NCBI RefSeq assembly: GCF_016765775.1
Contig: NZ_JAESVN010000006.1
Coordinates: 62,001-126,000 of the forward strand
Source: Szabonella alba
Lineage (GTDB): Bacteria > Pseudomonadota > Alphaproteobacteria > Rhodobacterales > Rhodobacteraceae
Direction of reading: 5' to 3'
Length of the DNA stretch: 64,000 nucleotides
Of this stretch, positions 1 to 64,000 are shown in pieces; the stretch's first letter is position 1, and each line of letters starts with the position of its first letter. Under the pieces are notes generated by a model, which saw only the letters and a list, made by a program, of their open reading frames with translations, was not told where the DNA came from and made no database searches. Position numbers and translations under genes: made by a program.

Positions 1-355
1 CGCGGTCGACGAATTCGATGATCGCCATCGGCGCCATGTCGCCATAGCGGAAGCCAGCCTTCAGCACACGGACATAGCCGCCCTGACGATCCTTGTAGCG
101 CGGGCCCAGAATCTCAAAGAGCTTGGCCACGTCCTTGTCTTCCTTCAGCTGCGCACCAGCCTGACGGCGGGCATGCAGGTCACCGCGCTTGGCCAGCGTG
201 ATCAGCTTTTCGATCACCGGGCGCAGTTCCTTGGCCTTGGGCAGCGTGGTCTTGATCTGCTCATGCTCGATCAGCGAGCCGGCCATGTTGGAAAACAGCG
301 CCTTGCGGTGCTCATGAGTGCGGTTGAGGCGGCGGTAGCCGCGGGCGTGACGCAT
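1..355 (-). CDS. rplQ: 50S ribosomal protein L17 (3' part cut off by window edge)
   Basis: L17 is a large-subunit protein near the exit tunnel. The window contains 118 codons from the ATG at 355 (start [20 protein letters not shown]). The family is about 140 residues in alphaproteobacteria, so roughly the last 20 codons lie beyond position 1. The frame is open to the edge. It is the last gene of the rpsM-rpsK-rpoA-rplQ (alpha) operon, 177 bp after rpoA, a gap that contains a C-rich inverted repeat. Confidence 0.95.
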
Positions 356-471
356 GATGGTCTCCTATCGTCGCGTTATGCTTTGTGTTGCAACCCGTGC
401 GTTGCGGGCGGCGTCGTTGGGGCGGGATTGCCCATGGATTCCCCGGCAGTCCGGGCATTTTCTTGCAAGGT

Positions 472-529
472 GGCGCCCCCCCACCCTCTCCCTCCCCCTT
501 GTGGGGAGGGAATGGGGGAGGGCGGCGCC
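472..529. repeat. Pyrimidine-rich imperfect palindrome between rpoA and rplQ
   Basis: On the plus strand a CCCCACCCTCTCCCTCCCC arm is followed by GTGGGGAGGGAATGGGGGAGGG, giving a long imperfect stem directly after the rpoA stop codon. It looks like the dispersed intergenic palindromes common in alphaproteobacteria. It could also be an attenuator or processing site within the rpoA-rplQ transcript. There is no T-run after it on the minus strand, so it is not a classical terminator. Confidence 0.5.
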
Positions 530-532
530 CCC

Positions 533-1549
533 TCAGAACTGGTCTTCGAAGCGCTTGGCCAGATCCTCGATGTTTTCCGGCGGCCAGTCCTCGACATCCA
601 TGCCAAGATGCAGGCCCATGCCCGACAGCACTTCCTTGATCTCGTTCAGCGACTTGCGGCCGAAGTTCGGGGTGCGCAGCATCTCGGCTTCGGTTTTCTG
701 GATCAGATCGCCGATATAGACGATATTGTCGTTCTTCAGGCAGTTCGCCGAACGGACCGACAGTTCCAGCTCATCAACCTTCTTCAGCAGCAGCGGGTTG
801 AATTCCAACCCGTCATCCACATCCGAACGGCTGGCCGATTCCGGCTCGTCGAAGTTCACGAAGATCGACAGCTGATCCTGCAGGATACGCGCGGCATAGG
901 CCACGGCATCATCCGGCGTCAGGCTGCCATCGGTTTCGATCTTCATCGTCAGTTTGTCATAATCCAGCACCTGCCCTTCACGGGTGGGCTGAACCTCATA
1001 GCTGACCTTCTTGACCGGCGAATAGATCGCATCAATCGGGATCAGACCGATCGGGGCATCCTCGGGGCGGTTCTTGTCGGCGGCGACATAGCCCTTGCCG
1101 GTATTCACCGTCAGTTCCATGAACACATCCGCGCCGTCATCCAGATGGCAGATCACGTGATCCTTGTTCAGGACCTCGATGCCGTTGGATTCCGAAATAT
1201 CGCCCGCCGTCACGACGCCCGGCCCCTTGGCCGAGATCGACAGGCGCTTGGGGCCCTCGACTTCCATCTTCAGCGCCACACCCTTGAGGTTCAGCACGAT
1301 GTCGGTCACGTCTTCGCGCACCCCGGCAACCGAGGAAAATTCATGCAGCACATTGTCGATCTGCACCGAGGTGATCGCCCCGCCCTGCAGCGAGGACATC
1401 AGAACCCGGCGCAGCGCATTGCCCAGCGTCAGACCAAAGCCGCGCTCCAGCGGTTCGGCGATAACGGTCGCGCTGCGCTGCGCATCGGCACCCGGTTTGA
1501 CAACCAGTTGCGTCGGCTTGATAAGTTCAGCCCAATTTTTGTGGATCAT
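533..1549 (-). CDS. rpoA: DNA-directed RNA polymerase subunit alpha
   Basis: Alpha nucleates RNA polymerase assembly and contacts activators and UP elements. The start chosen is the ATG at 1549 ([12 protein letters not shown]), giving 338 residues, the usual alphaproteobacterial length. Upstream in-frame codons are not family-like. The N-terminal dimerisation domain covers about residues 1-235. The C-terminal domain (about 250-325) contains the SVRSANCLK segment that corresponds to the DNA-contacting helix of the Escherichia coli protein. It follows rpsK after 119 bp that include a terminator-like hairpin at 1625-1653, and precedes rplQ. Confidence 0.98.
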
Positions 1550-1624
1550 GCGTGTCGCCTCCATACCTGTCTGCTGCCCATGTCCATTAAGCGGCAAACG
1601 CCCGAGGATTCAGAAATGCCGAAA

Positions 1625-1653
1625 CCGGGCCATGCGTCCTCCGCATGGCCCGG
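1625..1653 (-). terminator. Terminator-like hairpin between rpsK and rpoA
   Basis: A perfect 12-bp stem (CCGGGCCATGCG / CGCATGGCCCGG) with a 5-nt loop. On the minus strand it is followed by TTTCGGCATTTC, a weak T-rich tail. It may partly attenuate the ribosomal protein transcript before rpoA rather than end it, because rpoA shows no obvious promoter of its own in the remaining gap. Confidence 0.45.
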
Positions 1654-1668
1654 CCTTTGAAACGATTT

Positions 1669-2058
1669 TCAGACGCGGCGACGCTTGGGCGGGCGGCATC
1701 CGTTATGCGCCAGCGGGGTCACGTCGCGGATCGAGGTGATGTTGAGGCCAACGGCGGCCAGCGCGCGAAGCGCCGATTCGCGGCCCGAACCGGGGCCCTG
1801 AACCTCAACCTCAATGGTTTTGACGCCATGATCCTGCGCCTTGCGGGCAGCATCCTCGGCGGCCATCTGGGCGGCATAGGGGGTCGATTTACGCGACCCC
1901 TTGAAGCCCATCGTGCCCGAGGAGGACCAGGAGATCGCATTCCCCTGCACGTCCGAAATCAGGATCTTGGTGTTGTTGAAAGACGAATTCACATGCGCCA
2001 CACCGGCAGCAATGTTCTTGCGTTCTTTCTTCTTGACGCGGGTCTTGTCACGAGCCAT
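1669..2058 (-). CDS. rpsK: 30S ribosomal protein S11
   Basis: S11 lies on the 30S platform and contacts 16S rRNA near the E site. It has 129 residues, full length, with the family landmarks [12 protein letters not shown] near residue 20 and the C-terminal [18 protein letters not shown]. It sits 12 bp after rpsM in the alpha operon. The downstream gap to rpoA contains a hairpin. Confidence 0.98.
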
Positions 2059-2070
2059 CTGATCGCCCCC

Positions 2071-2439
2071 TTATTTCTTCTTGCCGGCAATGGCCTTTGC
2101 GGGGCCTTTGCGGGTGCGGGCATTGGTATGGGTGCGCTGGCCACGGACCGGCAGGCCCCGGCGATGACGCAGACCGCGGTAGCAGCCCAGATCCATCAGA
2201 CGCTTGATGTTCATCGAGACTTCACGACGCAGGTCACCCTCGACGGTGAAGTTTGCGTCGATATGCTCGCGGATCGCCAGAACTTCGGCATCCGACAGCT
2301 CATTCACACGACGCGACAGGTCGATGTTGCAGGCTTCACAGATCTGCTGGGCGACATGATTGCCGATCCCGGTGATATAGGTCAGTGCGATCGGGACTCG
2401 TTTCCCGGTCGGAATGTTTACGCCAGCAATACGTGCCAC
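2071..2439 (-). CDS. rpsM: 30S ribosomal protein S13 (GTG start)
   Basis: S13 sits in the 30S head and bridges to the 50S subunit. The start is the GTG at 2439 (reads [10 protein letters not shown]), preceded by AGGAAG about 5 nt upstream. This gives 122 residues, the family size. The longer in-frame extension upstream is not S13-like and overlaps the promoter region. The C-terminus has the [24 protein letters not shown] signature. First gene of the alpha operon, 181 bp after adk, with a good promoter at 2577-2605. No rpmJ or infA gene lies between secY and rpsM. Confidence 0.96.
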
Positions 2440-2576
2440 GCGTTCTTCCTTTCGTTGCGGTTCCGTGATGCCAGAACCTTTTTTCACAACGCCCGGGAAC
2501 AGCGTATCCGCCCCCGATCCGTCCGTCCCGCTTCCGTCATCCCGGAAACGCCGACGATTCCCTTGCGGGACGCCGT

Positions 2577-2605
2577 GCAATATGGGCTTTTGCCCCGCCC
2601 GTCAA
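2577..2605 (-). promoter_or_regulatory. Sigma70-type promoter of the rpsM-rpsK-rpoA-rplQ operon
   Basis: On the minus strand a TTGACG -35 (2605-2600) is separated by exactly 17 bp from a TATTGC -10 (2582-2577), about 140 nt before the rpsM GTG. It lies just after the adk stop, so the alpha operon can be transcribed independently of rplO-secY-adk. Assignment is by pattern only. Confidence 0.6.
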
Positions 2606-2620
2606 GGGCGCGACGCAGAT

Positions 2621-3274
2621 TTAACGACTGCTGTCAAGAACTTCGGAAATGGCAGCCGCCACCGCGTCCATCGCCGCCAGCCCATCCACGGCGCGCAGTT
2701 CACCGCGCGCATGGTAATAGCCGATCAGAGGCGAGGTTTTCTTGTAATATTCCATCAGCCGGGTGCGCAGAGCATCTTCATTGTCATCCGCGCGCCGCAT
2801 AAGATTGGTTGAGCCGCAGGCATCGCAGACCCCGTCAACCTTGGTCGGCGTGATGCGGTCATGATAGACCGCCCCGCAATTGCCACAGCTGTAGCGGCCT
2901 GAGATCCGATCAACCAGTGCCGCGTCATCCACCTGCATCTCGATCACCGCATCCAGACGCAGATCCAGTTCCGCCAGCAGGTCCCCCAGCGCATCGGCCT
3001 GTTTCAGGGTGCGGGGAAAGCCGTCAAATATGACCCCGCCACTGGCGACCGTGGTCAGCTTTTCCCGGATCAGACCGATGACGATCTCATCGGTGACAAG
3101 CTCTCCGCGTGCCATGACCTCGGCCACGCGGCGCCCCATTTCCGAGCCGGAGGACTTCGCCTCGCGCAGCATGTCGCCGGTAGAAAGCTGGACCATGCCC
3201 CGCTCCTCGACCAGCCGCTTGGCCTGCGTGCCCTTGCCTGCGCCCGGGGGCCCCAGAAGGATGATATTGGCCAT
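2621..3274 (-). CDS. adk: Adenylate kinase, zinc-lid type
   Basis: Interconverts ATP + AMP and two ADP in the cytosol. The 217-residue protein has the P-loop GPPGAGKGT at residues 8-16. It has a long LID domain with four cysteines at 130, 133, 150 and 153 (CxxC-x16-CxxC), the structural-zinc version of the lid. The NMP-binding STGDMLR is at 31-37. It starts 14 bp after the secY stop, the usual secY-adk pair, and is probably co-transcribed with rplO-secY. Confidence 0.97.
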
Positions 3275-3288
3275 CTCTGCCCCCTCTC

Positions 3289-4647
3289 TCAGCGCCGTGC
3301 CGGTGCGCGCGAACCGCCGCGTTTCTTGCCGCGAAGCTGCGATTTCTCGATCAGCCCCTCATACTGATGGGCCAGAAGATGCGATTGCACCTGATTGATC
3401 GTATCCATCGTCACCGAAACCACGATCAGAACCGAGGTGCCGCCGAAATAGAACGGGATTGCCAGTTCATTGCGCAGGATCTCGGGCAGAAGACAGACTG
3501 CCGCCAGATAGGCCGACCCCAGCACAAGGATCCGGTTGACGACATATTCCAGATATTCCTCGGTCTTCTTGCCCGGCCGGATCCCCGGAATGAACCCGGT
3601 CTGATTCTTCAGGTTCTCGGCCACGTCTTCAACCTTGAACGACACATTATGCGTGTAGAAATAGGTGAAGAACACGATCATCGCCGTGAAGAACAGCAGA
3701 TAAAGCGGCTGCCCCGGACCGAAATAGGCCAGGATCGTCGACATGATCGGCCCGGTCTGCTGGCCCGAAAAGGTCGAGATCGTGACCGGCAGCAGCAAAA
3801 GAGACGAGGCGAAGATCGCCGGGATCACACTGGCCGGGTTCACCTTGATCGGCAGATGGCTTGATCCGCCCTCATAGATCTTCATGCCCTGCTGACGGCG
3901 CGGATACTGGATGGTGATCTTGCGAAGCGCACGTTCCATGAACACGACAAAGCCGATCACCAGTACCACCATCACGATCACACCGACAATCACGGCGGGA
4001 GAGATCGCACCCGAGCGGCCCTGACTGAAGAACTGCGCCAGAGCGGCCGGAATCTCGGCCACGATGCCGACGAAGATGATCAGCGAGATGCCGTTGCCGA
4101 TACCGCGCGCGGTGATCTGTTCACCCAGCCACATCAGGAACATCGTGCCACCGACCAGCGTGATGACGCAGGCGGTGATGAAAAAGGCCCCCGGACTGGT
4201 GACAAGCCCGCCCGATTGCAGGCTGACCGCGATGCCGTAAGCCTGAAAGATCGCCAGCGCCACCGTGCCATAACGGGTATACTGGTTCAGCTTCTTGCGG
4301 CCCTGTTCGCCCTCTTTCTTCAACTGTTCCAGCTTCGGCACCATGGAGGCCAGAAGCTGCACGATGATCGAGGCCGAGATATAGGGCATGATCCCCAGCG
4401 CGAAGATCCCCATGCGGGAAATCGCGCCGCCGGTGAACATGTTCAGCATGCCACCGATTCCGGTCGACAGCTCTTCCATGAACTCGCGCAGGGCGGTTCC
4501 GTCAATGCCGGGCACCGGAATATAGGTGCCGATCCGGTAGACGATCAGCAAACCGATTGTGAAAAAGATCCGCTGACGCAGATCCTTGGCCTTGCCGATT
4601 GAGCTCCAGCTCAGGTTTGCCGCCATTTGTTCCGCAGCAGATGCCAT
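3289..4647 (-). CDS. secY: Protein translocase subunit SecY
   Basis: Channel subunit of the SecYEG translocon in the inner membrane. It has 452 residues with ten hydrophobic segments expected for the family. The N-terminal half has the plug/TM2 region ([17 protein letters not shown] near 95-110) and the protein ends in a basic tail ([12 protein letters not shown]). Its partner secE is at 35.2 kb in this window. It follows rplO after 110 bp that contain a hairpin at 4678-4709. Confidence 0.98.
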
Positions 4648-4677
4648 GGTGTCCTTACTCCGCGGTCGCTAAAGGAA

Positions 4678-4709
4678 GCGCCGCCTGACCGTTTTGCGGT
4701 CGGCGGCGC
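4678..4709 (-). other. Strong hairpin between rplO and secY
   Basis: GCGCCGCC-T-GACCG pairs with CGGTCGGCGGCGC around a 5-nt loop, a 13-bp stem with one bulged base. There is no T-run after it on the minus strand, so it is more likely an RNA stabilising or processing element, or an attenuator, than a terminator. Confidence 0.4.
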
Positions 4710-4757
4710 AAGAAACGTGAGGGAGATGTAAGCGGTCCTGCGACCGCTCACAACCTC

Positions 4758-5237
4758 TTATTCGGCTGCCGCCGCTGCCTTGGTCGCAAGTTTCAGCGAA
4801 CCACCGGCCTTTTCAACCGCCGCAACCGCCGAGGCCGAGGCCCCCGTCACGACCAGATTGACCGATGCGCTGATCTCGCCCTTGGCCAGAACGCGGATGC
4901 CGTCATGCTTCGACTTGGTCAAACCAGCCGCAACCAGCGCATCCTCGTTGATCTCGGCCGAGGCGTCCAGCTTGCCGGCCTCGACGAATTTCTGGATCAG
5001 GCCAAGATTGATGACCGCGTATTCCTTGGCATTCGGCTTGGTGAAGCCACGCTTGGGCAGGCGGCGATACAGCGGCATCTGGCCGCCTTCATAGCCGTTC
5101 AGCGCCACACCCGAACGGGATTTCTGACCCTTGATCCCGCGCCCGGCGGTCTTGCCCTTGCCCGAGCCGGGACCACGCGCCACGCGCTTTTGCTTCTTGG
5201 CGGCACCCGGATTGTCCGAAAGTTCATGCAGTTTCAT
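4758..5237 (-). CDS. rplO: 50S ribosomal protein L15
   Basis: L15 is a 50S protein with a long extended N-terminus that penetrates 23S rRNA. The start at 5237 ([19 protein letters not shown]) gives 159 residues and has AAGGAG 6-8 nt upstream. The basic, glycine-rich segment [22 protein letters not shown] (about residues 21-42) is the family signature. The C-terminus is alanine-rich. It begins a transcription unit (rplO-secY-adk) behind a terminator and its own promoter. Confidence 0.97.
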
Positions 5238-5333
5238 GTCGCAATCTCCTTGGCCGGAAGGCCCCCGCCTGCGACGGATGGGGGCAACACGGCATTTCTT
5301 GTTGATTCTCGTGGCCGGGAAGGCCACCCGGGG

Positions 5334-5362
5334 CGATTACAGGAGCCGCGTCACCAAGGCAA
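5334..5362 (-). promoter_or_regulatory. Candidate promoter of rplO-secY-adk
   Basis: Minus-strand TTGCCT (5362-5357), 17-bp spacer, TAATCG (5339-5334), about 97 nt before the rplO ATG and downstream of the terminator at 5459-5488. The -35 is the same hexamer as in the candidate promoter before rpmC. Supported by position and spacing only. Confidence 0.5.
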
Positions 5363-5458
5363 GGAGAAAGCCAATGATTGCCCGGGTCTCCCCTTTCTGC
5401 GGCGCATTGACACAGAGCAGCGGGAATGGCCGCAGAGAACTGCGCGCCGCACAACAAA

Positions 5459-5488
5459 AAACGCCCCGCAGTCACCTGCGGGGCGTTT
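5459..5488 (-). terminator. Rho-independent terminator after rpmD
   Basis: A perfect 13-bp stem (AAACGCCCCGCAG / CTGCGGGGCGTTT) with a 4-nt loop, followed on the minus strand by TTTTTTGTTGT counting the last stem bases. This is a textbook intrinsic terminator placed 22 bp after the rpmD stop, so it ends the spc block before rplO. Confidence 0.85.
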
Positions 5489-5509
5489 CCGTTCAGTCAG
5501 AACCCGGAC

Positions 5510-5710
5510 TTATCCGCGTTCTTCGATGATCTGCACCAGATGGCTGATCTTATTGACCATACCGCGCACCGAGGGCGTGTCTTCCAGCTCACGCGTGCGG
5601 TTCATCTTGTTCAGGCCCAGACCCTTGAGGGTCGCGGTCTGGATCGCCGGGCGGCGGGCAGCCGAGGCCACCTGCTTCACCACGATGGTTTTCTTCGGAG
5701 CATCAGCCAT
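5510..5710 (-). CDS. rpmD: 50S ribosomal protein L30
   Basis: Small 50S protein of 66 residues starting at the ATG at 5710 ([13 protein letters not shown]). A GTG two codons upstream overlaps the rpsE stop and is less likely, since GGAGG lies 7 nt before the ATG. The [24 protein letters not shown] core is typical of L30. It is the last gene before the terminator at 5459-5488. Confidence 0.95.
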
Positions 5711-5712
5711 GA

Positions 5713-6285
5713 TCACGCCTCCACGGTTTCGGCCGCAGCGGCATCAGCGGTGGGCTTGTTCAGGATATCGGCCACCTTCTTGCCACGACGCTGCGCGACC
5801 TGACGGGGGCTGGTTTCCTGACGAAGACCATCGAGGGTCGCGCGGATCATGTTGTAGGGATTCTGCGAACCGATGGATTTCGCCACCACGTCCTGAATGC
5901 CCAGCATCTCGAATACGGCGCGCATCGGACCACCGGCAATGATGCCGGTCCCCGCCACGGCCGTGCGCATCACGACTTTCCCGGCGCCGTGGCGCCCTTC
6001 CATGTCATGATGCAGCGTGCGGCTGTCCTTCAGCGGCACCCGGATCATCTGGCGCTTGGCCTGCTCGGTCGCCTTGCGGATCGCCTCGGGCACTTCCTTG
6101 GCCTTGCCCTTGCCGAAGCCGACACGACCGCGCTGATCGCCCACCACGACCAGAGCCGCAAAGCCGAAGCGTTTGCCGCCCTTGACCGTTTTGGAGACGC
6201 GGTTGATCGCAACCAGACGATCCTGGAATTCCGGGGTCTCCTCCGCGCGATCGCGGCGGTCCCGACGGTTTTCTTCTCTTGCCAT
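5713..6285 (-). CDS. rpsE: 30S ribosomal protein S5
   Basis: S5 shapes the mRNA entry channel and the decoding-centre accuracy domain. It has 190 residues. The double-stranded-RNA-binding-like N-terminal domain begins near residue 22 ([21 protein letters not shown]), followed by [17 protein letters not shown] and the C-terminal half with [16 protein letters not shown]. The C-terminus is extended by an Ala-rich tail. It is 11 bp after rplR and 2 bp before the rpmD ATG. Confidence 0.98.
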
Positions 6286-6296
6286 CTGACTACTCC

Positions 6297-6656
6297 TCAG
6301 AACTTCAGGCCGCCTTCACGGGCAGCCTCGGCCAAAGCCTTGATCTTCCCGTGAAAGAGGAAACCGCCACGATCGAAATAGCATTCTTCGATCCCGGCCT
6401 TCTTGGCCCGCTCGGCAATCGCGGCACCGATCTTGGACGCGGCTTCGACATTGTTCTTGCCCATCAGCCCCAGATCCTTTTCGAGGGTCGAGGCTGCGGC
6501 AAGGGTCACGCCGTTCACGTCGTCGATCAGCTGAACGCTGATATTCTTGCTGGACCGATGGACCGACAGACGCGCACGCCCATTTGCCATCGCCTTGATT
6601 TTGTTCCGGACGCGCAAGCGGCGCTTGAGGAACAGCTGTCTTTTGTTGTTCGCCAT
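6297..6656 (-). CDS. rplR: 50S ribosomal protein L18
   Basis: L18 binds 5S rRNA in the central protuberance together with L5. It has 119 residues, normal length. The N-terminal basic stretch is followed by [18 protein letters not shown] near residue 29 and the typical C-terminus [28 protein letters not shown]. It lies 11 bp after rplF and 11 bp before rpsE. Confidence 0.97.
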
Positions 6657-6667
6657 TTTTGCGCCCC

Positions 6668-7201
6668 TTACTTCTTCTTGCCTTCCTTGCGGAAGACGTA
6701 TTCATCCTTGTAGCGGATCCCTTTGCCCTTGTAGGGCTCGGGCTTGCGCCATTCACGGATGTTCGCCGCAACCTGACCAACAAGTTGCTGATCGGTGCCT
6801 TCCACAACGATTTCGGTCTGCTTCGGCGCCGTCACGGTCACACCGGCGGGCACTTCGAAGTTCACTTCATGGCTGTAACCCAGCGAAAGCTTCAGCACAT
6901 TCCCGGCGATTGCGGCACGATAGCCGACGCCCTGGATTTCCAGCTCTTTCCGGAAGCCGGTGGTCACGCCCTGCACCAGATTGTCGATCTGGCTGCGGGT
7001 CATGCCCCATTGCTGACGCGCCCGTTTGGACGTGCCGCGCGGTTTCACGGTGACGGTATCGCCTTCGATGGCGATGGTCACATCGTCGGTCGCGCCGAAG
7101 CTGCGGGTACCTTTCGGACCCTTCACTTCGATGGTCTGGCCGGACAGGGAGGCAGTAACCCCCTTGGGCAGCTCGACCGGTTTCTTCCCAATACGAGACA
7201 T
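6668..7201 (-). CDS. rplF: 50S ribosomal protein L6
   Basis: L6 lies near the factor-binding site at the base of the L7/L12 stalk. The ATG at 7201 ([15 protein letters not shown]) gives 177 residues, the family size. An in-frame extension upstream runs through rpsH and is not L6. The C-terminal [24 protein letters not shown] is the strongly conserved L6 tail. It is 10 bp after rpsH. Confidence 0.97.
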
Positions 7202-7211
7202 CTTGCCCTCC

Positions 7212-7610
7212 TCAGAACACGGTGCAGAGCACTTCGCCGCCAACATTGGCAGCCCGTGCATTCGCGTCCGACAGCACACCCTTGGGCGTGGAGACGATGG
7301 AGACACCCAGACCGTTGCGCACGGACGGGATATCGTTGACGCCCATATAGACGCGGCGGCCCGGCTTCGAGACGCGCTTGAGGTCACGAATGACCGGCGT
7401 GCCTTCGAAATACTTGAGCGAGATCACCAGTTCACCCTGGCCGTTCTCGGTCTCGTTGCGCTCATATCCGCGGATATACCCTTCGGATTGCAGCACATCC
7501 AGAACCCACGCGCGCAGTTTGGACGCGGGGGTGGAGACGGTCGATTTGCCACGCATCTGCGCATTGCGGATGCGGGTCAGCATATCGCCGAGAGGATCGT
7601 TCATCGACAT
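7212..7610 (-). CDS. rpsH: 30S ribosomal protein S8
   Basis: S8 binds the central domain of 16S rRNA. In Escherichia coli it is also the translational repressor of the spc operon. It has 132 residues from the ATG at 7610, and a second ATG two codons later ([16 protein letters not shown]) is possible. The C-terminus [33 protein letters not shown] is typical. I did not find a convincing S8-binding mimic near rplE, so autoregulation here is unproven. Confidence 0.97.
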
Positions 7611-7622
7611 GGACCGGCCTCC

Positions 7623-7928
7623 TTACCAGCTGGACTTGACCATGCCGGGGATCTGACCGAATGAGGCCAGGTCCCGCAGCATGATGCGCGAGAGTTTGAG
7701 CTTGCGGTAATACGCATGCGGACGACCCGTCAGCTGGCAGCGATTGTGCAGCCGGACAGCAGAGGAGTTGCGGGGCAGTTGCGCCAGTTTGAGCGTTGCC
7801 TTGAAACGCTCCTCCATCGGACGCGACTGGTCTTCGATCACCGCCTTCAGTTCAGCGCGCTTGCCAGCATATTGCTTGACCAGCCGGGCGCGCTTCACTT
7901 CGCGGTTCACCATGGATTTCTTTGCCAT
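7623..7928 (-). CDS. rpsN: 30S ribosomal protein S14 (zinc-independent form)
   Basis: S14 sits in the 30S head near S3 and S10. The 101-residue length and the absence of two CxxC pairs (only one cysteine, in [14 protein letters not shown]) identify the zinc-free long form. It starts 16 bp after rplE and ends 12 bp before rpsH. Confidence 0.97.
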
Positions 7929-7944
7929 ATCTCGTGATCCTCGC

Positions 7945-8505
7945 TTACGACGTGAAGGGCATGTTGAATTGCTTCAACAGCGCCTTGGCTTCGGCATCGG
8001 TTTTCGCGGTGGTGCAGATGATGATGTCCATGCCGAGGATCTCATCGACCTTGTCGAAGTTGATCTCGGGGAACACGATCTGCTCCTTCAGGCCCATGGC
8101 GTAGTTGCCACGACCATCGAAGGACGTGCCTTTCACGCCGCGGAAGTCGCGGACGCGGGGCAGCGCGATGGTGATGAGACGGTCGAGGAATTCGTACATC
8201 CGGTCGCCGCGCAGCGTGACCTTGCAGCCAAGCGGCATTTCCTCACGCACGCGGAAGCCGGCGATCGACTTCTTGGCATGGGTGACGACGGCCTTCTGAC
8301 CGGCAATCGCGGACAGTTCCTCGGCGGCCTGCTTGACCTTCTTGGTGTCCTTGACTGCCTCACCGACGCCCATGTTCAGGACGATCTTGTCCAGACGCGG
8401 GATCTGCATGTCATTCTTGTACGAGAATTCCTGCTTCAGCGCCGGACGGATCGTGTCCTTGTACAGCGTCTTGATGCGGGGGGTATAGCTGGTCTGGTCG
8501 AGCAT
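7945..8505 (-). CDS. rplE: 50S ribosomal protein L5
   Basis: L5 binds 5S rRNA and contacts P-site tRNA. It has 186 residues, with [17 protein letters not shown] near 40 and the C-terminal [26 protein letters not shown]. The ATG at 8505 overlaps the rplX TGA by one base (TGATG), indicating translational coupling. Confidence 0.98.
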
Positions 8506-8810
8506 CAGATCGTCTCCCCGGTGGTCTTGGCGAAACGCACCTTCTTGTCGTCTTCCATGCGGAAGCCGACGCGGGTGGCTTTCCCGTTCGCGTCGAGAAG
8601 ACCAAGATTCGACAGGTCGATCGGCATCGCCTTGGGGATGCGGCCGCCCTGATTGGATTGCGATTGCTTGGTGTGGCGGATGGCGATGTTGACGCCGTCC
8701 ACGATGGCCTTGTTCTCGGCTGGCATCACAGAGGTGATTTCACCTTGCTTGCCCTTGTCCTTGCCGGCGAGAACGACGACCTTGTCACCCTTTTTCAGCT
8801 TGGCAGCCAT
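8505..8810 (-). CDS. rplX: 50S ribosomal protein L24
   Basis: L24 is an assembly-initiator protein at the tunnel exit. It has 101 residues. The KOW motif [20 protein letters not shown] is at residues 4-23, followed by the [15 protein letters not shown] segment. It starts 1 bp after the rplN stop and overlaps rplE by one base. Confidence 0.97.
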
Positions 8811-8811
8811 C

Positions 8812-9180
8812 TTACAGCACCTCCGGGGCGAGCGAGATGATTTTCATGAAGTTCTTTGCGCGCAGTTCGCGCACGACCGGCCCGAAGATACGGGTGCCGA
8901 CCGGTTCGCCCTGATTGTTCAGGATGACGGCGGCATTGCGGTCGAAACGGATGGCGGTGCCATCCTCACGACGGACTTCCTTGGCGGTGCGAACGACAAC
9001 GGCCTTGCGGACATCACCCTTCTTCACGCGACCGCGCGGAATGGCTTCCTTGACCGACACCACGATGATGTCGCCCACGGATGCATAGCGGCGGTGTGAA
9101 CCGCCCAGAACCTTGATGCACTGAACTCGGCGTGCGCCGGAGTTGTCAGCAACATCCAGATTGGTCTGCATCTGGATCAT
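8812..9180 (-). CDS. rplN: 50S ribosomal protein L14
   Basis: L14 forms part of the inter-subunit bridge region. It has 122 residues, exact family length, with [27 protein letters not shown] at the N-terminus and ARVV-type C-terminal residues ([19 protein letters not shown]). It is preceded by a 67-bp gap after rpsQ, longer than the other gaps in this block. I see no terminator in that gap. Confidence 0.98.
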
Positions 9181-9247
9181 TTGGTTTCTCCCGACCTTTG
9201 GAGACGTGGTTCACGCCCCAGGGTTTCGACATGTCTTGACGCTGGGA

Positions 9248-9487
9248 TCACGCTTGCGCGTCGATCACAACCGTCCAGCGTTTGGTTTTCGAAATCGGCG
9301 CACATTCCTCGATACGGACCGTATCGCCGACCTTGTACTTGTTCTCCGCATCATGGGCGCGGTATTTTTTCGACTTCCGAACCGTCTTTTGCAGCAGCGG
9401 ATGCTTGAAACGACGTTCCACCGAAACGGTGATGGTCTGCTCGTTCTTGTCCGAGGTCACGGTGCCTTGCAGGATACGTTTGGGCAT
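9248..9487 (-). CDS. rpsQ: 30S ribosomal protein S17
   Basis: S17 is a primary binder of the 16S rRNA 5' domain. It has 79 residues with the OB-fold pattern [21 protein letters not shown] at residues 5-25 and [31 protein letters not shown] following. It lies 11 bp after rpmC. Confidence 0.97.
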
Positions 9488-9498
9488 GTCGCGGCTCC

Positions 9499-9705
9499 TC
9501 AGTTCGCGGTGGCGGCTTCAGCCGCCTTCTGGTTCAGAACCGTCTTGATCCGCGCGGCTTCGCGACGGACGGTGCGCATGCGCGCGGTGTTCTCAAGCTG
9601 GCCGGTGGCCTGCTGGAAACGCAGGTTGAAGGCTTCTTTCTTCAGCGCGACCAGCTGATCACGCAATTGGTCGGGCGTCTTGGCCCGGAGTTCTTCGGCG
9701 CTCAT
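9499..9705 (-). CDS. rpmC: 50S ribosomal protein L29
   Basis: L29 is a two-helix protein at the polypeptide exit and part of the trigger-factor and SRP docking site. The start chosen is the ATG at 9705 ([14 protein letters not shown]), 68 residues. It has AAGGAA 6 nt upstream, and family members start here. An ATG six codons further upstream is less likely. Normally rplP directly precedes this gene. Here 2.1 kb with an unrelated gene, a promoter and a terminator intervene. Confidence 0.95.
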
Positions 9706-10036
9706 GCGCTTTTCCTTCTTCAAAACACCAGAGGGCCCCGGAACGGGTCACCTGCGACCTGGTGGATCATTGATAAACACGCGAATCCCGGCTGGCCGGA
9801 ATCGCGGATGGCGCTGCATACGGGAGGTGCAAGCGGAAGGCAAGGGGAAGTTGCCGTCGCGCGGGCGGCGCCAGATCAGGGAATGTGCGCACTCCAACTG
9901 TCGGGTTCGCCCTGACAAGCTGTCGTGCAAGCCTTCGGTCAAGGCAAACAGACCATGCAGCGTCGCGTCACGGTCACACCAGCACACATGCGCGCAAACC
10001 GCAACCGACGTACACGGCCTCTTTCATTGATCAAAT
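9706..10036. other. 331-bp intergenic region upstream of rpmC
   Basis: It contains no convincing gene. Short open frames here have poor composition. It holds the candidate rpmC promoter at 9815-9843 and a small imperfect inverted repeat near 9783-9804 (GAATCCCGG / CCGGAATC) within the leader. No terminator hairpin is visible after the asparagine-synthetase-like gene, which ends at 10037. Confidence 0.6.
9815..9843 (-). promoter_or_regulatory. Candidate promoter of the rpmC (spc) operon
   Basis: Minus-strand TTGCCT (9843-9838), 17-bp spacer, TATGCA (9820-9815), about 110 nt before the rpmC ATG. A promoter is needed here because a terminator follows rplP and an unrelated gene intervenes. Pattern-based. 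Confidence 0.5.
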
Positions 10037-11611
10037 TCACTGGCTGGCAGAACCGCCCTCTCTCGTCAGGCGTTCACCGATACGAACCATGGTCTTGCCA
10101 TACCAATTGCCGCCGCGTTCCTTTGCACGGTATTGAAAGGCGCGCAGGAAGGGGATCTTGGACAGCTCGGGCGCGGAAATCGCCAACAGATCGTCATTTG
10201 CCCTGTCCGTTATGCGATACTGCAAGGGAAGCGAGATCGCACGCTCAATCAGATAGCGGTCATTGAAAGGCGAGATATAGAAGTGATGGGTCAATCCATA
10301 CATCTTGCCACCCTGCGACGATGCCAGATACAACTCATTGAAAATCATGTCATAGGGTTTTGTCTTCAGCGAACCCAAGGTCTCATACCATTCCAGGTAA
10401 TGCGGCATCCAGCGTTCCGATAACTCGTCGGAATTGCCCGACCCACCTGTGATGAGCAGGCGCTTGATCCCATGCTCCGGGTCATGGGTTTCCGGTGTAA
10501 TGGCACCATTCTTCCAGTGACTCGCCTGCATGAGGTCCATCACATTGCCCCGGATATGCCAGAGCCCCGGAGGCTGATGCCGGATCAACCCGTAAACCAC
10601 TTCATTGGGTGGAGTACCCGTCATTCCGTTCGCGATCATGTAGTCGCGCGTCGCCACTCTGCGTTTGAAACGTCCATTCAACGCAGTTTTCGGGAAATCA
10701 TCGACATCATAGATGTGATAGGGAAGCCCCATCTTCTCGGCAACGAGTGAACCTACGGCACAGTCGAGTCGCGAGTTGAAATGATGTCCAAAGGCAAAAA
10801 ACTCACTGACTTGGTCAAGATGGTCGCGGCCAGCCGCCACAAGATTACGGGAGTCGCGACCCGCCGAAATCGGCATCACGCAGGGACGCGCCGAAACCAG
10901 GGTTCTCATGGTGCGCGCCAGACGATCCCGGATCTCCTCCAGCGCTGCGGGCGCTTCCTCAAGCGGGATATGAAACTCCTGTCCCTCCTTCGGCCAATGA
11001 CGGCAATGGGTGAAATCGGAAAGATCAAGATAATGGTTCGGCAAAAGCCGACGCAGCCCCGCATCCGATGTATGCTGCAATGTGTAATTGCCCCTGCCGG
11101 CGAAGATCAGTTCTTCATCAAAAAGGGGATTGGGCTCCCTGTCGCGATCAAGGGCAAGCAAGACCGTAGATGCAACCGTCCGCGTCTTCGGGTCATAGAC
11201 CGCGCCAAGCGCCGACACGGGGTCGATATAGATCCGTGCCTTGGTTCCACTTGTGATCATGACGATGTAGCGGCCTGCAAGCCCTTCGATCAGTCCTTCT
11301 GCCTTCGATAGAAAGGACTTCTCCGAGTTGGAAACAGCCAGATTGAGCGAGGATTCGATCAACCCACCATCAGGATGCAATGCGGCACCAAGCACCCAGC
11401 CAACGGCTCGCTGTCTGGAATCAAGGATCGGCGTCAAGGGCAAGGCCGAACCGGAATACAAGGTCCAATCGGAACCGAGCCGCTGGATTGAGAAACCGGG
11501 AAGCCGAAGATCGGGATTTTTGCTGAGCAGGAACTGATACTTGAACAATGACGTGAAATCGGCACCCGCAGCGATACATTCCTTCTCTGCGGTGGTCATT
11601 CCCTTCAGCAT
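10037..11611 (-). CDS. Asparagine-synthetase-like protein lacking the glutaminase cysteine
   Basis: A 524-residue protein from the ATG at 11611 (GAGGA 6 nt upstream). ATGs at 11617 and 11599 are alternatives. The first 200 residues resemble a degenerate class-II amidotransferase fold (LAGRYIVMITSG, IDPVSALGAVYD, LLPNHYLDL) but lack the N-terminal catalytic cysteine. A PP-loop ATP-pyrophosphatase motif, SAGRDSR at about 249-255, stands where asparagine synthetases have SGGxDS. This suggests ATP-dependent adenylation of a carboxyl group, as in cysteine-less relatives such as lasso-peptide cyclases. The substrate is unknown. The gene sits alone between rplP and rpmC. Its base composition is lower in G+C than the neighbours: I count 29/60 at 10261-10320 and 25/60 at 10321-10380, against 44/60 at 12241-12300 in rpsC. 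Horizontal acquisition is likely. The family assignment is moderately sure and the function is not known. Confidence 0.7.
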   Translation of the reverse strand: MLKGMTTAEKECIAAGADFTSLFKYQFLLSKNPDLRLPGFSIQRLGSDWTLYSGSALPLTPILDSRQRAVGWVLGAALHPDGGLIESSLNLAVSNSEKSFLSKAEGLIEGLAGRYIVMITSGTKARIYIDPVSALGAVYDPKTRTVASTVLLALDRDREPNPLFDEELIFAGRGNYTLQHTSDAGLRRLLPNHYLDLSDFTHCRHWPKEGQEFHIPLEEAPAALEEIRDRLARTMRTLVSARPCVMPISAGRDSRNLVAAGRDHLDQVSEFFAFGHHFNSRLDCAVGSLVAEKMGLPYHIYDVDDFPKTALNGRFKRRVATRDYMIANGMTGTPPNEVVYGLIRHQPPGLWHIRGNVMDLMQASHWKNGAITPETHDPEHGIKRLLITGGSGNSDELSERWMPHYLEWYETLGSLKTKPYDMIFNELYLASSQGGKMYGLTHHFYISPFNDRYLIERAISLPLQYRITDRANDDLLAISAPELSKIPFLRAFQYRAKERGGNWYGKTMVRIGERLTREGGSASQ

Positions 11612-11647
11612 AAACATTCCTCACTCATCCCTACCCCGGCAAAGGGG

Positions 11648-11676
11648 AATACAAATCAAACCTCTGTTCCGGTCAA
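11648..11676 (-). promoter_or_regulatory. Candidate promoter of the asparagine-synthetase-like gene
   Basis: Minus-strand TTGACC (11676-11671), 17-bp spacer, TGTATT (11653-11648), about 37 nt before the chosen ATG. It lies downstream of the rplP terminator, so the gene is probably an independent unit. Confidence 0.45.
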
Positions 11677-11750
11677 TGATAGATCAGTTCCCGGACCCCG
11701 GCAATCACCAGCCGGAGGCACGCAAGCCTTCCGTGCACCCGTAGAACGAA

Positions 11751-11780
11751 ACACGCCCGCCGGATGACCGGCGGGCGTGT
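11751..11780 (-). terminator. Rho-independent terminator after rplP
   Basis: A perfect 13-bp stem (ACACGCCCGCCGG / CCGGCGGGCGTGT) with a 4-nt loop, followed on the minus strand by TTCGTTCTAC. Counting the stem end, the tail reads GTGTTTCGTTCT. It starts 22 bp after the rplP stop and closes the S10-type unit. Confidence 0.75.
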
Positions 11781-11801
11781 TAAATGCATTCTTCCAGGCA
11801 G

Positions 11802-12215
11802 TCACCAGTCTTCGCGAACCACGACGCGGGTGGTGACCGGAAGTTTCATCGCGCCAAGACGCAGGGCCTCACGCGCGATGACTTCGTTCACGCCGTCGAT
11901 CTCGAACATGACGCGACCGGGTTTGACCTTGGCCGCCCAGTAATCGGTCGAGCCCTTGCCTTTACCCATCCGAACCTCGGTCGGTTTCGACGAGACCGGA
12001 ACATCCGGGAAAATCCGGATCCAGACCCGGCCCTGACGTTTCATGTGGCGGGTGATCGCGCGGCGGGCCGCTTCGATCTGCCGCGCGGTGACGCGCTCGG
12101 GCTCGGTCGCCTTGAGACCATAGGTGCCGAAGTTCAGAAGGAACCCGCCCTTGGCCTCGCCGTGGATCCGGCCCTTGTGCTGTTTGCGGAACTTCGTCCG
12201 TTTAGGTTGCAGCAT
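11802..12215 (-). CDS. rplP: 50S ribosomal protein L16
   Basis: L16 helps organise the A-site tRNA elbow contact. It has 137 residues, normal. The N-terminus [19 protein letters not shown] and the core [28 protein letters not shown] (about 67-94) are diagnostic. It follows rpsC after 12 bp and is the last gene before a strong terminator. Confidence 0.98.
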
Positions 12216-12227
12216 CGTGCTTCTCCC

Positions 12228-12938
12228 TTACGCGCGCTCGCGGCGCGGCTGACGCGGAACCGCGCCTTCCTGTGCCTCGGCATGGCGGCGGTCATGTGCT
12301 TGCGGATCATGCTCAAGGATCTCGCCTTTGAAGATCCAGACCTTCACACCGATGATGCCATAGGGGGTCTTGGCCTCATGCAGTGCATAGTCGATATCCG
12401 CGCGCAGCGTGTGCAGCGGAACGCGACCCTCACGATACCATTCGGTCCGGGCGATCTCGGCCCCGCCAAGGCGGCCCGAAACATTCACCCGGATCCCCAG
12501 CGCGCCCATCCGCATGGCGTTCTGCACGCCGCGCTTCATGGCACGGCGGAAAGACACCCGGCGTTCCATCTGCTGCGCGATGGATTCAGCGACCAGTTTC
12601 GCATCCATCTCGGGCTTGCGGACCTCAACGATGTTGAGATGCAGTTCCGAGCTGGTGAAAGCCGTCAGCTTCTTGCGCAGACCTTCGATATCCGCGCCTT
12701 TCTTGCCGATGATGACACCCGGACGGGCAGCATGGATCGTGACGCGGCACTTCTTGTGCGGGCGCTCGATGATGACCTTCGACACGCCGGCCTGCTTGGC
12801 CTCTTCATGGATGAAGTCGCGCATGCGCAGGTCTTCCAGCAGCAGATTGCCGTAATCCTTGCTGTCCGCGAACCAGCGGCTGTCCCAGGTCCGGTTGACC
12901 TGGAGGCGCATCCCGATGGGGTTTACCTTCTGTCCCAT
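12228..12938 (-). CDS. rpsC: 30S ribosomal protein S3
   Basis: S3 forms the mRNA entry helicase site with S4 and S5. The ATG at 12938 ([30 protein letters not shown]) gives 236 residues. A type-II KH domain lies in the first half with [14 protein letters not shown] near 75-88. The rplV stop TAA overlaps this ATG by one base (TAATG). Confidence 0.97.
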
Positions 12939-13318
12939 TATGCAGACTCCCCGGTTTGACGCACCTTGATGGTCAGCTGGCTGAACGGTTTCATGATCTT
13001 GCCAAACCGGCCACGCGCCCGCGGACGACCCCGCTTCAGCGTCAGGTTCTTGCCGCAATAGGCTTCGGCCACGACCAGATCATCCACGTCAAGACCGTGG
13101 TTGTTCTCGGCATTGGCAATCGCCGATTGCAGGCATTTCTTCACATCGGCCGCGATCCGTTTCTTCGAGAAGGTCAGATCGGCAAGCGCCTTGTCCACCT
13201 TCTTGCCGCGGATCAGCGCGGCCACGAGATTGAGCTTCTGCGGCGAGGTGCGAAGCATGCGCGCAAGCGCCATCGCTTCGTTATCGGCCACGCGGCGCGG
13301 GTTCTTTTCCTTACCCAT
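12938..13318 (-). CDS. rplV: 50S ribosomal protein L22
   Basis: L22 lines the exit tunnel with a long beta-hairpin. It has 126 residues. The C-terminal hairpin [25 protein letters not shown] is visible at about 97-121, and the N-terminal part carries [23 protein letters not shown]. It overlaps rpsC by one base and follows rpsS by 3 bp. Confidence 0.97.
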
Positions 13319-13321
13319 GGC

Positions 13322-13600
13322 TTACTTCCTCTTGGCTTTCTTGTCGGCGGCGTGACCGTAATAGGTCCGCGTCGGCGAATATTCACCGAACTTCTGGCCG
13401 ATCATTTCCTCGGACACCGCGACGGGGATGTGCTTCTTGCCGTTGTAAACGCCAAAGGTCAGCCCGACGAATTGCGGCAGGATGGTGGAACGGCGCGACC
13501 AGATCTTGATCACCTCGTTTTTGCCCCCTTCGCGCGACTTCTCGGCCTTTTTCAGGACGTAGCCATCGACGAACGGGCCTTTCCAGATTGAACGTGCCAT
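13322..13600 (-). CDS. rpsS: 30S ribosomal protein S19
   Basis: S19 is a 30S head protein contacting S13. It has 92 residues, exact family length, with [20 protein letters not shown] at the start and [26 protein letters not shown] in the middle. It lies 3 bp after rplB and 3 bp before rplV. Confidence 0.98.
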
Positions 13601-13603
13601 GGA

Positions 13604-14440
13604 TCAGCGCCCCTTCTTCGCGTTGCGCGAACGGACGATATACTTGTCCGTGGTCTTGTTCTTGCGGGTCTTGGCGCCCTTGGTGGGCTTGCCCCACGGG
13701 GTCACCGGGTGACGGCCGCCCGAGGTGCGGCCTTCGCCGCCGCCATGCGGGTGGTCGATCGGGTTCATCGCGACACCGCGAACGGTCGGGCGAACGCCCT
13801 TGTGGCGCATCCGGCCCGCTTTGCCGAAATTCTGGTTCGAGTGGTCGGCATTCGACACCGCACCCACGGTCGCCAGACATTCCTGACGGACCATGCGCAG
13901 TTCACCCGAGGACAGCCGGATCTGCGCATAGCCGCCATCGCGGCCAACGAATTGCGCATAGGTTCCGGCGGCACGGGCCAGCTGACCACCCTTGCCGGGC
14001 TTCAGCTCGACATTGTGCACGATCGTCCCGATCGGCATACCCGAGAAGGGCATCGCATTGCCGGGCTTCACGTCGGTCTTGGAACCGGCGATCACAGAGT
14101 CACCGACAGCCAGACGCTGCGGCGCGAGGATATAGGCCAGTTCGCCATCCTCATATTTCACCAGCGCGATGAAGGCGGTTCGGTTGGGATCGTATTCGAT
14201 CCGCTCGACGACTGCCGCCATGTCGAACTTGGTGCGCTTGAAGTCCACAACGCGGTACAGGCGCTTTGCCCCGCCGCCCTTGTGCCACATCGTGATCCGT
14301 CCGGTATTGTTCCGACCGCCCGATTTGGTCAGACCCTCAACGAGGGACTTGACCGGGCGGCCTTTCCAAAGCTCCGAACGGTCGATCAGAACCAGCCCAC
14401 GCTGGCCAGGCGTCGTCGGCTTATACGACTTGAGTGCCAT
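13604..14440 (-). CDS. rplB: 50S ribosomal protein L2
   Basis: L2 is a universally conserved protein needed for subunit joining and peptidyl transfer. It has 278 residues. The C-terminal [32 protein letters not shown] contains the conserved histidine near residue 230. It is normally contiguous with rplW. Here 127 bp with an intrinsic terminator and a perfect palindrome separate them. Confidence 0.98.
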
Positions 14441-14464
14441 GCTCTCTGTCTTCCGTCAGCTTGA

Positions 14465-14485
14465 GGATCGCATCAGATGCGATCC
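14465..14485. promoter_or_regulatory. Perfect 21-nt palindrome in the rplB leader
   Basis: Arms GGATCGCATC and GATGCGATCC flank a single central base. It lies 25 bp upstream of the rplB ATG and downstream of the rplW terminator. As DNA it has the symmetry of an operator. As RNA it would form a short hairpin next to the ribosome binding site. No bound factor is known to me. Confidence 0.4.
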
Positions 14486-14518
14486 GGGTGTGTAGGGCTC
14501 CGTAGATCCCCGATTGAA

Positions 14519-14549
14519 AAAATCCGCGGCCCCGGAAAACCGGGGCCGC
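14519..14549 (-). terminator. Rho-independent terminator between rplW and rplB
   Basis: A perfect 10-bp G+C stem (GCGGCCCCGG / CCGGGGCCGC) with a 4-nt loop, followed on the minus strand by GGATTTTTTC, a six-T run. It begins 18 bp after the rplW stop. The position inside the classical S10 operon is unusual. Confidence 0.85.
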
Positions 14550-14567
14550 AAGATTCGCCTTGCTTTA

Positions 14568-14864
14568 TCAAAGCCCGGTAGTGACGTCGATGGTGTTTCC
14601 ATCCTCAAGCGTCACATAGGCCTTCTTCTTGTCGGACCGAACGCCCGGACGACCCCGGAACCGCTTGGCCTTGCCCTTGGTGATGGTGGTGTTGACCGCC
14701 TTCACCTTGACGCCAAAAACGGCCTCGACCGCTTCCTTGATCATCGGCTTGGTCGCATCCATCGCCACCTGAAAGACAACGGCATTGGCCTCCGAGGCCA
14801 GGGTTGCCTTTTCGGTGACGATCGGCTTGCGGATCACTTCATAATGTTCGGGTTTCGCGCTCAT
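14568..14864 (-). CDS. rplW: 50S ribosomal protein L23
   Basis: L23 is the exit-site protein that docks trigger factor and SRP. It has 98 residues, with [15 protein letters not shown] near 11 and [36 protein letters not shown] at 49-84. Its ATG overlaps the rplD stop (ATGA), and a terminator follows. Confidence 0.97.
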
Positions 14865-15496
14865 TTCAGGTCACCTTTCCCGAGACGGGCCTCAAGTGCT
14901 TCGACACCCGCCTTCGTGATCACAAGCTGATCGCGCTTCAGGATGTCATAGACATTCGCGCCGATGGTCGGCAGCACGTCCACGGTCTCGATATTGCGGC
15001 AGGCGAGGGCAAAATTGCCGTCGATTTCCGCACCGTCGATGATGAGAACCCGCTTCCAGCCCAGTTCCTTGACCTTCTTGGCCAGGACCGAGGATTTCGC
15101 TTCGGTCAGCGCGATGCTGTCGATGATGATCAACTCACCCGCCTTGGCCTTGGCCGACAGCGCGTGACGCAGACCCAGCGCACGGAACTGCTTGGGCAGA
15201 TCATGCTCGTGGCTGCGCGGGGTCGGGCCCTTGTAGACACCACCCTTGCGGAAGATCGGTGCCTTGCGGGACCCGTGGCGTGCGCCGCCGGTGCCCTTCT
15301 GGCGATAGATCTTCTTGGTCGAATAGCTCACATCCGACTTGCCCAGCGTCGAGTGGGTGCCGGCCTGGGCCTTGGCCCGCTGCCAGCGCACCACACGATG
15401 CAGGATGTCGGCGCGCGGCTCGAGGCCGAACAGCGCATCGTCCAGATCAATGGAACCGGCAGAGCCGCCGTCCAGCTTGATGACATCAGCCTTCAT
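14861..15496 (-). CDS. rplD: 50S ribosomal protein L4
   Basis: L4 lines the exit tunnel. In Escherichia coli it also represses the S10 operon through its leader. The start at 15496 ([18 protein letters not shown]) gives 211 residues, with GGAGG 9-13 nt upstream inside rplC. The tunnel loop [25 protein letters not shown] is at about 63-87. It overlaps the 3' end of rplC by 11 bp and rplW by 4 bp, so the three genes are translationally coupled. Confidence 0.96.
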
Positions 15497-16352
15497 TCTT
15501 CTCGCCTCCATCCGCCGGGGTCTCGGCATCGGCGGAAATCTCCGCCTGTGCTGCCTCAAGCGCCGCTTCTTCTGCTGCTGCCTGCTCGGCCGCCAGCGCT
15601 TCGGCGCGGGCTGCTTCTTCAGCCGCTGCAGCCGCTGCAGCCTCTTCCGCCGCCTTGCGGGCCGCTTCAGCCGCCGAACGCAGGGCTGCGGGCAGGATCA
15701 CATTGGCCGGAACCGGCTTCTTGACCGCATCCTTGACCGTCACCCAGCCGCCGCGCGATCCGGGAACCGCGCCCTTGACCATGATCAGGCCACGGTCGCT
15801 GTCGGTGCGCATCACCTGCAGGTTCTGGGTGGTCACACGGACCGCGCCCAGATGACCGGCCATCTTCTTGCCCTTGAACACCTTGCCAGGATCCTGGCAC
15901 TGACCGGTGGAGCCGTGCGAACGGTGGCTGATCGACACACCGTGGCTGGCCCGCAGACCGCCAAAGTTGTGACGCTTCATCGCACCGGCAAAACCCTTAC
16001 CGATCGAGGTGCCCGCGACATCGACATACTGACCCTGGAAGTAGTGGTCAGCCGTGATTTCCTCACCGACGCCGATCAGGCAATCAGGGGTCACGCGGAA
16101 TTCGGCAATCTTGCGCTTGGGCTCCACATTCGCCTTGGCGAAATGGCCGCGCATCGCAGCCGTGGTGCGCTTGGCCTTGGCAGTGCCCGCGCCCAGCTGA
16201 ACGGCGGTGTAGCCATCCTTGTCGGCGGTACGTTGTGCCACGACCTGCAGATTGTCGAGTTGAAGGACGGTCACAGGGATCTGTTTTCCGTCCTCGAGGA
16301 ACAGCCGGGTCATGCCCAGTTTCTTTGCAATAACGCCAGAGCGCATGGTCAT
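15486..16352 (-). CDS. rplC: 50S ribosomal protein L3 with long Ala/Glu C-terminal extension
   Basis: L3 is an early assembly protein whose loop approaches the peptidyl transferase centre. It has 288 residues. The usual L3 fold ends near residue 225, including [24 protein letters not shown] (about 128-151), whose glutamine is the methylation-site equivalent. About 60 further residues are almost entirely Ala and Glu, finishing in an acidic tail ([12 protein letters not shown]). The extension resembles a single charged helix and has no counterpart in Escherichia coli L3 (209 residues). Similar tails occur in relatives, but I cannot say how widely. It overlaps rplD by 11 bp. Confidence 0.96.
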
Positions 16353-16358
16353 GCCCCC

Positions 16359-16667
16359 TTAAACTTTGATTTCGACATCAACGCCCGCCGCAAGGTCGAG
16401 CTTCATCAGCGCGTCCACGGTCTGGGGCGTCGGATCGACGATGTCGAGAAGGCGCTTATGCGTGCGGATTTCCCACTGGTCGCGCGACTTCTTGTCGATA
16501 TGCGGACCACGCAGAACCGTGAATTTCTCGATCTTGTTCGGCAGCGGAATCGGGCCGCGCACTGTTGCGCCGGTCCGCTTGGCGGTGTTCACGATTTCCT
16601 GCGTGCTGGCATCCAGAACGCGGTAATCGAAGGCCTTGAGCCTGATACGGATAGTCTGACCTTGCAT
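16359..16667 (-). CDS. rpsJ: 30S ribosomal protein S10 (NusE)
   Basis: S10 is a 30S head protein that also acts as NusE in antitermination, linking RNA polymerase-bound NusG to the ribosome. The ATG at 16667 ([19 protein letters not shown]) gives 102 residues, the family length. [40 protein letters not shown] covers the rRNA-binding loop. It is 70 bp after tufA with no strong terminator, so the str and S10 units probably read through. Confidence 0.97.
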
Positions 16668-16737
16668 GTCATGCCCCTCGGGCTTGGCGGGAAGCGGGGG
16701 GCGCGAACGCCCCGCCGCCCCTCTTCCAGATTGCGGA

Positions 16738-17913
16738 TTATTCGATGATTTTCGAGACGACGCCCGCGCCGACGGTACGGCCGCCTTCACGGATGGCGAA
16801 GCGCAGCTTCTCTTCCATCGCGATCGGCGCGATGAGCGAGACGTTGAACTTCAGGTTGTCGCCCGGCATCACCATTTCGGTGCCTTCCGGCAGTTCCACC
16901 GTGCCCGTCACGTCGGTCGTGCGGAAGTAGAATTGCGGACGGTAGTTCGCGAAGAACGGCGTGTGACGGCCGCCTTCTTCCTTGGTCAGGATATAGGCCT
17001 CGGCCTCGAACTTCGTATGCGGCTTCACCGAGCCGGGCTTGCACAGCACCTGGCCGCGCTCGATGCCCTCACGGTCGACACCGCGCAGCAGAAGGCCCAC
17101 ATTGTCGCCCGCCTCGCCCTGATCCAGCAGCTTGCGGAACATCTCGACGCCGGTGCAGACGGTTTTCTTGTTCGGGCGGATGCCGACAATCTCGACTTCC
17201 TCGCCGACCTTGACCACGCCACGCTCGATCCGGCCGGTGGCAACCGTGCCGCGGCCCGAGATCGAGAACACGTCCTCGACCGGCATCAGGAAGGGCTGGT
17301 CGACCGCACGGGCCGGTGTCGGGATGTATTCATCCACAGCCGCGATCAGCGCACGGATCGAGTTCTCGCCGATTTCCGGATCACGGCCTTCCATCGCCGC
17401 CAGCGCCGAACCCTTGATGATCGGGATATCGTCGCCGGGATAGTCGTAGGAGGACAGAAGCTCGCGGATTTCCATTTCCACCAGTTCGATCAGTTCCTCG
17501 TCATCCACCTGATCGACCTTGTTCATGTAGACGACCATGTAGGGAATGCCGACCTGACGGCCCAGCAGGATGTGTTCGCGCGTCTGCGGCATCGGGCCGT
17601 CAGCGGCGTTCACAACCAGGATCGCGCCATCCATCTGCGCCGCACCCGTGATCATGTTCTTCACATAGTCGGCGTGGCCGGGGCAGTCGACATGCGCATA
17701 GTGACGGTTCGCGGATTCGTATTCCACATGCGCCGTCGAGATCGTGATCCCGCGCGCCTTCTCTTCCGGCGCGCCGTCGATCTGGTCATAGGCCCGGAAT
17801 TCGCCGAAATACTTCGTGATCGCCGCCGTCAGCGTCGTCTTGCCATGGTCAACGTGACCGATGGTCCCGATGTTAACATGCGGTTTGTTGCGTTCAAACT
17901 TTGCCTTGGCCAT
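16738..17913 (-). CDS. tufA: Elongation factor Tu, copy 1 (in str operon)
   Basis: EF-Tu delivers aminoacyl-tRNA to the ribosome as a GTP complex. It has 391 residues. The G1 motif [10 protein letters not shown] is at about 19-28, DCPGHADY at about 80-87 and NKVD near 135, followed by beta-barrel domains 2 and 3. The protein is identical to the copy at 35839-37014, and the DNA appears identical from the start codon to about the last 12 codons. It follows fusA after 88 bp holding a palindromic repeat. The stop is TAA. Confidence 0.98.
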
Positions 17914-17944
17914 GATGGCTACTCCTCATCTCGTTGTTGCGGGC

Positions 17945-17995
17945 GGCGGGGTAAACCCCGCCCTACAGGGGTGGTAGGGCGGGGTTCTCCCCGCC
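17945..17995. repeat. REP-like double palindrome between fusA and tufA
   Basis: Two small hairpins, GGCGGGGT-aa-ACCCCGCC (17945-17962) and GGCGGGG-ttct-CCCCGCC (17978-17995), are themselves in inverted orientation. A 13-bp arm AACCCCGCCCTAC (17954-17966) pairs with GTAGGGCGGGGTT (17974-17986). The GTAGGGCGGGGTT unit recurs between genes in Rhodobacteraceae as far as I recall. It has no T-run, so it is a repeat or mRNA-stabilising element rather than a terminator. Confidence 0.6.
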
Positions 17996-18001
17996 ACACC
18001 G

Positions 18002-20125
18002 TCAAGCGTATTTCTTCTGGATTTCCTGGCTGATATTGTCCGGAACCGTGTCGTAATGGTCGAATTCCATCGAGAACACGGCCCGTCCCGAGGTCATCGA
18101 GCGCAGGGTATTGATATAGCCGAACATGTTGGCCAACGGCACCATGCCGGCAATGGCATTGGCATTGCCGCGGGTGTCCTGTCCGTTGATCATGCCCCGA
18201 CGCGAGGTCAGGTCACCGATCACACCACCGGTATATTCCTCCGGTGTCACGACCTCGACCTTCATGATCGGTTCCAGCAGCTTCGCCCCGGCTTTTTTCA
18301 GGCCTTCGCGCATGGCTGCCCGCGCGGCGATTTCAAAGGCGAGCACCGAGGAGTCGACGTCATGGAACGCCCCGTCGATCAGTTGCACCTTGAAGTCGAT
18401 GACCGGGAAGCCCGCCAGCGGACCGGAATCCATGACCGACTTGATGCCCTTTTCGACGCCGGGGATATATTCCTTCGGCACCGCACCACCAACGATCTTG
18501 GACTCGAAGGAATATCCTTCGCCCGGCTCGGTCGGCGAGATGATGAGCTTCACGCGCGCAAACTGACCGGTGCCCCCGGTCTGTTTCTTATGCGTGTAGT
18601 CGATCTCGTATTCCCGCGAAATCGTCTCACGGTAAGCCACCTGCGGCGCACCGATATTCGCCTCGACCTTGAACTCGCGACGCATGCGGTCGACGAGGAT
18701 GTCGAGGTGAAGTTCGCCCATGCCCTTCATGATGGTCTGACCGGATTCGATATCGGTCTCCACCCGGAAAGACGGGTCTTCGGCAGCCAGGCGGGCCAAT
18801 GCGATGCCCATCTTTTCCTGGTCGGCCTTGGTTTTCGGCTCCACCGCGATCTCGATCACCGGGACCGGGAAGGTCATGGTTTCCAGAACAACCGGGCCCG
18901 CAGGATCACACAGCGTGTCCCCGGTGGTGGTTTCCTTCAATCCGCCAAGCGCGATGATGTCCCCTGCGAACGCTTCGGAGATTTCCTCACGTTCGATGGC
19001 GTGCATCATCATCATGCGGCCAACGCGCTCTTTGCGCTGCTTGGTCGCATTCAGCATCGCGTCGCCCTTGGCCAACTTGCCCGAATAGATCCGGGTGAAG
19101 GTCAGCGAGCCCACGAAGGGGTCGTTCATGATCTTGAAGGCCAGCGCCGAGAAGGGCTGCGCGTCATCGGCCGAACGGGCAATGCTGCGGGTTTCAGTCT
19201 CGTCGCCCGGCGCAAAGCCCATATAAGGCGGCACGTCCAGCGGCGAGGGCAGATAGTCGATGACCGCGTTCAGAAGGGGCTGCACGCCCTTGTTCTTGAA
19301 CGACGAGCCCGCCATCACCGGCACAAAGTCGATGGCCAGCGTGCCCTTGCGGATCAGTTCGCGCAGCTTTTCCGGAGAAGGCTCATTGCCCTCCAGATAG
19401 GCTTCCATCGCCTCGTCATCCTGCTCGACCGCGGTTTCCAGCAGATTCATCCGCCATTCGACGGCCTCATCCTGCAGTTCGGCACGGATCGGCTGGCGCA
19501 CCCAGGAGGCGCCCAGATCTTCGCCCTGATAGACCCACTCTTCCATGGTGACGAGGTCGATGATGCCTTCCAGCTTGTCCTCGGCCCCGATCGGCAGGAC
19601 GATCGGAACGGCATTGGCGCCGGTCCGGTCCTTGATCATGCGTACGCATTTGAAGAAATCCGCGCCGGTCTTGTCCATCTTGTTGACGAACACGATCCGC
19701 GGAACTTCGTAGCGGTCGGCCTGACGCCAGACCGTTTCGGTCTGCGGCTCAACGCCCGCATTGCCGTCCAGCAGCACGACCGCGCCATCCAGAACGGCGA
19801 GCGAACGCTCCACCTCGATGGTGAAATCGACGTGGCCGGGGGTGTCGATGATGTTGAAGCGGAACTTCTCGCCAACATCACCGGTCACGCCGGAATCAAT
19901 TGTCCGGTTCCAGAACGTGGTCGTCGCAGCCGAGGTGATCGTGATGCCACGCTCCTGCTCCTGCTCCATCCAGTCCATCGTGGCGGCGCCGTCATGGACT
20001 TCGCCGATCTTGTGGGACTTGCCGGTGTAGTAAAGGATACGTTCCGAAGTCGTGGTCTTGCCCGCGTCGATATGGGCGATGATCCCGAAATTCCGGTAAC
20101 GCTCGAGAGGATAGTCGCGTGCCAT
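18002..20125 (-). CDS. fusA: Elongation factor G
   Basis: Ribosomal translocation GTPase, also acting in ribosome recycling with RRF. It has 707 residues. G1 [15 protein letters not shown] is near residue 18, DTPGHVDF near 95 and NKMD near 149, followed by domains II-V. The C-terminal domain includes [17 protein letters not shown]. It is 9 bp after rpsG in the str operon. The length is normal and no duplicate is seen in the window. Confidence 0.98.
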
Positions 20126-20134
20126 TTTGTCCTC

Positions 20135-20608
<474 letters not shown>

Positions 20609-20616
20609 TCAAAACC

Positions 20617-20988
20617 TCACTTCGGACGCTTCGCGCCGTATTTCGACCGGCGCTGACGACGATCCTTGACGCCCTGGGTATCCAGAACACCGCGCAGGAT
20701 GTGGTAGCGCACACCGGGAAGGTCTTTCACCCGGCCGCCGCGGATCAGAACAACCGAGTGTTCCTGCAGGTTGTGCTTTTCACCGGGAATATAGCTGATG
20801 ACCTCGAAACCATTGGTCAGGCGCACCTTGGCGACTTTCCGCATGGCCGAGTTCGGCTTTTTCGGCGTGGTGGTATAGACGCGGGTACAAACGCCGCGTT
20901 TCTGCGGGCAGGACTCCAAGTGCTGAGACTTGGAGCGTTTAACGCGCGCTTCCCGCGGTTTGCGGATAAGCTGTTGGATCGTTGGCAT
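20617..20988 (-). CDS. rpsL: 30S ribosomal protein S12
   Basis: S12 sits at the decoding centre and controls accuracy. The ATG at 20988 ([24 protein letters not shown]) gives 123 residues. The conserved streptomycin-determining segments are wild-type: lysine in [16 protein letters not shown] and lysine in [11 protein letters not shown]. It is the first gene of the str operon, behind a promoter at 21219-21247 and a leader of about 220 nt. Confidence 0.97.
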
Positions 20989-21310
20989 ACACTTTCCCCG
21001 TGTTGCAACTGTCAATACTCGTACCGGATCGTAGTTCCGGCACACTGCTTCTCGACGACGTCCCCGTGCCCATTCACGAAAACGCCAAAACCGCATCCGT
21101 CTCCTTCGCAGGGACGACGCGGTGGAATTACAGAGGATCGGGGCAGAGAGGGCCCGGATCTTGACCACTTCAATACTGGAACCTGAAGATCCGCATGCGC
21201 GGACCCCCGGGTGAGCGGCGTATAGGGGGAGTCGCGGGGGATGTCAACAGCGGCCCCCGGGACGCGGACCGGCGGATGGGGACCGGCGGATCGGGACCGG
21301 CCGCGGCATC
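20989..21310. other. str operon promoter and leader region (322 bp)
   Basis: It contains the rpsL promoter at 21219-21247 and a leader of roughly 220 nt. Within the leader a 9-codon frame at 21170-21196 (minus, encodes MRIFRFQY) begins about 16 nt after the predicted transcription start. It has no clear ribosome binding site, so I do not call it a gene. The remaining 60 bp separate the promoter from the convergently oriented end of the EamA gene's own unit. No terminator hairpin with a T-run is seen. Confidence 0.5.
21219..21247 (-). promoter_or_regulatory. Sigma70-type promoter of the str operon
   Basis: Minus-strand consensus TTGACA (21247-21242), exactly 17 bp, then TATACG (21224-21219). 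The spacer is very G+C rich. This is the best-matching promoter in the window and lies about 230 bp before rpsL. Confidence 0.75.
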
Positions 21311-22231
21311 TCAGCGGTCGGGTGTCGCTGTCCCCGTCATCGAGGCGCGGCTGGCCGCCAGCCGCCGTTGCAGGCGGTGTTCCCGCAGATAGGTGTAAAG
21401 GCCGGTTGCGACGACAATCCCGGCACCGGTCAGCGTCCAGCCATCGGGAAGGTTGCCGAAGGTCAGCCAGCCCAGAAAGATCGCCCAGATCAGCGCGGTA
21501 TAGCGGAAGGGCGCGATCAGGGCCACATCGCCCACGCGCATCGCCATCACCACGAAGAGATAGCCCATCACCAGAAAACCCGCAGCCCCGGCAAGACGCG
21601 CCAGATCGGCCGATCCGACCGGCCCCCAATCCTCGAATGCAAGGCCCGCAAATCCGGTCAGGGTGATGGAAACCGCCGTCCAGACCGCAATCACCACCGA
21701 GGGCACCGAGGCCGAGAACCGCCGGGTCGCCAGATCGCGCAGCACGACGAAACCGACCGAGACCAGCGCGAGAACCGACCATTGATTGAAGCCTTCGGTG
21801 CCCGGCCGCACAATCAGCATGACCCCGGCAAAGCCGACCAGAATCGCGCTCATCCGCCGCCAGCCGACCTGTTCGCGCATGAACAGCGCTGCGCCCAGCG
21901 TGACCGCCAATGGCAGCACCTGCATGATCGCGGAAAGATTGGCCAATGGCATATGCTGCAAAGCCAGAAGGAAGGTGATCGTGCCGCCGATCTCACCCAG
22001 CGTGCGCCAGCCCAGCCTTCGGCCATCCTGTCCGGGCACCCGGAATTGCATATGTCCCATCATCCGCGCAAGGATCAGCAGCGCCCCGAGTGTCAGCATC
22101 CCCCGGATCGCGATGGCCTGAAACAAGGGCACCGTTTCGGTCGCCTGTTTCATCATCGCATCATTGAGTGTGAAGCTCGCCATGGCGACATTCATCGCCA
22201 GAATGCCGCGCGAATTGTCCGACAGTGCCAA
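21311..22231 (-). CDS. EamA/DMT-family membrane transporter
   Basis: A 306-residue inner-membrane protein with about ten hydrophobic segments in two EamA repeats. PLANLSAIMQVLPLAVTLGAALFMREQVGWRR and ALIAPFRYTALIWAIFLGWLTFGNLPD mark the ends of the first and second repeats. It is probably a small-molecule exporter with unknown substrate. The start is a TTG at 22231 supported by GGAGGG 6 nt upstream. The next ATG (22192) lacks a ribosome binding site. It stands between rpoC and rpsL, divergent from the IMPACT-family gene. Confidence 0.85.
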   Translation of the reverse strand: MALSDNSRGILAMNVAMASFTLNDAMMKQATETVPLFQAIAIRGMLTLGALLILARMMGHMQFRVPGQDGRRLGWRTLGEIGGTITFLLALQHMPLANLSAIMQVLPLAVTLGAALFMREQVGWRRMSAILVGFAGVMLIVRPGTEGFNQWSVLALVSVGFVVLRDLATRRFSASVPSVVIAVWTAVSITLTGFAGLAFEDWGPVGSADLARLAGAAGFLVMGYLFVVMAMRVGDVALIAPFRYTALIWAIFLGWLTFGNLPDGWTLTGAGIVVATGLYTYLREHRLQRRLAASRASMTGTATPDR

Positions 22232-22412
22232 AGCGCCCTCCCCTGCTGCTTGCCATCCATTCCCCCGCCGGTGGCAAAGGTCAAGATGCGCTGACGGGAT
22301 CGGGACAGACCGGCACCGTTCCAGACGCTTACAAGGTTCGAGAGAATACGCCGCGTTTCCTCTCGCAATCGATCACCTTGCCGCCGTGGGACGTGGAGGT
22401 TAGGCCTGACCC

Positions 22413-22769
22413 ATGCTTATCCTTGAGAACATCATCAGCGACCGTGGGTCGAAATATGCAGTCTCGGGCGGGCCCTGCAGCACCGAGCAGGAGGCGAAGT
22501 CCTTCATAAAGGCGCTTTGCCAAAAGAAGAAGTTCGCCAAGGCGACCCATAACAGTTGGGCGTTGTTGACCGCTGAGACCCCGATAAAGCACGATGATGG
22601 TGAGGCAGGTGCAGGCATGGTGATCTTGCGGATGCTGGAGCGCGAAGGGCTGCGCGACCATGTTGTCGTGGTCACGCGATGGTTCGGCGGCAAGCATCTG
22701 GGCGGCGACCGTTTCCGACATGTGCAGGACGCGGTGCGGATCTACCTCGACCATTTGCGAGACAGTTGA
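22413..22769 (+). CDS. IMPACT/YigZ-family (UPF0029) single-domain protein
   Basis: A 118-residue protein matching the N-terminal UPF0029 domain of YigZ and eukaryotic IMPACT. It shows ATHNSWAL near 46-53, the DDGEAGAGMVILRMLE segment near 61-76, and VVVTRWFGGKHLGGDRFRHVQDA near 85-107. It lacks the second domain of YigZ (about 200 residues in total). IMPACT proteins influence translational control by GCN2 in eukaryotes, and the bacterial role is unclear. It is the only plus-strand gene in the first 42 kb and lies next to the rpoC terminator region. Confidence 0.8.
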   Translation: MLILENIISDRGSKYAVSGGPCSTEQEAKSFIKALCQKKKFAKATHNSWALLTAETPIKHDDGEAGAGMVILRMLEREGLRDHVVVVTRWFGGKHLGGDRFRHVQDAVRIYLDHLRDS

Positions 22770-22909
22770 GGTGTTCGAGCGAGCGCAGTCCTGCTCATAT
22801 TGATTTCCAGTCTGCCATGGCTGCGGGGATCAGCCTCTTCGAGGACTCCATCAGCGGGAAAAGGCGCGTTACCCGAAGGTGCAGCAAGCGGTCCGTCCCT
22901 GACGCGATC

Positions 22910-23098
22910 TCAGGCCTTTCGGAACGGGATGACGTTGTCGCCAGGCATGAAGTTGACGGCGCGCTTGGTCTCGATCGCTTCGATTGCAGTATTCCGGGCA
23001 TCCTTTTCGGATGCGAACCGGTCAGCCGCCGAGCCGGATTTGCCGCACGCTTCCGGCAAGCGGGCCGTGAAGGCGCGGGCGCCATCATCCGACCCCAC
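22910..23098 (-). pseudogene. Possible remnant or small hypothetical protein
   Basis: A 62-codon frame from a GTG without a ribosome binding site. The frame stays open further upstream without an ATG. The C-terminal part (AIEAIETKRAVNFMPGDNVIPFRKA) looks protein-like, ending in the short basic tail seen on many small proteins, while the N-terminal half looks random. It could be the 3' end of a decayed gene. I do not recognise a family. Confidence 0.25.
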
Positions 23099-23198
23099 CC
23101 GAACAACCCGACGGGTGCGGGGTGCCCCCTGCCCCGGAACGCCACAGGGTCTGCATTGACAATGCCCCCCTGCCCAGAATGCCCCCTGCTCAGAACGA

Positions 23199-23230
23199 CA
23201 GGGCCCCCGCCGTTTCCGGCGGGGGCCCTG
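23199..23230 (-). terminator. Rho-independent terminator after rpoC
   Basis: A perfect 14-bp stem (CAGGGCCCCCGCCG / CGGCGGGGGCCCTG) with a 4-nt loop, followed on the minus strand by TCGTTCT. It starts 28 bp after the rpoC stop and closes the rplKAJL-rpoBC transcript. Confidence 0.75.
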
Positions 23231-23258
23231 CCCTGTTCAGTAACCCGAAGGTCCGGGT

Positions 23259-26200
23259 TTACTCGTCGCGGCTTTCGGCAACCTCGACAGGGTCGGCTGC
23301 GACATCCAGCGCCGGCGCGGCAAGCGCCGCTGCGGCTTCGGCCTCGCTGCGGCGGGCCTCCACCACCACCAGATCGCGGTCGGCTGCGATCTTCTTGACC
23401 CGGGTCGTGGCGCCACCGGTGCCTGCCGGGATAAGCCGGCCGACGATGACGTTCTCTTTCAGCCCGACCAGTTTGTCGCGCTTGCCCTGAACCGATGCCT
23501 CGGTCAGCACGCGGGTCGTCTCCTGGAAGGAGGCGGCCGAGATGAAGGACCGCGTCTGCAGCGAGGCCTTGGTGATCCCCAGAAGGATCGGCTCTGCCAC
23601 GGCCGGGCGCAGGCCCAGCTTGTGCGCCTTGGAGTTCACCTCTTCGAGTTCGGCCTTGTCGACATGCTCACCCTTCAGCAGCGTTGTCTGTCCGGATTCC
23701 AGAACCTCAAACTTCTGCAGCATCTGGCGGACGATCACCTCGATATGCTTGTCGTTGATCTTCACGCCCTGCAGCCGGTAAACGTCCTGCACCTCGTCGA
23801 TCATGTAATTGGCAAGCGCCTCGACCCCCATGATCCGCAGGATGTCATGCGGAGCCGGGTTGCCGTCCATGATGTAATCGCCCTTCTGGACGAAATCGCC
23901 TTCCTGCACCGGAATATGTTTGCCCTTGGGCACCATGTATTCCATCGGCTGAAGCGTATCGTCCACAGGTTCGATCGCGATGCGACGCTTGTTCTTGTAG
24001 TCCTTGCCAAAGCGGACATAGCCATCGGCCTCGGCGATGATGGCGTTGTCCTTGGGACGACGGGCCTCGAACAGTTCCGCCACGCGGGGAAGACCCCCGG
24101 TGATGTCCTTGGTCTTGGCGCCTTCGCGCGGGATCCGGGCCACGACGTCGCCGGGCTTGATATCCTGTCCGTCTTCGACCGACAGAACCGCATCCACCGA
24201 CATCGGATAGGAGATCGGATTGCCCGAATCGCCCCGCACGGGTTCCCCCGTGGCCGGGTCCATGATGATGACCTCAGGCTTGAGGTCATTGCCCTTGGGC
24301 GCCGACCGCCAGTCCGACACGATCTTCTGGGTCATGCCCGTCGCATCATCGGTATCTTCACGCACCGAGATGCCCGAAACCAGATCGACAAACCGCGCAA
24401 CCCCCGCCTTTTCGGCGATGATCGGCAGGGTATAGGGGTCCCATTCGAACAGTTTGGTGCCGCGCTTGACCGACAGCCCGTCCTTCACATGGACCTTGGC
24501 GCCATAGCTGATCTTGTGGCTTGCGCGTTCCTGACCGGCCTCGTCGATGATCGCGATCTGCATGGAACGGCCCATGACGATCTGTTCACCATTGGCGTTT
24601 TCCAGCAGGTTCGGGTTGCGGAACTCGATCCGGCCTTCCTGACTTGCCTCAAGGAAGGACTGCTGCCCGCCCTGCGCGATACCGCCGATGTGGAAGGTCC
24701 GCATCGTCAGCTGCGTGCCGGGTTCCCCGATGGACTGGGCGGCGATGATGCCGACCGCCTCACCCTGGTTGACCAGCGTGCCGCGGGCAAGGTCGCGCCC
24801 ATAGCACATGGCGCAGACGCCTTCATCGGCCTCACAGGTCAGCGGGCTGCGGATGCGCGCCGAAGCGACACCCGCCTGGTCGATCAGATCGGCCCGGCGT
24901 TCGTCGATCAGTTCACCCCGCGCGACAATCACCTCATCCGCGCCCGGCACAAGGATATCCTCAGCCGCGACCCGACCCAGAACCCGCTCTGCCAGCGAGG
25001 CGACAACCTCACCGTCATTCACCGCCGCAACAGCGGTGATCGAGTTTTCGGTGCCGCAATCATGCGACCGCACGATGCAATCCTGCGCCACATCCACCAG
25101 ACGCCGCGTCAGATAGCCCGAGTTCGCGGTCTTGAGCGCCGTATCGGCCAGACCTTTCCGCGCACCATGGGTCGAGTTGAAGTATTCAAGAACGGTCAGA
25201 CCTTCCTTGAAGTTACTGATGATCGGCGTCTCGATGATCTCACCCGACGGTTTGGCCATCAGGCCGCGCATCCCGCCAAGCTGTTTCATCTGGGCAGGCG
25301 AACCCCGTGCCCCGGAGTGGGACATCATATAGACCGAGTTCGGCTCTTTCTCGGCACCCGCATCGTCGTAGCGAACCGCCGAAATCTCGGCCATCATCTC
25401 ACCCGCCACCTTGTCGGAACATTTCGACCAGGCATCGACGACCTTGTTGTACTTCTCACCCTGGGTGATCAGACCGTCCATATACTGCTGTTCGAATTCC
25501 TTCACCTGATCGCGAACCTCGTTCACGATGTCCCATTTGGTGTCGGGGATCAGCATGTCGTCCTTGCCGAAGGAAATCCCGGCACGGAACGCCTCACGGA
25601 AGCCCATGGTCATGATCTGGTCACAGAAGATGACCGATTCCTTCTGACCGCAATAGCGGTAGACGGTGTCGATGACGTTCTGGACGTCCTTCTTGCGCAG
25701 CAGGCGGTTGACCAGTTCGAACGGTGCCTTGGCATTGACCGGCAGAAGCGCCCCAAGCCGCAGCCGGCCCGGAGTGGTTTCATAACGCTTCAGAACCTCA
25801 TTGCCCTCATCGTCGATCTGCTTGATCCGCGCGGTGATGCGGGCATGCAGATGCACGGCGCCAGAGGACAGCGCATGTTCCACCTCGGTCACATCGGCAA
25901 AGGCCATGCCTTCACCGACCATGCCCTTGCGTTCCATGGTGGTGTAGTAAAGCCCCAGCACCATGTCCTGCGACGGCACGATGATCGGCGCGCCGTTGGC
26001 GGGCGACAGCACGTTGTTCGTGGACATCATCAGAACGCGTGCTTCCAGCTGAGCCTCAAGGCTCAGGGGCACATGCACCGCCATTTGGTCACCGTCGAAG
26101 TCGGCGTTGAAGGCCGAGCAGACCAGCGGATGCAGCTGGATCGCCTTGCCCTCGATCAGGATCGGCTCAAACGCCTGAATGCCCAGACGGTGCAGCGTCG

Positions 26201-27488
26201 GCGCGCGGTTCAGCAGGACCGGGTGTTCGCGGATCACCTCATCCAGGATATCCCAGACCTCGGGACGTTCCTTTTCGACCAGCTTCTTCGCCTGTTTCAC
26301 GGTCGAGGAAAGCCCTTTGGCCTCCAGACGCGAATAGATGAAGGGCTTGAACAGCTCCAACGCCATCTTCTTCGGCAGGCCGCATTGATGCAGCTTCAGT
26401 TCGGGCCCGGTCACGATGACCGAACGGCCCGAGAAGTCGACCCGCTTGCCCAGCAGGTTCTGCCGGAACCGGCCCTGCTTGCCCTTCAGCATGTCGGACA
26501 GCGATTTCAGCGGGCGCTTGTTGGTGCCCGTGATGACCCGGCCACGACGGCCGTTGTCGAACAGCGCATCGACCGCTTCCTGCAGCATCCGCTTTTCGTT
26601 GCGCACGATGATATCGGGCGCACGCAGCTCGATCAGCCGCTTCAGACGATTGTTGCGGTTGATGACCCGGCGATAGAGGTCGTTCAGGTCGGACGTGGCA
26701 AACCTGCCCCCATCCAGCGGCACCAGCGGGCGCAGTTCCGGCGGGATCACCGGCAGCACGGTCAGGATCATCCATTCCGGGCGGTTGCCGGATTCAAGGA
26801 AGCTTTCAACGATCTTCAGACGCTTGATGATCTTCTTCGGCTTCAGCTCGCCCGTGGCTTCCTTCAGCTCTTCACGCAGATGTTCGGCGGTCGAATCCAG
26901 ATCAATTGCCGCCAGCATCTCACGGATCGCCTCGGCGCCGATATTGGCGGTGAAGGCATCCGCGCCATACTGGTCCTGCGCGTCGAGGAATTCTTCCTCG
27001 GTCATCAGCTGGCCATAGGTAAGATCGGTCAGACCCGGCTCGATCACCACATAGTTTTCGAAATAAAGGATCCGCTCCAGATCGCGCAGCGTCATGTCCA
27101 GCATCAGACCGATGCGGGAGGGCAGCGATTTCAGGAACCAGATATGCGCGACCGGCGCGGCCAGTTCGATATGGCCCATGCGTTCACGGCGCACCTTTTG
27201 CAGCGTGACCTCAACGCCGCACTTCTCGCAGACGACGCCGCGATATTTCATGCGCTTGTATTTGCCGCAAAGGCATTCGTAATCCTTGATCGGCCCGAAG
27301 ATACGGGCGCAGAACAAGCCATCACGCTCCGGCTTGAACGTGCGGTAGTTGATGGTTTCCGGCTTCTTGATCTCACCGTAAGACCACGACAGGATCCGCT
27401 CCGGCGAAGCCAGAGAGATCTTGATTTCGTCAAAGGTCTTGACCGGCGCAACCGGGTTGAACGGGTTGGTGCTAAGTTCCTGGTTCAT
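23259..27488 (-). CDS. rpoC: DNA-directed RNA polymerase subunit beta'
   Basis: Catalytic large subunit of RNA polymerase. It has 1409 residues, normal for the group. The N-terminal zinc-binding [20 protein letters not shown] is at about 71-90. The Mg-binding [12 protein letters not shown] is near 465, with its three aspartates intact. A second zinc site lies around [15 protein letters not shown] near 890, and the C-terminal region is acidic. It is 90 bp after rpoB with a REP-like pair between, and is followed by a strong terminator. Confidence 0.98.
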
Positions 27489-27520
27489 TTCATCATCCTT
27501 GAAAGGGGGCGGGGGTGCGG

Positions 27521-27572
27521 GGCGGGCTGATGCCCGCCGCCGCAGGGGGCCGAAGGGCGGGGATCACCCGCC
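27521..27572. repeat. REP-like double palindrome between rpoB and rpoC
   Basis: Two hairpins, GGCGGGC-tgat-GCCCGCC (27521-27538) and GGCGGG-gatca-CCCGCC (27556-27572), fill the 90-bp gap. The arrangement of two GGCGGG palindromes resembles that between fusA and tufA at 17945-17995, though the sequences differ. There is no T-run. Confidence 0.5.
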
Positions 27573-27578
27573 AGCCGG

Positions 27579-30500
27579 TCACTCCTCCTCCGCGTCCAGG
27601 AGTTCCATGTTGAGGCCGAGGCCGCGCACTTCCTTGACAAGGACGTTGAACGATTCCGGAACCCCGGCCTCGAAATTGTCCTCGCCCTTGACGATGCTTT
27701 CATAGACCTTGGTCCGGCCCGCCACGTCATCGGATTTGACCGTCAGCATTTCCTGCAGGGTATAGGCGGCACCATATGCCTCAAGGGCCCAGACCTCCAT
27801 TTCCCCAAGACGCTGACCACCGAACTGCGCCTTACCACCCAAGGGCTGCTGCGTGACAAGGCTGTACGGCCCGGTCGAACGCGCATGCAGCTTGTCATCG
27901 ACAAGGTGGTGCAGCTTGAGCATGTATTTCACGCCCACGGTCACCGGACGGGCGAACTGTTCCCCCGTGCGGCCGTCAAACACAGTGGACTGGCCCGATT
28001 CATCGAAACCGGCCCGGCGCAGGGCGTCATTCACATCCGCCTCTTTCGCACCGTCAAAGACCGGGGTCGCGATCGGCACGCCGCCGGTGACATTCGAGGC
28101 CAGTTCGACAAAGGCTTCCTCACCCTGATGGGCAAAGGCTTCCTCATAGGTCTCGTCACCGTAAGCCAGACGCACGGCTTCCTTGACCGGGGTCAGGTCG
28201 CCATTGCGGCGATAGCCCTGCAGGGCCTCGTCGATCTTGATGCCCAGACCGCGTGCGGCCCAGCCCATATGGGTTTCAAGGATCTGCCCGACATTCATGC
28301 GCGACGGCACGCCCAGCGGGTTCAGTACGATATCGACCGTGGTGCCATCCGTCAGGAAAGGCATATCCTCCATCGGGACCACTTTCGACACCACACCCTT
28401 GTTGCCGTGACGTCCTGCCATCTTGTCGCCCGGCTGCAGCTTGCGCTTCACCGCGACGAAAACCTTGACCATCTTCATCACGCCCGGAGGCAGATCGTCG
28501 CCGCGACGGACCTTTTCGACCTTGTCATCGAACCGGTGGTCAAGCGCGCGTTTCTGCGCCTCGAACTGGTCATGCAGGGCCTCGACATCCTTGGCCTCGC
28601 TTTCCTCACCAAGGGCAAGCTGCCACCACTGGCCACGGCTCAGCGTGCCCAGCAGGTCCTCGTCGATGGTCGAACCGGGTTTGACGCCTTTCGGCCCCTT
28701 CACGGCGGTCTTGCCAAGGATCAGCGTTTTCAGGCGCGCATAGATGTTGCGCTCCAGAATGGTCAGCTCGTCATCACGGTCGCGGCTCAGGCGTTCGACT
28801 TCCTCACGCTCGATCTGCAGCGCGCGCTCGTCCTTGTCGACGCCATGCCGGTTGAACACCCGCACCTCGACAATCGTGCCATAGGCGCCCGGGGGCAGAC
28901 GCAGGGACGTGTCGCGCACATCGCTGGCCTTTTCCCCGAAGATCGCGCGCAGCAGTTTTTCCTCGGGCGTCATCGGGCTTTCGCCCTTGGGGGTGATCTT
29001 GCCCACCAGAATGTCGCCCGGCTGCACTTCGGCGCCGATATAGACGATGCCCGCCTCGTCAAGGTTGCGCAGGGCTTCCTCACCGACATTCGGGATATCG
29101 CGGGTAATCTCTTCCGGTCCCAGCTTCGTGTCCCGGGCCGCGACCTCATATTCGTCGATATGGATCGAGGTGAACACGTCATCCTTGAGGATGCGTTCCG
29201 AGATCAGGATCGAGTCCTCGTAGTTGTAGCCGTTCCACGGCATGAAGGCGACGATGATGTTCCGCCCCACCGCCAGTTCGCCCAGATCCGTACAGGGGCC
29301 ATCGGCGATGACCTCATTGCGGTGCACCAGATCGCCCACCTTCACCAGCGGACGCTGGTTGATGCAGGATGACTGGTTGGACCGCTTGAACTTGCGCAGA
29401 CGGTAGATGTCCACGCCCGGCTCACCCGGTTCCAGCATCTCGGTGGCGCGCACAACGATCCGCTGCGCATCAACCTGGTCGATGACGCCTGCGCGGCGCG
29501 CCATGATGGCGGCCCCGGAATCGCGGGCCACGACGCCCTCGATGCCTGTGCCGACGAAAGGCGCGTCGGACTTCACCAGCGGAACCGCCTGACGCATCAT
29601 GTTCGAGCCCATCAGTGCCCGGTTCGCGTCGTCATTCTCAAGGAACGGGATCAGGGAGGCCGCGACCGACACAAGCTGCTTCGGCGAAACGTCGATCAGG
29701 TCAACCGCCTCGGACGGGTTGAGCATGAACTCCCCCCCTTTCCGGGTGGAGACCAGATCATTGACGAAACGCCCCTCGTCATCGAGCTTGGCGTTGGCCT
29801 GTGCAACCGTGTGGCGCATTTCCTCGGTCGCGGACATATAGACCACGTCATCGGTCACCTTGCCATCCACCACCTTGCGGTAGGGGGTCTCGATGAAGCC
29901 GTATTTGTTGACCCGCGCGAAGGTGGCGAGGCTGTTGATCAGACCGATGTTCTGACCTTCCGGCGTCTCGATCGGGCACATCCGGCCGTAATGGGTCGGG
30001 TGAACGTCGCGCACCTCAAAGCCCGCGCGTTCGCGCGTCAGACCACCCGGCCCAAGCGCCGAAAGACGGCGCTTGTGGGTGACTTCCGACAGCGGGTTGG
30101 TCTGGTCCATGAATTGCGACAGCTGCGACGAGCCGAAGAATTCACGCACCGCAGCGGCGGCCGGTTTCGCGTTGATCAGATCCTGCGGCATGATCGTGTC
30201 GATCTCGACCGAGGACATGCGTTCCTTGATCGCGCGTTCCATGCGCAGAAGGCCGACGCGATACTGGTTTTCCATCAACTCGCCCACCGAGCGGACGCGG
30301 CGGTTGCCCAGATGGTCGATATCGTCGATCTCGCCCTTGCCGTCGCGCAGTTCGGTCAGCGCCTTGATGCAGGCGATGATATCCTCACGGTCCAGCGTGC
30401 GTTGGGTATCGGGCTTGCCCAGATCCAGACGCATGTTCATCTTGACCCGGCCCACGGCCGAAAGATCATACCGCTCACTGTCGAAGAACAGCGTGTCGAA

Positions 30501-31718
30501 CAGCGACGACGCCGCCTCGACCGTCGGCGGTTCGCCCGGACGCATGACGCGGTAGATGTCCATCAGCGCGGTATCGCGGCCCATGTTCTTGTCGGCCGCC
30601 ATGGTGTTGCGGATATAGGGGCCGACATTGACATTGTCGATGTCCAGCACCGGAATGTCCGTGATGCCCTGATCCAGCAGCACCTTCAGCGAGCCGCCCT
30701 TCACTTCGCCGTCGCGGTCGTATTCCATCGTCAGTTCGTCGCCGGCTTCGACCCAGATCTCGCCGGTTTCTTCATTGATGATGTCCTTGGCGACATATTT
30801 GCCAAGGATCTGATCGAAGGGCAGCAGCAGTTCCGTCACCTTGCCCGCGTCGATCAGTTGCTTGACCATGCGCGGCGTCATCTTGTCGCCCGCCTTGCAG
30901 ATCACCTCACCGGTGGCCGCATCGACAAGGTCAAAGGCCGGGCGGGTGCCGCGCACGCGCTCGGGGAAGAAACGGGTAACCCAGCCGCGGTTCTTCTCAT
31001 GACGATAGCTGACGGTCTGGTAATAGGCATCCATGATGCCTTCCTGATCCATGCCAAGCGCATAAAGCAGCGTCGTCACCGGCAGTTTGCGACGGCGGTC
31101 GATGCGCGCAAAGACGATGTCCTTGGCGTCGAATTCGAAATCCAGCCACGACCCGCGATAGGGAATGATCCGGCAGGCGAACAGCAGCTTGCCCGAGGAA
31201 TGGGTCTTGCCCTTGTCATGGTCGAAGAATACGCCCGGAGAGCGGTGCATCTGGCTGACGACAACCCGTTCGGTGCCGTTCACGATGAACGTGCCGTTCG
31301 AGGTCATCAGGGGCATGTCGCCCATGAAGACGTCCTGTTCCTTGATGTCCTTGACCGACCGTGCGCCCGTGGTCTCGTCGACATCGAACACGATCAGACG
31401 CAGCGTCACCTTCAGCGGTGCCGCATAGGTCATGTCGCGGGACTGGCATTCGTCCACATCGTATTTAGGCTTTTCCAGTTCGTATTTCACGAATTCCAGA
31501 ACGGCGGTTTCATTGAAATCCTTGATCGGAAAAACCGATTGGAACACGCCCTGAATACCGTCTCCATCTTGCGGCTTCGGGCCGTCGCCCGATTTCAGGA
31601 ACAGATCGTAAGAGGATTTCTGAACCTCGATAAGGTTCGGCATCTCGAGGACTTCGCGGATTTTGCCGAAGTAGCGGCGGATACGCTTCTGACCAACGTA
31701 GCTCTGAGCCATGCTCAT
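27579..31718 (-). CDS. rpoB: DNA-directed RNA polymerase subunit beta
   Basis: Beta subunit, site of rifampicin binding. From the ATG at 31718 it has 1379 residues. The start at [16 protein letters not shown] two codons later is equally plausible. AAAGG lies about 7 nt before the first. The rifampicin region has the wild-type [33 protein letters not shown]. The MAGRHGNKG and [13 protein letters not shown]-type motifs are near the C-terminus. It lies 252 bp after rplL. Confidence 0.97.
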
Positions 31719-31906
31719 CGTCACCTTTCATCGTTTCGCCGGTGCCGGTCCCGTCGGGCTACGGGGCCGCACCGCTGGCGATAGGGGGATCAGGTTCCAT
31801 TCATGCCCCCCGTCCCACCGGAAGGCTCCCGAACCTGAAACCGCGCCTTGGAAGGGGCTTGTCGTGTCAAGCCACTGCCAGGACGGGTTTACAAGACGCA
31901 GATAGC

Positions 31907-31928
31907 CGGGCGCGGAAGGATCCGCGCC
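31907..31928 (-). other. Hairpin in the rplL-rpoB gap
   Basis: A 9-bp stem GGGCGCGGA / TCCGCGCCC with loop AGGA, about 43 bp after the rplL stop. It has no T-run. By analogy with enterobacteria, where rplL and rpoB are separated by an attenuator and an RNase III site, this could set the lower rpoBC expression. Direct evidence is only the stem. Confidence 0.4.
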
Positions 31929-31970
31929 CAGCCGGTATTCAGACCTTCGATGCCTGACGCATCGAACCGA

Positions 31971-32348
31971 TTACTTCAGTTCGACTTTCGCGCCGGCTTC
32001 TTCCAGCTTCTTCTTCATGGCTTCGGCGTCGGCCTTCGAGATGGCCTCTTTCACCTTGCCACCCGCTTCGACCAGGTCCTTGGCTTCTTTCAGGCCCAGA
32101 CCGGTGATCGCGCGGACTTCTTTGATGACGTTGATCTTGTTCGCGCCGGCATCGGTCAGCACGACGTCGAACTCAGTCTGCTCTTCGGCCGGGGCCGCAG
32201 CAGCGCCAGCCGCAGGGCCAGCCATCATGACGGCGCCGCCAGCAGCGGGCTCAATGCCGTATTTGTCTTTCAGGATGGTTTTCAGCTCCTGGGCTTCCAG
32301 AAGGGTCAGACCAACGATTTCTTCGGCGAGTTTGTTCAGATCAGCCAT
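31971..32348 (-). CDS. rplL: 50S ribosomal protein L7/L12
   Basis: Stalk protein that recruits translational GTPases. It has 125 residues: an N-terminal dimerisation helix pair (1-35), an Ala-rich hinge (about 36-55) and a C-terminal domain beginning [24 protein letters not shown]. It is 66 bp after rplJ. Four or six copies bind one L10, so strong translation is expected. Confidence 0.98.
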
Positions 32349-32414
32349 TTTACAGTTCCGTTCAGGTTAGATGGGTTCCGACAGGCAGGGTTCAACCCCA
32401 TACCGGCATCAGGA

Positions 32415-32930
32415 TCAGGCGGCAGCCTTCTCCTCAATGGTCGACAGGATGCTTGCGATGTTCGAAGCAGGCGCGCCAATGGCACCGGCGATGTTAGAGG
32501 CGGGCGCACCGATGCAGGACACGATCTGAGCGATAAGCTCTTCACGCGACGGCATGGCGGCCACGGCTTTCACACCGGCCGGGTCCAGGATCGTGTCGCC
32601 CATTGCCCCGCCCAGAATCACGAACTTGTCGTTCTTCTTGGCATAGGCATCCGCAACCTTCGCCGCAGCGACGGGGTCATCGGAATAGGCCATCACGGTC
32701 ATACCCGTCAGCAGGTCACCCATCTTTGCAGCGGGCTTCCCTTCGAGGGCGATCTTGGCGAGCTTGTTCTTGGCAACGCGAACGGACCCGCCAGCTTCGC
32801 GCATTTGCGCGCGCAGGTCCTGCATCTGTGCGACCGTGATACCGGCATAGTGTGCGACCACAACCACGCCAGAGCTTTCAAAGATCTGGCCGAGTTCCTC
32901 GACCACTTTCTCTTTCTGGGCTCTATCCAC
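32415..32930 (-). CDS. rplJ: 50S ribosomal protein L10 (probable GTG start)
   Basis: L10 anchors the L7/L12 stalk to 23S rRNA. The GTG at 32930 (reads [17 protein letters not shown]) gives 171 residues, has TTGGAGTG just upstream and matches where family members begin. An ATG six codons earlier (32948) is possible. The C-terminal helix contains an internal repeat, IGAPASNIA twice in succession, which is the L12-dimer docking region. It is preceded by a 267-bp leader. Confidence 0.95.
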
Positions 32931-33197
32931 AGGTTCACTCCAAGTCATGGGGGTTTCCCCCCGGCTCTCATCTGCCCCGCGAATGCGGGGCGTTCGGGTC
33001 CGTATGAGGGACCGAGGCCAGATCGCCCGGGGACAGCCCCGGCTGAAACGTCTCGCTTCCCCATCTCGGGCAGGAATTACGGTGTTTGCGCACCACCCGC
33101 CTTCTCGGACAGGAGCAGGCGTTGCCGCCTGCCCATCCCGCCCCCCGAAGGGACCGGGAATTCAGTTCGGGTGCGGGTCATCCCCGCACCCGGAAAA
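32931..33197 (-). promoter_or_regulatory. Structured leader between rplA and rplJ (possible L10 leader)
   Basis: The region contains three hairpins: CGGGTGCGGG / CCCGCACCCG (33168-33192) right after the rplA stop, GCAGGCG-ttgc-CGCCTGC (near 33115-33132) and GCCCCGC-gaat-GCGGGGC (near 32974-32991) about 44 nt before the GTG. An L10(L12) autoregulatory leader is common in bacteria at this site. I cannot show the kink-turn binding site by eye. None of the stems has a T-run. Confidence 0.35.
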
Positions 33198-33893
33198 TCA
33201 CTTCGCCGCAGTGGCGAGATCCAGCGCCACGCCCGGCCCCATGGTGGAGCTGAGCGAGACCTTCTTGACATAGGTGCCCTTGGCGCCGGTCGGGCGCGCA
33301 CGGGTCACCGCATCCACGAAGGCGCGGACGTTTTCGGCCAGCTTGCCCTCGTCAAAGGACACTTTGCCGATCCCGGCATGAATGACCCCGGCCTTTTCGA
33401 CCTTGAACTGGACTTCACCGCCCTTGGCATTGCCCACGGCTGCCGCGACATCCATCGTCACCGTACCCACCTTGGGGTTCGGCATCAGGTTGCGCGGGCC
33501 CAGGATCTTGCCCAGACGACCGACGATCGGCATCATGTCCGGCGTCGCGATGCAACGGTCGAACTCGATCTTGCCTTGCTGGATCGTCTCCATCAGGTCT
33601 TCGGCGCCGACGATATCGGCACCGGCGGCCTTGGCCTCATCGGCCTTGGCGCCCCGTGCGAACACCGCGACGCGGACGGTTTTACCCGTGCCGTTCGGCA
33701 GTTGCACCACGCCGCGCACCATCTGGTCGGCGTGACGCGGGTCAACGCCCAGGTTCATCGCGATTTCGACGGTCTCATCGAATTTGGCCGAAGCCGCCTT
33801 CTTGATCAGCGCCACCGCATCCTCGATCGACAGCACGTCCTTGCCGGCAAAGGCGTCCCGCGCCGCGCGCGTCCGTTTTCCAAGCTTCGCCAT
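33198..33893 (-). CDS. rplA: 50S ribosomal protein L1
   Basis: L1 forms the mobile stalk at the E site. In many bacteria it represses rplK-rplA translation. It has 231 residues. [14 protein letters not shown] is near 68-81, and the RNA-binding [22 protein letters not shown] near 124-145 is diagnostic. It starts 3 bp after the rplK stop. Confidence 0.98.
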
Positions 33894-33896
33894 AAC

Positions 33897-34349
33897 TTAC
33901 CCCTTGATCTCGATGCCGCAGGACTTGGCCGAGCCAAGAATGATCTGCATTGCGCCCTCGATATCGACCGCGTTCAGATCCTTCATCTTCGCTTCGGCGA
34001 TCTGACGGATCTGTGCGACAGTGACCGAACCCGCGACCTCACGGCCGGGCTTGGCCGAGCCTTTGGCACGGTTGCGTTTGCCGACGGGGGGCAGGCCGGC
34101 CGCTTTTTTCAGCAGGAACGACGCCGGAGCGGTCTTGGTCTCAAGCGAGAAAGACTTGTCCTGATAATAGGTAATGATGACAGGCGTCGGGGTGCCCGGC
34201 TCCATGTCCGCAGTCCGGGCGTTGAACTCCTTGACGAAGGCCATGATGTTCAGACCGCGCTGGCCCAGTGCGGGGCCGACCGGCGGGGAGGGGTTGGCCT
34301 GTCCGGCCTTCACTTGCAGCTTCAGCTGCCCGATTACTTTCTTGGCCAT
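33897..34349 (-). CDS. rplK: 50S ribosomal protein L11
   Basis: L11 forms the GTPase-associated centre and is needed for RelA activation. It has 150 residues, with the N-terminal [30 protein letters not shown] at 9-38 and the C-terminal rRNA-binding domain ending in [12 protein letters not shown]. It is 98 bp after nusG, with no terminator seen, and 3 bp before rplA. Confidence 0.98.
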
Positions 34350-34447
34350 CTGGCCTCTCCTTTGTCACTGCCGTCCCGGCGCCATGCCGGTGACGAAGTT
34401 TAGTGGTGCGGTCCGGGCGCTGCCCTCGCCTCCCACGGGCTTGCACG

Positions 34448-34981
34448 TCAGGCGGCTTTCGTCACCTGCGTGAATTCCAGTTCGACCGGCGTTGCCCGGC
34501 CAAAGATCGACACGGTGACCTTCAGGCGGCCATGCTCCTCATCAACCTCTTCGACCATGCCCGAGAAGCCCTCGAAGGGTCCGTCGGTCACGTTCACATT
34601 CTCGCCGATCTCGAAACGGATCAGGTTGCGCGGCGCGGCCTCGCCCTCTTCAACCCGGTTGAGGATCGCATTCACCTCGGCATCGCGCATCGGCATCGGC
34701 TTGCCCTGCGGGCCCAGAAAGCCGGTGACGCGGTTGATCGAGGAAATCAGGTGATAGCCGCGATTCGTCATTTCCATGCGCACCAGCACATAGCCGGGCA
34801 TGAAACGCCGCTCGGACGTGACCTTCTTGCCGCGACGGACCTCCAGCACCTCTTCGGTCGGAACGAGAACTTCCTCGATCTCGTCCTCCAGCCCCGCATC
34901 GGCCACAGCAGTCTTGATCTGCTCGGCAATCTTCTTCTCGAAATTCGAGAGAACGCTCACCGAATACCACCGCTTTGCCAT
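34448..34981 (-). CDS. nusG: Transcription termination/antitermination factor NusG
   Basis: NusG binds RNA polymerase through its NGN domain and ribosomal S10 or Rho through its KOW domain. The ATG at 34981 (MAKRWYSVSVLSNFEKKIAEQIK) gives 177 residues. The C-terminal KOW domain (VTDGPFEGFSGMVEEVDEEHGRLKV) covers about 125-150. An in-frame extension upstream is not NusG-like. It follows secE after 186 bp, a longer gap than usual. Confidence 0.97.
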   Translation of the reverse strand: MAKRWYSVSVLSNFEKKIAEQIKTAVADAGLEDEIEEVLVPTEEVLEVRRGKKVTSERRFMPGYVLVRMEMTNRGYHLISSINRVTGFLGPQGKPMPMRDAEVNAILNRVEEGEAAPRNLIRFEIGENVNVTDGPFEGFSGMVEEVDEEHGRLKVTVSIFGRATPVELEFTQVTKAA

Positions 34982-35167
34982 GCCGAAGCCACCTGTCCTG
35001 ACCGGGCAACCCCGGATTTTCCTGCAATCTCCAGCAGTTACCCACCGGAACCGGAACAAAAAACAACGCGCGACCCGAATCGCCGCGCGTTCCTGCATTC
35101 CGCTGAATGGCCCGGATACAGCCACCGCCCCCTGATTTCAAGGGGGAGCCTGCACGAGGCGCAGGTT

Positions 35168-35365
35168 TCAGCCGAAACCGTTGATGATGAGGCTCAGCCC
35201 GGTGCGGATCGACATATCCACCAGCGCAAAGAATGTCGCCGTCAGCGCCGCCATAATGAAGACCATCACCGTGGTCAGCAGAACCTCGCGGCGCGTCGGC
35301 CAGATGACCTTGGCAACCTCGTTGCGCACCTGCTGGATGAACTGAAGCGGATTGGCCTTTGCCAT
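35168..35365 (-). CDS. secE: Preprotein translocase subunit SecE
   Basis: Small clamp subunit of SecYEG. It has 65 residues from the ATG at 35365 (MAKANPLQFIQQVRNEVAKVIWPTRRE), the minimal single-TM form. The amphipathic helix with VIWPTRREVL precedes one membrane helix (about 31-52). A GTG two codons upstream is an alternative start. It is preceded by its own promoter at 35399-35427 and the tRNA-Trp gene. Confidence 0.96.
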   Translation of the reverse strand: MAKANPLQFIQQVRNEVAKVIWPTRREVLLTTVMVFIMAALTATFFALVDMSIRTGLSLIINGFG

Positions 35366-35398
35366 CGTCATGTCCTGACTGCTCGGAATGTTCGGGGC

Positions 35399-35427
35399 GA
35401 GATACGCGCTTGGCCCGTGAAGTTCAA
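35399..35427 (-). promoter_or_regulatory. Sigma70-type promoter of secE-nusG
   Basis: Minus-strand TTGAAC (35427-35422), 17 bp, TATCTC (35404-35399), with a G+C-rich discriminator. It lies 33 bp before the secE ATG. The -10 matches that of the tufB promoter exactly. Confidence 0.65.
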
Positions 35428-35523
35428 GCCCGGAGCGTCACGGATCCCGAATTGGCCCTTGTCAAAGCATTTCCTGCGCATCTGCAACAGGATAACGGCA
35501 AGCGGTATTATCGGGGAAAAGGC

Positions 35524-35599
35524 TGGCAGGAGTTGGGGGACTCGAACCCACGACCCTCGGTTTTGGAGACCGATGCTCTACCAACTGAGCTAAACTCCT
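35524..35599 (-). tRNA. trnW: tRNA-Trp (anticodon CCA)
   Basis: On the minus strand the 76-nt gene begins AGGAGTTTAGCTCAG and ends AACTCCTG-CCA. The acceptor stem AGGAGTT/AACTCCT is fully paired. The D-loop has AGCTCAGTTGGTAGAGC, the anticodon stem-loop reads CGGTC-TCCAAAA-CCG with anticodon CCA, and the T-loop is GGTTCGAGTCC. The 3' CCA is encoded. Its place upstream of secE-nusG is the classic tRNA-Trp-secE-nusG arrangement. Confidence 0.97.
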
Positions 35600-35611
35600 G
35601 TGCCTGACGGG

Positions 35612-35640
35612 GAGTTACGGCAGGCATGGCGGGAAATCAA
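35612..35640 (-). promoter_or_regulatory. Promoter of tRNA-Trp
   Basis: Minus-strand TTGATT (35640-35635), 17 bp, TAACTC (35617-35612), followed by a C-rich discriminator, about 12 bp before the tRNA 5' end. The -35 and the first spacer bases (TTGATTTCCC) are the same as in the tufB promoter. Confidence 0.65.
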
Positions 35641-35709
35641 GGGCCATCCGCACAAAAGCGGGATGAAATCCGCTTGATCGGGCCACCCCTTGGCCCCTGC
35701 GCCGGTCCA

Positions 35710-35743
35710 TGAAAAACGCGCGGAGGGGACCCCTCCGCGCGTT
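35710..35743 (-). terminator. Rho-independent terminator downstream of tufB
   Basis: A 14-bp inverted repeat (AACGCGCGGAGGGG / CCCCTCCGCGCGTT) around one base, followed on the minus strand by TTTCATGG. Counting the stem end gives a run of five T. It separates tufB from tRNA-Trp. Confidence 0.8.
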
Positions 35744-35761
35744 CAACATCAATCCGGTGCT

Positions 35762-35798
35762 GGATTATTCGATGATTTTCGAGACGACGCCCGCGCCG
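35762..35798 (-). pseudogene. Displaced 37-bp tuf 3' tail
   Basis: These 37 bp are identical to the last 36-37 bp of tufA at 16735-16771, including the TAA stop and the GG just beyond it, read as [10 protein letters not shown]-stop. They lie 40 bp beyond the TGA of the intact tufB gene and are out of use. The adjacent tufB gene has the same terminal amino acids with different codons, so this looks like the original tuf end displaced by an insertion or recombination event. Confidence 0.7.
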
Positions 35799-35838
35799 GC
35801 CGTGTTGCCGGTTTACGCGAACGCGCCGGTTTCCAGGA

Positions 35839-37014
35839 TCATTCGATGATCTTGGAAACCACCCCTGCTCCAACCGTACGGCCGCCTTCACGGATGGCGA
35901 AGCGCAGCTTCTCTTCCATCGCGATCGGCGCGATGAGCGAGACGTTGAACTTCAGGTTGTCGCCCGGCATCACCATTTCGGTGCCTTCCGGCAGTTCCAC
36001 CGTGCCCGTCACGTCGGTCGTGCGGAAGTAGAATTGCGGACGGTAGTTCGCGAAGAACGGCGTGTGACGGCCGCCTTCTTCCTTGGTCAGGATATAGGCC
36101 TCGGCCTCGAACTTCGTATGCGGCTTCACCGAGCCGGGCTTGCACAGCACCTGGCCGCGCTCGATGCCCTCACGGTCGACACCGCGCAGCAGAAGGCCCA
36201 CATTGTCGCCCGCCTCGCCCTGATCCAGCAGCTTGCGGAACATCTCGACGCCGGTGCAGACGGTTTTCTTGTTCGGGCGGATGCCGACAATCTCGACTTC
36301 CTCGCCGACCTTGACCACGCCACGCTCGATCCGGCCGGTGGCAACCGTGCCGCGGCCCGAGATCGAGAACACGTCCTCGACCGGCATCAGGAAGGGCTGG
36401 TCGACCGCACGGGCCGGTGTCGGGATGTATTCATCCACAGCCGCGATCAGCGCACGGATCGAGTTCTCGCCGATTTCCGGATCACGGCCTTCCATCGCCG
36501 CCAGCGCCGAACCCTTGATGATCGGGATATCGTCGCCGGGATAGTCGTAGGAGGACAGAAGCTCGCGGATTTCCATTTCCACCAGTTCGATCAGTTCCTC
36601 GTCATCCACCTGATCGACCTTGTTCATGTAGACGACCATGTAGGGAATGCCGACCTGACGGCCCAGCAGGATGTGTTCGCGCGTCTGCGGCATCGGGCCG
36701 TCAGCGGCGTTCACAACCAGGATCGCGCCATCCATCTGCGCCGCACCCGTGATCATGTTCTTCACATAGTCGGCGTGGCCGGGGCAGTCGACATGCGCAT
36801 AGTGACGGTTCGCGGATTCGTATTCCACATGCGCCGTCGAGATCGTGATCCCGCGCGCCTTCTCTTCCGGCGCGCCGTCGATCTGGTCATAGGCCCGGAA
36901 TTCGCCGAAATACTTCGTGATCGCCGCCGTCAGCGTCGTCTTGCCATGGTCAACGTGACCGATGGTCCCGATGTTAACATGCGGTTTGTTGCGTTCAAAC
37001 TTTGCCTTGGCCAT
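35839..37014 (-). CDS. tufB: Elongation factor Tu, copy 2 with recoded 3' end
   Basis: The encoded 391-residue protein is identical to tufA and the DNA appears identical over almost the whole gene, a sign of gene conversion. In the last 12 codons nearly every codon is a different synonym: tufA ends GTCGTCTCGAAAATC..TAA while this gene ends GTGGTTTCCAAGATC..TGA. An ATG five codons upstream (37029) is in frame, but the family start at 37014 is preferred. It has its own promoter, and a displaced tuf tail and a terminator follow. A second tuf next to tRNA-Trp-secE is a common proteobacterial arrangement. Confidence 0.97.
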
Positions 37015-37070
37015 AGCAGGGCGCCTCATCAGTTAGGGGGCCACAGCGCGGCCCGTTCCACACGCGGCGC

Positions 37071-37099
37071 GAGATAGCCACGAAATCAGGGGAAATCAA
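37071..37099 (-). promoter_or_regulatory. Sigma70-type promoter of tufB
   Basis: Minus-strand TTGATT (37099-37094), 17 bp, TATCTC (37076-37071), with a G+C-rich discriminator, 56 bp before the tufB ATG. It is close in sequence to the promoters of tRNA-Trp and secE. Confidence 0.65.
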
Positions 37100-37102
37100 G
37101 CG

Positions 37103-37666
37103 TCAGTTCGCGGATGGCGCCGCACGTCCGGGTTTCGGCGGCAGGCCGAACCATTGCGGGTTGTCGGCCAGATAGCGCTCGATCCGCCGCGCGGCATTGA
37201 AGCTCAGCGCCGCCATCTGCTCATCCGCTGTGCGGGTCAGGCCCGACCCCATCAGGGTCTCGCCGTCCAGCCCTTCAAAAATGGTGAATTGTTCAGGTTC
37301 CGCGTTCAGTTTCGCCTGTGCCGCATCATCCCAGACCGTGACTGACACGACCAGCGCCGATTTCGGCGAGACAACCAGCGGGATGCCGGGCGGCGCCAGC
37401 GCATAGGCATCGACCGAGACGCCGAGATTGTAGAATTTTCCGCCCTCATAGCGCTTGAGCCGCGCATCGAGCGATTCTTTCAGCACCCGCTTCCAGTCCT
37501 CGGGATCGGCGTCGCGGGAAATCGGAACCTTCTGCACCCCATCCGCCACGACCACCGCGAATCCCAGCTTGAAATCGCCAAGTTCCACCGGCGGTTCCAC
37601 CGTTTCATTTCGGGCGCAGGCCCCCAGCAGGGTCAGGCTCATGGCAAGGGCGGCAATCAGGCGCAT
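37103..37666 (-). CDS. Putative lipoprotein of unknown function
   Basis: A 187-residue protein from the ATG at 37666. Another ATG three codons earlier is close to the GGGA sequence. It has a lipoprotein signal peptide MRLIAALAMSLTLLGAC with lipobox LGAC (cysteine near 17). The mature part contains DFKLGFAVVVADGVQKVPISR and a C-terminal helix with ERYLADNPQWFGLPP, a pattern seen in Rhodobacterales hypothetical lipoproteins. No catalytic motif is visible. It lies downstream of the M48 peptidase in the same direction, 110 bp away. Confidence 0.8.
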   Translation of the reverse strand: MRLIAALAMSLTLLGACARNETVEPPVELGDFKLGFAVVVADGVQKVPISRDADPEDWKRVLKESLDARLKRYEGGKFYNLGVSVDAYALAPPGIPLVVSPKSALVVSVTVWDDAAQAKLNAEPEQFTIFEGLDGETLMGSGLTRTADEQMAALSFNAARRIERYLADNPQWFGLPPKPGRAAPSAN

Positions 37667-37776
37667 CGGCGGCATATCCCGGCAAGGTCGGTCCGGTCCT
37701 TCCTTACAGAAGCCCCCCCTGCCGCGCAACCTCGGGGGCGCGGGGGCATTTCGGGGGCGGTGCGGGCTCCGGCCGG

Positions 37777-38925
37777 TCAGGGCGCGACGCTGAACCCGTC
37801 GCAGATCGCGCGCAGGTCGCGCCACTCGTCTTCCGTCAGCACCGGCTCGCTGCCAGGCCGGGCCTGCGCATTTTCGGCGGCGCGGCCCGCGCGTGCCGCA
37901 CTGGAGGGATGGCTGGACAGATATTCGGGAATGCTGCTTTCCGATTTTCCGCCGATGCGCAGAAAGAAATCCGCCATGCCCTGCGAGGACACGCCGGCGG
38001 CGTTCAGCATCTCCAGCGCAAAACGGTCGGCCCCGGCCTCGGCCTCACGGGTATAGGCGCTTTGCAGCAGGTATTCCCCGGCGATGGCAACCAGCGTGCC
38101 GCCCGAGACATCGCCCAGCACGATGGACACGATCCCCGCCGATCCGGCGGCCCGCAGCATCAGGCGGGTGGAGTCGCGCGCCTCGACATGGCCGATCTCA
38201 TGCGCCAGCACGGCCGCCACCTCTTCAGGGCTTTCGGCCTGATCCAGCAGACCGCGCACCAGCATCACATGTCCGCCAGGGGCGGCAAAGGCATTGACCA
38301 TCCGGTGATTGAGAACGCCGACCTGCAGCGGATAGGCCAGATCGCGCCCCTCGCTCAGCCGCGCGACCATCCGGTTCAGCGCGGCCACCCCCTCGGGCGC
38401 CTCACAGGTCAGGTTCTGTCCATCGCGCGCGCCCAGAAACCGCTGCATCTGATCGACCACGGCGCGGCCGAATCGCTGTTCGGTTTCCAGCGGCAGGCGT
38501 TCGGCCATGAAATCGGACATGCGGGGCAAGATGACGAACAGCATGACCAGAATGGCTGCCACCGCCAGCGCAAGCCGTGTCACGATCCGCCGCGCCGTGC
38601 CCTGCCGGGTATCGCGCCGGTCCAGACCCGGCGCATTCTGCGTGACCCAGCCGATCAAGCCGGGATCGGACAGTACCAGACGGGCCACATCACGGGGGGA
38701 TTCGTCCTCGGTCTCGGCCAGCCGGGTCAGGATCAGTTCCCCCCGTCCGGCAGTATCGGCCAGACGCCGCAACCGGTCCAGCGGCCAGATCTCGGCGGTG
38801 CCGCCGCGCTCGGCCCGTTCAATCATCAGGCCGGACCCGTCCCGCGTGGGCGAGACAAGAACTGCATGGCGCCGCGCCGAATGCCCGTCGAAGAACTGCG
38901 CCGGGACCGGCGCGGCGCCGGTCAT
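37777..38925 (-). CDS. M48-family membrane-anchored zinc metalloprotease
   Basis: A 382-residue protein. Residues 1-110 are a soluble domain specific to this group, and a membrane helix runs at about 115-133. The M48 catalytic domain follows, with HEIGH at 242-246 and the downstream glutamate ligand in YTREAEAGADRFA (291-303). Relatives of this architecture (BepA/Oma1-like) act in envelope protein quality control. Here the predicted catalytic domain faces the side opposite the N-terminus, probably the periplasm. Its ATG follows the stop of the DUF898 gene directly (TGAATG), so the two are translationally coupled and may work together. Confidence 0.88.
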   Translation of the reverse strand: MTGAAPVPAQFFDGHSARRHAVLVSPTRDGSGLMIERAERGGTAEIWPLDRLRRLADTAGRGELILTRLAETEDESPRDVARLVLSDPGLIGWVTQNAPGLDRRDTRQGTARRIVTRLALAVAAILVMLFVILPRMSDFMAERLPLETEQRFGRAVVDQMQRFLGARDGQNLTCEAPEGVAALNRMVARLSEGRDLAYPLQVGVLNHRMVNAFAAPGGHVMLVRGLLDQAESPEEVAAVLAHEIGHVEARDSTRLMLRAAGSAGIVSIVLGDVSGGTLVAIAGEYLLQSAYTREAEAGADRFALEMLNAAGVSSQGMADFFLRIGGKSESSIPEYLSSHPSSAARAGRAAENAQARPGSEPVLTEDEWRDLRAICDGFSVAP

Positions 38926-40113
38926 TCAGAACGCCCCGCCCATATCCAGCGCATCGGCAAAGCCCTCGGCATCGGCACCCTTGTCGGCGGCGCGCTGATG
39001 CACCGCGTCCAGCGCCCGGACATTCTGCACTTCCAGCCGCTCACACAGATAGGCGGTGATCGGCTGGGTGATGAAGACCAGCGACAGCGCACCAAGGGCG
39101 ACGATCAGCAGCAGATAGGCGACCGCCATCACGACAATGGTCGCGATACCGGGCCCCATGCCATAAGCCGCCATCTGCATCGTTCCGGCAAAGATCGCCG
39201 CAAGCGCCGCAAAACCGACTGCGGCGATCAGGCCGACGATCAGCCCACCAAGGATGAACCGCTTGAGAACCTGCCCCGTCGCAGGGGTCGCGATAAAGCC
39301 GACCTTGCCATCCAGTGTCATATTCGAGGTCATATAGGCCCAGGACTGCACCCCATAGGCGACAAAGCCCACGATCAGCCAGATATAGCCGACCACACCC
39401 AGCACCGCCGCCAGTACGCCCGAATTCAGCACCCCGCCCGCCACTGCGGCCAGAACCAGTATCACGATGGCGATGAAGACATGTTTCATCGCGCCGTATA
39501 GATCCTGCCAGCGGCCGCCCTGTTCAAACCGGGCATCACCGTAATGGCTGCGGTCGGTCATGTATTTGCCCAGCCAGAAGGTCTGGCGCGGCAGCAAGAT
39601 ACCCAGCGTCAGGATCGTGAGGATCCAATGCACGATCGCGCGCCAGACATAGCCGCCTGCGGCATTGTCCATGCCAAAGCGGATGCCGCGGAACCGGGTG
39701 CGGGCCAGCTTGTAGCGCTGCGCGCGATAGGTCGCGAAAAAGAGGAAAGGCACGATGGCAAAGAAGGAAATATAGATCGACAGGATCTGCGCGATCACTT
39801 CCCATTGCGATTGCGGTTCAAGCGAGAACCCCAGGCCGACAAAGGTCAGCAGCAATTGCACGATCCCCAGATAGATCGCCAGAAAGACCACCGCGATCAG
39901 GAATCCGAGAAGTTTCTCCAGCCCGGTGCCGGTATATTCGAAACGGTCGCCGTCAAGGCTGGCCGCAGACCAGACATATTTGCGGATCCGCGTCTTGGCC
40001 CAGAAACGATAGATGCCCAGCGTCACGACCGTCAGAAGACCGGTCTTCATCGCCAGTTTGAAAAGCGCCCCGCGCTCGCCGTCATACCGGACGGTGCCGT
40101 TTCCCTGAGACAT
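38926..40113 (-). CDS. DUF898 (YjgN-like) polytopic membrane protein
   Basis: A 395-residue inner-membrane protein starting at the ATG at 40113 (MSQGNGTVRYDGERGALFKLAMKTGLLTVVTLGIYRFWAKTRIRKY). The segment TVVTLGIYRFWAKTRIRKYVWSA and the later LGILLPRQTFWLGKYMTDRSHYGDARFE are the hallmark DUF898 motifs. About eight hydrophobic segments are present. The function is unknown. It is often found with an M48 peptidase, as here, suggesting a membrane-associated proteolytic pair. Confidence 0.88.
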   Translation of the reverse strand: MSQGNGTVRYDGERGALFKLAMKTGLLTVVTLGIYRFWAKTRIRKYVWSAASLDGDRFEYTGTGLEKLLGFLIAVVFLAIYLGIVQLLLTFVGLGFSLEPQSQWEVIAQILSIYISFFAIVPFLFFATYRAQRYKLARTRFRGIRFGMDNAAGGYVWRAIVHWILTILTLGILLPRQTFWLGKYMTDRSHYGDARFEQGGRWQDLYGAMKHVFIAIVILVLAAVAGGVLNSGVLAAVLGVVGYIWLIVGFVAYGVQSWAYMTSNMTLDGKVGFIATPATGQVLKRFILGGLIVGLIAAVGFAALAAIFAGTMQMAAYGMGPGIATIVVMAVAYLLLIVALGALSLVFITQPITAYLCERLEVQNVRALDAVHQRAADKGADAEGFADALDMGGAF

Positions 40114-40158
40114 TCCGATTATCCCCTTTCGTTCAATCATTGTTGGTACCAAGTCTGT

Positions 40159-42474
40159 TCAGTTAAATTTGTTGTCGCGCGGAAAGCCCCTCGGGGCCAT
40201 CCGCCCGGCAGTCGCACGCTTGGCCAGCCAATCGCCAAGTTCGGTCTCGGTCCGGGTGCGGCCCGCAGGGTCTTTCCAGCTCAGCCCCGATGCAAGGTTG
40301 AAGGTCGTCGCATCCGACAGCCCGCCATCCTTGTATTTCTGCAGCCGGACACCTTTACCTTTCGCCATTTCCGGCAATTCGTCCAGCGGGAAGATCAGCA
40401 CCTTGCGGTTCTCACCCACCACGGCAACATGATCGCCCACCACAGTCTTGCACAGCGCCGCGCGCACGCCGTCGCGCAGCGTCAGCACCTGCTTGCCTGT
40501 GCGGGTCTGGGCCACCACCTCATCCGCCGCCACGACAAAACCGTCGCCTTCGGTCGAGGCGACCAGCAGCCTTTCTCCGGGGCGGTGGATGCGCAGATCG
40601 ACGATCTCGGCCTCATTCGGCAGATCGACCATCAGGCGCACAGGTTCGCCCATGCCGCGCCCGCCGGGCAGATTGGCCCCGATCAGCGTGTAGAAGCGGC
40701 CATTGCTGCCCACGAGCACAATTTTGTCCGTCGTCTCGGCATGGAACAGGAACCGGCCCTCATCACCATCCTTGAACTTCGCCTCGGTATCGAGGGGCAC
40801 ATGGCCCTTCATCGCGCGGATCCAGCCCATTTTCGAACAGATCACCGTGATCGGCTCCCGCTCGATCATCGCCTCGAAGGGCACATCCTCGACCACGCCC
40901 GCCTCGGCGAATGTCGTGCGTCGGCGGCCCTTGTCCCATGAATTGCCAAAGGTCTTCTGCACATCGGCCAGATCGGCACCGATGCGCTTCCATTGCAGGC
41001 GCGGATCGGCCAGGAGGTCATCAAGTGCCGCTCGTTCCTTCATCAGCGCGTCACGCTCGGCGATCAGCTCCATCTCTTCCAGCCGCCGCAAGGACCGCAG
41101 CCGCATGTTCAGGATTGCCTCGGCCTGCACCTCGGTCAGTTCGCCCTCTCCCGCTGGGGGGGAAACATAGTCCTTTTCCGAAGTGGCCCGAACGTGTTTG
41201 CGGCCCCAGTCCTCGGCCATCAGCGCGCGCTTGGGATCGGCGTCATAGCGGATGATGTCGATCACCCGGTCAAGGTTCAGAAAGGCGGTGATGAACCCTT
41301 CCAGAATTTCCAGCCGGTGGTCGATCCTGTCCATCCGGTGCTGGCTGCGCCGAAGCAGCACATCGCGCCGGTGATCGAGAAAGGCGCGCAGAACCTCTTT
41401 CAGGCTGCAAACCTTCGGCGTGCGCCCGTCGATCAGCACATTCATGTTCAGACTGAAACGCACTTCCAGATCGGAATTGCGGAACAGCATTCCCATCAGC
41501 ATATCCGCCTCGACCGTGCGTGCGCGCGGTTCCAGAACGATGCGCAGATCCTCGGCGCTTTCATCGCGCACATCGGCCAGAAGCGGCACCTTCTTGGTCT
41601 GGATGACCTCGGCCAGCTTCTCGATCAGTCTGGATTTCTGCACCTGATAGGGGATTTCCGTGACCACGATCTGCCACTGGCCGCGCCCCAGATCCTCGAC
41701 CTGCCAGCGGGCGCGCAGACGGAAGGCGCCACGCCCGGTGCGGTAAGCCTCAAGGATGCTCGACTGCGGTTCGACGATCACGCCCCCGGTGGGAAAATCC
41801 GGTCCCGGCACCAGCCCGACCAGCGATTCATCGGCGCAATCGGGGTTCTTCAGCAGCAACTGGCAGGCGTCGATCAATTCATGCAGGTTATGCGGCGGAA
41901 TATTCGTGGCCATGCCGACCGCAATGCCGCTGGACCCGTTGGCCAGCAGATGCGGAAAGGCGGCAGGCATCACGACCGGTTCTTCCAGCGTGCCGTCGTA
42001 ATTGGGGCGGAAATCAACCGCGTTTTCCGCCAGCCCTTCCATCAGCCGTTCGGCAATCGCCGTCAGCCGGGCCTCGGTGTAGCGGCTGGCCGCCGGGTTG
42101 TCGCCGTCGATATTGCCGAAATTGCCCTGCCCGTCGACCAACGGGTAGCGCATGTTGAAATCCTGCGCGAGCCGCGCCATCGCGTCGTAGATCGCGGCAT
42201 CGCCATGCGGGTGATAGTTGCCCATCACATCGCCCGAAATCTTGGCCGATTTGCGGAACCCGCTGGTGGGCGACAGCTTCAGCTCCCGCATCGCATACAG
42301 GATACGGCGGTGAACCGGTTTCAACCCGTCCCGCGCATCCGGCAGCGCCCGGTGCATGATCGTGGACAGCGCATAGGTCAGATACCGGTCCCCGATCGCG
42401 CGGCGCAGCGGTTCGGAAACAGTCATCGGTGCGGAATCGGGCCCGATCTTGGGGGTGTCGGCGTCACTTGTCAT
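40159..42474 (-). CDS. parC: DNA topoisomerase IV subunit A
   Basis: Decatenating type II topoisomerase subunit. The ATG at 42474 ([36 protein letters not shown]) gives 771 residues, the alphaproteobacterial size. The upstream in-frame extension is rejected because it opposes the SH3 gene. The catalytic tyrosine is in ASRYTEARL (Tyr132). The quinolone-determining region reads [12 protein letters not shown], with alanine where Escherichia coli ParC has Ser80 and aspartate at the Glu84 position. The C-terminal beta-pinwheel is shortened. Confidence 0.95.
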
Positions 42475-42637
42475 GGATGTTGTGTAATCGCGCCGCGTCA
42501 GCCGGTCCAGCCGGAATTGTGGAAGCGGCGCGCGGGGATGATTGTTTCGGCGCGGCGGGCGATTGTGCGGTTTTTTCGGGGAACGAATCCGGCGATAAGG
42601 CATTATCCAAGTCATATCCCTCTGAGTCGGTGCCAAA

Positions 42638-43249
42638 ATGATCCGTCTGCTGCTTCTGCTCTCCGCCACCATGTTCGTGACGATGCTGATCGGTGGACAG
42701 GATCGCGGCCAGATGCGGCAAGGCCTGATCGCCGCGGCCGAATCCGAACTGCCGTTACCCGCCGATCCCGTGCAGCAGGCTCCCGCAGCCCAGACTCCCG
42801 CAACACAGACGATGGTCGAAACACCCATCGCGCCCCCTGCCGATCCGCAGACAGCGCCGGTCACGCTGGCATCCCTTACCCCGCTTTCGCCTGCCCTTCC
42901 GGCGCAGGACGGGTCGGCAGTGGCCCAGCCGGCGCTGTATCTGAGTGCCGAAACCCCGGCGCCGGTGGCCGACCAGATAACTTTGGCCGAGCCTGTTTCG
43001 ACGCCCGAACCCGTTACAGAAGCCGAACCCGAATTCCTGCCGCTGCTTTACGTCAACAGTGCCGCGATCAATGTCCGGCAGGGTCCGTCAACCGACCATG
43101 CGGTGATCGGACGCCTGACCCGGAATGAGTCCGTTCTGGTGGTGGAACCGGAATTTGCAGGCTGGGTGCGCATCCGCATCGAAGGCGACGGGGTCGAGGG
43201 GTTTGTCGCCGCCCGCCTGATGACCGAACAGGATCCGGCCGGAAACTGA
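42638..43249 (+). CDS. Secreted or anchored SH3-domain protein
   Basis: A 203-residue protein. An N-terminal hydrophobic segment ([20 protein letters not shown]) serves as signal or anchor. A Pro/Ala/Thr-rich linker runs from about 40 to 130. A C-terminal bacterial SH3 domain ([41 protein letters not shown], about 143-183) follows. Such domains bind cell-wall peptides. The role is unknown. It is divergent from parC with a 163-bp gap. Confidence 0.8.
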
Positions 43250-43364
43250 CCGCAACACCCGCTTTCCCCTGACGGCTTTCCCCTGCCCCCTTTCAGCGGA
43301 CCGTCTTTGACCATAAGCCTTGCAGCACAGGCCTTTCGGGGACGCGCAGGGCAAGGGGTGTGGC

Positions 43365-44198
43365 ATGGACGAACGGCGCAGCATTCTGATCACCGGTTGT
43401 TCTTCGGGCATCGGGCTGAATGCCGCGCGAACTCTGCAGGCCCGGGGCTGGCGGGTCTTTGCGACTTGTCGCGACATTGCGGATTGCGCGCGCCTGCAGG
43501 GCGAAGGTCTGGAAAGCCTGCCGCTGGATATCGCATCAGAGGACAGCATCACGGCAGCGATGGACGAGATCCTGACCCGCACCGGCGGGCGGCTGGATGC
43601 GCTGTTCAACAATGCTGCCTATGCCTGCCCGGGCGCGGTCGAGGATCTTCCGCGCGGCGCGCTGCGCGAAATTTTCGAGACCAATCTTTTCGGCACCCAT
43701 GACCTGACCCGCCGGGTGATCCCGGTGATGCGCGCACAGGGCCATGGCCGGATCGTCAACAATTCCTCGGTTCTGGGGCTGGTGGGGATGCGCTGGCGCG
43801 GCGCCTATGTCTCTACGAAGTTCGCGCTGGAGGGCCTGAGCGATGTGCTGCGGATCGAGATGCGCGATACCCCGGTCAGGATCATCCTGATCGAGCCCGG
43901 TCCGATCCCGACCAAGATCCGGCAAAACTCGGTGCCGCATTTCGAACGCTGGATCGACTGGCGCGCCTCGGCCCGCCGCAGCCAGTATGAGGACAGCCTG
44001 CTGGCGCGGCTGTATGGCCCGGCCAGACCCGACCGCTGGGAAATGCCCTGTTCCGCCGTCACCGCGAAACTGATCCATGCGATTGAAAGCCCCCGCCCCC
44101 GGGCGCGCTATTTCGTCACCCATCCGACGCATCTGATGAATATCGCGCGGCGCATCCTGCCGACCCGCGCGCTGGACTGGCTGATTGCCAAGGTCTGA
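43365..44198 (+). CDS. Short-chain dehydrogenase/reductase
   Basis: A 277-residue NAD(P)-dependent oxidoreductase of the classical SDR family. It has the nucleotide-binding TGCSSGIG at 10-17, NNAAYACPG near 85 and the catalytic YVSTK (Tyr-x3-Lys). The start at 43365 has AAGGGG upstream. An earlier in-frame start lacks a site. The C-terminal RARYFVTHPTHLMNIARRILPTRALDWL is seen in SDRs annotated as fatty-acyl or steroid reductases, but the substrate cannot be deduced. Confidence 0.88.
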   Translation: MDERRSILITGCSSGIGLNAARTLQARGWRVFATCRDIADCARLQGEGLESLPLDIASEDSITAAMDEILTRTGGRLDALFNNAAYACPGAVEDLPRGALREIFETNLFGTHDLTRRVIPVMRAQGHGRIVNNSSVLGLVGMRWRGAYVSTKFALEGLSDVLRIEMRDTPVRIILIEPGPIPTKIRQNSVPHFERWIDWRASARRSQYEDSLLARLYGPARPDRWEMPCSAVTAKLIHAIESPRPRARYFVTHPTHLMNIARRILPTRALDWLIAKV

Positions 44199-44313
44199 CC
44201 ATTACCCCCCACTCTTTCCGCGCGAATTGCCGCAAGCGCGCCTTTCGGGCAAGATTGCCCTTCGCCTTTTGTCCCGAACCGCCTAGATGCAGGGGATCAG
44301 CAAAGGACAGCCC

Positions 44314-44517
44314 ATGCTCAGCGATCCGCTTTTCATCGTCGCCGCCATTGCCTGCCTCGGCGTTCTGGTCATCCTGATGATCGGCATCGGCGGCTTTGCC
44401 CGGGGGGGCGATTTCAACCGCAAACATGCCAACCGCTTGATGCGCTGGCGCATTTATGCACAGTTCGGGGCGGTCGTGCTGATCCTGATCTTCGTGCTGG
44501 TCAGGCGCATGGCGTAA
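44314..44517 (+). CDS. HIG1-domain twin-transmembrane small protein
   Basis: A 67-residue inner-membrane protein from the ATG at 44314 (AAAGGA upstream). Two membrane helices (about 6-25 and 45-64) flank the conserved loop GGDFNRKHANRLMRWRIYAQFG, the HIG1 signature. In mitochondria HIG1 proteins assist respiratory supercomplexes, and in Rhodobacteraceae related proteins have been linked to cytochrome oxidase. It precedes the cobalamin adenosyltransferase by 16 bp, so the two are probably co-transcribed. Confidence 0.82.
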   Translation: MLSDPLFIVAAIACLGVLVILMIGIGGFARGGDFNRKHANRLMRWRIYAQFGAVVLILIFVLVRRMA

Positions 44518-44533
44518 CCAGCCGGAGGGAACC

Positions 44534-45130
44534 ATGGTCGTCCTGTCGAAAATCTACACGAAAACCGGTGATGGCGGGCAGACCGCCCTTGGCAATGGCG
44601 ACCGGGTCGCGAAACACTCCGCCCGGGTCAGCGCCTATGGCACCGTGGATGAGACCAATGCCACCGTCGGCCTTTGCCGTCTTCATGCGGCGGGGGGAGA
44701 ACTGGACGCGGCCCTTCAGCGGATCTCGAACGATCTGTTCGATCTGGGTGCCGATCTTTGCACCCCTGACCGCGACAAGGATGCCGAAGCCCCCTATCCG
44801 CGCCTGCGCATGATTGCGGCACAGGTCGAACGGCTTGAGACGGAAATCGACGCGATGAACAGCCGCCTGACGCCGCTGCGCAGCTTCATCCTGCCCGGCG
44901 GCAGCGCGCTGGCCGCCCATCTGCATCTGGCCCGCACCGTCTGTCGCCGGGCAGAACGGCTGACCGTGGATCTGGCCGTGCAAGAGGATGTGAACCCCGA
45001 AGCGGTGAAATACCTCAACCGTCTTTCCGACTGGTTCTTCGTCGCAGGCCGCATCGCGAATGAGGACGGGGCAAAGGATGTTCTCTGGGTGCCCGGCCTG
45101 ACGCGCCCGCCCAAGCCGGGCAGCACCTGA
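44534..45130 (+). CDS. pduO: ATP:cob(I)alamin adenosyltransferase, PduO type
   Basis: Makes adenosylcobalamin from cob(I)alamin and ATP. It has 198 residues. The N-terminal ATP-binding TKTGDGGQTALGNGDRVAKHS, the central YGTVDETNATVG and the C-terminal NPEAVKYLNRLSDWFFVAGR with conserved Arg/Asn/Asp are all present. GGAGGG is at a good distance from the ATG. Adenosylcobalamin would serve methylmalonyl- and ethylmalonyl-CoA mutases, which fits the presence of mcd and the adjacent etf genes. Confidence 0.93.
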   Translation: MVVLSKIYTKTGDGGQTALGNGDRVAKHSARVSAYGTVDETNATVGLCRLHAAGGELDAALQRISNDLFDLGADLCTPDRDKDAEAPYPRLRMIAAQVERLETEIDAMNSRLTPLRSFILPGGSALAAHLHLARTVCRRAERLTVDLAVQEDVNPEAVKYLNRLSDWFFVAGRIANEDGAKDVLWVPGLTRPPKPGST

Positions 45131-45298
45131 ACCGAATCCCGAACCGGCCCCGGCGCATTGCGTCATGGCCCGAAACGCGACGTCCCGTCGCCCGGACCGG
45201 TCGGTTTTGATCTGTATTCCCCCGCCCCGACAGGCTAACACAGGCGCAATCGCTTGGACCGGCCCTGTCCGGGGGCTGCTGAATGGGAGAATTGCGCG

Positions 45299-46060
45299 AT
45301 GAAGGTTTTGGTGCCTGTCAAACGTGTGATCGACTACAACGTGAAGGTGCGCGTGAAGGCGGACGGAAGCGGCGTCGATCTGGCGAATGTCAAGATGTCG
45401 ATGAACCCGTTCGACGAGATTGCCGTCGAAGAGGCGATCCGTCTGAAGGAAAAGGGGCTGGCCGAGGAAATCGTCGTTGTCTCGATCGGCGTGAAGCAGG
45501 CGCAGGAAACGCTGCGCACAGCGCTGGCCATGGGGGCCGACCGCGCCATCCTGATCGTGGCCGCCGATGACGTGCATACCGATATCGAGCCGCTGGCCGT
45601 GGCAAAACTGCTGGCCGCCGTCGTGAAGGAAGAGGCCCCGGGCCTTGTTCTGGCCGGGAAACAGGCCATCGACAATGACATGAACGCGACCGGCCAGATG
45701 CTGGCCGCCTTGCTGGGCTGGAGCCAGGCAACCTTTGCCTCGTCGCTGGACATCGCGGGCGACAAAGCCCGCGTCACGCGGGAGGTGGATGGCGGTCTGC
45801 AGACCATCGAGGTTGCCATGCCGACCGTCGTGACGGTTGATCTGCGCCTGAACGAGCCGCGCTATGCCAGCCTGCCCAATATCATGAAGGCCAAGAAAAA
45901 GCCGCTGGAGGAAAAGACCGCCGCCGATTACGGCGTCGATGTCACCCCGCGCCTTACGGTCGTGAAAACCACCGAACCGGCGGGCCGCAAGGCCGGTGTG
46001 AAGGTCGGTTCGGTCGATGAGCTGATCGCGAAACTGAAAGACGAAGCGGGGGTGATCTGA
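45299..46060 (+). CDS. etfB: Electron transfer flavoprotein, beta subunit
   Basis: ETF takes electrons from acyl-CoA dehydrogenases to ETF:ubiquinone oxidoreductase. It has 253 residues from the ATG at 45299 ([23 protein letters not shown]). [21 protein letters not shown] is near 35-55, and the AMP-binding and recognition-loop region [21 protein letters not shown] is near 183-203. The TGA overlaps the etfA ATG by one base. Confidence 0.97.
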
Positions 46061-46986
46061 TGGCTGTTCTTCTTCTGGGTGAGGTCACCGACGGCGCGCT
46101 GAACATGGATGCGACCGCCAAGACCGTTTCGGCCGTCAAGGCATTGGGTCCGGTGACGGTGCTCTGCGCCGGGGCCAAGGCCGCCGATGCCGCCGCTGCG
46201 GCTGCCGGGATAGAAGGTGTCGCCAAGGTGCTGTGCGCCGAGGATGCATCGCTGGGCCACCGTCTGGCCGAACCGACCGCCGCATTGATCGTCGGGCTGG
46301 CCGGGGACTATTCCCATATCGCCGCGCCCGCGACGACCGATGCCAAGAACGTGCTGCCGCGCGTGGCGGCGCTGCTGGATGTGATGGTGATCTCGGATGT
46401 CTCGGGTATCGTCGATGCCGAAACCTTTGAGCGTCCGATCTATGCCGGCAATGCGATCCAGACCCTGCGCTCGGTTGACAAGATCAAGGTATTTTCGGTG
46501 CGCACGGCCAGCTATGAGGCCGCCGCGCAGGGCGGTTCGGCCCCGGTCGAGACGGTTGCCGCCGCAGGGGGCTCGGATCTGTCGAACTGGGTCGAGGACA
46601 AGGTCGCGGCTTCGGACCGGCCCGAACTCACCTCGGCGGGGATCGTGGTATCGGGCGGGCGTGGCGTCGGCTCCGAGGCTGATTTCGCGCTGATCGAGAA
46701 ACTGGCCGACAAGCTGGGTGCCGCAGTCGGCGCATCCCGCGCGGCGGTCGATTCGGGCTATGCGCCGAATGACTGGCAGGTGGGCCAGACAGGCAAGGTC
46801 GTCGCCCCCGATCTGTATGTTGCGGTCGGCATTTCGGGTGCGATCCAGCATCTGGCCGGCATGAAGGACAGCAAGGTCATCGTCGCGATCAACAAGGATG
46901 AAGAGGCCCCGATCTTTCAGGTGGCCGATTACGGGCTGGTCGCGGATCTGTTCACCGCAGTGCCGGAACTGATCGAGAAACTCTGA
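46060..46986 (+). CDS. etfA: Electron transfer flavoprotein, alpha subunit
   Basis: It carries the FAD of the ETF heterodimer. It has 308 residues. The C-terminal FAD domain shows [12 protein letters not shown] (about 197-208), [49 protein letters not shown] and the closing [22 protein letters not shown]. It is translationally coupled to etfB and followed by a terminator at 47052-47078. Likely electron donors encoded nearby include the mcd product. Confidence 0.97.
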
Positions 46987-47051
46987 CCCGCACCGGGGGC
47001 TGTTTGCCCCGGGCCTTTGCCGCGACCTGCGGGAATGTTTCAATGCTGACG

Positions 47052-47078
47052 AAAGGGGCACCGGCAAGGTGCCCCTTT
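47052..47078. terminator. Bidirectional terminator between etfA and the DUF6473-like gene
   Basis: AAAGGGGCACC pairs with GGTGCCCCTTT around GGCAA. The plus strand continues TTTGCGTTTTAG. On the minus strand the stem end gives CCTTTCGTC. It lies between two converging genes, serving etfBA best. Confidence 0.75.
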
Positions 47079-47084
47079 TGCGTT

Positions 47085-47924
47085 TTAGCCAAGGATCCGG
47101 GTGACGACCGGGATCAGCGCCTCGGCGACCTCTCGATGGGCAAGCGTGCCGGGCACTTCCTCGGCTGCAGGACGCTCAAGCCCCGAGAAATAGAGGTTTT
47201 CCACGCCTTCGCGGCGGGCAGCCTCGGAATAGACCACCTGCAGACCATTGCGCGCGGCGGGCCCGAGGGCGGCCAGCATCGCAGCATCGACCAGCAGTGG
47301 ATCGCGGGCCAGATCAAGCGGCGCATCTTGTGGGCCGGGCGCATGTCCGGCCATCCAGAGCAGCAGAACCGGGCCGGGAAGGCGGTCCAGCAGGGCCTGC
47401 ATCCGGACAATCCATGCTGCCCGCAGTTCCGTCACCACAAGGTCGAACCGGTCAACCGAGACATCGTGAAGCCGGTGCAGCATATGGCGCGTGAAATGGA
47501 ACTCGGTGAAATCCACCTCCCGATACAGCGTGCGCAGCCATGGTGAGGCGCGCAGGAACCGGTCATTGCGGCGCGGATGAACGTCATAAAACCGGTTGCT
47601 CAGATTGGCCGCACCGGTGATCTGCAGGATGGTCAGCCCCGCCTGCGCGGCAAGGTCCAGCACCGTGGCATCCTGCAGAAAGACATCGGGACCGGCATTC
47701 AGGCAGCCCAGATTGACGACATGCCGCCCGGTCTTATGTTCCAGAATCGCCGGAAAGGGACTGGCGACGAATTTGCCATAGGTCTCGGTCCCGCCCAGAA
47801 CCGCGACATAGGGCGCGGCGAGCGCCCGTTTCGGCCCCCGGAAGATCAGCCGCGACCCTCCATAGGAACACGGAAAATAGTCAAGCGCCGACGCGCCCGC
47901 AAATGCGAAAGCCATTGCACCCAC
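47085..47924 (-). CDS. DUF6473-like protein of unknown function
   Basis: A 279-residue soluble protein. It starts with an aromatic-rich segment (ALDYFPCSYGGSRLIFRGPKR), followed by YVAVLGGTETYGKFVASPFPAILE and VVNLGCLNAGPDVFLQD. I associate these features with the Rhodobacterales family DUF6473. GGTETYGKF and LGCLNAGPD resemble the loops of SGNH-like hydrolase folds, but a catalytic triad is not evident. It converges on etfA. There is no operon partner. The family label is from memory. Confidence 0.7.
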   Translation of the reverse strand: MGAMAFAFAGASALDYFPCSYGGSRLIFRGPKRALAAPYVAVLGGTETYGKFVASPFPAILEHKTGRHVVNLGCLNAGPDVFLQDATVLDLAAQAGLTILQITGAANLSNRFYDVHPRRNDRFLRASPWLRTLYREVDFTEFHFTRHMLHRLHDVSVDRFDLVVTELRAAWIVRMQALLDRLPGPVLLLWMAGHAPGPQDAPLDLARDPLLVDAAMLAALGPAARNGLQVVYSEAARREGVENLYFSGLERPAAEEVPGTLAHREVAEALIPVVTRILG

Positions 47925-48115
47925 CCGTTTTCAGAACACCCGGTGACCAGTTTCTGCCGCAAGCCTTTCCAAACCGCTAAATTCTGGATTGGATTTGAAT
48001 TCTATACACTTGCCGCCATTCCGCCCGGATCCTGTCGCACTGGCCTTGCACCGCGCCCCCCGCCGGGCCTATGGTTTGGCCGGAACGCGCATCAGGGCGC
48101 CAGTGGAGCAGAAGC

Positions 48116-48991
48116 ATGGAAATCAGGTCGGTCGGCATTGTCGGGGCGGGACAGATGGGAAGTGGCATCGCCCATGTCTTTGCTCAGGCCGGCTATGACG
48201 TGCTGCTGAATGACATCAATGCCGAAGGGCTGGAAAAATCGGTCGGGCTGATTGCACGCAACATGGACCGGCAGGTCCAGCGCGAAAAGATCACCGCAGC
48301 GGAACGCGATGCCGCCATGGCGCGCATCCGCACGACCCTTGCCCTGCCAGAACTGGGTGCCAGCGATCTTGTCATCGAGGCCGCGACCGAGAATGAGGCG
48401 GTCAAGCACAAGATCTTTGCCGAACTGCTGCCGCATCTGCGGCCCGAGACGATCCTGACCTCGAACACCTCGTCGATCTCGATCACACGGCTGGCCTCTC
48501 GCACCGACAGGCCCGAAAAATTCATGGGCTTCCATTTCATGAACCCGGTGCCGGTGATGCAACTGGTCGAACTGATCCGGGGCATCGCGACCGATGCGGA
48601 AACCTATGACAGCCTGCTGGCGGTCGTCGGCAAGCTGGGCAAGACCGCCGCCAGCGCCGAGGATTTTCCCGCCTTCATCGTCAACCGTATCCTGATGCCG
48701 ATGATCAATGAAGCCGTCTATACGCTGTATGAGGGCGTTGGATCGGTGAAATCCATCGACGAGTCGCTGAAACTGGGTGCCAATCACCCGATGGGTCCGC
48801 TTGAACTGGCCGATTTCATCGGGCTGGACACCTGCCTTGCAATCATGAATGTGCTGCATGACGGGCTGGCGGATACGAAGTACCGCCCCTGCCCGCTGCT
48901 GACCAAATATGTCGAGGCGGGCTGGCTGGGCCGCAAGACGCAGCGCGGTTTCTATGACTATCGCGGCGAGGTTCCGGTTCCGACGCGCTGA
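48116..48991 (+). CDS. hbd: 3-hydroxybutyryl-CoA dehydrogenase
   Basis: NAD(P)-dependent oxidation of 3-hydroxyacyl-CoA, acting on the C4 intermediate in acetyl-CoA assimilation or polyhydroxybutyrate metabolism. It has 291 residues from the ATG at 48116. The Rossmann motif GIVGAGQMGSGIAHVFA is near 7-23, SNTSSISIT near 118-126, and the catalytic-histidine segment FMGFHFMNPVPVMQLVE near 137-153. The C-terminal ends in TQRGFYDYRG. It lies downstream of etfBA in the same direction but separated by the opposing DUF6473-like gene. Confidence 0.93.
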   Translation: MEIRSVGIVGAGQMGSGIAHVFAQAGYDVLLNDINAEGLEKSVGLIARNMDRQVQREKITAAERDAAMARIRTTLALPELGASDLVIEAATENEAVKHKIFAELLPHLRPETILTSNTSSISITRLASRTDRPEKFMGFHFMNPVPVMQLVELIRGIATDAETYDSLLAVVGKLGKTAASAEDFPAFIVNRILMPMINEAVYTLYEGVGSVKSIDESLKLGANHPMGPLELADFIGLDTCLAIMNVLHDGLADTKYRPCPLLTKYVEAGWLGRKTQRGFYDYRGEVPVPTR

Positions 48992-49046
48992 ACGGTTCCG
49001 ACGCGGGACCGGATCGCGTCACGGGGCTGGCGCCGGAGAGGCGGCG

Positions 49047-49316
49047 TCAGAAATCCTCTCCAAAGCGGCTGTCGATAAGGGCCGCCAGCGCCTCCATCAG
49101 CGCCTCGGCCGCCGCCCCGCTGGTGCGCACAAGGATCGTGCTGCCCCGCGACGCGCCCAGCATCAGCAGCCCCATGATCGAATCGCCTGAAACCCGCTCT
49201 CCGTCCTTTTCGACCTCGGCGGTTGCGTCAAAGCGTTCCACCAATTCGACGAATTTCGCCGAAGCCCGGGCATGCAGGCCCTTTTCATTCACGATCTTCA
49301 GACTGCGTTCGATCAT
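49047..49316 (-). CDS. ptsH: Phosphocarrier protein HPr
   Basis: HPr relays phosphate from enzyme I to EIIA proteins. It has 89 residues. The catalytic histidine is His15 in KGLHARASAKF. The regulatory serine is Ser46 in SGDSIMGLLML, the target of the HPr kinase encoded two genes upstream. The start overlaps the EIIA stop by 4 bp. Last gene of the chvI-chvG-hprK-rapZ-EIIA-ptsH operon. No sugar permease genes are nearby, so this is a regulatory phosphotransferase chain. Confidence 0.96.
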   Translation of the reverse strand: MIERSLKIVNEKGLHARASAKFVELVERFDATAEVEKDGERVSGDSIMGLLMLGASRGSTILVRTSGAAAEALMEALAALIDSRFGEDF

Positions 49317-49717
49317 GGATGCGCGTCCTCTCCGCCCAGATCGAGGCTGTTGATATATTTGCGCCCCGCATCCAGCGACAGCGCCACCGCAACCGGAACC
49401 TCCAGATCGCGCGATTTCGCCAGCTTGATGAGCATGGGAAGATTTGCGCCATACAGGATGCGCCGGTTGCGCCCGATACAGGCGGGCATCGACAGGTTAG
49501 AGGGCGAGCCGCCGAACATGTCGGTGACCACGACGACACCCCGTCCGGTATCGACCGCCTCGGCCGCCGCGCAGATCTCATTCTGCTTGTCGCTGCGGTC
49601 GTGATCCTCCTCGATCGAGATGGCGACCATGTTTTGCTGTCGGCCCACGACATGCTCAACTGCGGAAAGATATTCCCGCGCCAGCCCGCCATGCGCGACG
49701 ATGACGATACCGATCAC
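49313..49717 (-). CDS. manX: PTS EIIA component, mannose/fructose (EIIA-Man) family
   Basis: A 134-residue phosphoacceptor. His9 in [14 protein letters not shown] is the expected phosphorylation site, and [13 protein letters not shown] near 61-73 is the family motif. No EIIB, EIIC or EIID is present in the window, so a regulatory role is likely, as for the same gene in other alphaproteobacteria. It overlaps rapZ and ptsH by 4 bp each. Confidence 0.93.
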
Positions 49718-50628
49718 CCCAGATCACCCGTTCCCGCTGCTGGCACGGCAACCGCGCCGCGTTCAAGCTCCCTGTGCCGTTTTGCCACCGGCCAGCCCGC
49801 CTCTGCAAGCCGTGCCGCAAGAATTTCGGCCATTGCGACCGAACGGTGTTGCCCGCCGGTGCAGCCAAAGCCGATGGACAGATGCGCCTTGCCCTCTTCG
49901 GCCTGCGCTGGCAGCAGGAAAAGCACCATTCCAGTCACCCGTTCAAGGAATTCGGCAAAGCGCGCATCGGTCGCGATATGATCCACCACGCGCGGATCCC
50001 GCCCGGTCAGCGGGCGCAATTCGGCGTTCCAATGCGGATTGCGCAGGAAACGGCAGTCGAAAATCATGTCGACACCGCGCGGCAGGCCGCGCTTGTAGCT
50101 GAAAGACTGGATCGAGACGGCAAGCCGCGTCGCCGAACTGACCGCAAACCAGCGCCCGATCTCGGCCTTCAGGTCATGGGGCGACAATTCGGTCGTGTCG
50201 ATCAGATGATCGGCCCGCGCCCGCACGGCGGCCAGCAGATCCATTTCCCGCGCGATACCCGTGGCGGGCGTGTCATCCGGGGCCATCGGATGACGACGCC
50301 TTGTCTGGTTGAAGCGACGGATCAGTTCCTCGACCGCGCAGTCAATATAGATCACTTCCAGCATCACGCGCGGGTCGCGGGTCATGCTGTCGATCAGTTC
50401 GATCAGCGCCGTGGTATTGAATTCGCGGTTGCGCGGATCCAGCCCCAGCGCCAGCGGGCGCCCGGGATTGGGCGCCTCGATCAGCCGCGGCACAAGGCTG
50501 AGCGGGATATTGTCGATCACCTCATAGCCCAGATCCTCCAGCGCGTGGATCGTAGTGGACCGCCCGGCCCCGGACGGGCCGGTCACAAGGACCATGCGCT
50601 GTTCAGCCTGTGAAGGGCCCTGCGTCAT
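49714..50628 (-). CDS. rapZ: RNase adapter RapZ-type P-loop protein
   Basis: A 304-residue protein. The Walker [10 protein letters not shown] is at 17-25, with [11 protein letters not shown] near 39-49. The C-terminal RapZ domain has [19 protein letters not shown] and [15 protein letters not shown]. In Escherichia coli RapZ binds glucosamine-6-phosphate and directs RNase E to the GlmZ sRNA. In alphaproteobacteria the role is less defined, but its fixed place beside hprK, EIIA and ptsH suggests a link to the phosphotransferase chain. It overlaps hprK (ATGA) and the EIIA gene by 4 bp. Confidence 0.95.
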
Positions 50629-51077
50629 CCGATCATCCCTTCCGCGCGGCGTCCATGCGTTAGGTAGAGCATTATTGCGGCTGCAAAATGCCCCCCCTGT
50701 CCGGGAAAGACAAGATCAACCGCCACGTCAAGAAGGTCACGTTTTCGATCAGGCGGCAGGCGCTGATCCTCACGCCCGTCCAGATCGACGATCAGCGCCA
50801 CGGGGGCCGGCCCGGCGGGTGCGGCGGGCAAAAGGCCAAAGCCCCGCGCCTCGATCAGCCCCGACAGGCGCGGCGGACAGGCGGCAATCACTTCCGCCCC
50901 TGACCGGGACAGCCGGACCCTGTCATCGGCGATCAGCCCCGCCCCCAAGGCCATCAGTTGCAGCGCCAACCCCGATTTGCCCGCGCCCGAAGCGCCAAGG
51001 ATCAGCGCCGCGCGGCCATGATGGGAAATGCAACTGCCATGAACCGTTACAGTCGCAGGCCCGGCCATCGCGGTCAC
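50625..51077 (-). CDS. hprK: HPr kinase/phosphorylase, short alphaproteobacterial form
   Basis: Phosphorylates and dephosphorylates HPr on Ser46. At 150 residues it is about half the size of the Firmicutes enzyme and consists only of the catalytic domain. The P-loop GASGAGKS is at 28-35, followed by LIADDRV and the signature [12 protein letters not shown]. The start is a GTG at 51077 overlapping the chvG TGA (GTGA). The ATG three codons on is an alternative. The N-terminal regulatory domain is absent, as is normal in this class. Confidence 0.92.
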
Positions 51078-52867
51078 ACCGGAAGACCGACCACGAAACG
51101 GGCGCCCAGCGGTTCCGAGGTCGGATCGGCATGGGTCGGGCGGATGTTTTCCGCCCAGATCACGCCGCCATGCGCCTCGACGATCTGTTTCGAGATCGCA
51201 AGGCCAAGGCCCGAGTGATTGCCGAAATCCGCTTGCGGACGCTCGGAATAAAAGCGCTTGAACACTTTGGTCAGCGCCTGTTCGGGAATGCCCGGCCCGG
51301 TATCCTCGACCACCACCAGCACGCGGTTTTCACGCTTGCGGGCCCAGACCCGCACGGCATCCCCCTCGTCACAAAAGGAAATCGCATTGGTGATCAGATT
51401 GACAAAGACCTGTGCCAAACGCCCTTCGAGTCCCTGAATGACGATGGGATCCACCGGCAGGTCGGTGATGAAATCGACGCCCTTCCCGGCCGCCTGCTGG
51501 CCCAGATACTCACCCAGATTTTCCAGCGTGTGCAGAAGGTTGAAGGGTTCTTCCTCTTCCTTGACCAGTTCACTGTCCAGCCGTGAGGCGTTCGAGATGT
51601 CGCTGACCAGACGGTCGAGGCGGCGCACGTCATGGTCGATCACTTCCAGCAGGCGGCTGCGCTGGTCGTCACGTTTCGCGACATGCAGAGAGGCCACCGC
51701 CGAGCGCAGGCTGGCCAGCGGGTTCTTGATCTCATGCGCGACATCGGCGGCAAATTGTTCATTCGCGTCGATCCGGTCGTAAAGGGCCGCCACCATGCCG
51801 CGCATCGCCACCGACAGGCGGCCGATCTCATCGGGGCGGGCGGCCAGATCGGGCAGGCGGACGCGTCCGGGTGTCATGCGGCTGCTGTCGCGGTCACGGC
51901 CCAGTTCGGCGGCGGCGGCCAGATCGGACAGCGGATTGGCGATGGTCGAGGCCAGAACCAGCGACAGGCCGACCGAAACCAGCAACGCCACCACGAACAT
52001 TTGCAGGATCTGCTCACGCTCATTGCGCACAAGGCGGTCGATCTCGCCTTCAGCCGAGGTCAGGGCCACGACCCCCAGCACCTCACCTGCCACCATGATC
52101 GGGGTCGCTACTGAAAACAGGGTGCCGCCATCCGGCACCTGCGCGGTATTCGCGGCGGTCTGTCCCTGCGCGGCAGGGCCATGCAGATTGCGCGCTAGCC
52201 CTTCGGCATCCACCGTCGCAGGTTCGGGACGTGAAAAGGTCAGAAGGCCCGAAACCGTTTCCCAGACCGCGTTGAGGAAGTCCGTGATCACGGTTGATTC
52301 ATGCTGCGGGCCCGGGGCCGTCACCGGATTGCCCGCAACCGAGGCGACCAGTTGCCCTGCCGGATCAAAGACGTAAAGACTGACCCCCGGTTCGACATTC
52401 AGCCTGCCCAGCATGTCCCGCATCGCCTGCCCGTCCAGCTGCGCGGCAGGGGTGTTTTCGGTGGAGGTATTTTCGGTGCGGGTGTTTTCGGCGGGGCGGT
52501 TCTCGGCGGTGCCAAGCGACAGTTCGAAAACGCTGGCGATCAGTCGCGCCTCGGAGACAAGCGCCTGTTCGCGCTGCAACACCAGCGTGTCGCGGAACGG
52601 GTTCATGAACAGGACACCGGCCACCAGAATGACCAGCGCCATCATGTTGAACAGGATGATCTTGCGCGCCAGCGGCGACCGGTTCAGCGAGACCAGACCC
52701 CGCCGCCCGCGATATTCGCGCAAGGCCGGTTCGACCACCTCTCCGGGGGCAACCCAGTCTTCACCCAGCAAGACCTCAGCCTCGGATCCGCTTTTGCGGT
52801 CCGGCCGGGTGCTGCCCTGTGATCCTCGGGGCGATGCTGGGGGCGATACTCGGGGCATGGCGGTCAT
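51074..52867 (-). CDS. chvG: Sensor histidine kinase ChvG
   Basis: Membrane sensor of acid/envelope stress that phosphorylates ChvI. It has 597 residues. A cytosolic N-terminal stretch of about 65 precedes TM1 (about 70-88), a periplasmic sensor (about 90-285) and TM2 (about 288-310). HAMP follows, then the H-box FAADVAHEIKNPLASL with His378, the N-box LITNAISFC and the G-boxes DTGPGIPEQALTKVFKRFY and GLGLAISKQ. The periplasmic domain has a run of four pentapeptide repeats. It overlaps hprK by 4 bp and follows chvI by 9 bp. Confidence 0.95.
   Translation of the reverse strand: MTAMPRVSPPASPRGSQGSTRPDRKSGSEAEVLLGEDWVAPGEVVEPALREYRGRRGLVSLNRSPLARKIILFNMMALVILVAGVLFMNPFRDTLVLQREQALVSEARLIASVFELSLGTAENRPAENTRTENTSTENTPAAQLDGQAMRDMLGRLNVEPGVSLYVFDPAGQLVASVAGNPVTAPGPQHESTVITDFLNAVWETVSGLLTFSRPEPATVDAEGLARNLHGPAAQGQTAANTAQVPDGGTLFSVATPIMVAGEVLGVVALTSAEGEIDRLVRNEREQILQMFVVALLVSVGLSLVLASTIANPLSDLAAAAELGRDRDSSRMTPGRVRLPDLAARPDEIGRLSVAMRGMVAALYDRIDANEQFAADVAHEIKNPLASLRSAVASLHVAKRDDQRSRLLEVIDHDVRRLDRLVSDISNASRLDSELVKEEEEPFNLLHTLENLGEYLGQQAAGKGVDFITDLPVDPIVIQGLEGRLAQVFVNLITNAISFCDEGDAVRVWARKRENRVLVVVEDTGPGIPEQALTKVFKRFYSERPQADFGNHSGLGLAISKQIVEAHGGVIWAENIRPTHADPTSEPLGARFVVGLPV
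52448..52507 (-). repeat. Four 15-bp tandem repeats inside chvG
   Basis: Residues 121-140 of ChvG read as four Glu-Asn-centred pentapeptides (AENRP, AENTR, TENTS, TENTP). The DNA shows repeating GTGTTTTCGG-type units on the plus strand. The repeat keeps frame, so copy number could vary without breaking the gene. Confidence 0.7.
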
Positions 52868-52876
52868 CGCGCGCCG

Positions 52877-53578
52877 TCATTCCTCATTATAGCGGTAGCC
52901 GATCCCGTACAGCGTCTCGATCGCCGAGAATTCTGAATCCGCCATGCGCATCTTCTTGCGCAGGCGCTTGATATGGCTGTCGATGGTGCGGTCATCGACA
53001 TAGACCTGATCATCATAGGCCACATCCATCAGCTGATCCCGGCTTTTGACGAAACCGGGCCGTTGCGCAAGGGTCTGCAGCAGCAGGAATTCCGTGACCG
53101 TCAGCGAGACATCATTGCCTTTCCAGCTGACCGAATGGCGCAGCGGGTCCATACGCAGGTTGCCCCGCTCGATCACCTTGGTTTCCTCGGTCACCGCGAC
53201 GGTATCATCGGCCAACGCCTCCTGCCGGCGCAGCAGCGCGCGGATGCGTTCAACCAGCAGGCGCTGGCTGAAAGGCTTCTTGACATAGTCATCCGCCCCC
53301 ATCCGCAGGCCAAGCACCTCGTCGATCTCATCATCCTTGGAGGTCAGGAAGATCACCGGCATCGAGGATTTCTGCCGCAGGCGCTGCAACAGATCCATCC
53401 CGTCCATCCGGGGCATCTTGATATCCAGAACGGCCATATCCGGCAGGCGCCGGTTGAAGGCGTCAAGCGCCGACTGGCCATCATTGTAGGTCTCGACCTC
53501 AAAGCCTTCGGCTTCCAGGGTCATCGCGACCGACGTCAGGATATTCCTGTCGTCATCCACGAGGGCGATCCTTGACAT
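52877..53578 (-). CDS. chvI: Response regulator ChvI (OmpR family)
   Basis: Transcription factor of the ChvG-ChvI system. It has 233 residues from the ATG at 53578 ([16 protein letters not shown]). The receiver domain has the acidic cluster D8-D10, phosphoacceptor Asp52 in [11 protein letters not shown], Thr79 and Lys101 (KKPF). The winged-helix OmpR/PhoB DNA-binding domain covers about 130-230 ([36 protein letters not shown]). First gene of the operon and divergent from pckA, a conserved alphaproteobacterial pairing. Confidence 0.96.
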
Positions 53579-53620
53579 GGGCTGCTTCCCTATACTGCTC
53601 GGATTTTCTATTTTTTCTAC

Positions 53621-53649
53621 ATAATCCTGACTTTGAAGGGTGGAATCAA
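53621..53649 (-). promoter_or_regulatory. Candidate promoter of the chvI operon
   Basis: Minus-strand TTGATT (53649-53644), 17 bp, GATTAT (53626-53621), followed by an A-rich initial region and the chvI ATG about 43 bp later. The -35 hexamer equals those of tufB and tRNA-Trp. Confidence 0.5.
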
Positions 53650-53735
53650 CCGGTAACTGCGAATCACCCCACAGCACCCCCCTCAGGAGACCGGAAATTC
53701 CCCAAGGAATGGCTAATATGTCTCAGTCCCCCTGC

Positions 53736-53767
53736 TGGTTGCGCTATCATCCGGTTTGGTTGCGCTA
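53736..53767 (+). repeat. Direct repeat TGGTTGCGCTA, 21-bp period, upstream of pckA
   Basis: TGGTTGCGCTA occurs at 53736-53746 and again at 53757-53767, exactly 21 bp start to start, two helical turns. The second copy ends 19 bp before the candidate pckA -35, a suitable place for an activator site. The regulator is unknown. ChvI, an OmpR-family protein that would bind direct repeats, is an obvious suspect. Confidence 0.55.
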
Positions 53768-53786
53768 ACGACCTGTATCGCTGCTG

Positions 53787-53814
53787 TTACGATCCGGATT
53801 GCCCGTGATATAGC
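53787..53814 (+). promoter_or_regulatory. Candidate promoter of pckA
   Basis: TTACGA (53787-53792), 16-bp spacer, TATAGC (53809-53814), about 105 bp before the pckA ATG. A weak -35 with a good -10 and upstream repeats fits an activated promoter. Pattern-based. Confidence 0.45.
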
Positions 53815-53919
53815 GGGCGCGTCAGCCCCGTTGCGGGGCGGGCCGGTGCAACCCTGTGGCCGGGGCCGCCGATTTCAGACCCGGAGAAGCCGCGCTGCGG
53901 CAAGGGGAGTTCGCATCAG

Positions 53920-55518
53920 ATGACCAATGGACACGTCAACCCGGATCATACACTGGAACAACACGGTCTCCGGGACCTCGGACAGGTCTATTACAACCTC
54001 GTCGAACCCGCCCTGATGGAGGCCGCCATCGCACGCGGTGAGGGGCGGCTGGGTCTGGGCGGCGCCTTTCTGGTTTCGACCGGGCAATTCACCGGGCGTT
54101 CACCGAAAGACAAATTCGTTGTCCGCACGCCCTCGGTCGAAGACAGCATCTGGTGGGAAAACAACAGCCCCATGACGGTCGCAGGCTTCGATACGCTGCG
54201 GGCAGACATGGTCAACCACATGAAGGGGCGCGATTATTTCGTGCAGGATCTTTATGCCGGGGCCGATCCGGCGCATCGTCTGGATGTGCGGGTCGTGACC
54301 GAACTGGCCTGGCATGGCCTGTTCATCCGGCATCTGCTGCGCCGTCCCGACCGCGCCGATCTGGCGACCTTCACCCCGGACTGGACGATCATCAACTGCC
54401 CCTCCTTCAAGGCCGATCCCGCGCGCCATGGCTGCCGCACGGAAACCGTGATCGCGCTGAATTTCGACGCGAAGGAAATCCTGATTGCCAATACCGCCTA
54501 TGCGGGTGAGAACAAGAAATCGGTCTTCACCCTGCTGAACTACCTGCTGCCCGAAAAAGGCGTGATGCCGATGCATTGCTCGGCCAATCACGCGGCGGGC
54601 GATCCGTCGGAAACGGCGGTGTTCTTCGGCCTGTCGGGCACCGGCAAGACCACGCTTTCGGCCGATCCCGCGCGCATCCTGATCGGCGATGACGAACATG
54701 GCTGGTCCGACAAGGGCAGCTTCAACTTTGAAGGCGGCTGCTACGCCAAGACGATCAACCTCAACCCCGAGGCGGAACCGGAAATCTATGCCACCACGCA
54801 TCGTTTCGGCACGGTCGTGGAAAACATGGTCCATGATCCCGACACGCTGGTGCTGGATTTCGACGATGACAGCCTGACCGCGAACACCCGCTGCGCCTAT
54901 CCGCTTGAGGCGATCTCGAATGCCTCGGCCACGGGTCTGGGCGGGCATCCGAAGAATATCATCATGCTGACCTGTGATGCGTTCGGCGTGCTGCCCCCCA
55001 TCGCGCGACTGACGCCTGCGCAGGCGATGTATCACTTCCTGTCCGGCTTCACCTCCAAGGTTGCGGGAACCGAGCGCGGCGTGACCGAACCGCAGCCGAC
55101 CTTTTCCACCTGTTTCGGTGCGCCCTTCATGCCGCGCCGGCCCGAGGTTTACGGCAAGCTGTTGCAGGAAAAGATCGCACGCCATGGTGCGACCTGCTGG
55201 CTGGTCAATACCGGCTGGACCGGGGGCGCCTATGGCACCGGGCGGCGCATGCCGATCAAGGCGACCCGCGCCCTGCTGACGGCGGCACTGGATGGCAGCC
55301 TGTCGGATGCGGCCTTCCGCCGTGACCCGAATTTCGGCTTTGAGGTTCCCGTCGATGTGCCGGGCGTGGATGCAGCATTGCTGGACCCGCGCGCGACATG
55401 GGCCGACGCATCCGCCTATGACGCGCAGGCCGCCCGTCTGGTGCAGATGTTTGCCGATAATTTCGGGCAATATGTGCCCCATATCGACGCCGATGTGAAA
55501 GCCGCCGCTATCGGTTGA
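53920..55518 (+). CDS. pckA: Phosphoenolpyruvate carboxykinase (ATP)
   Basis: Converts oxaloacetate and ATP to phosphoenolpyruvate, the entry step of gluconeogenesis. It has 532 residues. The substrate-binding [12 protein letters not shown] is near 58-69. The kinase-1a loop GLSGTGKTT is at 237-245, the Mg-binding [12 protein letters not shown] near 255-266, and [13 protein letters not shown] follows. Arginine near 333 lies in [18 protein letters not shown] precedes the ATG. Divergent from chvI. In Sinorhizobium and relatives pckA sits in the same position. Confidence 0.97.
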
Positions 55519-55541
55519 TCGGGCGGCTGAACGGGTTCTCA

Positions 55542-55564
55542 GGGGCGCCAGTCACGGGCGCCCC
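55542..55564. terminator. Convergent hairpin between pckA and the TauE/SafE gene
   Basis: GGGGCGCC (55542-55549) pairs with GGCGCCCC (55557-55564) around a 7-nt loop. Outer bases GGGTTCT / AGAACCC extend the symmetry. It sits midway between two converging stops. It lacks a T-run, so termination is inferred from the position. Confidence 0.45.
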
Positions 55565-55570
55565 ATCCGT

Positions 55571-56341
55571 TCAGAACCCCAGCGCGCGGCGCATCAGGTT
55601 CAGACCCGTCAGCACCAGCAAGACCTGCGTCCACCAGCGGAACCGGGCCTGATCCATCCGGTCCTGCACCCGGTATCCCAGCATCAGCCCCGCCATGCCG
55701 GGCAGGATCAGGGCCGCCGAGAACGGCACGGTCTGCGCGTTCATCACCCCGGTCTGCAGATGCGCCAGAAACAGCACCACCGCCCCGATCAGGAAAATGA
55801 CCCCGCTGACGCGGATGCTTTCCACCTTTTCCGCTCCGACCGACAGCAGATAGACCAGCACGGGCGGCCCCCAGACCCCGGAAATCCCGCCATAAAGCCC
55901 GCCGATAATGCCCAGCCCCCATTCCGCCAGCCTGCGGTTGCGCAGGGGCAACGCAAGGCTGCGCCCGCTGAGTTGCAGCAGCGCATAGGCCGTCACCGGC
56001 ACCCCCAGCAGCAGCAGGAAAAGATCCTGCGGGATCGCGCGCACGAACTGCGCCGAGATGATGATGAAGACCACTGTCGCGGTAATCATGCGCCAGTATT
56101 TGCGCGCCGACTCCAGCGCCGCCGCGACGCCCTGCCGGAACGCCTGCGAGATATTGGTGACCAGCGTCGGCAGGATCAACCCCGCCAGCGCGATCTCGGG
56201 CGGCAGGAAGGCCGAAAAGGCGGAAATCATGATCAACGGCATGGCAAATCCCACCGTGCCCTTCACGAAACCCGAAAAGAAGGTGACCGCAACCGCGCCC
56301 CAGAAGGCAAGCGCGGGCAGGCCCGCCATGATGCTGTCCAT
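55571..56341 (-). CDS. TauE/SafE (TSUP) family membrane transporter
   Basis: A 256-residue inner-membrane protein with about eight hydrophobic segments. GFVKGTVGFAMPLIMISAF near 24-42 and GGLYGGISGVWGPPVLVYLL near 146-165 are the two TSUP repeat signatures. The family exports or imports sulfite, sulfoacetate or other organosulfur anions, and the substrate here is unknown. It converges on pckA and is divergent from mcd. Confidence 0.87.
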   Translation of the reverse strand: MDSIMAGLPALAFWGAVAVTFFSGFVKGTVGFAMPLIMISAFSAFLPPEIALAGLILPTLVTNISQAFRQGVAAALESARKYWRMITATVVFIIISAQFVRAIPQDLFLLLLGVPVTAYALLQLSGRSLALPLRNRRLAEWGLGIIGGLYGGISGVWGPPVLVYLLSVGAEKVESIRVSGVIFLIGAVVLFLAHLQTGVMNAQTVPFSAALILPGMAGLMLGYRVQDRMDQARFRWWTQVLLVLTGLNLMRRALGF

Positions 56342-56510
56342 ATCTCTGCCCCTTCTGGCTTTTCCACCGTTCTAGCGGCTTCGCAAAGCGGCTGCATCAG
56401 CGATTCGCCCGCGACACTTTCAATCCCTCAGACGCGCCATATTGAAATCTTGTTGCGCTGCGCGCGCAAAGATCCTATCCCCTTCGCAGATGCAGAAACG
56501 GAGCCTGACC

Positions 56511-58181
56511 ATGCCGCATGACGGACAGCCCCCCCGCCCCGCCAAGACCGCGCAGCTTGACGGTCTGACCGCCCTGACCGCCGCCGCCCTGCCCGAGATC
56601 GAGGCGCTGTTCGCCGCAGGACGCGAGGCATTGCGCGCGCTCGTCACCGTCGATGGCAAGGTTTCCACCCCGGCGATGGAGGTGCATCAGTTCGCGGCCC
56701 ATACGCTCAGCTGGCTTGCGACCTATACCGAGGCGCTGCGCCAGTTGCAGGGCTGGGCCGACCGGCTGCAATCGGCGGGCAGCTTCGGCGAGATGGAGAC
56801 GCTGATCCTGCAGATCGGCTTTGGCGAATATCTGGCACAGATCGCGGGCGGTATCCCGATGAGTCAGGGAGAGATTGCCCGCCTGTCGGATCTGAGCCTT
56901 GACTGGCAGCCGGGCCCCGAGGCCACGCGCCTGATCGCCTGCGGCAATTCCCCCGCCGCGCGGATGCGGCTGCTCGCCCTGATGCGCGACAATGCAGGCC
57001 GCGCGACCTTTGGCGCCACCGGTCTGGATGAGGAACTGGAGATGATCCGCGACCAGTTCCGCCGCTTCGCCGATAGCGAAATCACCCCTCATGCCCATGG
57101 CTGGCATCTGAAAGATGAATTGATCCCGATGGAGATCATCGACAAGCTGGCCGAAATGGGGGTTTTCGGCCTGACCATCCCGGAAAATCTGGGGGGTTTC
57201 GGCCTGTCCAAGGCCTCTATGGTCGTCGTCTCGGAAGAACTGTCGCGCGGCTATATCGGTGTGGGCAGTCTGGGCACCCGGTCCGAGATCGCGGCCGAGC
57301 TGATCCTCTGCGGTGGCACGGATGAGCAGAAATCGCATTGGCTGCCGAAACTGGCCAGCGGGGAAATCCTGCCGACAGCGGTGTTCACCGAACCCGATAC
57401 CGGGTCCGATCTGGGGTCCTTGCGCAGCCGCGCGCGGCGCGACGGCGACGACTGGACCATCACCGGCAACAAGACATGGATCACCCATGCCGCGCGCACC
57501 CATGTGATGACGGTTCTGGCCCGTTCCGTCGAGGGAACCAGCGATTACCGGGGCTTGTCGATGTTTCTGGCCGAAAAGACGCCGGGAACCGAGGCCGAAC
57601 CCTTTGTCGATCCGGGCCTGTCGGGCGGTGAGATCGAGGTGCTGGGCTATCGCGGCATGAAGGAATACACCGTCAACTTCGACGGCTTCCGCGTAAAGGG
57701 CGAGAACCTTCTCGGCGGGGTTGAGGGGCAGGGCTTCAAGCAATTGATGCAGACCTTTGAATCGGCCCGCATCCAGACCGCCGCCCGCGCCATCGGCGTT
57801 GCCCAGAACGCGTTGGAGGTCGGATTGCATTACGCAGAGGACCGCAAGCAGTTCGGCAAGGCGCTGGTGGAATTTCCCCGCGTCGCGGGCAAACTGGCCA
57901 TGATGGCGGTCGAGGTGATGATCGCCCGGCAACTGACCTATTACAGCGCCTGGCAGAAAGACCATGACAAGCGCTGCGACCTCGAGGCGGGCATGGCGAA
58001 ACTGCTGGGCGCGCGGGTCGCCTGGGCGGCCGCCGACAATGCGCTGCAAATCCATGGCGGAAACGGCTTTGCGCTGGAATATCAGATCAGCCGTATCCTG
58101 TGTGATGCGCGGATCCTCAATATTTTCGAAGGCGCTGCCGAAATTCAGGCGCAGGTCATCGCGCGCCGCCTGCTGGACTGA
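56511..58181 (+). CDS. mcd: (2S)-methylsuccinyl-CoA dehydrogenase
   Basis: Flavoenzyme of the ethylmalonyl-CoA pathway that oxidises (2S)-methylsuccinyl-CoA to mesaconyl-CoA. The start at 56511 (MPHDGQPPRPAKTAQLDGL, CGGAG 8 nt upstream) gives 556 residues. A 160-residue N-terminal extension absent from ordinary acyl-CoA dehydrogenases is the family mark. The dehydrogenase core follows, with TVFTEPDTGSDLGSLRSRA-like FAD contacts, ESARIQTAARAIG and ALQIHGGNGFALEYQISRILCDARI. Electrons would go to the ETF encoded at 45.3-47.0 kb. A short-chain acyl-CoA dehydrogenase of other specificity is the alternative, less likely given the extension. Confidence 0.85.
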   Translation: MPHDGQPPRPAKTAQLDGLTALTAAALPEIEALFAAGREALRALVTVDGKVSTPAMEVHQFAAHTLSWLATYTEALRQLQGWADRLQSAGSFGEMETLILQIGFGEYLAQIAGGIPMSQGEIARLSDLSLDWQPGPEATRLIACGNSPAARMRLLALMRDNAGRATFGATGLDEELEMIRDQFRRFADSEITPHAHGWHLKDELIPMEIIDKLAEMGVFGLTIPENLGGFGLSKASMVVVSEELSRGYIGVGSLGTRSEIAAELILCGGTDEQKSHWLPKLASGEILPTAVFTEPDTGSDLGSLRSRARRDGDDWTITGNKTWITHAARTHVMTVLARSVEGTSDYRGLSMFLAEKTPGTEAEPFVDPGLSGGEIEVLGYRGMKEYTVNFDGFRVKGENLLGGVEGQGFKQLMQTFESARIQTAARAIGVAQNALEVGLHYAEDRKQFGKALVEFPRVAGKLAMMAVEVMIARQLTYYSAWQKDHDKRCDLEAGMAKLLGARVAWAAADNALQIHGGNGFALEYQISRILCDARILNIFEGAAEIQAQVIARRLLD

Positions 58182-58269
58182 ACTGATCTGCGGGGCCGTC
58201 TGTCTGGTCGGTCCCGTCAGAGCCTCGTCACGGTGCGCTGACCGGGCCTAGGGGGAACCGGGGCAAAAC

Positions 58270-59019
58270 TCAGCCCAAGGCCCCCTCGGCCGTCCCGGCC
58301 TGCCGCGCCAATGCCGCGACCAGCCTTGTCCGCGCCTCGGGCAGGCTACGCCCGTTCAGAACCGGCTGCCAGCCGCGATCCAGAAAATGCCCGGTGATCG
58401 CCAGCCCCTGCATCACCTCGGCCCGATCCGCAGGGCCCTGCCCCAGCATCGCCACAGGCAGCGGAAGCAGCCTTGGCGCCCAGTCCCCGGCCCCGGCCCG
58501 ACTGACCGCGCGACCACTGCGCGGGCTGACATAGGCCAGATCGTCGCGCGCCCCCGTCACCGCACAGCGCGAAAGATCCAGCCCGAATCCGGTTTCCTCC
58601 AGCAACAGCAACTCCCATCGCAGATAGGCCAGCGGCCAATCCGCCGCCCCCGCCTCCATCGCGGCCAGCAGGCCAAGGGTCGGTTGCCACAGGCCGGGTG
58701 CGGGCGCGCGCTCGGGCAGGGCAAGGCGCAGCATCGCGCAGACCGCCCCCAGCCCCAGAAGGGCCAGCCGGTCCTCCATCAGGCCCGCGCGCGATTGCAG
58801 CGGTTCAACCGTGAAGGCGCCCAGATGATCGTCCAGCCGCGCCCGCCAGACCACGGCAAGCTGCGTGCCCGGCTGCAGGGTCGCGGCCATCTTGCGCGAA
58901 CCGCCGCCCCGCACCACCCCGGCATGACGGCCATGGCCCAGCGTGAAGATCTCGACAATCGCCGAGGCCTCGCCATGCGGGCGCAGGGCAATCAGCAGTC
59001 CTTCGTCACGCCATTCCAT
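58270..59019 (-). CDS. recO: DNA repair protein RecO
   Basis: Recombination mediator that loads RecA with RecR. The ATG at 59019 (MEWRDEGLLIALRPHGEASAIVEIFT) gives 249 residues. The N-terminal OB fold (to about 80) includes GRHAGVVRGGGSRK, and the helical domain has YLRWELLLLEETGFGLDLSRCAVTG. Only one cysteine remains of the zinc site of some RecO proteins. RecO after era is the usual order in the group, but here DUF1491 and a membrane protein intervene. Confidence 0.92.
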   Translation of the reverse strand: MEWRDEGLLIALRPHGEASAIVEIFTLGHGRHAGVVRGGGSRKMAATLQPGTQLAVVWRARLDDHLGAFTVEPLQSRAGLMEDRLALLGLGAVCAMLRLALPERAPAPGLWQPTLGLLAAMEAGAADWPLAYLRWELLLLEETGFGLDLSRCAVTGARDDLAYVSPRSGRAVSRAGAGDWAPRLLPLPVAMLGQGPADRAEVMQGLAITGHFLDRGWQPVLNGRSLPEARTRLVAALARQAGTAEGALG

Positions 59020-59073
59020 CCCGGCACTATCCCGCCCGGCCGTGGTCTTGCCAAGGGGATTGCGCATTTGCCT

Positions 59074-59145
59074 CCCCTTGCCAATCGCGGCCGGCCGCTT
59101 CACCTCCCCGTCAAACGGCGCCGCGCCCCCTTGCCAATCGCGGCC
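59074..59145 (+). repeat. 19-bp direct repeat upstream of the Pr6Pr gene
   Basis: CCCCTTGCCAATCGCGGCC occurs identically at 59074-59092 and 59127-59145, 53 bp apart, between recO and the Pr6Pr gene. It may reflect a short tandem duplication or a pair of binding sites. Confidence 0.6.
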
Positions 59146-59165
59146 CCGCGCGGCACATCCCCGGG

Positions 59166-59756
59166 ATGAATGCCCGCAACCGCGCCCTTTCCGCCGTGAT
59201 CTGCGCCATCGCCTCTGCGGCGCTCATGGCGCAATTCTTGGTCGTGCAGGGTCGCGCGCCGGGGCTGGGGCCGACGCTCTGGGGGCTGGCGGGCTATTTC
59301 ACCATTCTGACCAACAGCCTTGTGGCGCTGGCCTTTGGCGCGCAAGCTCTGGGCCGCCGCCTTTCCGCGCGAGAGGCCGCCACCCTGACCATCTCCATCG
59401 TGATGGTCGGGCTGGTCTATCACCTGCTGCTTTACCGGCCGCTGGTGCCGTGGTCGCTGCGGTGGTGGGCTGATCTGGGCCTGCACCGGATCATGCCGCT
59501 GCTGACCGCTTTCTGGTGGTGGCGCCACGCGCCCCGGACGCTCGTGCTGCGCGATCTGCCCTACTGCCTGATCTGGCCGCTGGCCTATTGCGGCTATGCG
59601 CTGCTGCGCGGGGCGTTCAGCGGCTTTTATCCCTATCCCTTCCTGCATGTCGCGCGGCTGGGATGGGAGACGGTCGCGGTCAATATCGGCGGGCTTGCGC
59701 TTGCCTTTACCGGGCTTGCGGCGGTGCTGTGGCTGATCGGGCGGCTCAGTCGCTGA
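59166..59756 (+). CDS. Pr6Pr-family six-helix membrane protein
   Basis: A 196-residue inner-membrane protein with about six hydrophobic helices. GLGPTLWGLAGYFTILTNSLVALAF near 32-56 and WADLGLHRIMPLLTAFWWWRHAP near 100-122 are the characteristic Pr6Pr segments. The function is unknown. It lies on the opposite strand inside the recO-era region and its 3' end overlaps the DUF1491 gene by 11 bp, which suggests later insertion. Confidence 0.8.
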   Translation: MNARNRALSAVICAIASAALMAQFLVVQGRAPGLGPTLWGLAGYFTILTNSLVALAFGAQALGRRLSAREAATLTISIVMVGLVYHLLLYRPLVPWSLRWWADLGLHRIMPLLTAFWWWRHAPRTLVLRDLPYCLIWPLAYCGYALLRGAFSGFYPYPFLHVARLGWETVAVNIGGLALAFTGLAAVLWLIGRLSR

Positions 59757-60081
59757 GCCCCTCCTCCTCCAGCAGGGTGCGGCCCGCGCGATCCTCCACC
59801 TCGATCACCCAGAGATCGGGGTCATAGCCCCGCTGCCGGGTGATTGCGGCATCCACCGCCGCCTCCGCGCCCTCGGCCAGCACGACCCAGACCCGTGCAC
59901 CGCTCATCAGGTCGAAAGACCGCTGATAGGCCCGCGCCTGCCCGTCCAGCGTGGCCAATTTCACCAGAACAGCGCCTGCGGTGGCATCACCGCGTGCCAC
60001 GACAAAGGCCGGAATATCGGCCAGCCGCAGCCGCGCCAGATAGGCCCGAACCCAGAAATCCGCCGTCAGCCGGGGCGTCAT
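59746..60081 (-). CDS. DUF1491 family protein
   Basis: A 111-residue soluble protein with the DUF1491 pattern RLTADFWVRAYLARLRLADIPAFVVARGDATAGAVLVKLATLDG at the N-terminus and DPDLWVIEVEDRAGRTLLEE at the C-terminus. The function is unknown. The family is limited to alphaproteobacteria and is commonly found near era and recO. It overlaps the Pr6Pr gene convergently by 11 bp. AAAGGG lies upstream of the ATG. Confidence 0.88.
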   Translation of the reverse strand: MTPRLTADFWVRAYLARLRLADIPAFVVARGDATAGAVLVKLATLDGQARAYQRSFDLMSGARVWVVLAEGAEAAVDAAITRQRGYDPDLWVIEVEDRAGRTLLEEEGLSD

Positions 60082-60100
60082 CGCTGCCCTTTCATCTTGG

Positions 60101-60121
60101 CAAAAATACCTCCGCCGGAGG
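60101..60121 (-). terminator. Hairpin and T-run after era (Rhodobacteraceae intergenic motif)
   Basis: On the minus strand CCTCCG-G-CGGAGG is followed by TATTTTTG, about 48 bp after the era stop and 20 bp before the DUF1491 ATG. The combined motif, GGAGGTATTTTTGCCAAG, recurs in intergenic DNA of this family as I recall. It has the form of an intrinsic terminator with a short stem. Confidence 0.55.
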
Positions 60122-60168
60122 CATCCGGACCCTGCAAAGCGCCGATCCGGCGCAGATCAGGTCCCGTC

Positions 60169-61089
60169 TCAGTTCCCGTCCTTGAAATCCAGCCCCATCT
60201 CGGAATAGCGCTCGGGCTCATCCTGCCAGTTCTCGCGCAGCTTGACCTGCAGGAACAGATGCACCGGACGGCCCAGAAACTCCATCAGATCGACCCGCGC
60301 CGCCTGCCCCACGGCCTTGATCGTCTCACCCTTGTTGCCCAGCACGATGCCCTTGTGACCATCGCGTGAGACATAGACGATCTGGTCGATCCGGGTCGAG
60401 CCGTCAGGGCGGTCTTCCCATTTCTCGGTCTCGACGGTCAGCTGATAGGGTAGTTCCTCATGCAGGCGCAGGGTCAGTTTTTCGCGCGTGACCTCTGCCG
60501 CGATCATGCGCATCGGCAGATCGGCGATCTGATCCTCGGGATAGAACCACGGCCCGTCAGGCACTTCATCCGCCAGCCAGCGGCGCAGCTTGTCCACCCC
60601 GTATCCGCGTTCGGCGGAAATCATGAAGGTCTCGGCAAAGGGAAAGGCCGCGTTCAGCTTTTCGGTCAGCGCCAGCAGAACCTCGGCCTTCACCCGGTCG
60701 ATCTTGTTGATCGCCAGCGCCACCTTGCGGCCCTGCGGAATGCGGTCGGCCAGCGTGTCGATGATGGCCTGCACCCCTTCGGTCAGGCCGCGATGCGCCT
60801 CGATCAGCAGCACGATCACATCGGCGTCCCCTGCCCCGCTCCAGGCTGCGGCGACCATTGCCCGGTCCAGCCTGCGGCGCGGACGGAACAGGCCCGGTGT
60901 GTCGACAAAGACGATCTGCGCCTGCCCCTCCATCGCGATGCCCCGGATGCGCGCCCGCGTCGTCTGCACCTTATGCGTGACGATGGATACCTTGGCCCCC
61001 ACCATCCGGTTCAGCAGCGTTGATTTTCCCGCATTGGGTTCGCCGATCAGGGCCACGAAACCCGCCCGCGTGCCTGTTGCCTCGGTCAT
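60169..61089 (-). CDS. era: GTPase Era
   Basis: Ribosome-assembly GTPase that binds the 3' end of 16S rRNA. It has 306 residues. G1 [14 protein letters not shown] is near 16-29, G3 DTPGLF near 63-68 and G4 NKID near 128-131. The C-terminal KH domain has [49 protein letters not shown]. It overlaps rnc by 4 bp (ATGA). The rnc-era pair is conserved across proteobacteria. Confidence 0.97.
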
Positions 61090-61772
61090 GTCCGTTTCTC
61101 CATCCGCGCCAGAAGGGCGCGCGCGGCGGCCTGTTCGGCGGCCCGTTTCGTTCCGGCTTCGGCCCGCTCGGCCTCGCCGTTTTCCAGTCGCGCCTCGACG
61201 GTGAAGACCGGCTGGTGATCCGGGCCTGAACGGCCTAGCTCGTCATAAACCGGGGGCGGCATTGCGCGCGCCTGCGCCCATTCCTGCAGCGCGGTCTTGG
61301 GGTCGCGCGCATCGGTTTCCACCAGCGCTATCCGCCGCCCCCAAAGCCGCAGCACCAGATCGCGCGCCGCCTCGAACCCCGCATCCAGATAGACGGCGGC
61401 AATCACCGCCTCCATCGCGTCGCCCAGCAGCGCCTCCTTGCGCCGCCCGCCCGACATCATTTCCGACCGGCCCAGTTTCAGCACCTCGCCCAGCCCGATT
61501 TCCCGCGCGACATCGGCACAGGTCTCCTTGCGCACAAGGGCGTTGAACCGCGGCGCCAACCGCCCTTCTGACGCTTTCAGGTCCGCCGCCAGCAACGCCT
61601 CGGCCATGACCAGACCCAGCACACGGTCGCCCAGAAATTCCAGCCGCTGATTGTCACCCCGCGTCGGCGAGGAGATCGAACTGTGCGTGACCGCGCGTGT
61701 CAGAAGGTCAGGCGTGGAAAACCCATGGCCAAGCCGCGCCGCAAAGGCGGCCAGATCGGCCGAGAGCTTCAC
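61086..61772 (-). CDS. rnc: Ribonuclease III (GTG start)
   Basis: Endonuclease for double-stranded RNA, processing rRNA precursors. The GTG at 61772 overlaps the lepB stop (GTGA) and gives 228 residues. The signature motif is [20 protein letters not shown], with the second catalytic segment [18 protein letters not shown]. The C-terminal dsRNA-binding domain covers about 155-225 ([12 protein letters not shown]). A longer reading from an upstream ATG would run into lepB and is rejected. Confidence 0.94.
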
Positions 61773-62557
61773 TCCACCGCCTTGAAGAAACGGTCGGAAC
61801 GCCATGTCCAGAAATAGAGCATGGACCGCCCCGCCGAAGAGAACATGATCCGGTCCGCGCGCCCGATCAGATGGTCGGCGGGCACGAAGCCCACGCCCCC
61901 CACCGATTGCGCATAGCGGCTGTCCTGACTGTTGTCGCGATTGTCACCGACAAAGAAGTATTGCCCCTGCGGCACGGTGAAGACATCGGTATTGTCGCCG
62001 AACCCGTTGCTGTCGATGTTCAGCACCGAATAGCTGCGCCCGCCCGGCAGGGTTTCGGTGAATCGTTCCTTCTGGCACAGCCCGCCCTGACCGACCGGCG
62101 CATTCTGGCAGCGCGGCAAACCGCCCATTGGTCCCTGCGGTTCATTCACTTCCTGAAAGATCCCGTTGGGGGCCTGCGGCAGTTCCTCACCATTGATCCA
62201 GATGCGGCCTTCACGCAGTTGCACCGTATCGCCGGGCAGGCCGATCAGGCGCTTGATGAAATCCGACCCGTTGACCGGGTGACGGAAGACCGCGACATCG
62301 CCGCGTTCGGGTTCGGAAAAGAACAGCCGCCCCTCGAAGGGACAGGCCGAAAACGGGCAGGAAAAGCGCGAATAACCATAGGCCATCTTGTTGACGAACA
62401 GGAAATCACCGATCAGCAGCGTATCCTTCATCGACCCCGAGGGGATCCAGAACGGCTGAAAGAACAGGGTCCGGAACACCCCGGCAATCAGCAGCGCATA
62501 GACGATGGTCTTGATCGTCTCGACAATGCCGCCTTCGGATTTTGCCTTGCTGGCCAT
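61769..62557 (-). CDS. lepB: Signal peptidase I
   Basis: Inner-membrane serine protease that removes signal peptides. It has 262 residues. A membrane anchor lies at about 12-32. The catalytic Ser42 is in [15 protein letters not shown], and the catalytic Lys102 in [12 protein letters not shown]. The box [21 protein letters not shown] is near 207-226. The four-cysteine insert between these boxes ([10 protein letters not shown] and [13 protein letters not shown]) is typical of alphaproteobacterial LepB. It overlaps rnc by 4 bp. Confidence 0.95.
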
Positions 62558-62614
62558 GTGGTTTCGCGCCCTGTTTGTGCTGTGCCGCGCTTCTTGCGCT
62601 TGTGAGGGTCAGAG

Positions 62615-63040
62615 TCAAGCCGGGGGCTGTTTCGGGTCGGTCTCGATCATACGGGCCTCGATCACCACAAAGGCCTGCGCCCAGGGGTGATCGTCGGTCA
62701 GCGTCACATGCACCAACGCCTCATGCCCCGGCGGGGTCATTGCAGCCAGACGTTCGGCGGCCCAGCCGGTCAGATGCATGACGGGCTGGCCCGTGGCAAG
62801 GTTCGACACCGCCATGTCGCGCCACGAAATCCCCATGCGCAAACCCGTTCCCAACGCCTTGGAACAGGCCTCCTTGGCAGCCCATCGCTTGGCATAGGTG
62901 CCCGCCTCATCCTTGCGCGACGCGGCCTTGCGCTGCTCGCGTTCGGTAAAGACACGGTTGCGGAACCGGTCGCCAAAACGCTCCAGCGTGGCGGCGATCC
63001 GCTCGATATTCGCCAGATCCGTGCCAATGCCAAGGATCAC
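62615..63040 (-). CDS. acpS: Holo-[acyl-carrier-protein] synthase (GTG start)
   Basis: Transfers 4'-phosphopantetheine from CoA to acyl carrier protein. The GTG at 63040 ([15 protein letters not shown]) gives 141 residues. The Mg-binding Asp8 is in [12 protein letters not shown] and the glutamate in [17 protein letters not shown] longer frame upstream is not AcpS-like. It lies between pdxJ and lepB, the standard order in the group. Confidence 0.94.
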
Positions 63041-63089
63041 CGTGGCCCGTCCCCGTTCCGCCCATCCTGCCGCTGACCGCGCATCCCGC

Positions 63090-63848
63090 TCAGGCCAGCC
63101 GCGCGCGGGCCGCATCCATGCGGCGGCGCATTTCCTCGATGGCCGGGCCAAGGCCCCGGAACACTGCCTCTCCCATCAGGAAATGGCCGATATTCAGTTC
63201 CACCACCTGTGGAAAGACCGCGACATGGGTGGCAGTTTCATAATCCAGCCCATGGCCCATATGCACCTCAAGACCCAGCGCATGGGCCTCTTCCGCGCCC
63301 CGGCGAAGCGCCTCCAGTTCGGTCGCCGCCTCGGCCTCGCGCCCTTCGGCCCGCAGATCGCAATAATGCCCGGTATGCAGTTCGACCACTGCAGCACCAA
63401 TCCGCGCCGAGGCGGCGATCTGCGCCGTCTCATGCCCGATGAACATCGAGACCCGGCTGCCTGCCTCCCGCAGTGGCGCGATGAAGGCGGCAAGCCGTGC
63501 CTCGTCGCCCGCCACATCCAGCCCGCCCTCGGTCGTCCGTTCCTCGCGCTTTTCCGGCACGACGCAGATGGCATGGGGCTTGTGGCGCAGCGCAATGGCC
63601 TGCATTTCCGCCGTCGCAGCACATTCGAAATTCAGTGGCAGCGAAATCCCCGCCATCAGCGCCTCGATATCTCCGTCGCGGATATGGCGGCGATCTTCGC
63701 GCAGATGGGCGGTGATGCCGTCGGCCCCGGCCGCCTCGGCCAGCAATGCCGCGCGCAACGGGTCGGGCAGCGCCCCGCCGCGCGCATTGCGCAGCGTTGC
63801 CACATGGTCGATATTCACACCCAGTCTGAGCCGTCCGGCGGTTTGCAT
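63090..63848 (-). CDS. pdxJ: Pyridoxine 5'-phosphate synthase
   Basis: Final ring-forming enzyme of the DXP-dependent vitamin B6 pathway. It condenses 3-amino-2-oxopropyl phosphate with deoxyxylulose phosphate. The ATG at 63848 ([25 protein letters not shown]) gives 252 residues. [13 protein letters not shown] is near 45-57, [19 protein letters not shown] near 89-107, and [14 protein letters not shown] and [12 protein letters not shown] are in the C-terminal half. It heads the pdxJ-acpS-lepB-rnc-era operon within this window. Confidence 0.96.
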
Positions 63849-64000
63849 CGCGTCGTCCCTCGCATCATCCCTTGCGGCGCGCCGGACGATCCGCCCGCAG
63901 CGCCGCCTGCCGCCGCCAAGGTAGGAGCCGGACCGCGCCAAGGCCAGCGGAAAATCGCCGCATCCCACCCGCGCGGGCCACCGGAGAACCGCCCGTCAGG

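Follow-up and report, generated by a model that had tools for sequence, protein, structure and literature searches.

Few bacterial operons are as highly conserved as the S10 operon. In the family Rhodobacteraceae we find it opened between rplP and rpmC; and the asparagine-synthetase-like (AsnB-like) gene that occupies this position in Szabonella alba is very probably single-gene cargo in a lineage-specific, insulated break of the operon. The enzyme is thus cargo of a known superfamily; the finding lies in the operon around it, split and insulated and with a covarying leader before rpmC. Comparison of sequences across the family demonstrates the opening, a recurring predicted terminator, promoter and covarying leader, and a turnover of occupants. 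We propose that the operon would have been cut between rplP and rpmC in an ancestor of the family, such that the upstream half would now stop at a terminator and the downstream half would start from a promoter and folded leader of its own; genes would then have been gained and lost repeatedly in the gap. With a predicted promoter and leader placed before the downstream half, DNA in the gap need not disturb ribosomal protein synthesis.

The inserted gene and its enzyme

The window—the whole stretch of 64,000 nucleotides that was analysed—sits within a 254-kb contig, making a contig-end artefact unlikely; its ORFs were listed from 60 amino acids upwards. Its relevant features, all on the minus strand and given here from rplP towards rpmC, are as follows.

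about 11802-12215, minus strand: rplP (uL16), with which the upstream half of the split S10 operon closes
11750-11781, minus strand: hairpin resembling an intrinsic terminator, 3' of rplP; 14-bp stem, 4-nt loop, short T-rich tail
11676-11704, minus strand: promoter-like site TTGCCG-N17-TATCAT, 5' of the AsnB-like gene; at chance level
10037-11617, minus strand: AsnB / beta-lactam-synthetase-like gene, the probable cargo; ORF of 526 amino acids, low G+C
10847-10867, minus strand: PP-loop codons SAGRDSR, residues 251-257; [ST][AG]Gx[DE][ST]R in 21/21 aligned sequences
9815-9843, minus strand: promoter-like site TTGCCT-N17-TATGCA of the downstream half; its end lies 109 nt upstream of the rpmC start
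9705-9783, minus strand: predicted structured leader RNA of rpmC; match to covariance model R1 at 9705-9779 (62.0 bits, E 5.8e-15, the window sequence being part of the model's training set)
9499-9705, minus strand: rpmC (uL29), with which the downstream half opens

The whole insert between rplP and rpmC spans 9706-11801, with a 331-nt spacer between the AsnB-like ORF and rpmC; the product of rplP is 94-95% identical to its five best matches in other family genomes. The initial annotation had placed a 524-codon gene at this position, which stands, save that the gene has 526 codons. Its low G+C was also borne out (55.0%, where the remainder of the window has 62.6%, and the lowest among 43 ORFs compared, some of them shadow ORFs), the two lines counted earlier (48% and 42%) falling under the gene average; GC3 is 0.63 against a mean of 0.74, the fourth lowest. 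The strong terminator described after rplP is a perfect 14-bp stem (arms 11750-11763 and 11768-11781; folding z -7.2). The gene's own promoter did not survive scrutiny: TTGCCG-17-TATCAT is found once where 1.0 is expected by chance.

By its sequence, the enzyme is a degenerate, remote relative of the AsnB / beta-lactam synthetase superfamily with an apparently dead glutaminase half. Searched singly, it matches Pfam Asn_synthase at E 0.25 and NCBIfam TIGR01536 at E 5e-4 (19.1 bits against a cut-off of 267.1; residues 179-305, PP-loop included), and no PDB chain. A profile of 21 homologues run against solved structures returned beta-lactam synthetase first (1jgt, E 2.1e-4, in two stretches), then 7ylz (hydroxyamidotransferase; 8.8e-4), 3bl5 (QueC; 1.1e-3) and 1q15 (CarA; 1.6e-3), all of them weak matches; the profile check thus leads to the beta-lactam synthetase superfamily, as first suspected, and not to a different family. 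At E 0.01, 8 of the 21 sequences in the profile match TIGR01536 and 5/21 match PF00733, whilst single members match QueC or LarE models; a structure prediction from two sequences (the window's and its closest homologue's) reached a mean pLDDT of 30.

The PP-loop SAGRDSR was correctly described as intact, and the pattern [ST][AG]Gx[DE][ST]R is kept in 21/21 sequences, as is expected of an N-type ATP pyrophosphatase (SGGxDS). The glutaminase cysteine is indeed missing: residue 2 is Phe in the window, and 0/21 sequences carry Cys at position 2 with homologue start codons as chosen by script. An identity as asparagine synthetase B was rejected on the lack of Cys2 and on a score far below the TIGR01536 cut-off. 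Most likely, then, this is an amide-forming enzyme of the ATP-pyrophosphatase type whose glutaminase half is dead. Such a protein would adenylate a carboxylate, which an amine of its substrate would then attack; adenylation without the use of glutamine is plausible. One might guess, on weak grounds, at a cell-surface or secreted compound as the substrate.

With E 1e-3 as the limit, 22/295 family genomes have a homologue, each of them of another genus. The alignment took in 19 of the 21 from other genomes, with L021 and L022 omitted as short weak matches; these 19 show 21-36% identity to the window protein; the closest homologue, L023 (assembly UBA6796), shows about 67-68%. Among the 21 other genomes with a homologue, 18 carry a junction marker (rplP, rpmC or the leader) on another contig, and the remaining three have no listed marker and are unplaced. 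Rather than vertically inherited orthologues at the same position in all relatives, the outcome that would have spoken against an insertion, we therefore find a gene in 22/295 genomes that in 18/21 sits elsewhere. L023 has nadC and GSCFA/SGNH-like genes as neighbours (names by eye); the junction of UBA6796 is empty, yet keeps the hairpin, the promoter-like site (both by eye) and the leader. Among the neighbourhoods listed, no common partner gene was seen by eye; some listed homologues lie near glycosyltransferase-like or sulfotransferase-like genes, which we do not count as evidence.

These distributions bear on whether the enzyme serves the ribosome, amidating or otherwise modifying uL16, uL29 or another product of the locus. 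Its place between rplP and rpmC would suit such a role; against this, the marker lies on another contig in most homologue genomes (18/21, with three lacking a listed marker), L023 sits beside nadC and GSCFA/SGNH-like genes, 273/295 genomes have no homologue at E 1e-3, and the junction is mostly filled by other genes, leaving this reading highly improbable. Nor do we find support for the view, implied by the initial annotation, that the enzyme makes the site special: the junction stands open across the family genomes sampled, most often with other genes in it, so that nothing here calls for the enzyme to act on the ribosome.

A family-wide opening between rplP and rpmC

Of 295 family genomes, 267 gave an rplP hit and 276 an rpmC hit; with 150 places listed per gene, 92 genomes were in both lists, and gaps were measured in the 80 with both genes on the same contig and strand (12/92, on different contigs or strands, being excluded). 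Among these 80 the gap runs from 78 to 16,889 nt with a median of 998; 48 gaps are at least 600 nt (‘loaded’) and 32 are below 600 nt (‘empty’). Outside the family the two genes are adjacent, as had been stated, with a gap of 17-83 nt (median 28) in 88/88 genomes, these being what remained of 106 genomes drawn from the class, 90 with both genes, after removal of the window and one family member; the insert is thus far from chance. Of the measurable family gaps, 79/80 are wider than 83 nt. The exception, G161, has a gap of 78 nt, which is within the range of the other families, and by the rules used it lacks both the leader motif and a terminator. The control junction, rpsC-rplP, looks closed in 30/30 family loci: 29 alignments end within 65 nt, and the other (L029), 56 residues short, ends at 170 nt. 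The opening is therefore a property of this family and of this junction.

Two genomes show rearrangement at the same point. G033 (L133) has rpmC on the strand opposite to rplP and 5 kb away from it, and the two genes of G044 are 206 kb apart (rplP at C1:2757669, rpmC at C1:2551273); the operon halves have thus been separated or inverted at this break. As a separate observation, the window holds two tuf genes, at 16738-17913 and 35839-37029 (minus strand), about 18 kb apart and in agreement at the residues shown; many draft contigs of relatives start about 4.5 kb before rplP, perhaps at this tuf repeat.

The gaps hold unrelated genes. Pfam families found there include Cu-Zn superoxide dismutase, CobT-like, EamA transporter, CAP12/TIR effector, GmrSD and Fic, together with DMSP lyase, hemerythrin, methyltransferases and metabolic enzymes, and further candidate defence proteins come from PADLOC. 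The initial annotation had named unrelated cargo at this position in relatives as the mark of an insertion hotspot, and that is what the 48 loaded and 32 empty junctions display. On a tree of the 80 genomes built from the upstream ribosomal genes, the states empty, oxygenase and other require at least 25 changes, where the least possible is 2 and shuffled labels give 34.1; because the states cluster more than shuffled labels do, much of the junction state is inherited. The sister of the window's genome, G165, has an oxygenase and a CobT-like gene at its junction (support 99, with G165 filling only 35% of alignment columns). The largest insert, 16.9 kb between rplP and rpmC, is that of L083; set A2, which holds L083 ORFs among others, gave matches to trimethylamine methyltransferase, aldehyde dehydrogenase and DHDPS, whose membership in the L083 insert is presumed.

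How cargo arrives can be judged from what accompanies it. Were a site-specific mobile element to target the rplP terminator or the rpmC leader, carrying cargo with it, the reuse of one site many times would be accounted for, and terminators are the targets of some mobile elements. Yet no integrase or transposase occurs in the 14 families of set A1 or in the best 25 of the 46 families of set A2, and direct repeats in the window's insert reach 87% at best, with none of them framing it; we regard such an element as quite improbable. Cargo would instead enter by recombination between conserved flanks, without a dedicated integrase.

The junction has a recurring order: after rplP a predicted terminator, then cargo, a promoter-like site, and an RNA leader that reaches to where rpmC begins. 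In 64/80 gaps a hairpin rich in G+C, followed by a T-rich stretch, lies within 150 nt of the rplP stop (shuffle mean 1.05), and hexamers resembling TTGCCA-N17-TATACG, at 9 or more matches of 12, lie 60-210 nt before rpmC in 52 of the 67 gaps long enough for the test (shuffle mean 2.3), the consensus having been read from the same sequences and both sets of shuffles preserving mononucleotides only. The spacing is 17 nt in 51 of these 52 sites, and the window's own TTGCCT-N17-TATGCA matches 9 of 12 positions. By the rules used, the terminator is missing in 16/80 junctions and the promoter in 15/67. The two elements would act as terminator and promoter in cells.

The rpmC leader and the oxygenase

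Alignment of the region before rpmC (MAFFT, RNAalifold) gives one long hairpin with side bulges and 13 pairs, 9 of which carry compensatory double changes; the model was made from 70/80 loci, nine without the motif and one with its stem further upstream having been excluded first. In a 15-pair version of the structure, named by hand, 93.2% of cells are paired, against 84.1% when shuffled and 37-51% when slid, and double-change cells number 101 against 30.3. The compensatory changes point to selection on pairing. Folded alone, the window's leader does no better than its shuffles (z 0.07 for 78 nt, -0.56 for 104 nt and 0.90 for 58 nt), and the case for the leader therefore lies in comparison between genomes.

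The covariance model R1 matches 240/295 family genomes at E 0.01, a figure that includes the 70 training genomes and in which about 3 of 295 chance matches are possible (two are at E 0.005). Of 149 leader places listed, 91 share contig and strand with a listed rpmC; the match ends between -3 and +47 nt from the hit to rpmC in all 91, and no more than 7 nt from it in 90. Across 289 genomes of the class, R1 gives five matches: four family members and L162 (E 0.004). The last was rejected as a leader outside the family, as it lies inside a coding frame—a sigma-54-type response regulator by eye—and is taken as chance. Rfam holds no match to the leader at gathering score, and relaxing the threshold to E 10 adds nothing but two matches at chance level, both located outside the leader.

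A covarying structure before a ribosomal protein gene, one feature by which ribosomal leaders are recognised, is thus present at rpmC. One of the ribosomal proteins encoded in the same operon would bind this leader, and the leader would control translation of rpmC and the genes that follow.

Three further observations concern RNA structure in this region. The window has an additional hairpin at 9781-9805 (minus strand), after the predicted rpmC promoter and before the conserved leader, and an inverted sequence similar to it was seen by eye in some relatives. Before rplB, the known L2-Alphaproteobacteria leader RF03142 is found at 14443-14511 (minus strand; 51.2 bits). Eight of the 80 junctions, all empty and of 94-127 nt (L102, L103, L104, L105, L106, L107, L111 and L112), have in common a short conserved leader unlike the first, with GACTTCTGAT before rpmC and, in most, GTTGGAAAAGC upstream; it may represent a second class of leader.

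The commonest occupant of the gap is a 2OG-Fe(II) oxygenase (PF13759), present in 36/48 loaded gaps and 0/32 small ones, as counted by HMM over six frames, greedy ORF calling having missed copies behind antisense ORFs. Twenty-five of the 36 run along rplP and 11 are opposed, an orientation that requires at least six changes on the tree. All four junction oxygenases scanned (L058, L061, L070 and L078) match TIGR02466 only. At E 1e-10, PF13759 is found in 201/295 family genomes, and is absent from the window's genome and from 28/32 empty-site genomes; among 150 places listed, 136 have a listed marker in the genome, of which 120 are either inside the rplP-rpmC gap or no more than 10 kb from one of the two genes, with 16 elsewhere.

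This prevalence invites a simpler account, in which the split is the by-product of one ancestral oxygenase insertion beside rplP, followed by decay or replacement, with the leader an ordinary untranslated region devoid of regulatory work. The oxygenase's lead among occupants (36/48) and its absence from the genomes of most empty sites (28/32 at E 1e-10) agree with this; the compensatory changes in the leader, which point to selection on its pairing, and the six or more changes of orientation do not, and we think the account unlikely.

Under a trait model on the same 80-genome tree, presence of the oxygenase is associated with uL16 residues 68, 76, 79 and 113, in the neighbourhood of R82. These are 4/36 sites at p<0.01 (null mean 0.33, P 0.0125), with 9 sites at <0.05 (P 0.03), the P values being uncorrected for the six proteins compared and the question having arisen from the data. 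No excess is seen at uL16 fourfold sites (0/37) or in uS3 (0/59), uL22 (0/36), uS19 (0/18), uL2 (1/63) or uL29 (1/29); single-site sign tests on independent pairs gave, among those listed, median p of 0.03-0.7. An earlier uL16 test (7/39 sites), which allowed a choice of residue for the observed data but none for the null, overstated the effect and was set aside. The arginine R82 of uL16 is invariant (80/80), and corresponds by the EVRMGKGKG motif to the arginine hydroxylated by YcfD. PF08007, the YcfD-type domain, is found in 1/13 family genomes and in none of the 18 junction oxygenases of set A1; a YcfD-type JmjC_2 hydroxylase was accordingly discarded as an identity for the junction enzyme, which in 4/4 scanned copies matches TIGR02466 only.

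Taken furthest, the break would be a point of both control and modification: through an uncatalogued leader a protein of the downstream half would regulate that half, and the TIGR02466 oxygenase would be a ribosomal oxygenase that hydroxylates uL16 on R82 or a residue close to it, so that the YcfD modification would have been invented twice. The genome of the window would have lost its oxygenase and taken up a foreign amide-forming enzyme instead. We offer this combined scheme tentatively, judging it possible but on balance rather unlikely; the ribosomal leader and the uL16 oxygenase are leads, not proofs. The linked oxygenase is a testable candidate for ribosome modification.

Relation to known systems

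Among the titles and abstract openings listed from the open-access literature, a body from which subscription papers are mostly absent, none describes the split, the leader or the oxygenase link. With about 300 genera, the family's split S10 operon allows operon break-up, the making of new ribosomal leaders and gene uptake beside essential genes to be studied in one series.

Beta-lactam synthetase and the carbapenam synthetase CarA are not known to have a glutaminase cysteine. The window enzyme shares with both (1jgt and 1q15) the PP-loop half and an N-terminal half without that cysteine, but the similarity is at E of only 2e-4 and 1.6e-3, and its gene stands alone between ribosomal genes. With asparagine synthetase B it shares a weak match around the PP-loop, and differs from it in having no Cys2 and in the Arg that follows DS in the loop.

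The rpmC leader resembles the ribosomal protein leaders of PMC7247131, in the part of that work drawn on here, in being a short covarying hairpin directly before its gene and confined to one lineage, and differs from them in having no meaningful Rfam match. Table 1 of PMC7247131 lists the alphaproteobacterial L2 leader; its main text makes no mention of rpmC, L29 or Rhodobacter.

YcfD is the arginyl hydroxylase of uL16 R81/R82, according to the portion of PMC5862935 consulted. It and the junction enzyme are both 2OG oxygenases, and uL16 would be their shared target should the lead prove right; YcfD is of the JmjC type, whereas the junction enzyme belongs to PF13759/TIGR02466.

The nearest precedent for the break itself is in Gammaproteobacteria and Bacilli, where gene insertions into the ribosomal operon cluster loosen selection on operon linkage (PMC8046335, sections available to us), a loosening akin to the rplP-rpmC break of this family. 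Those insertions, in the same sections, are single ancestral events, three of the four discussed lying between operons, whereas here one junction internal to the S10 operon has been refilled family-wide with unrelated genes.
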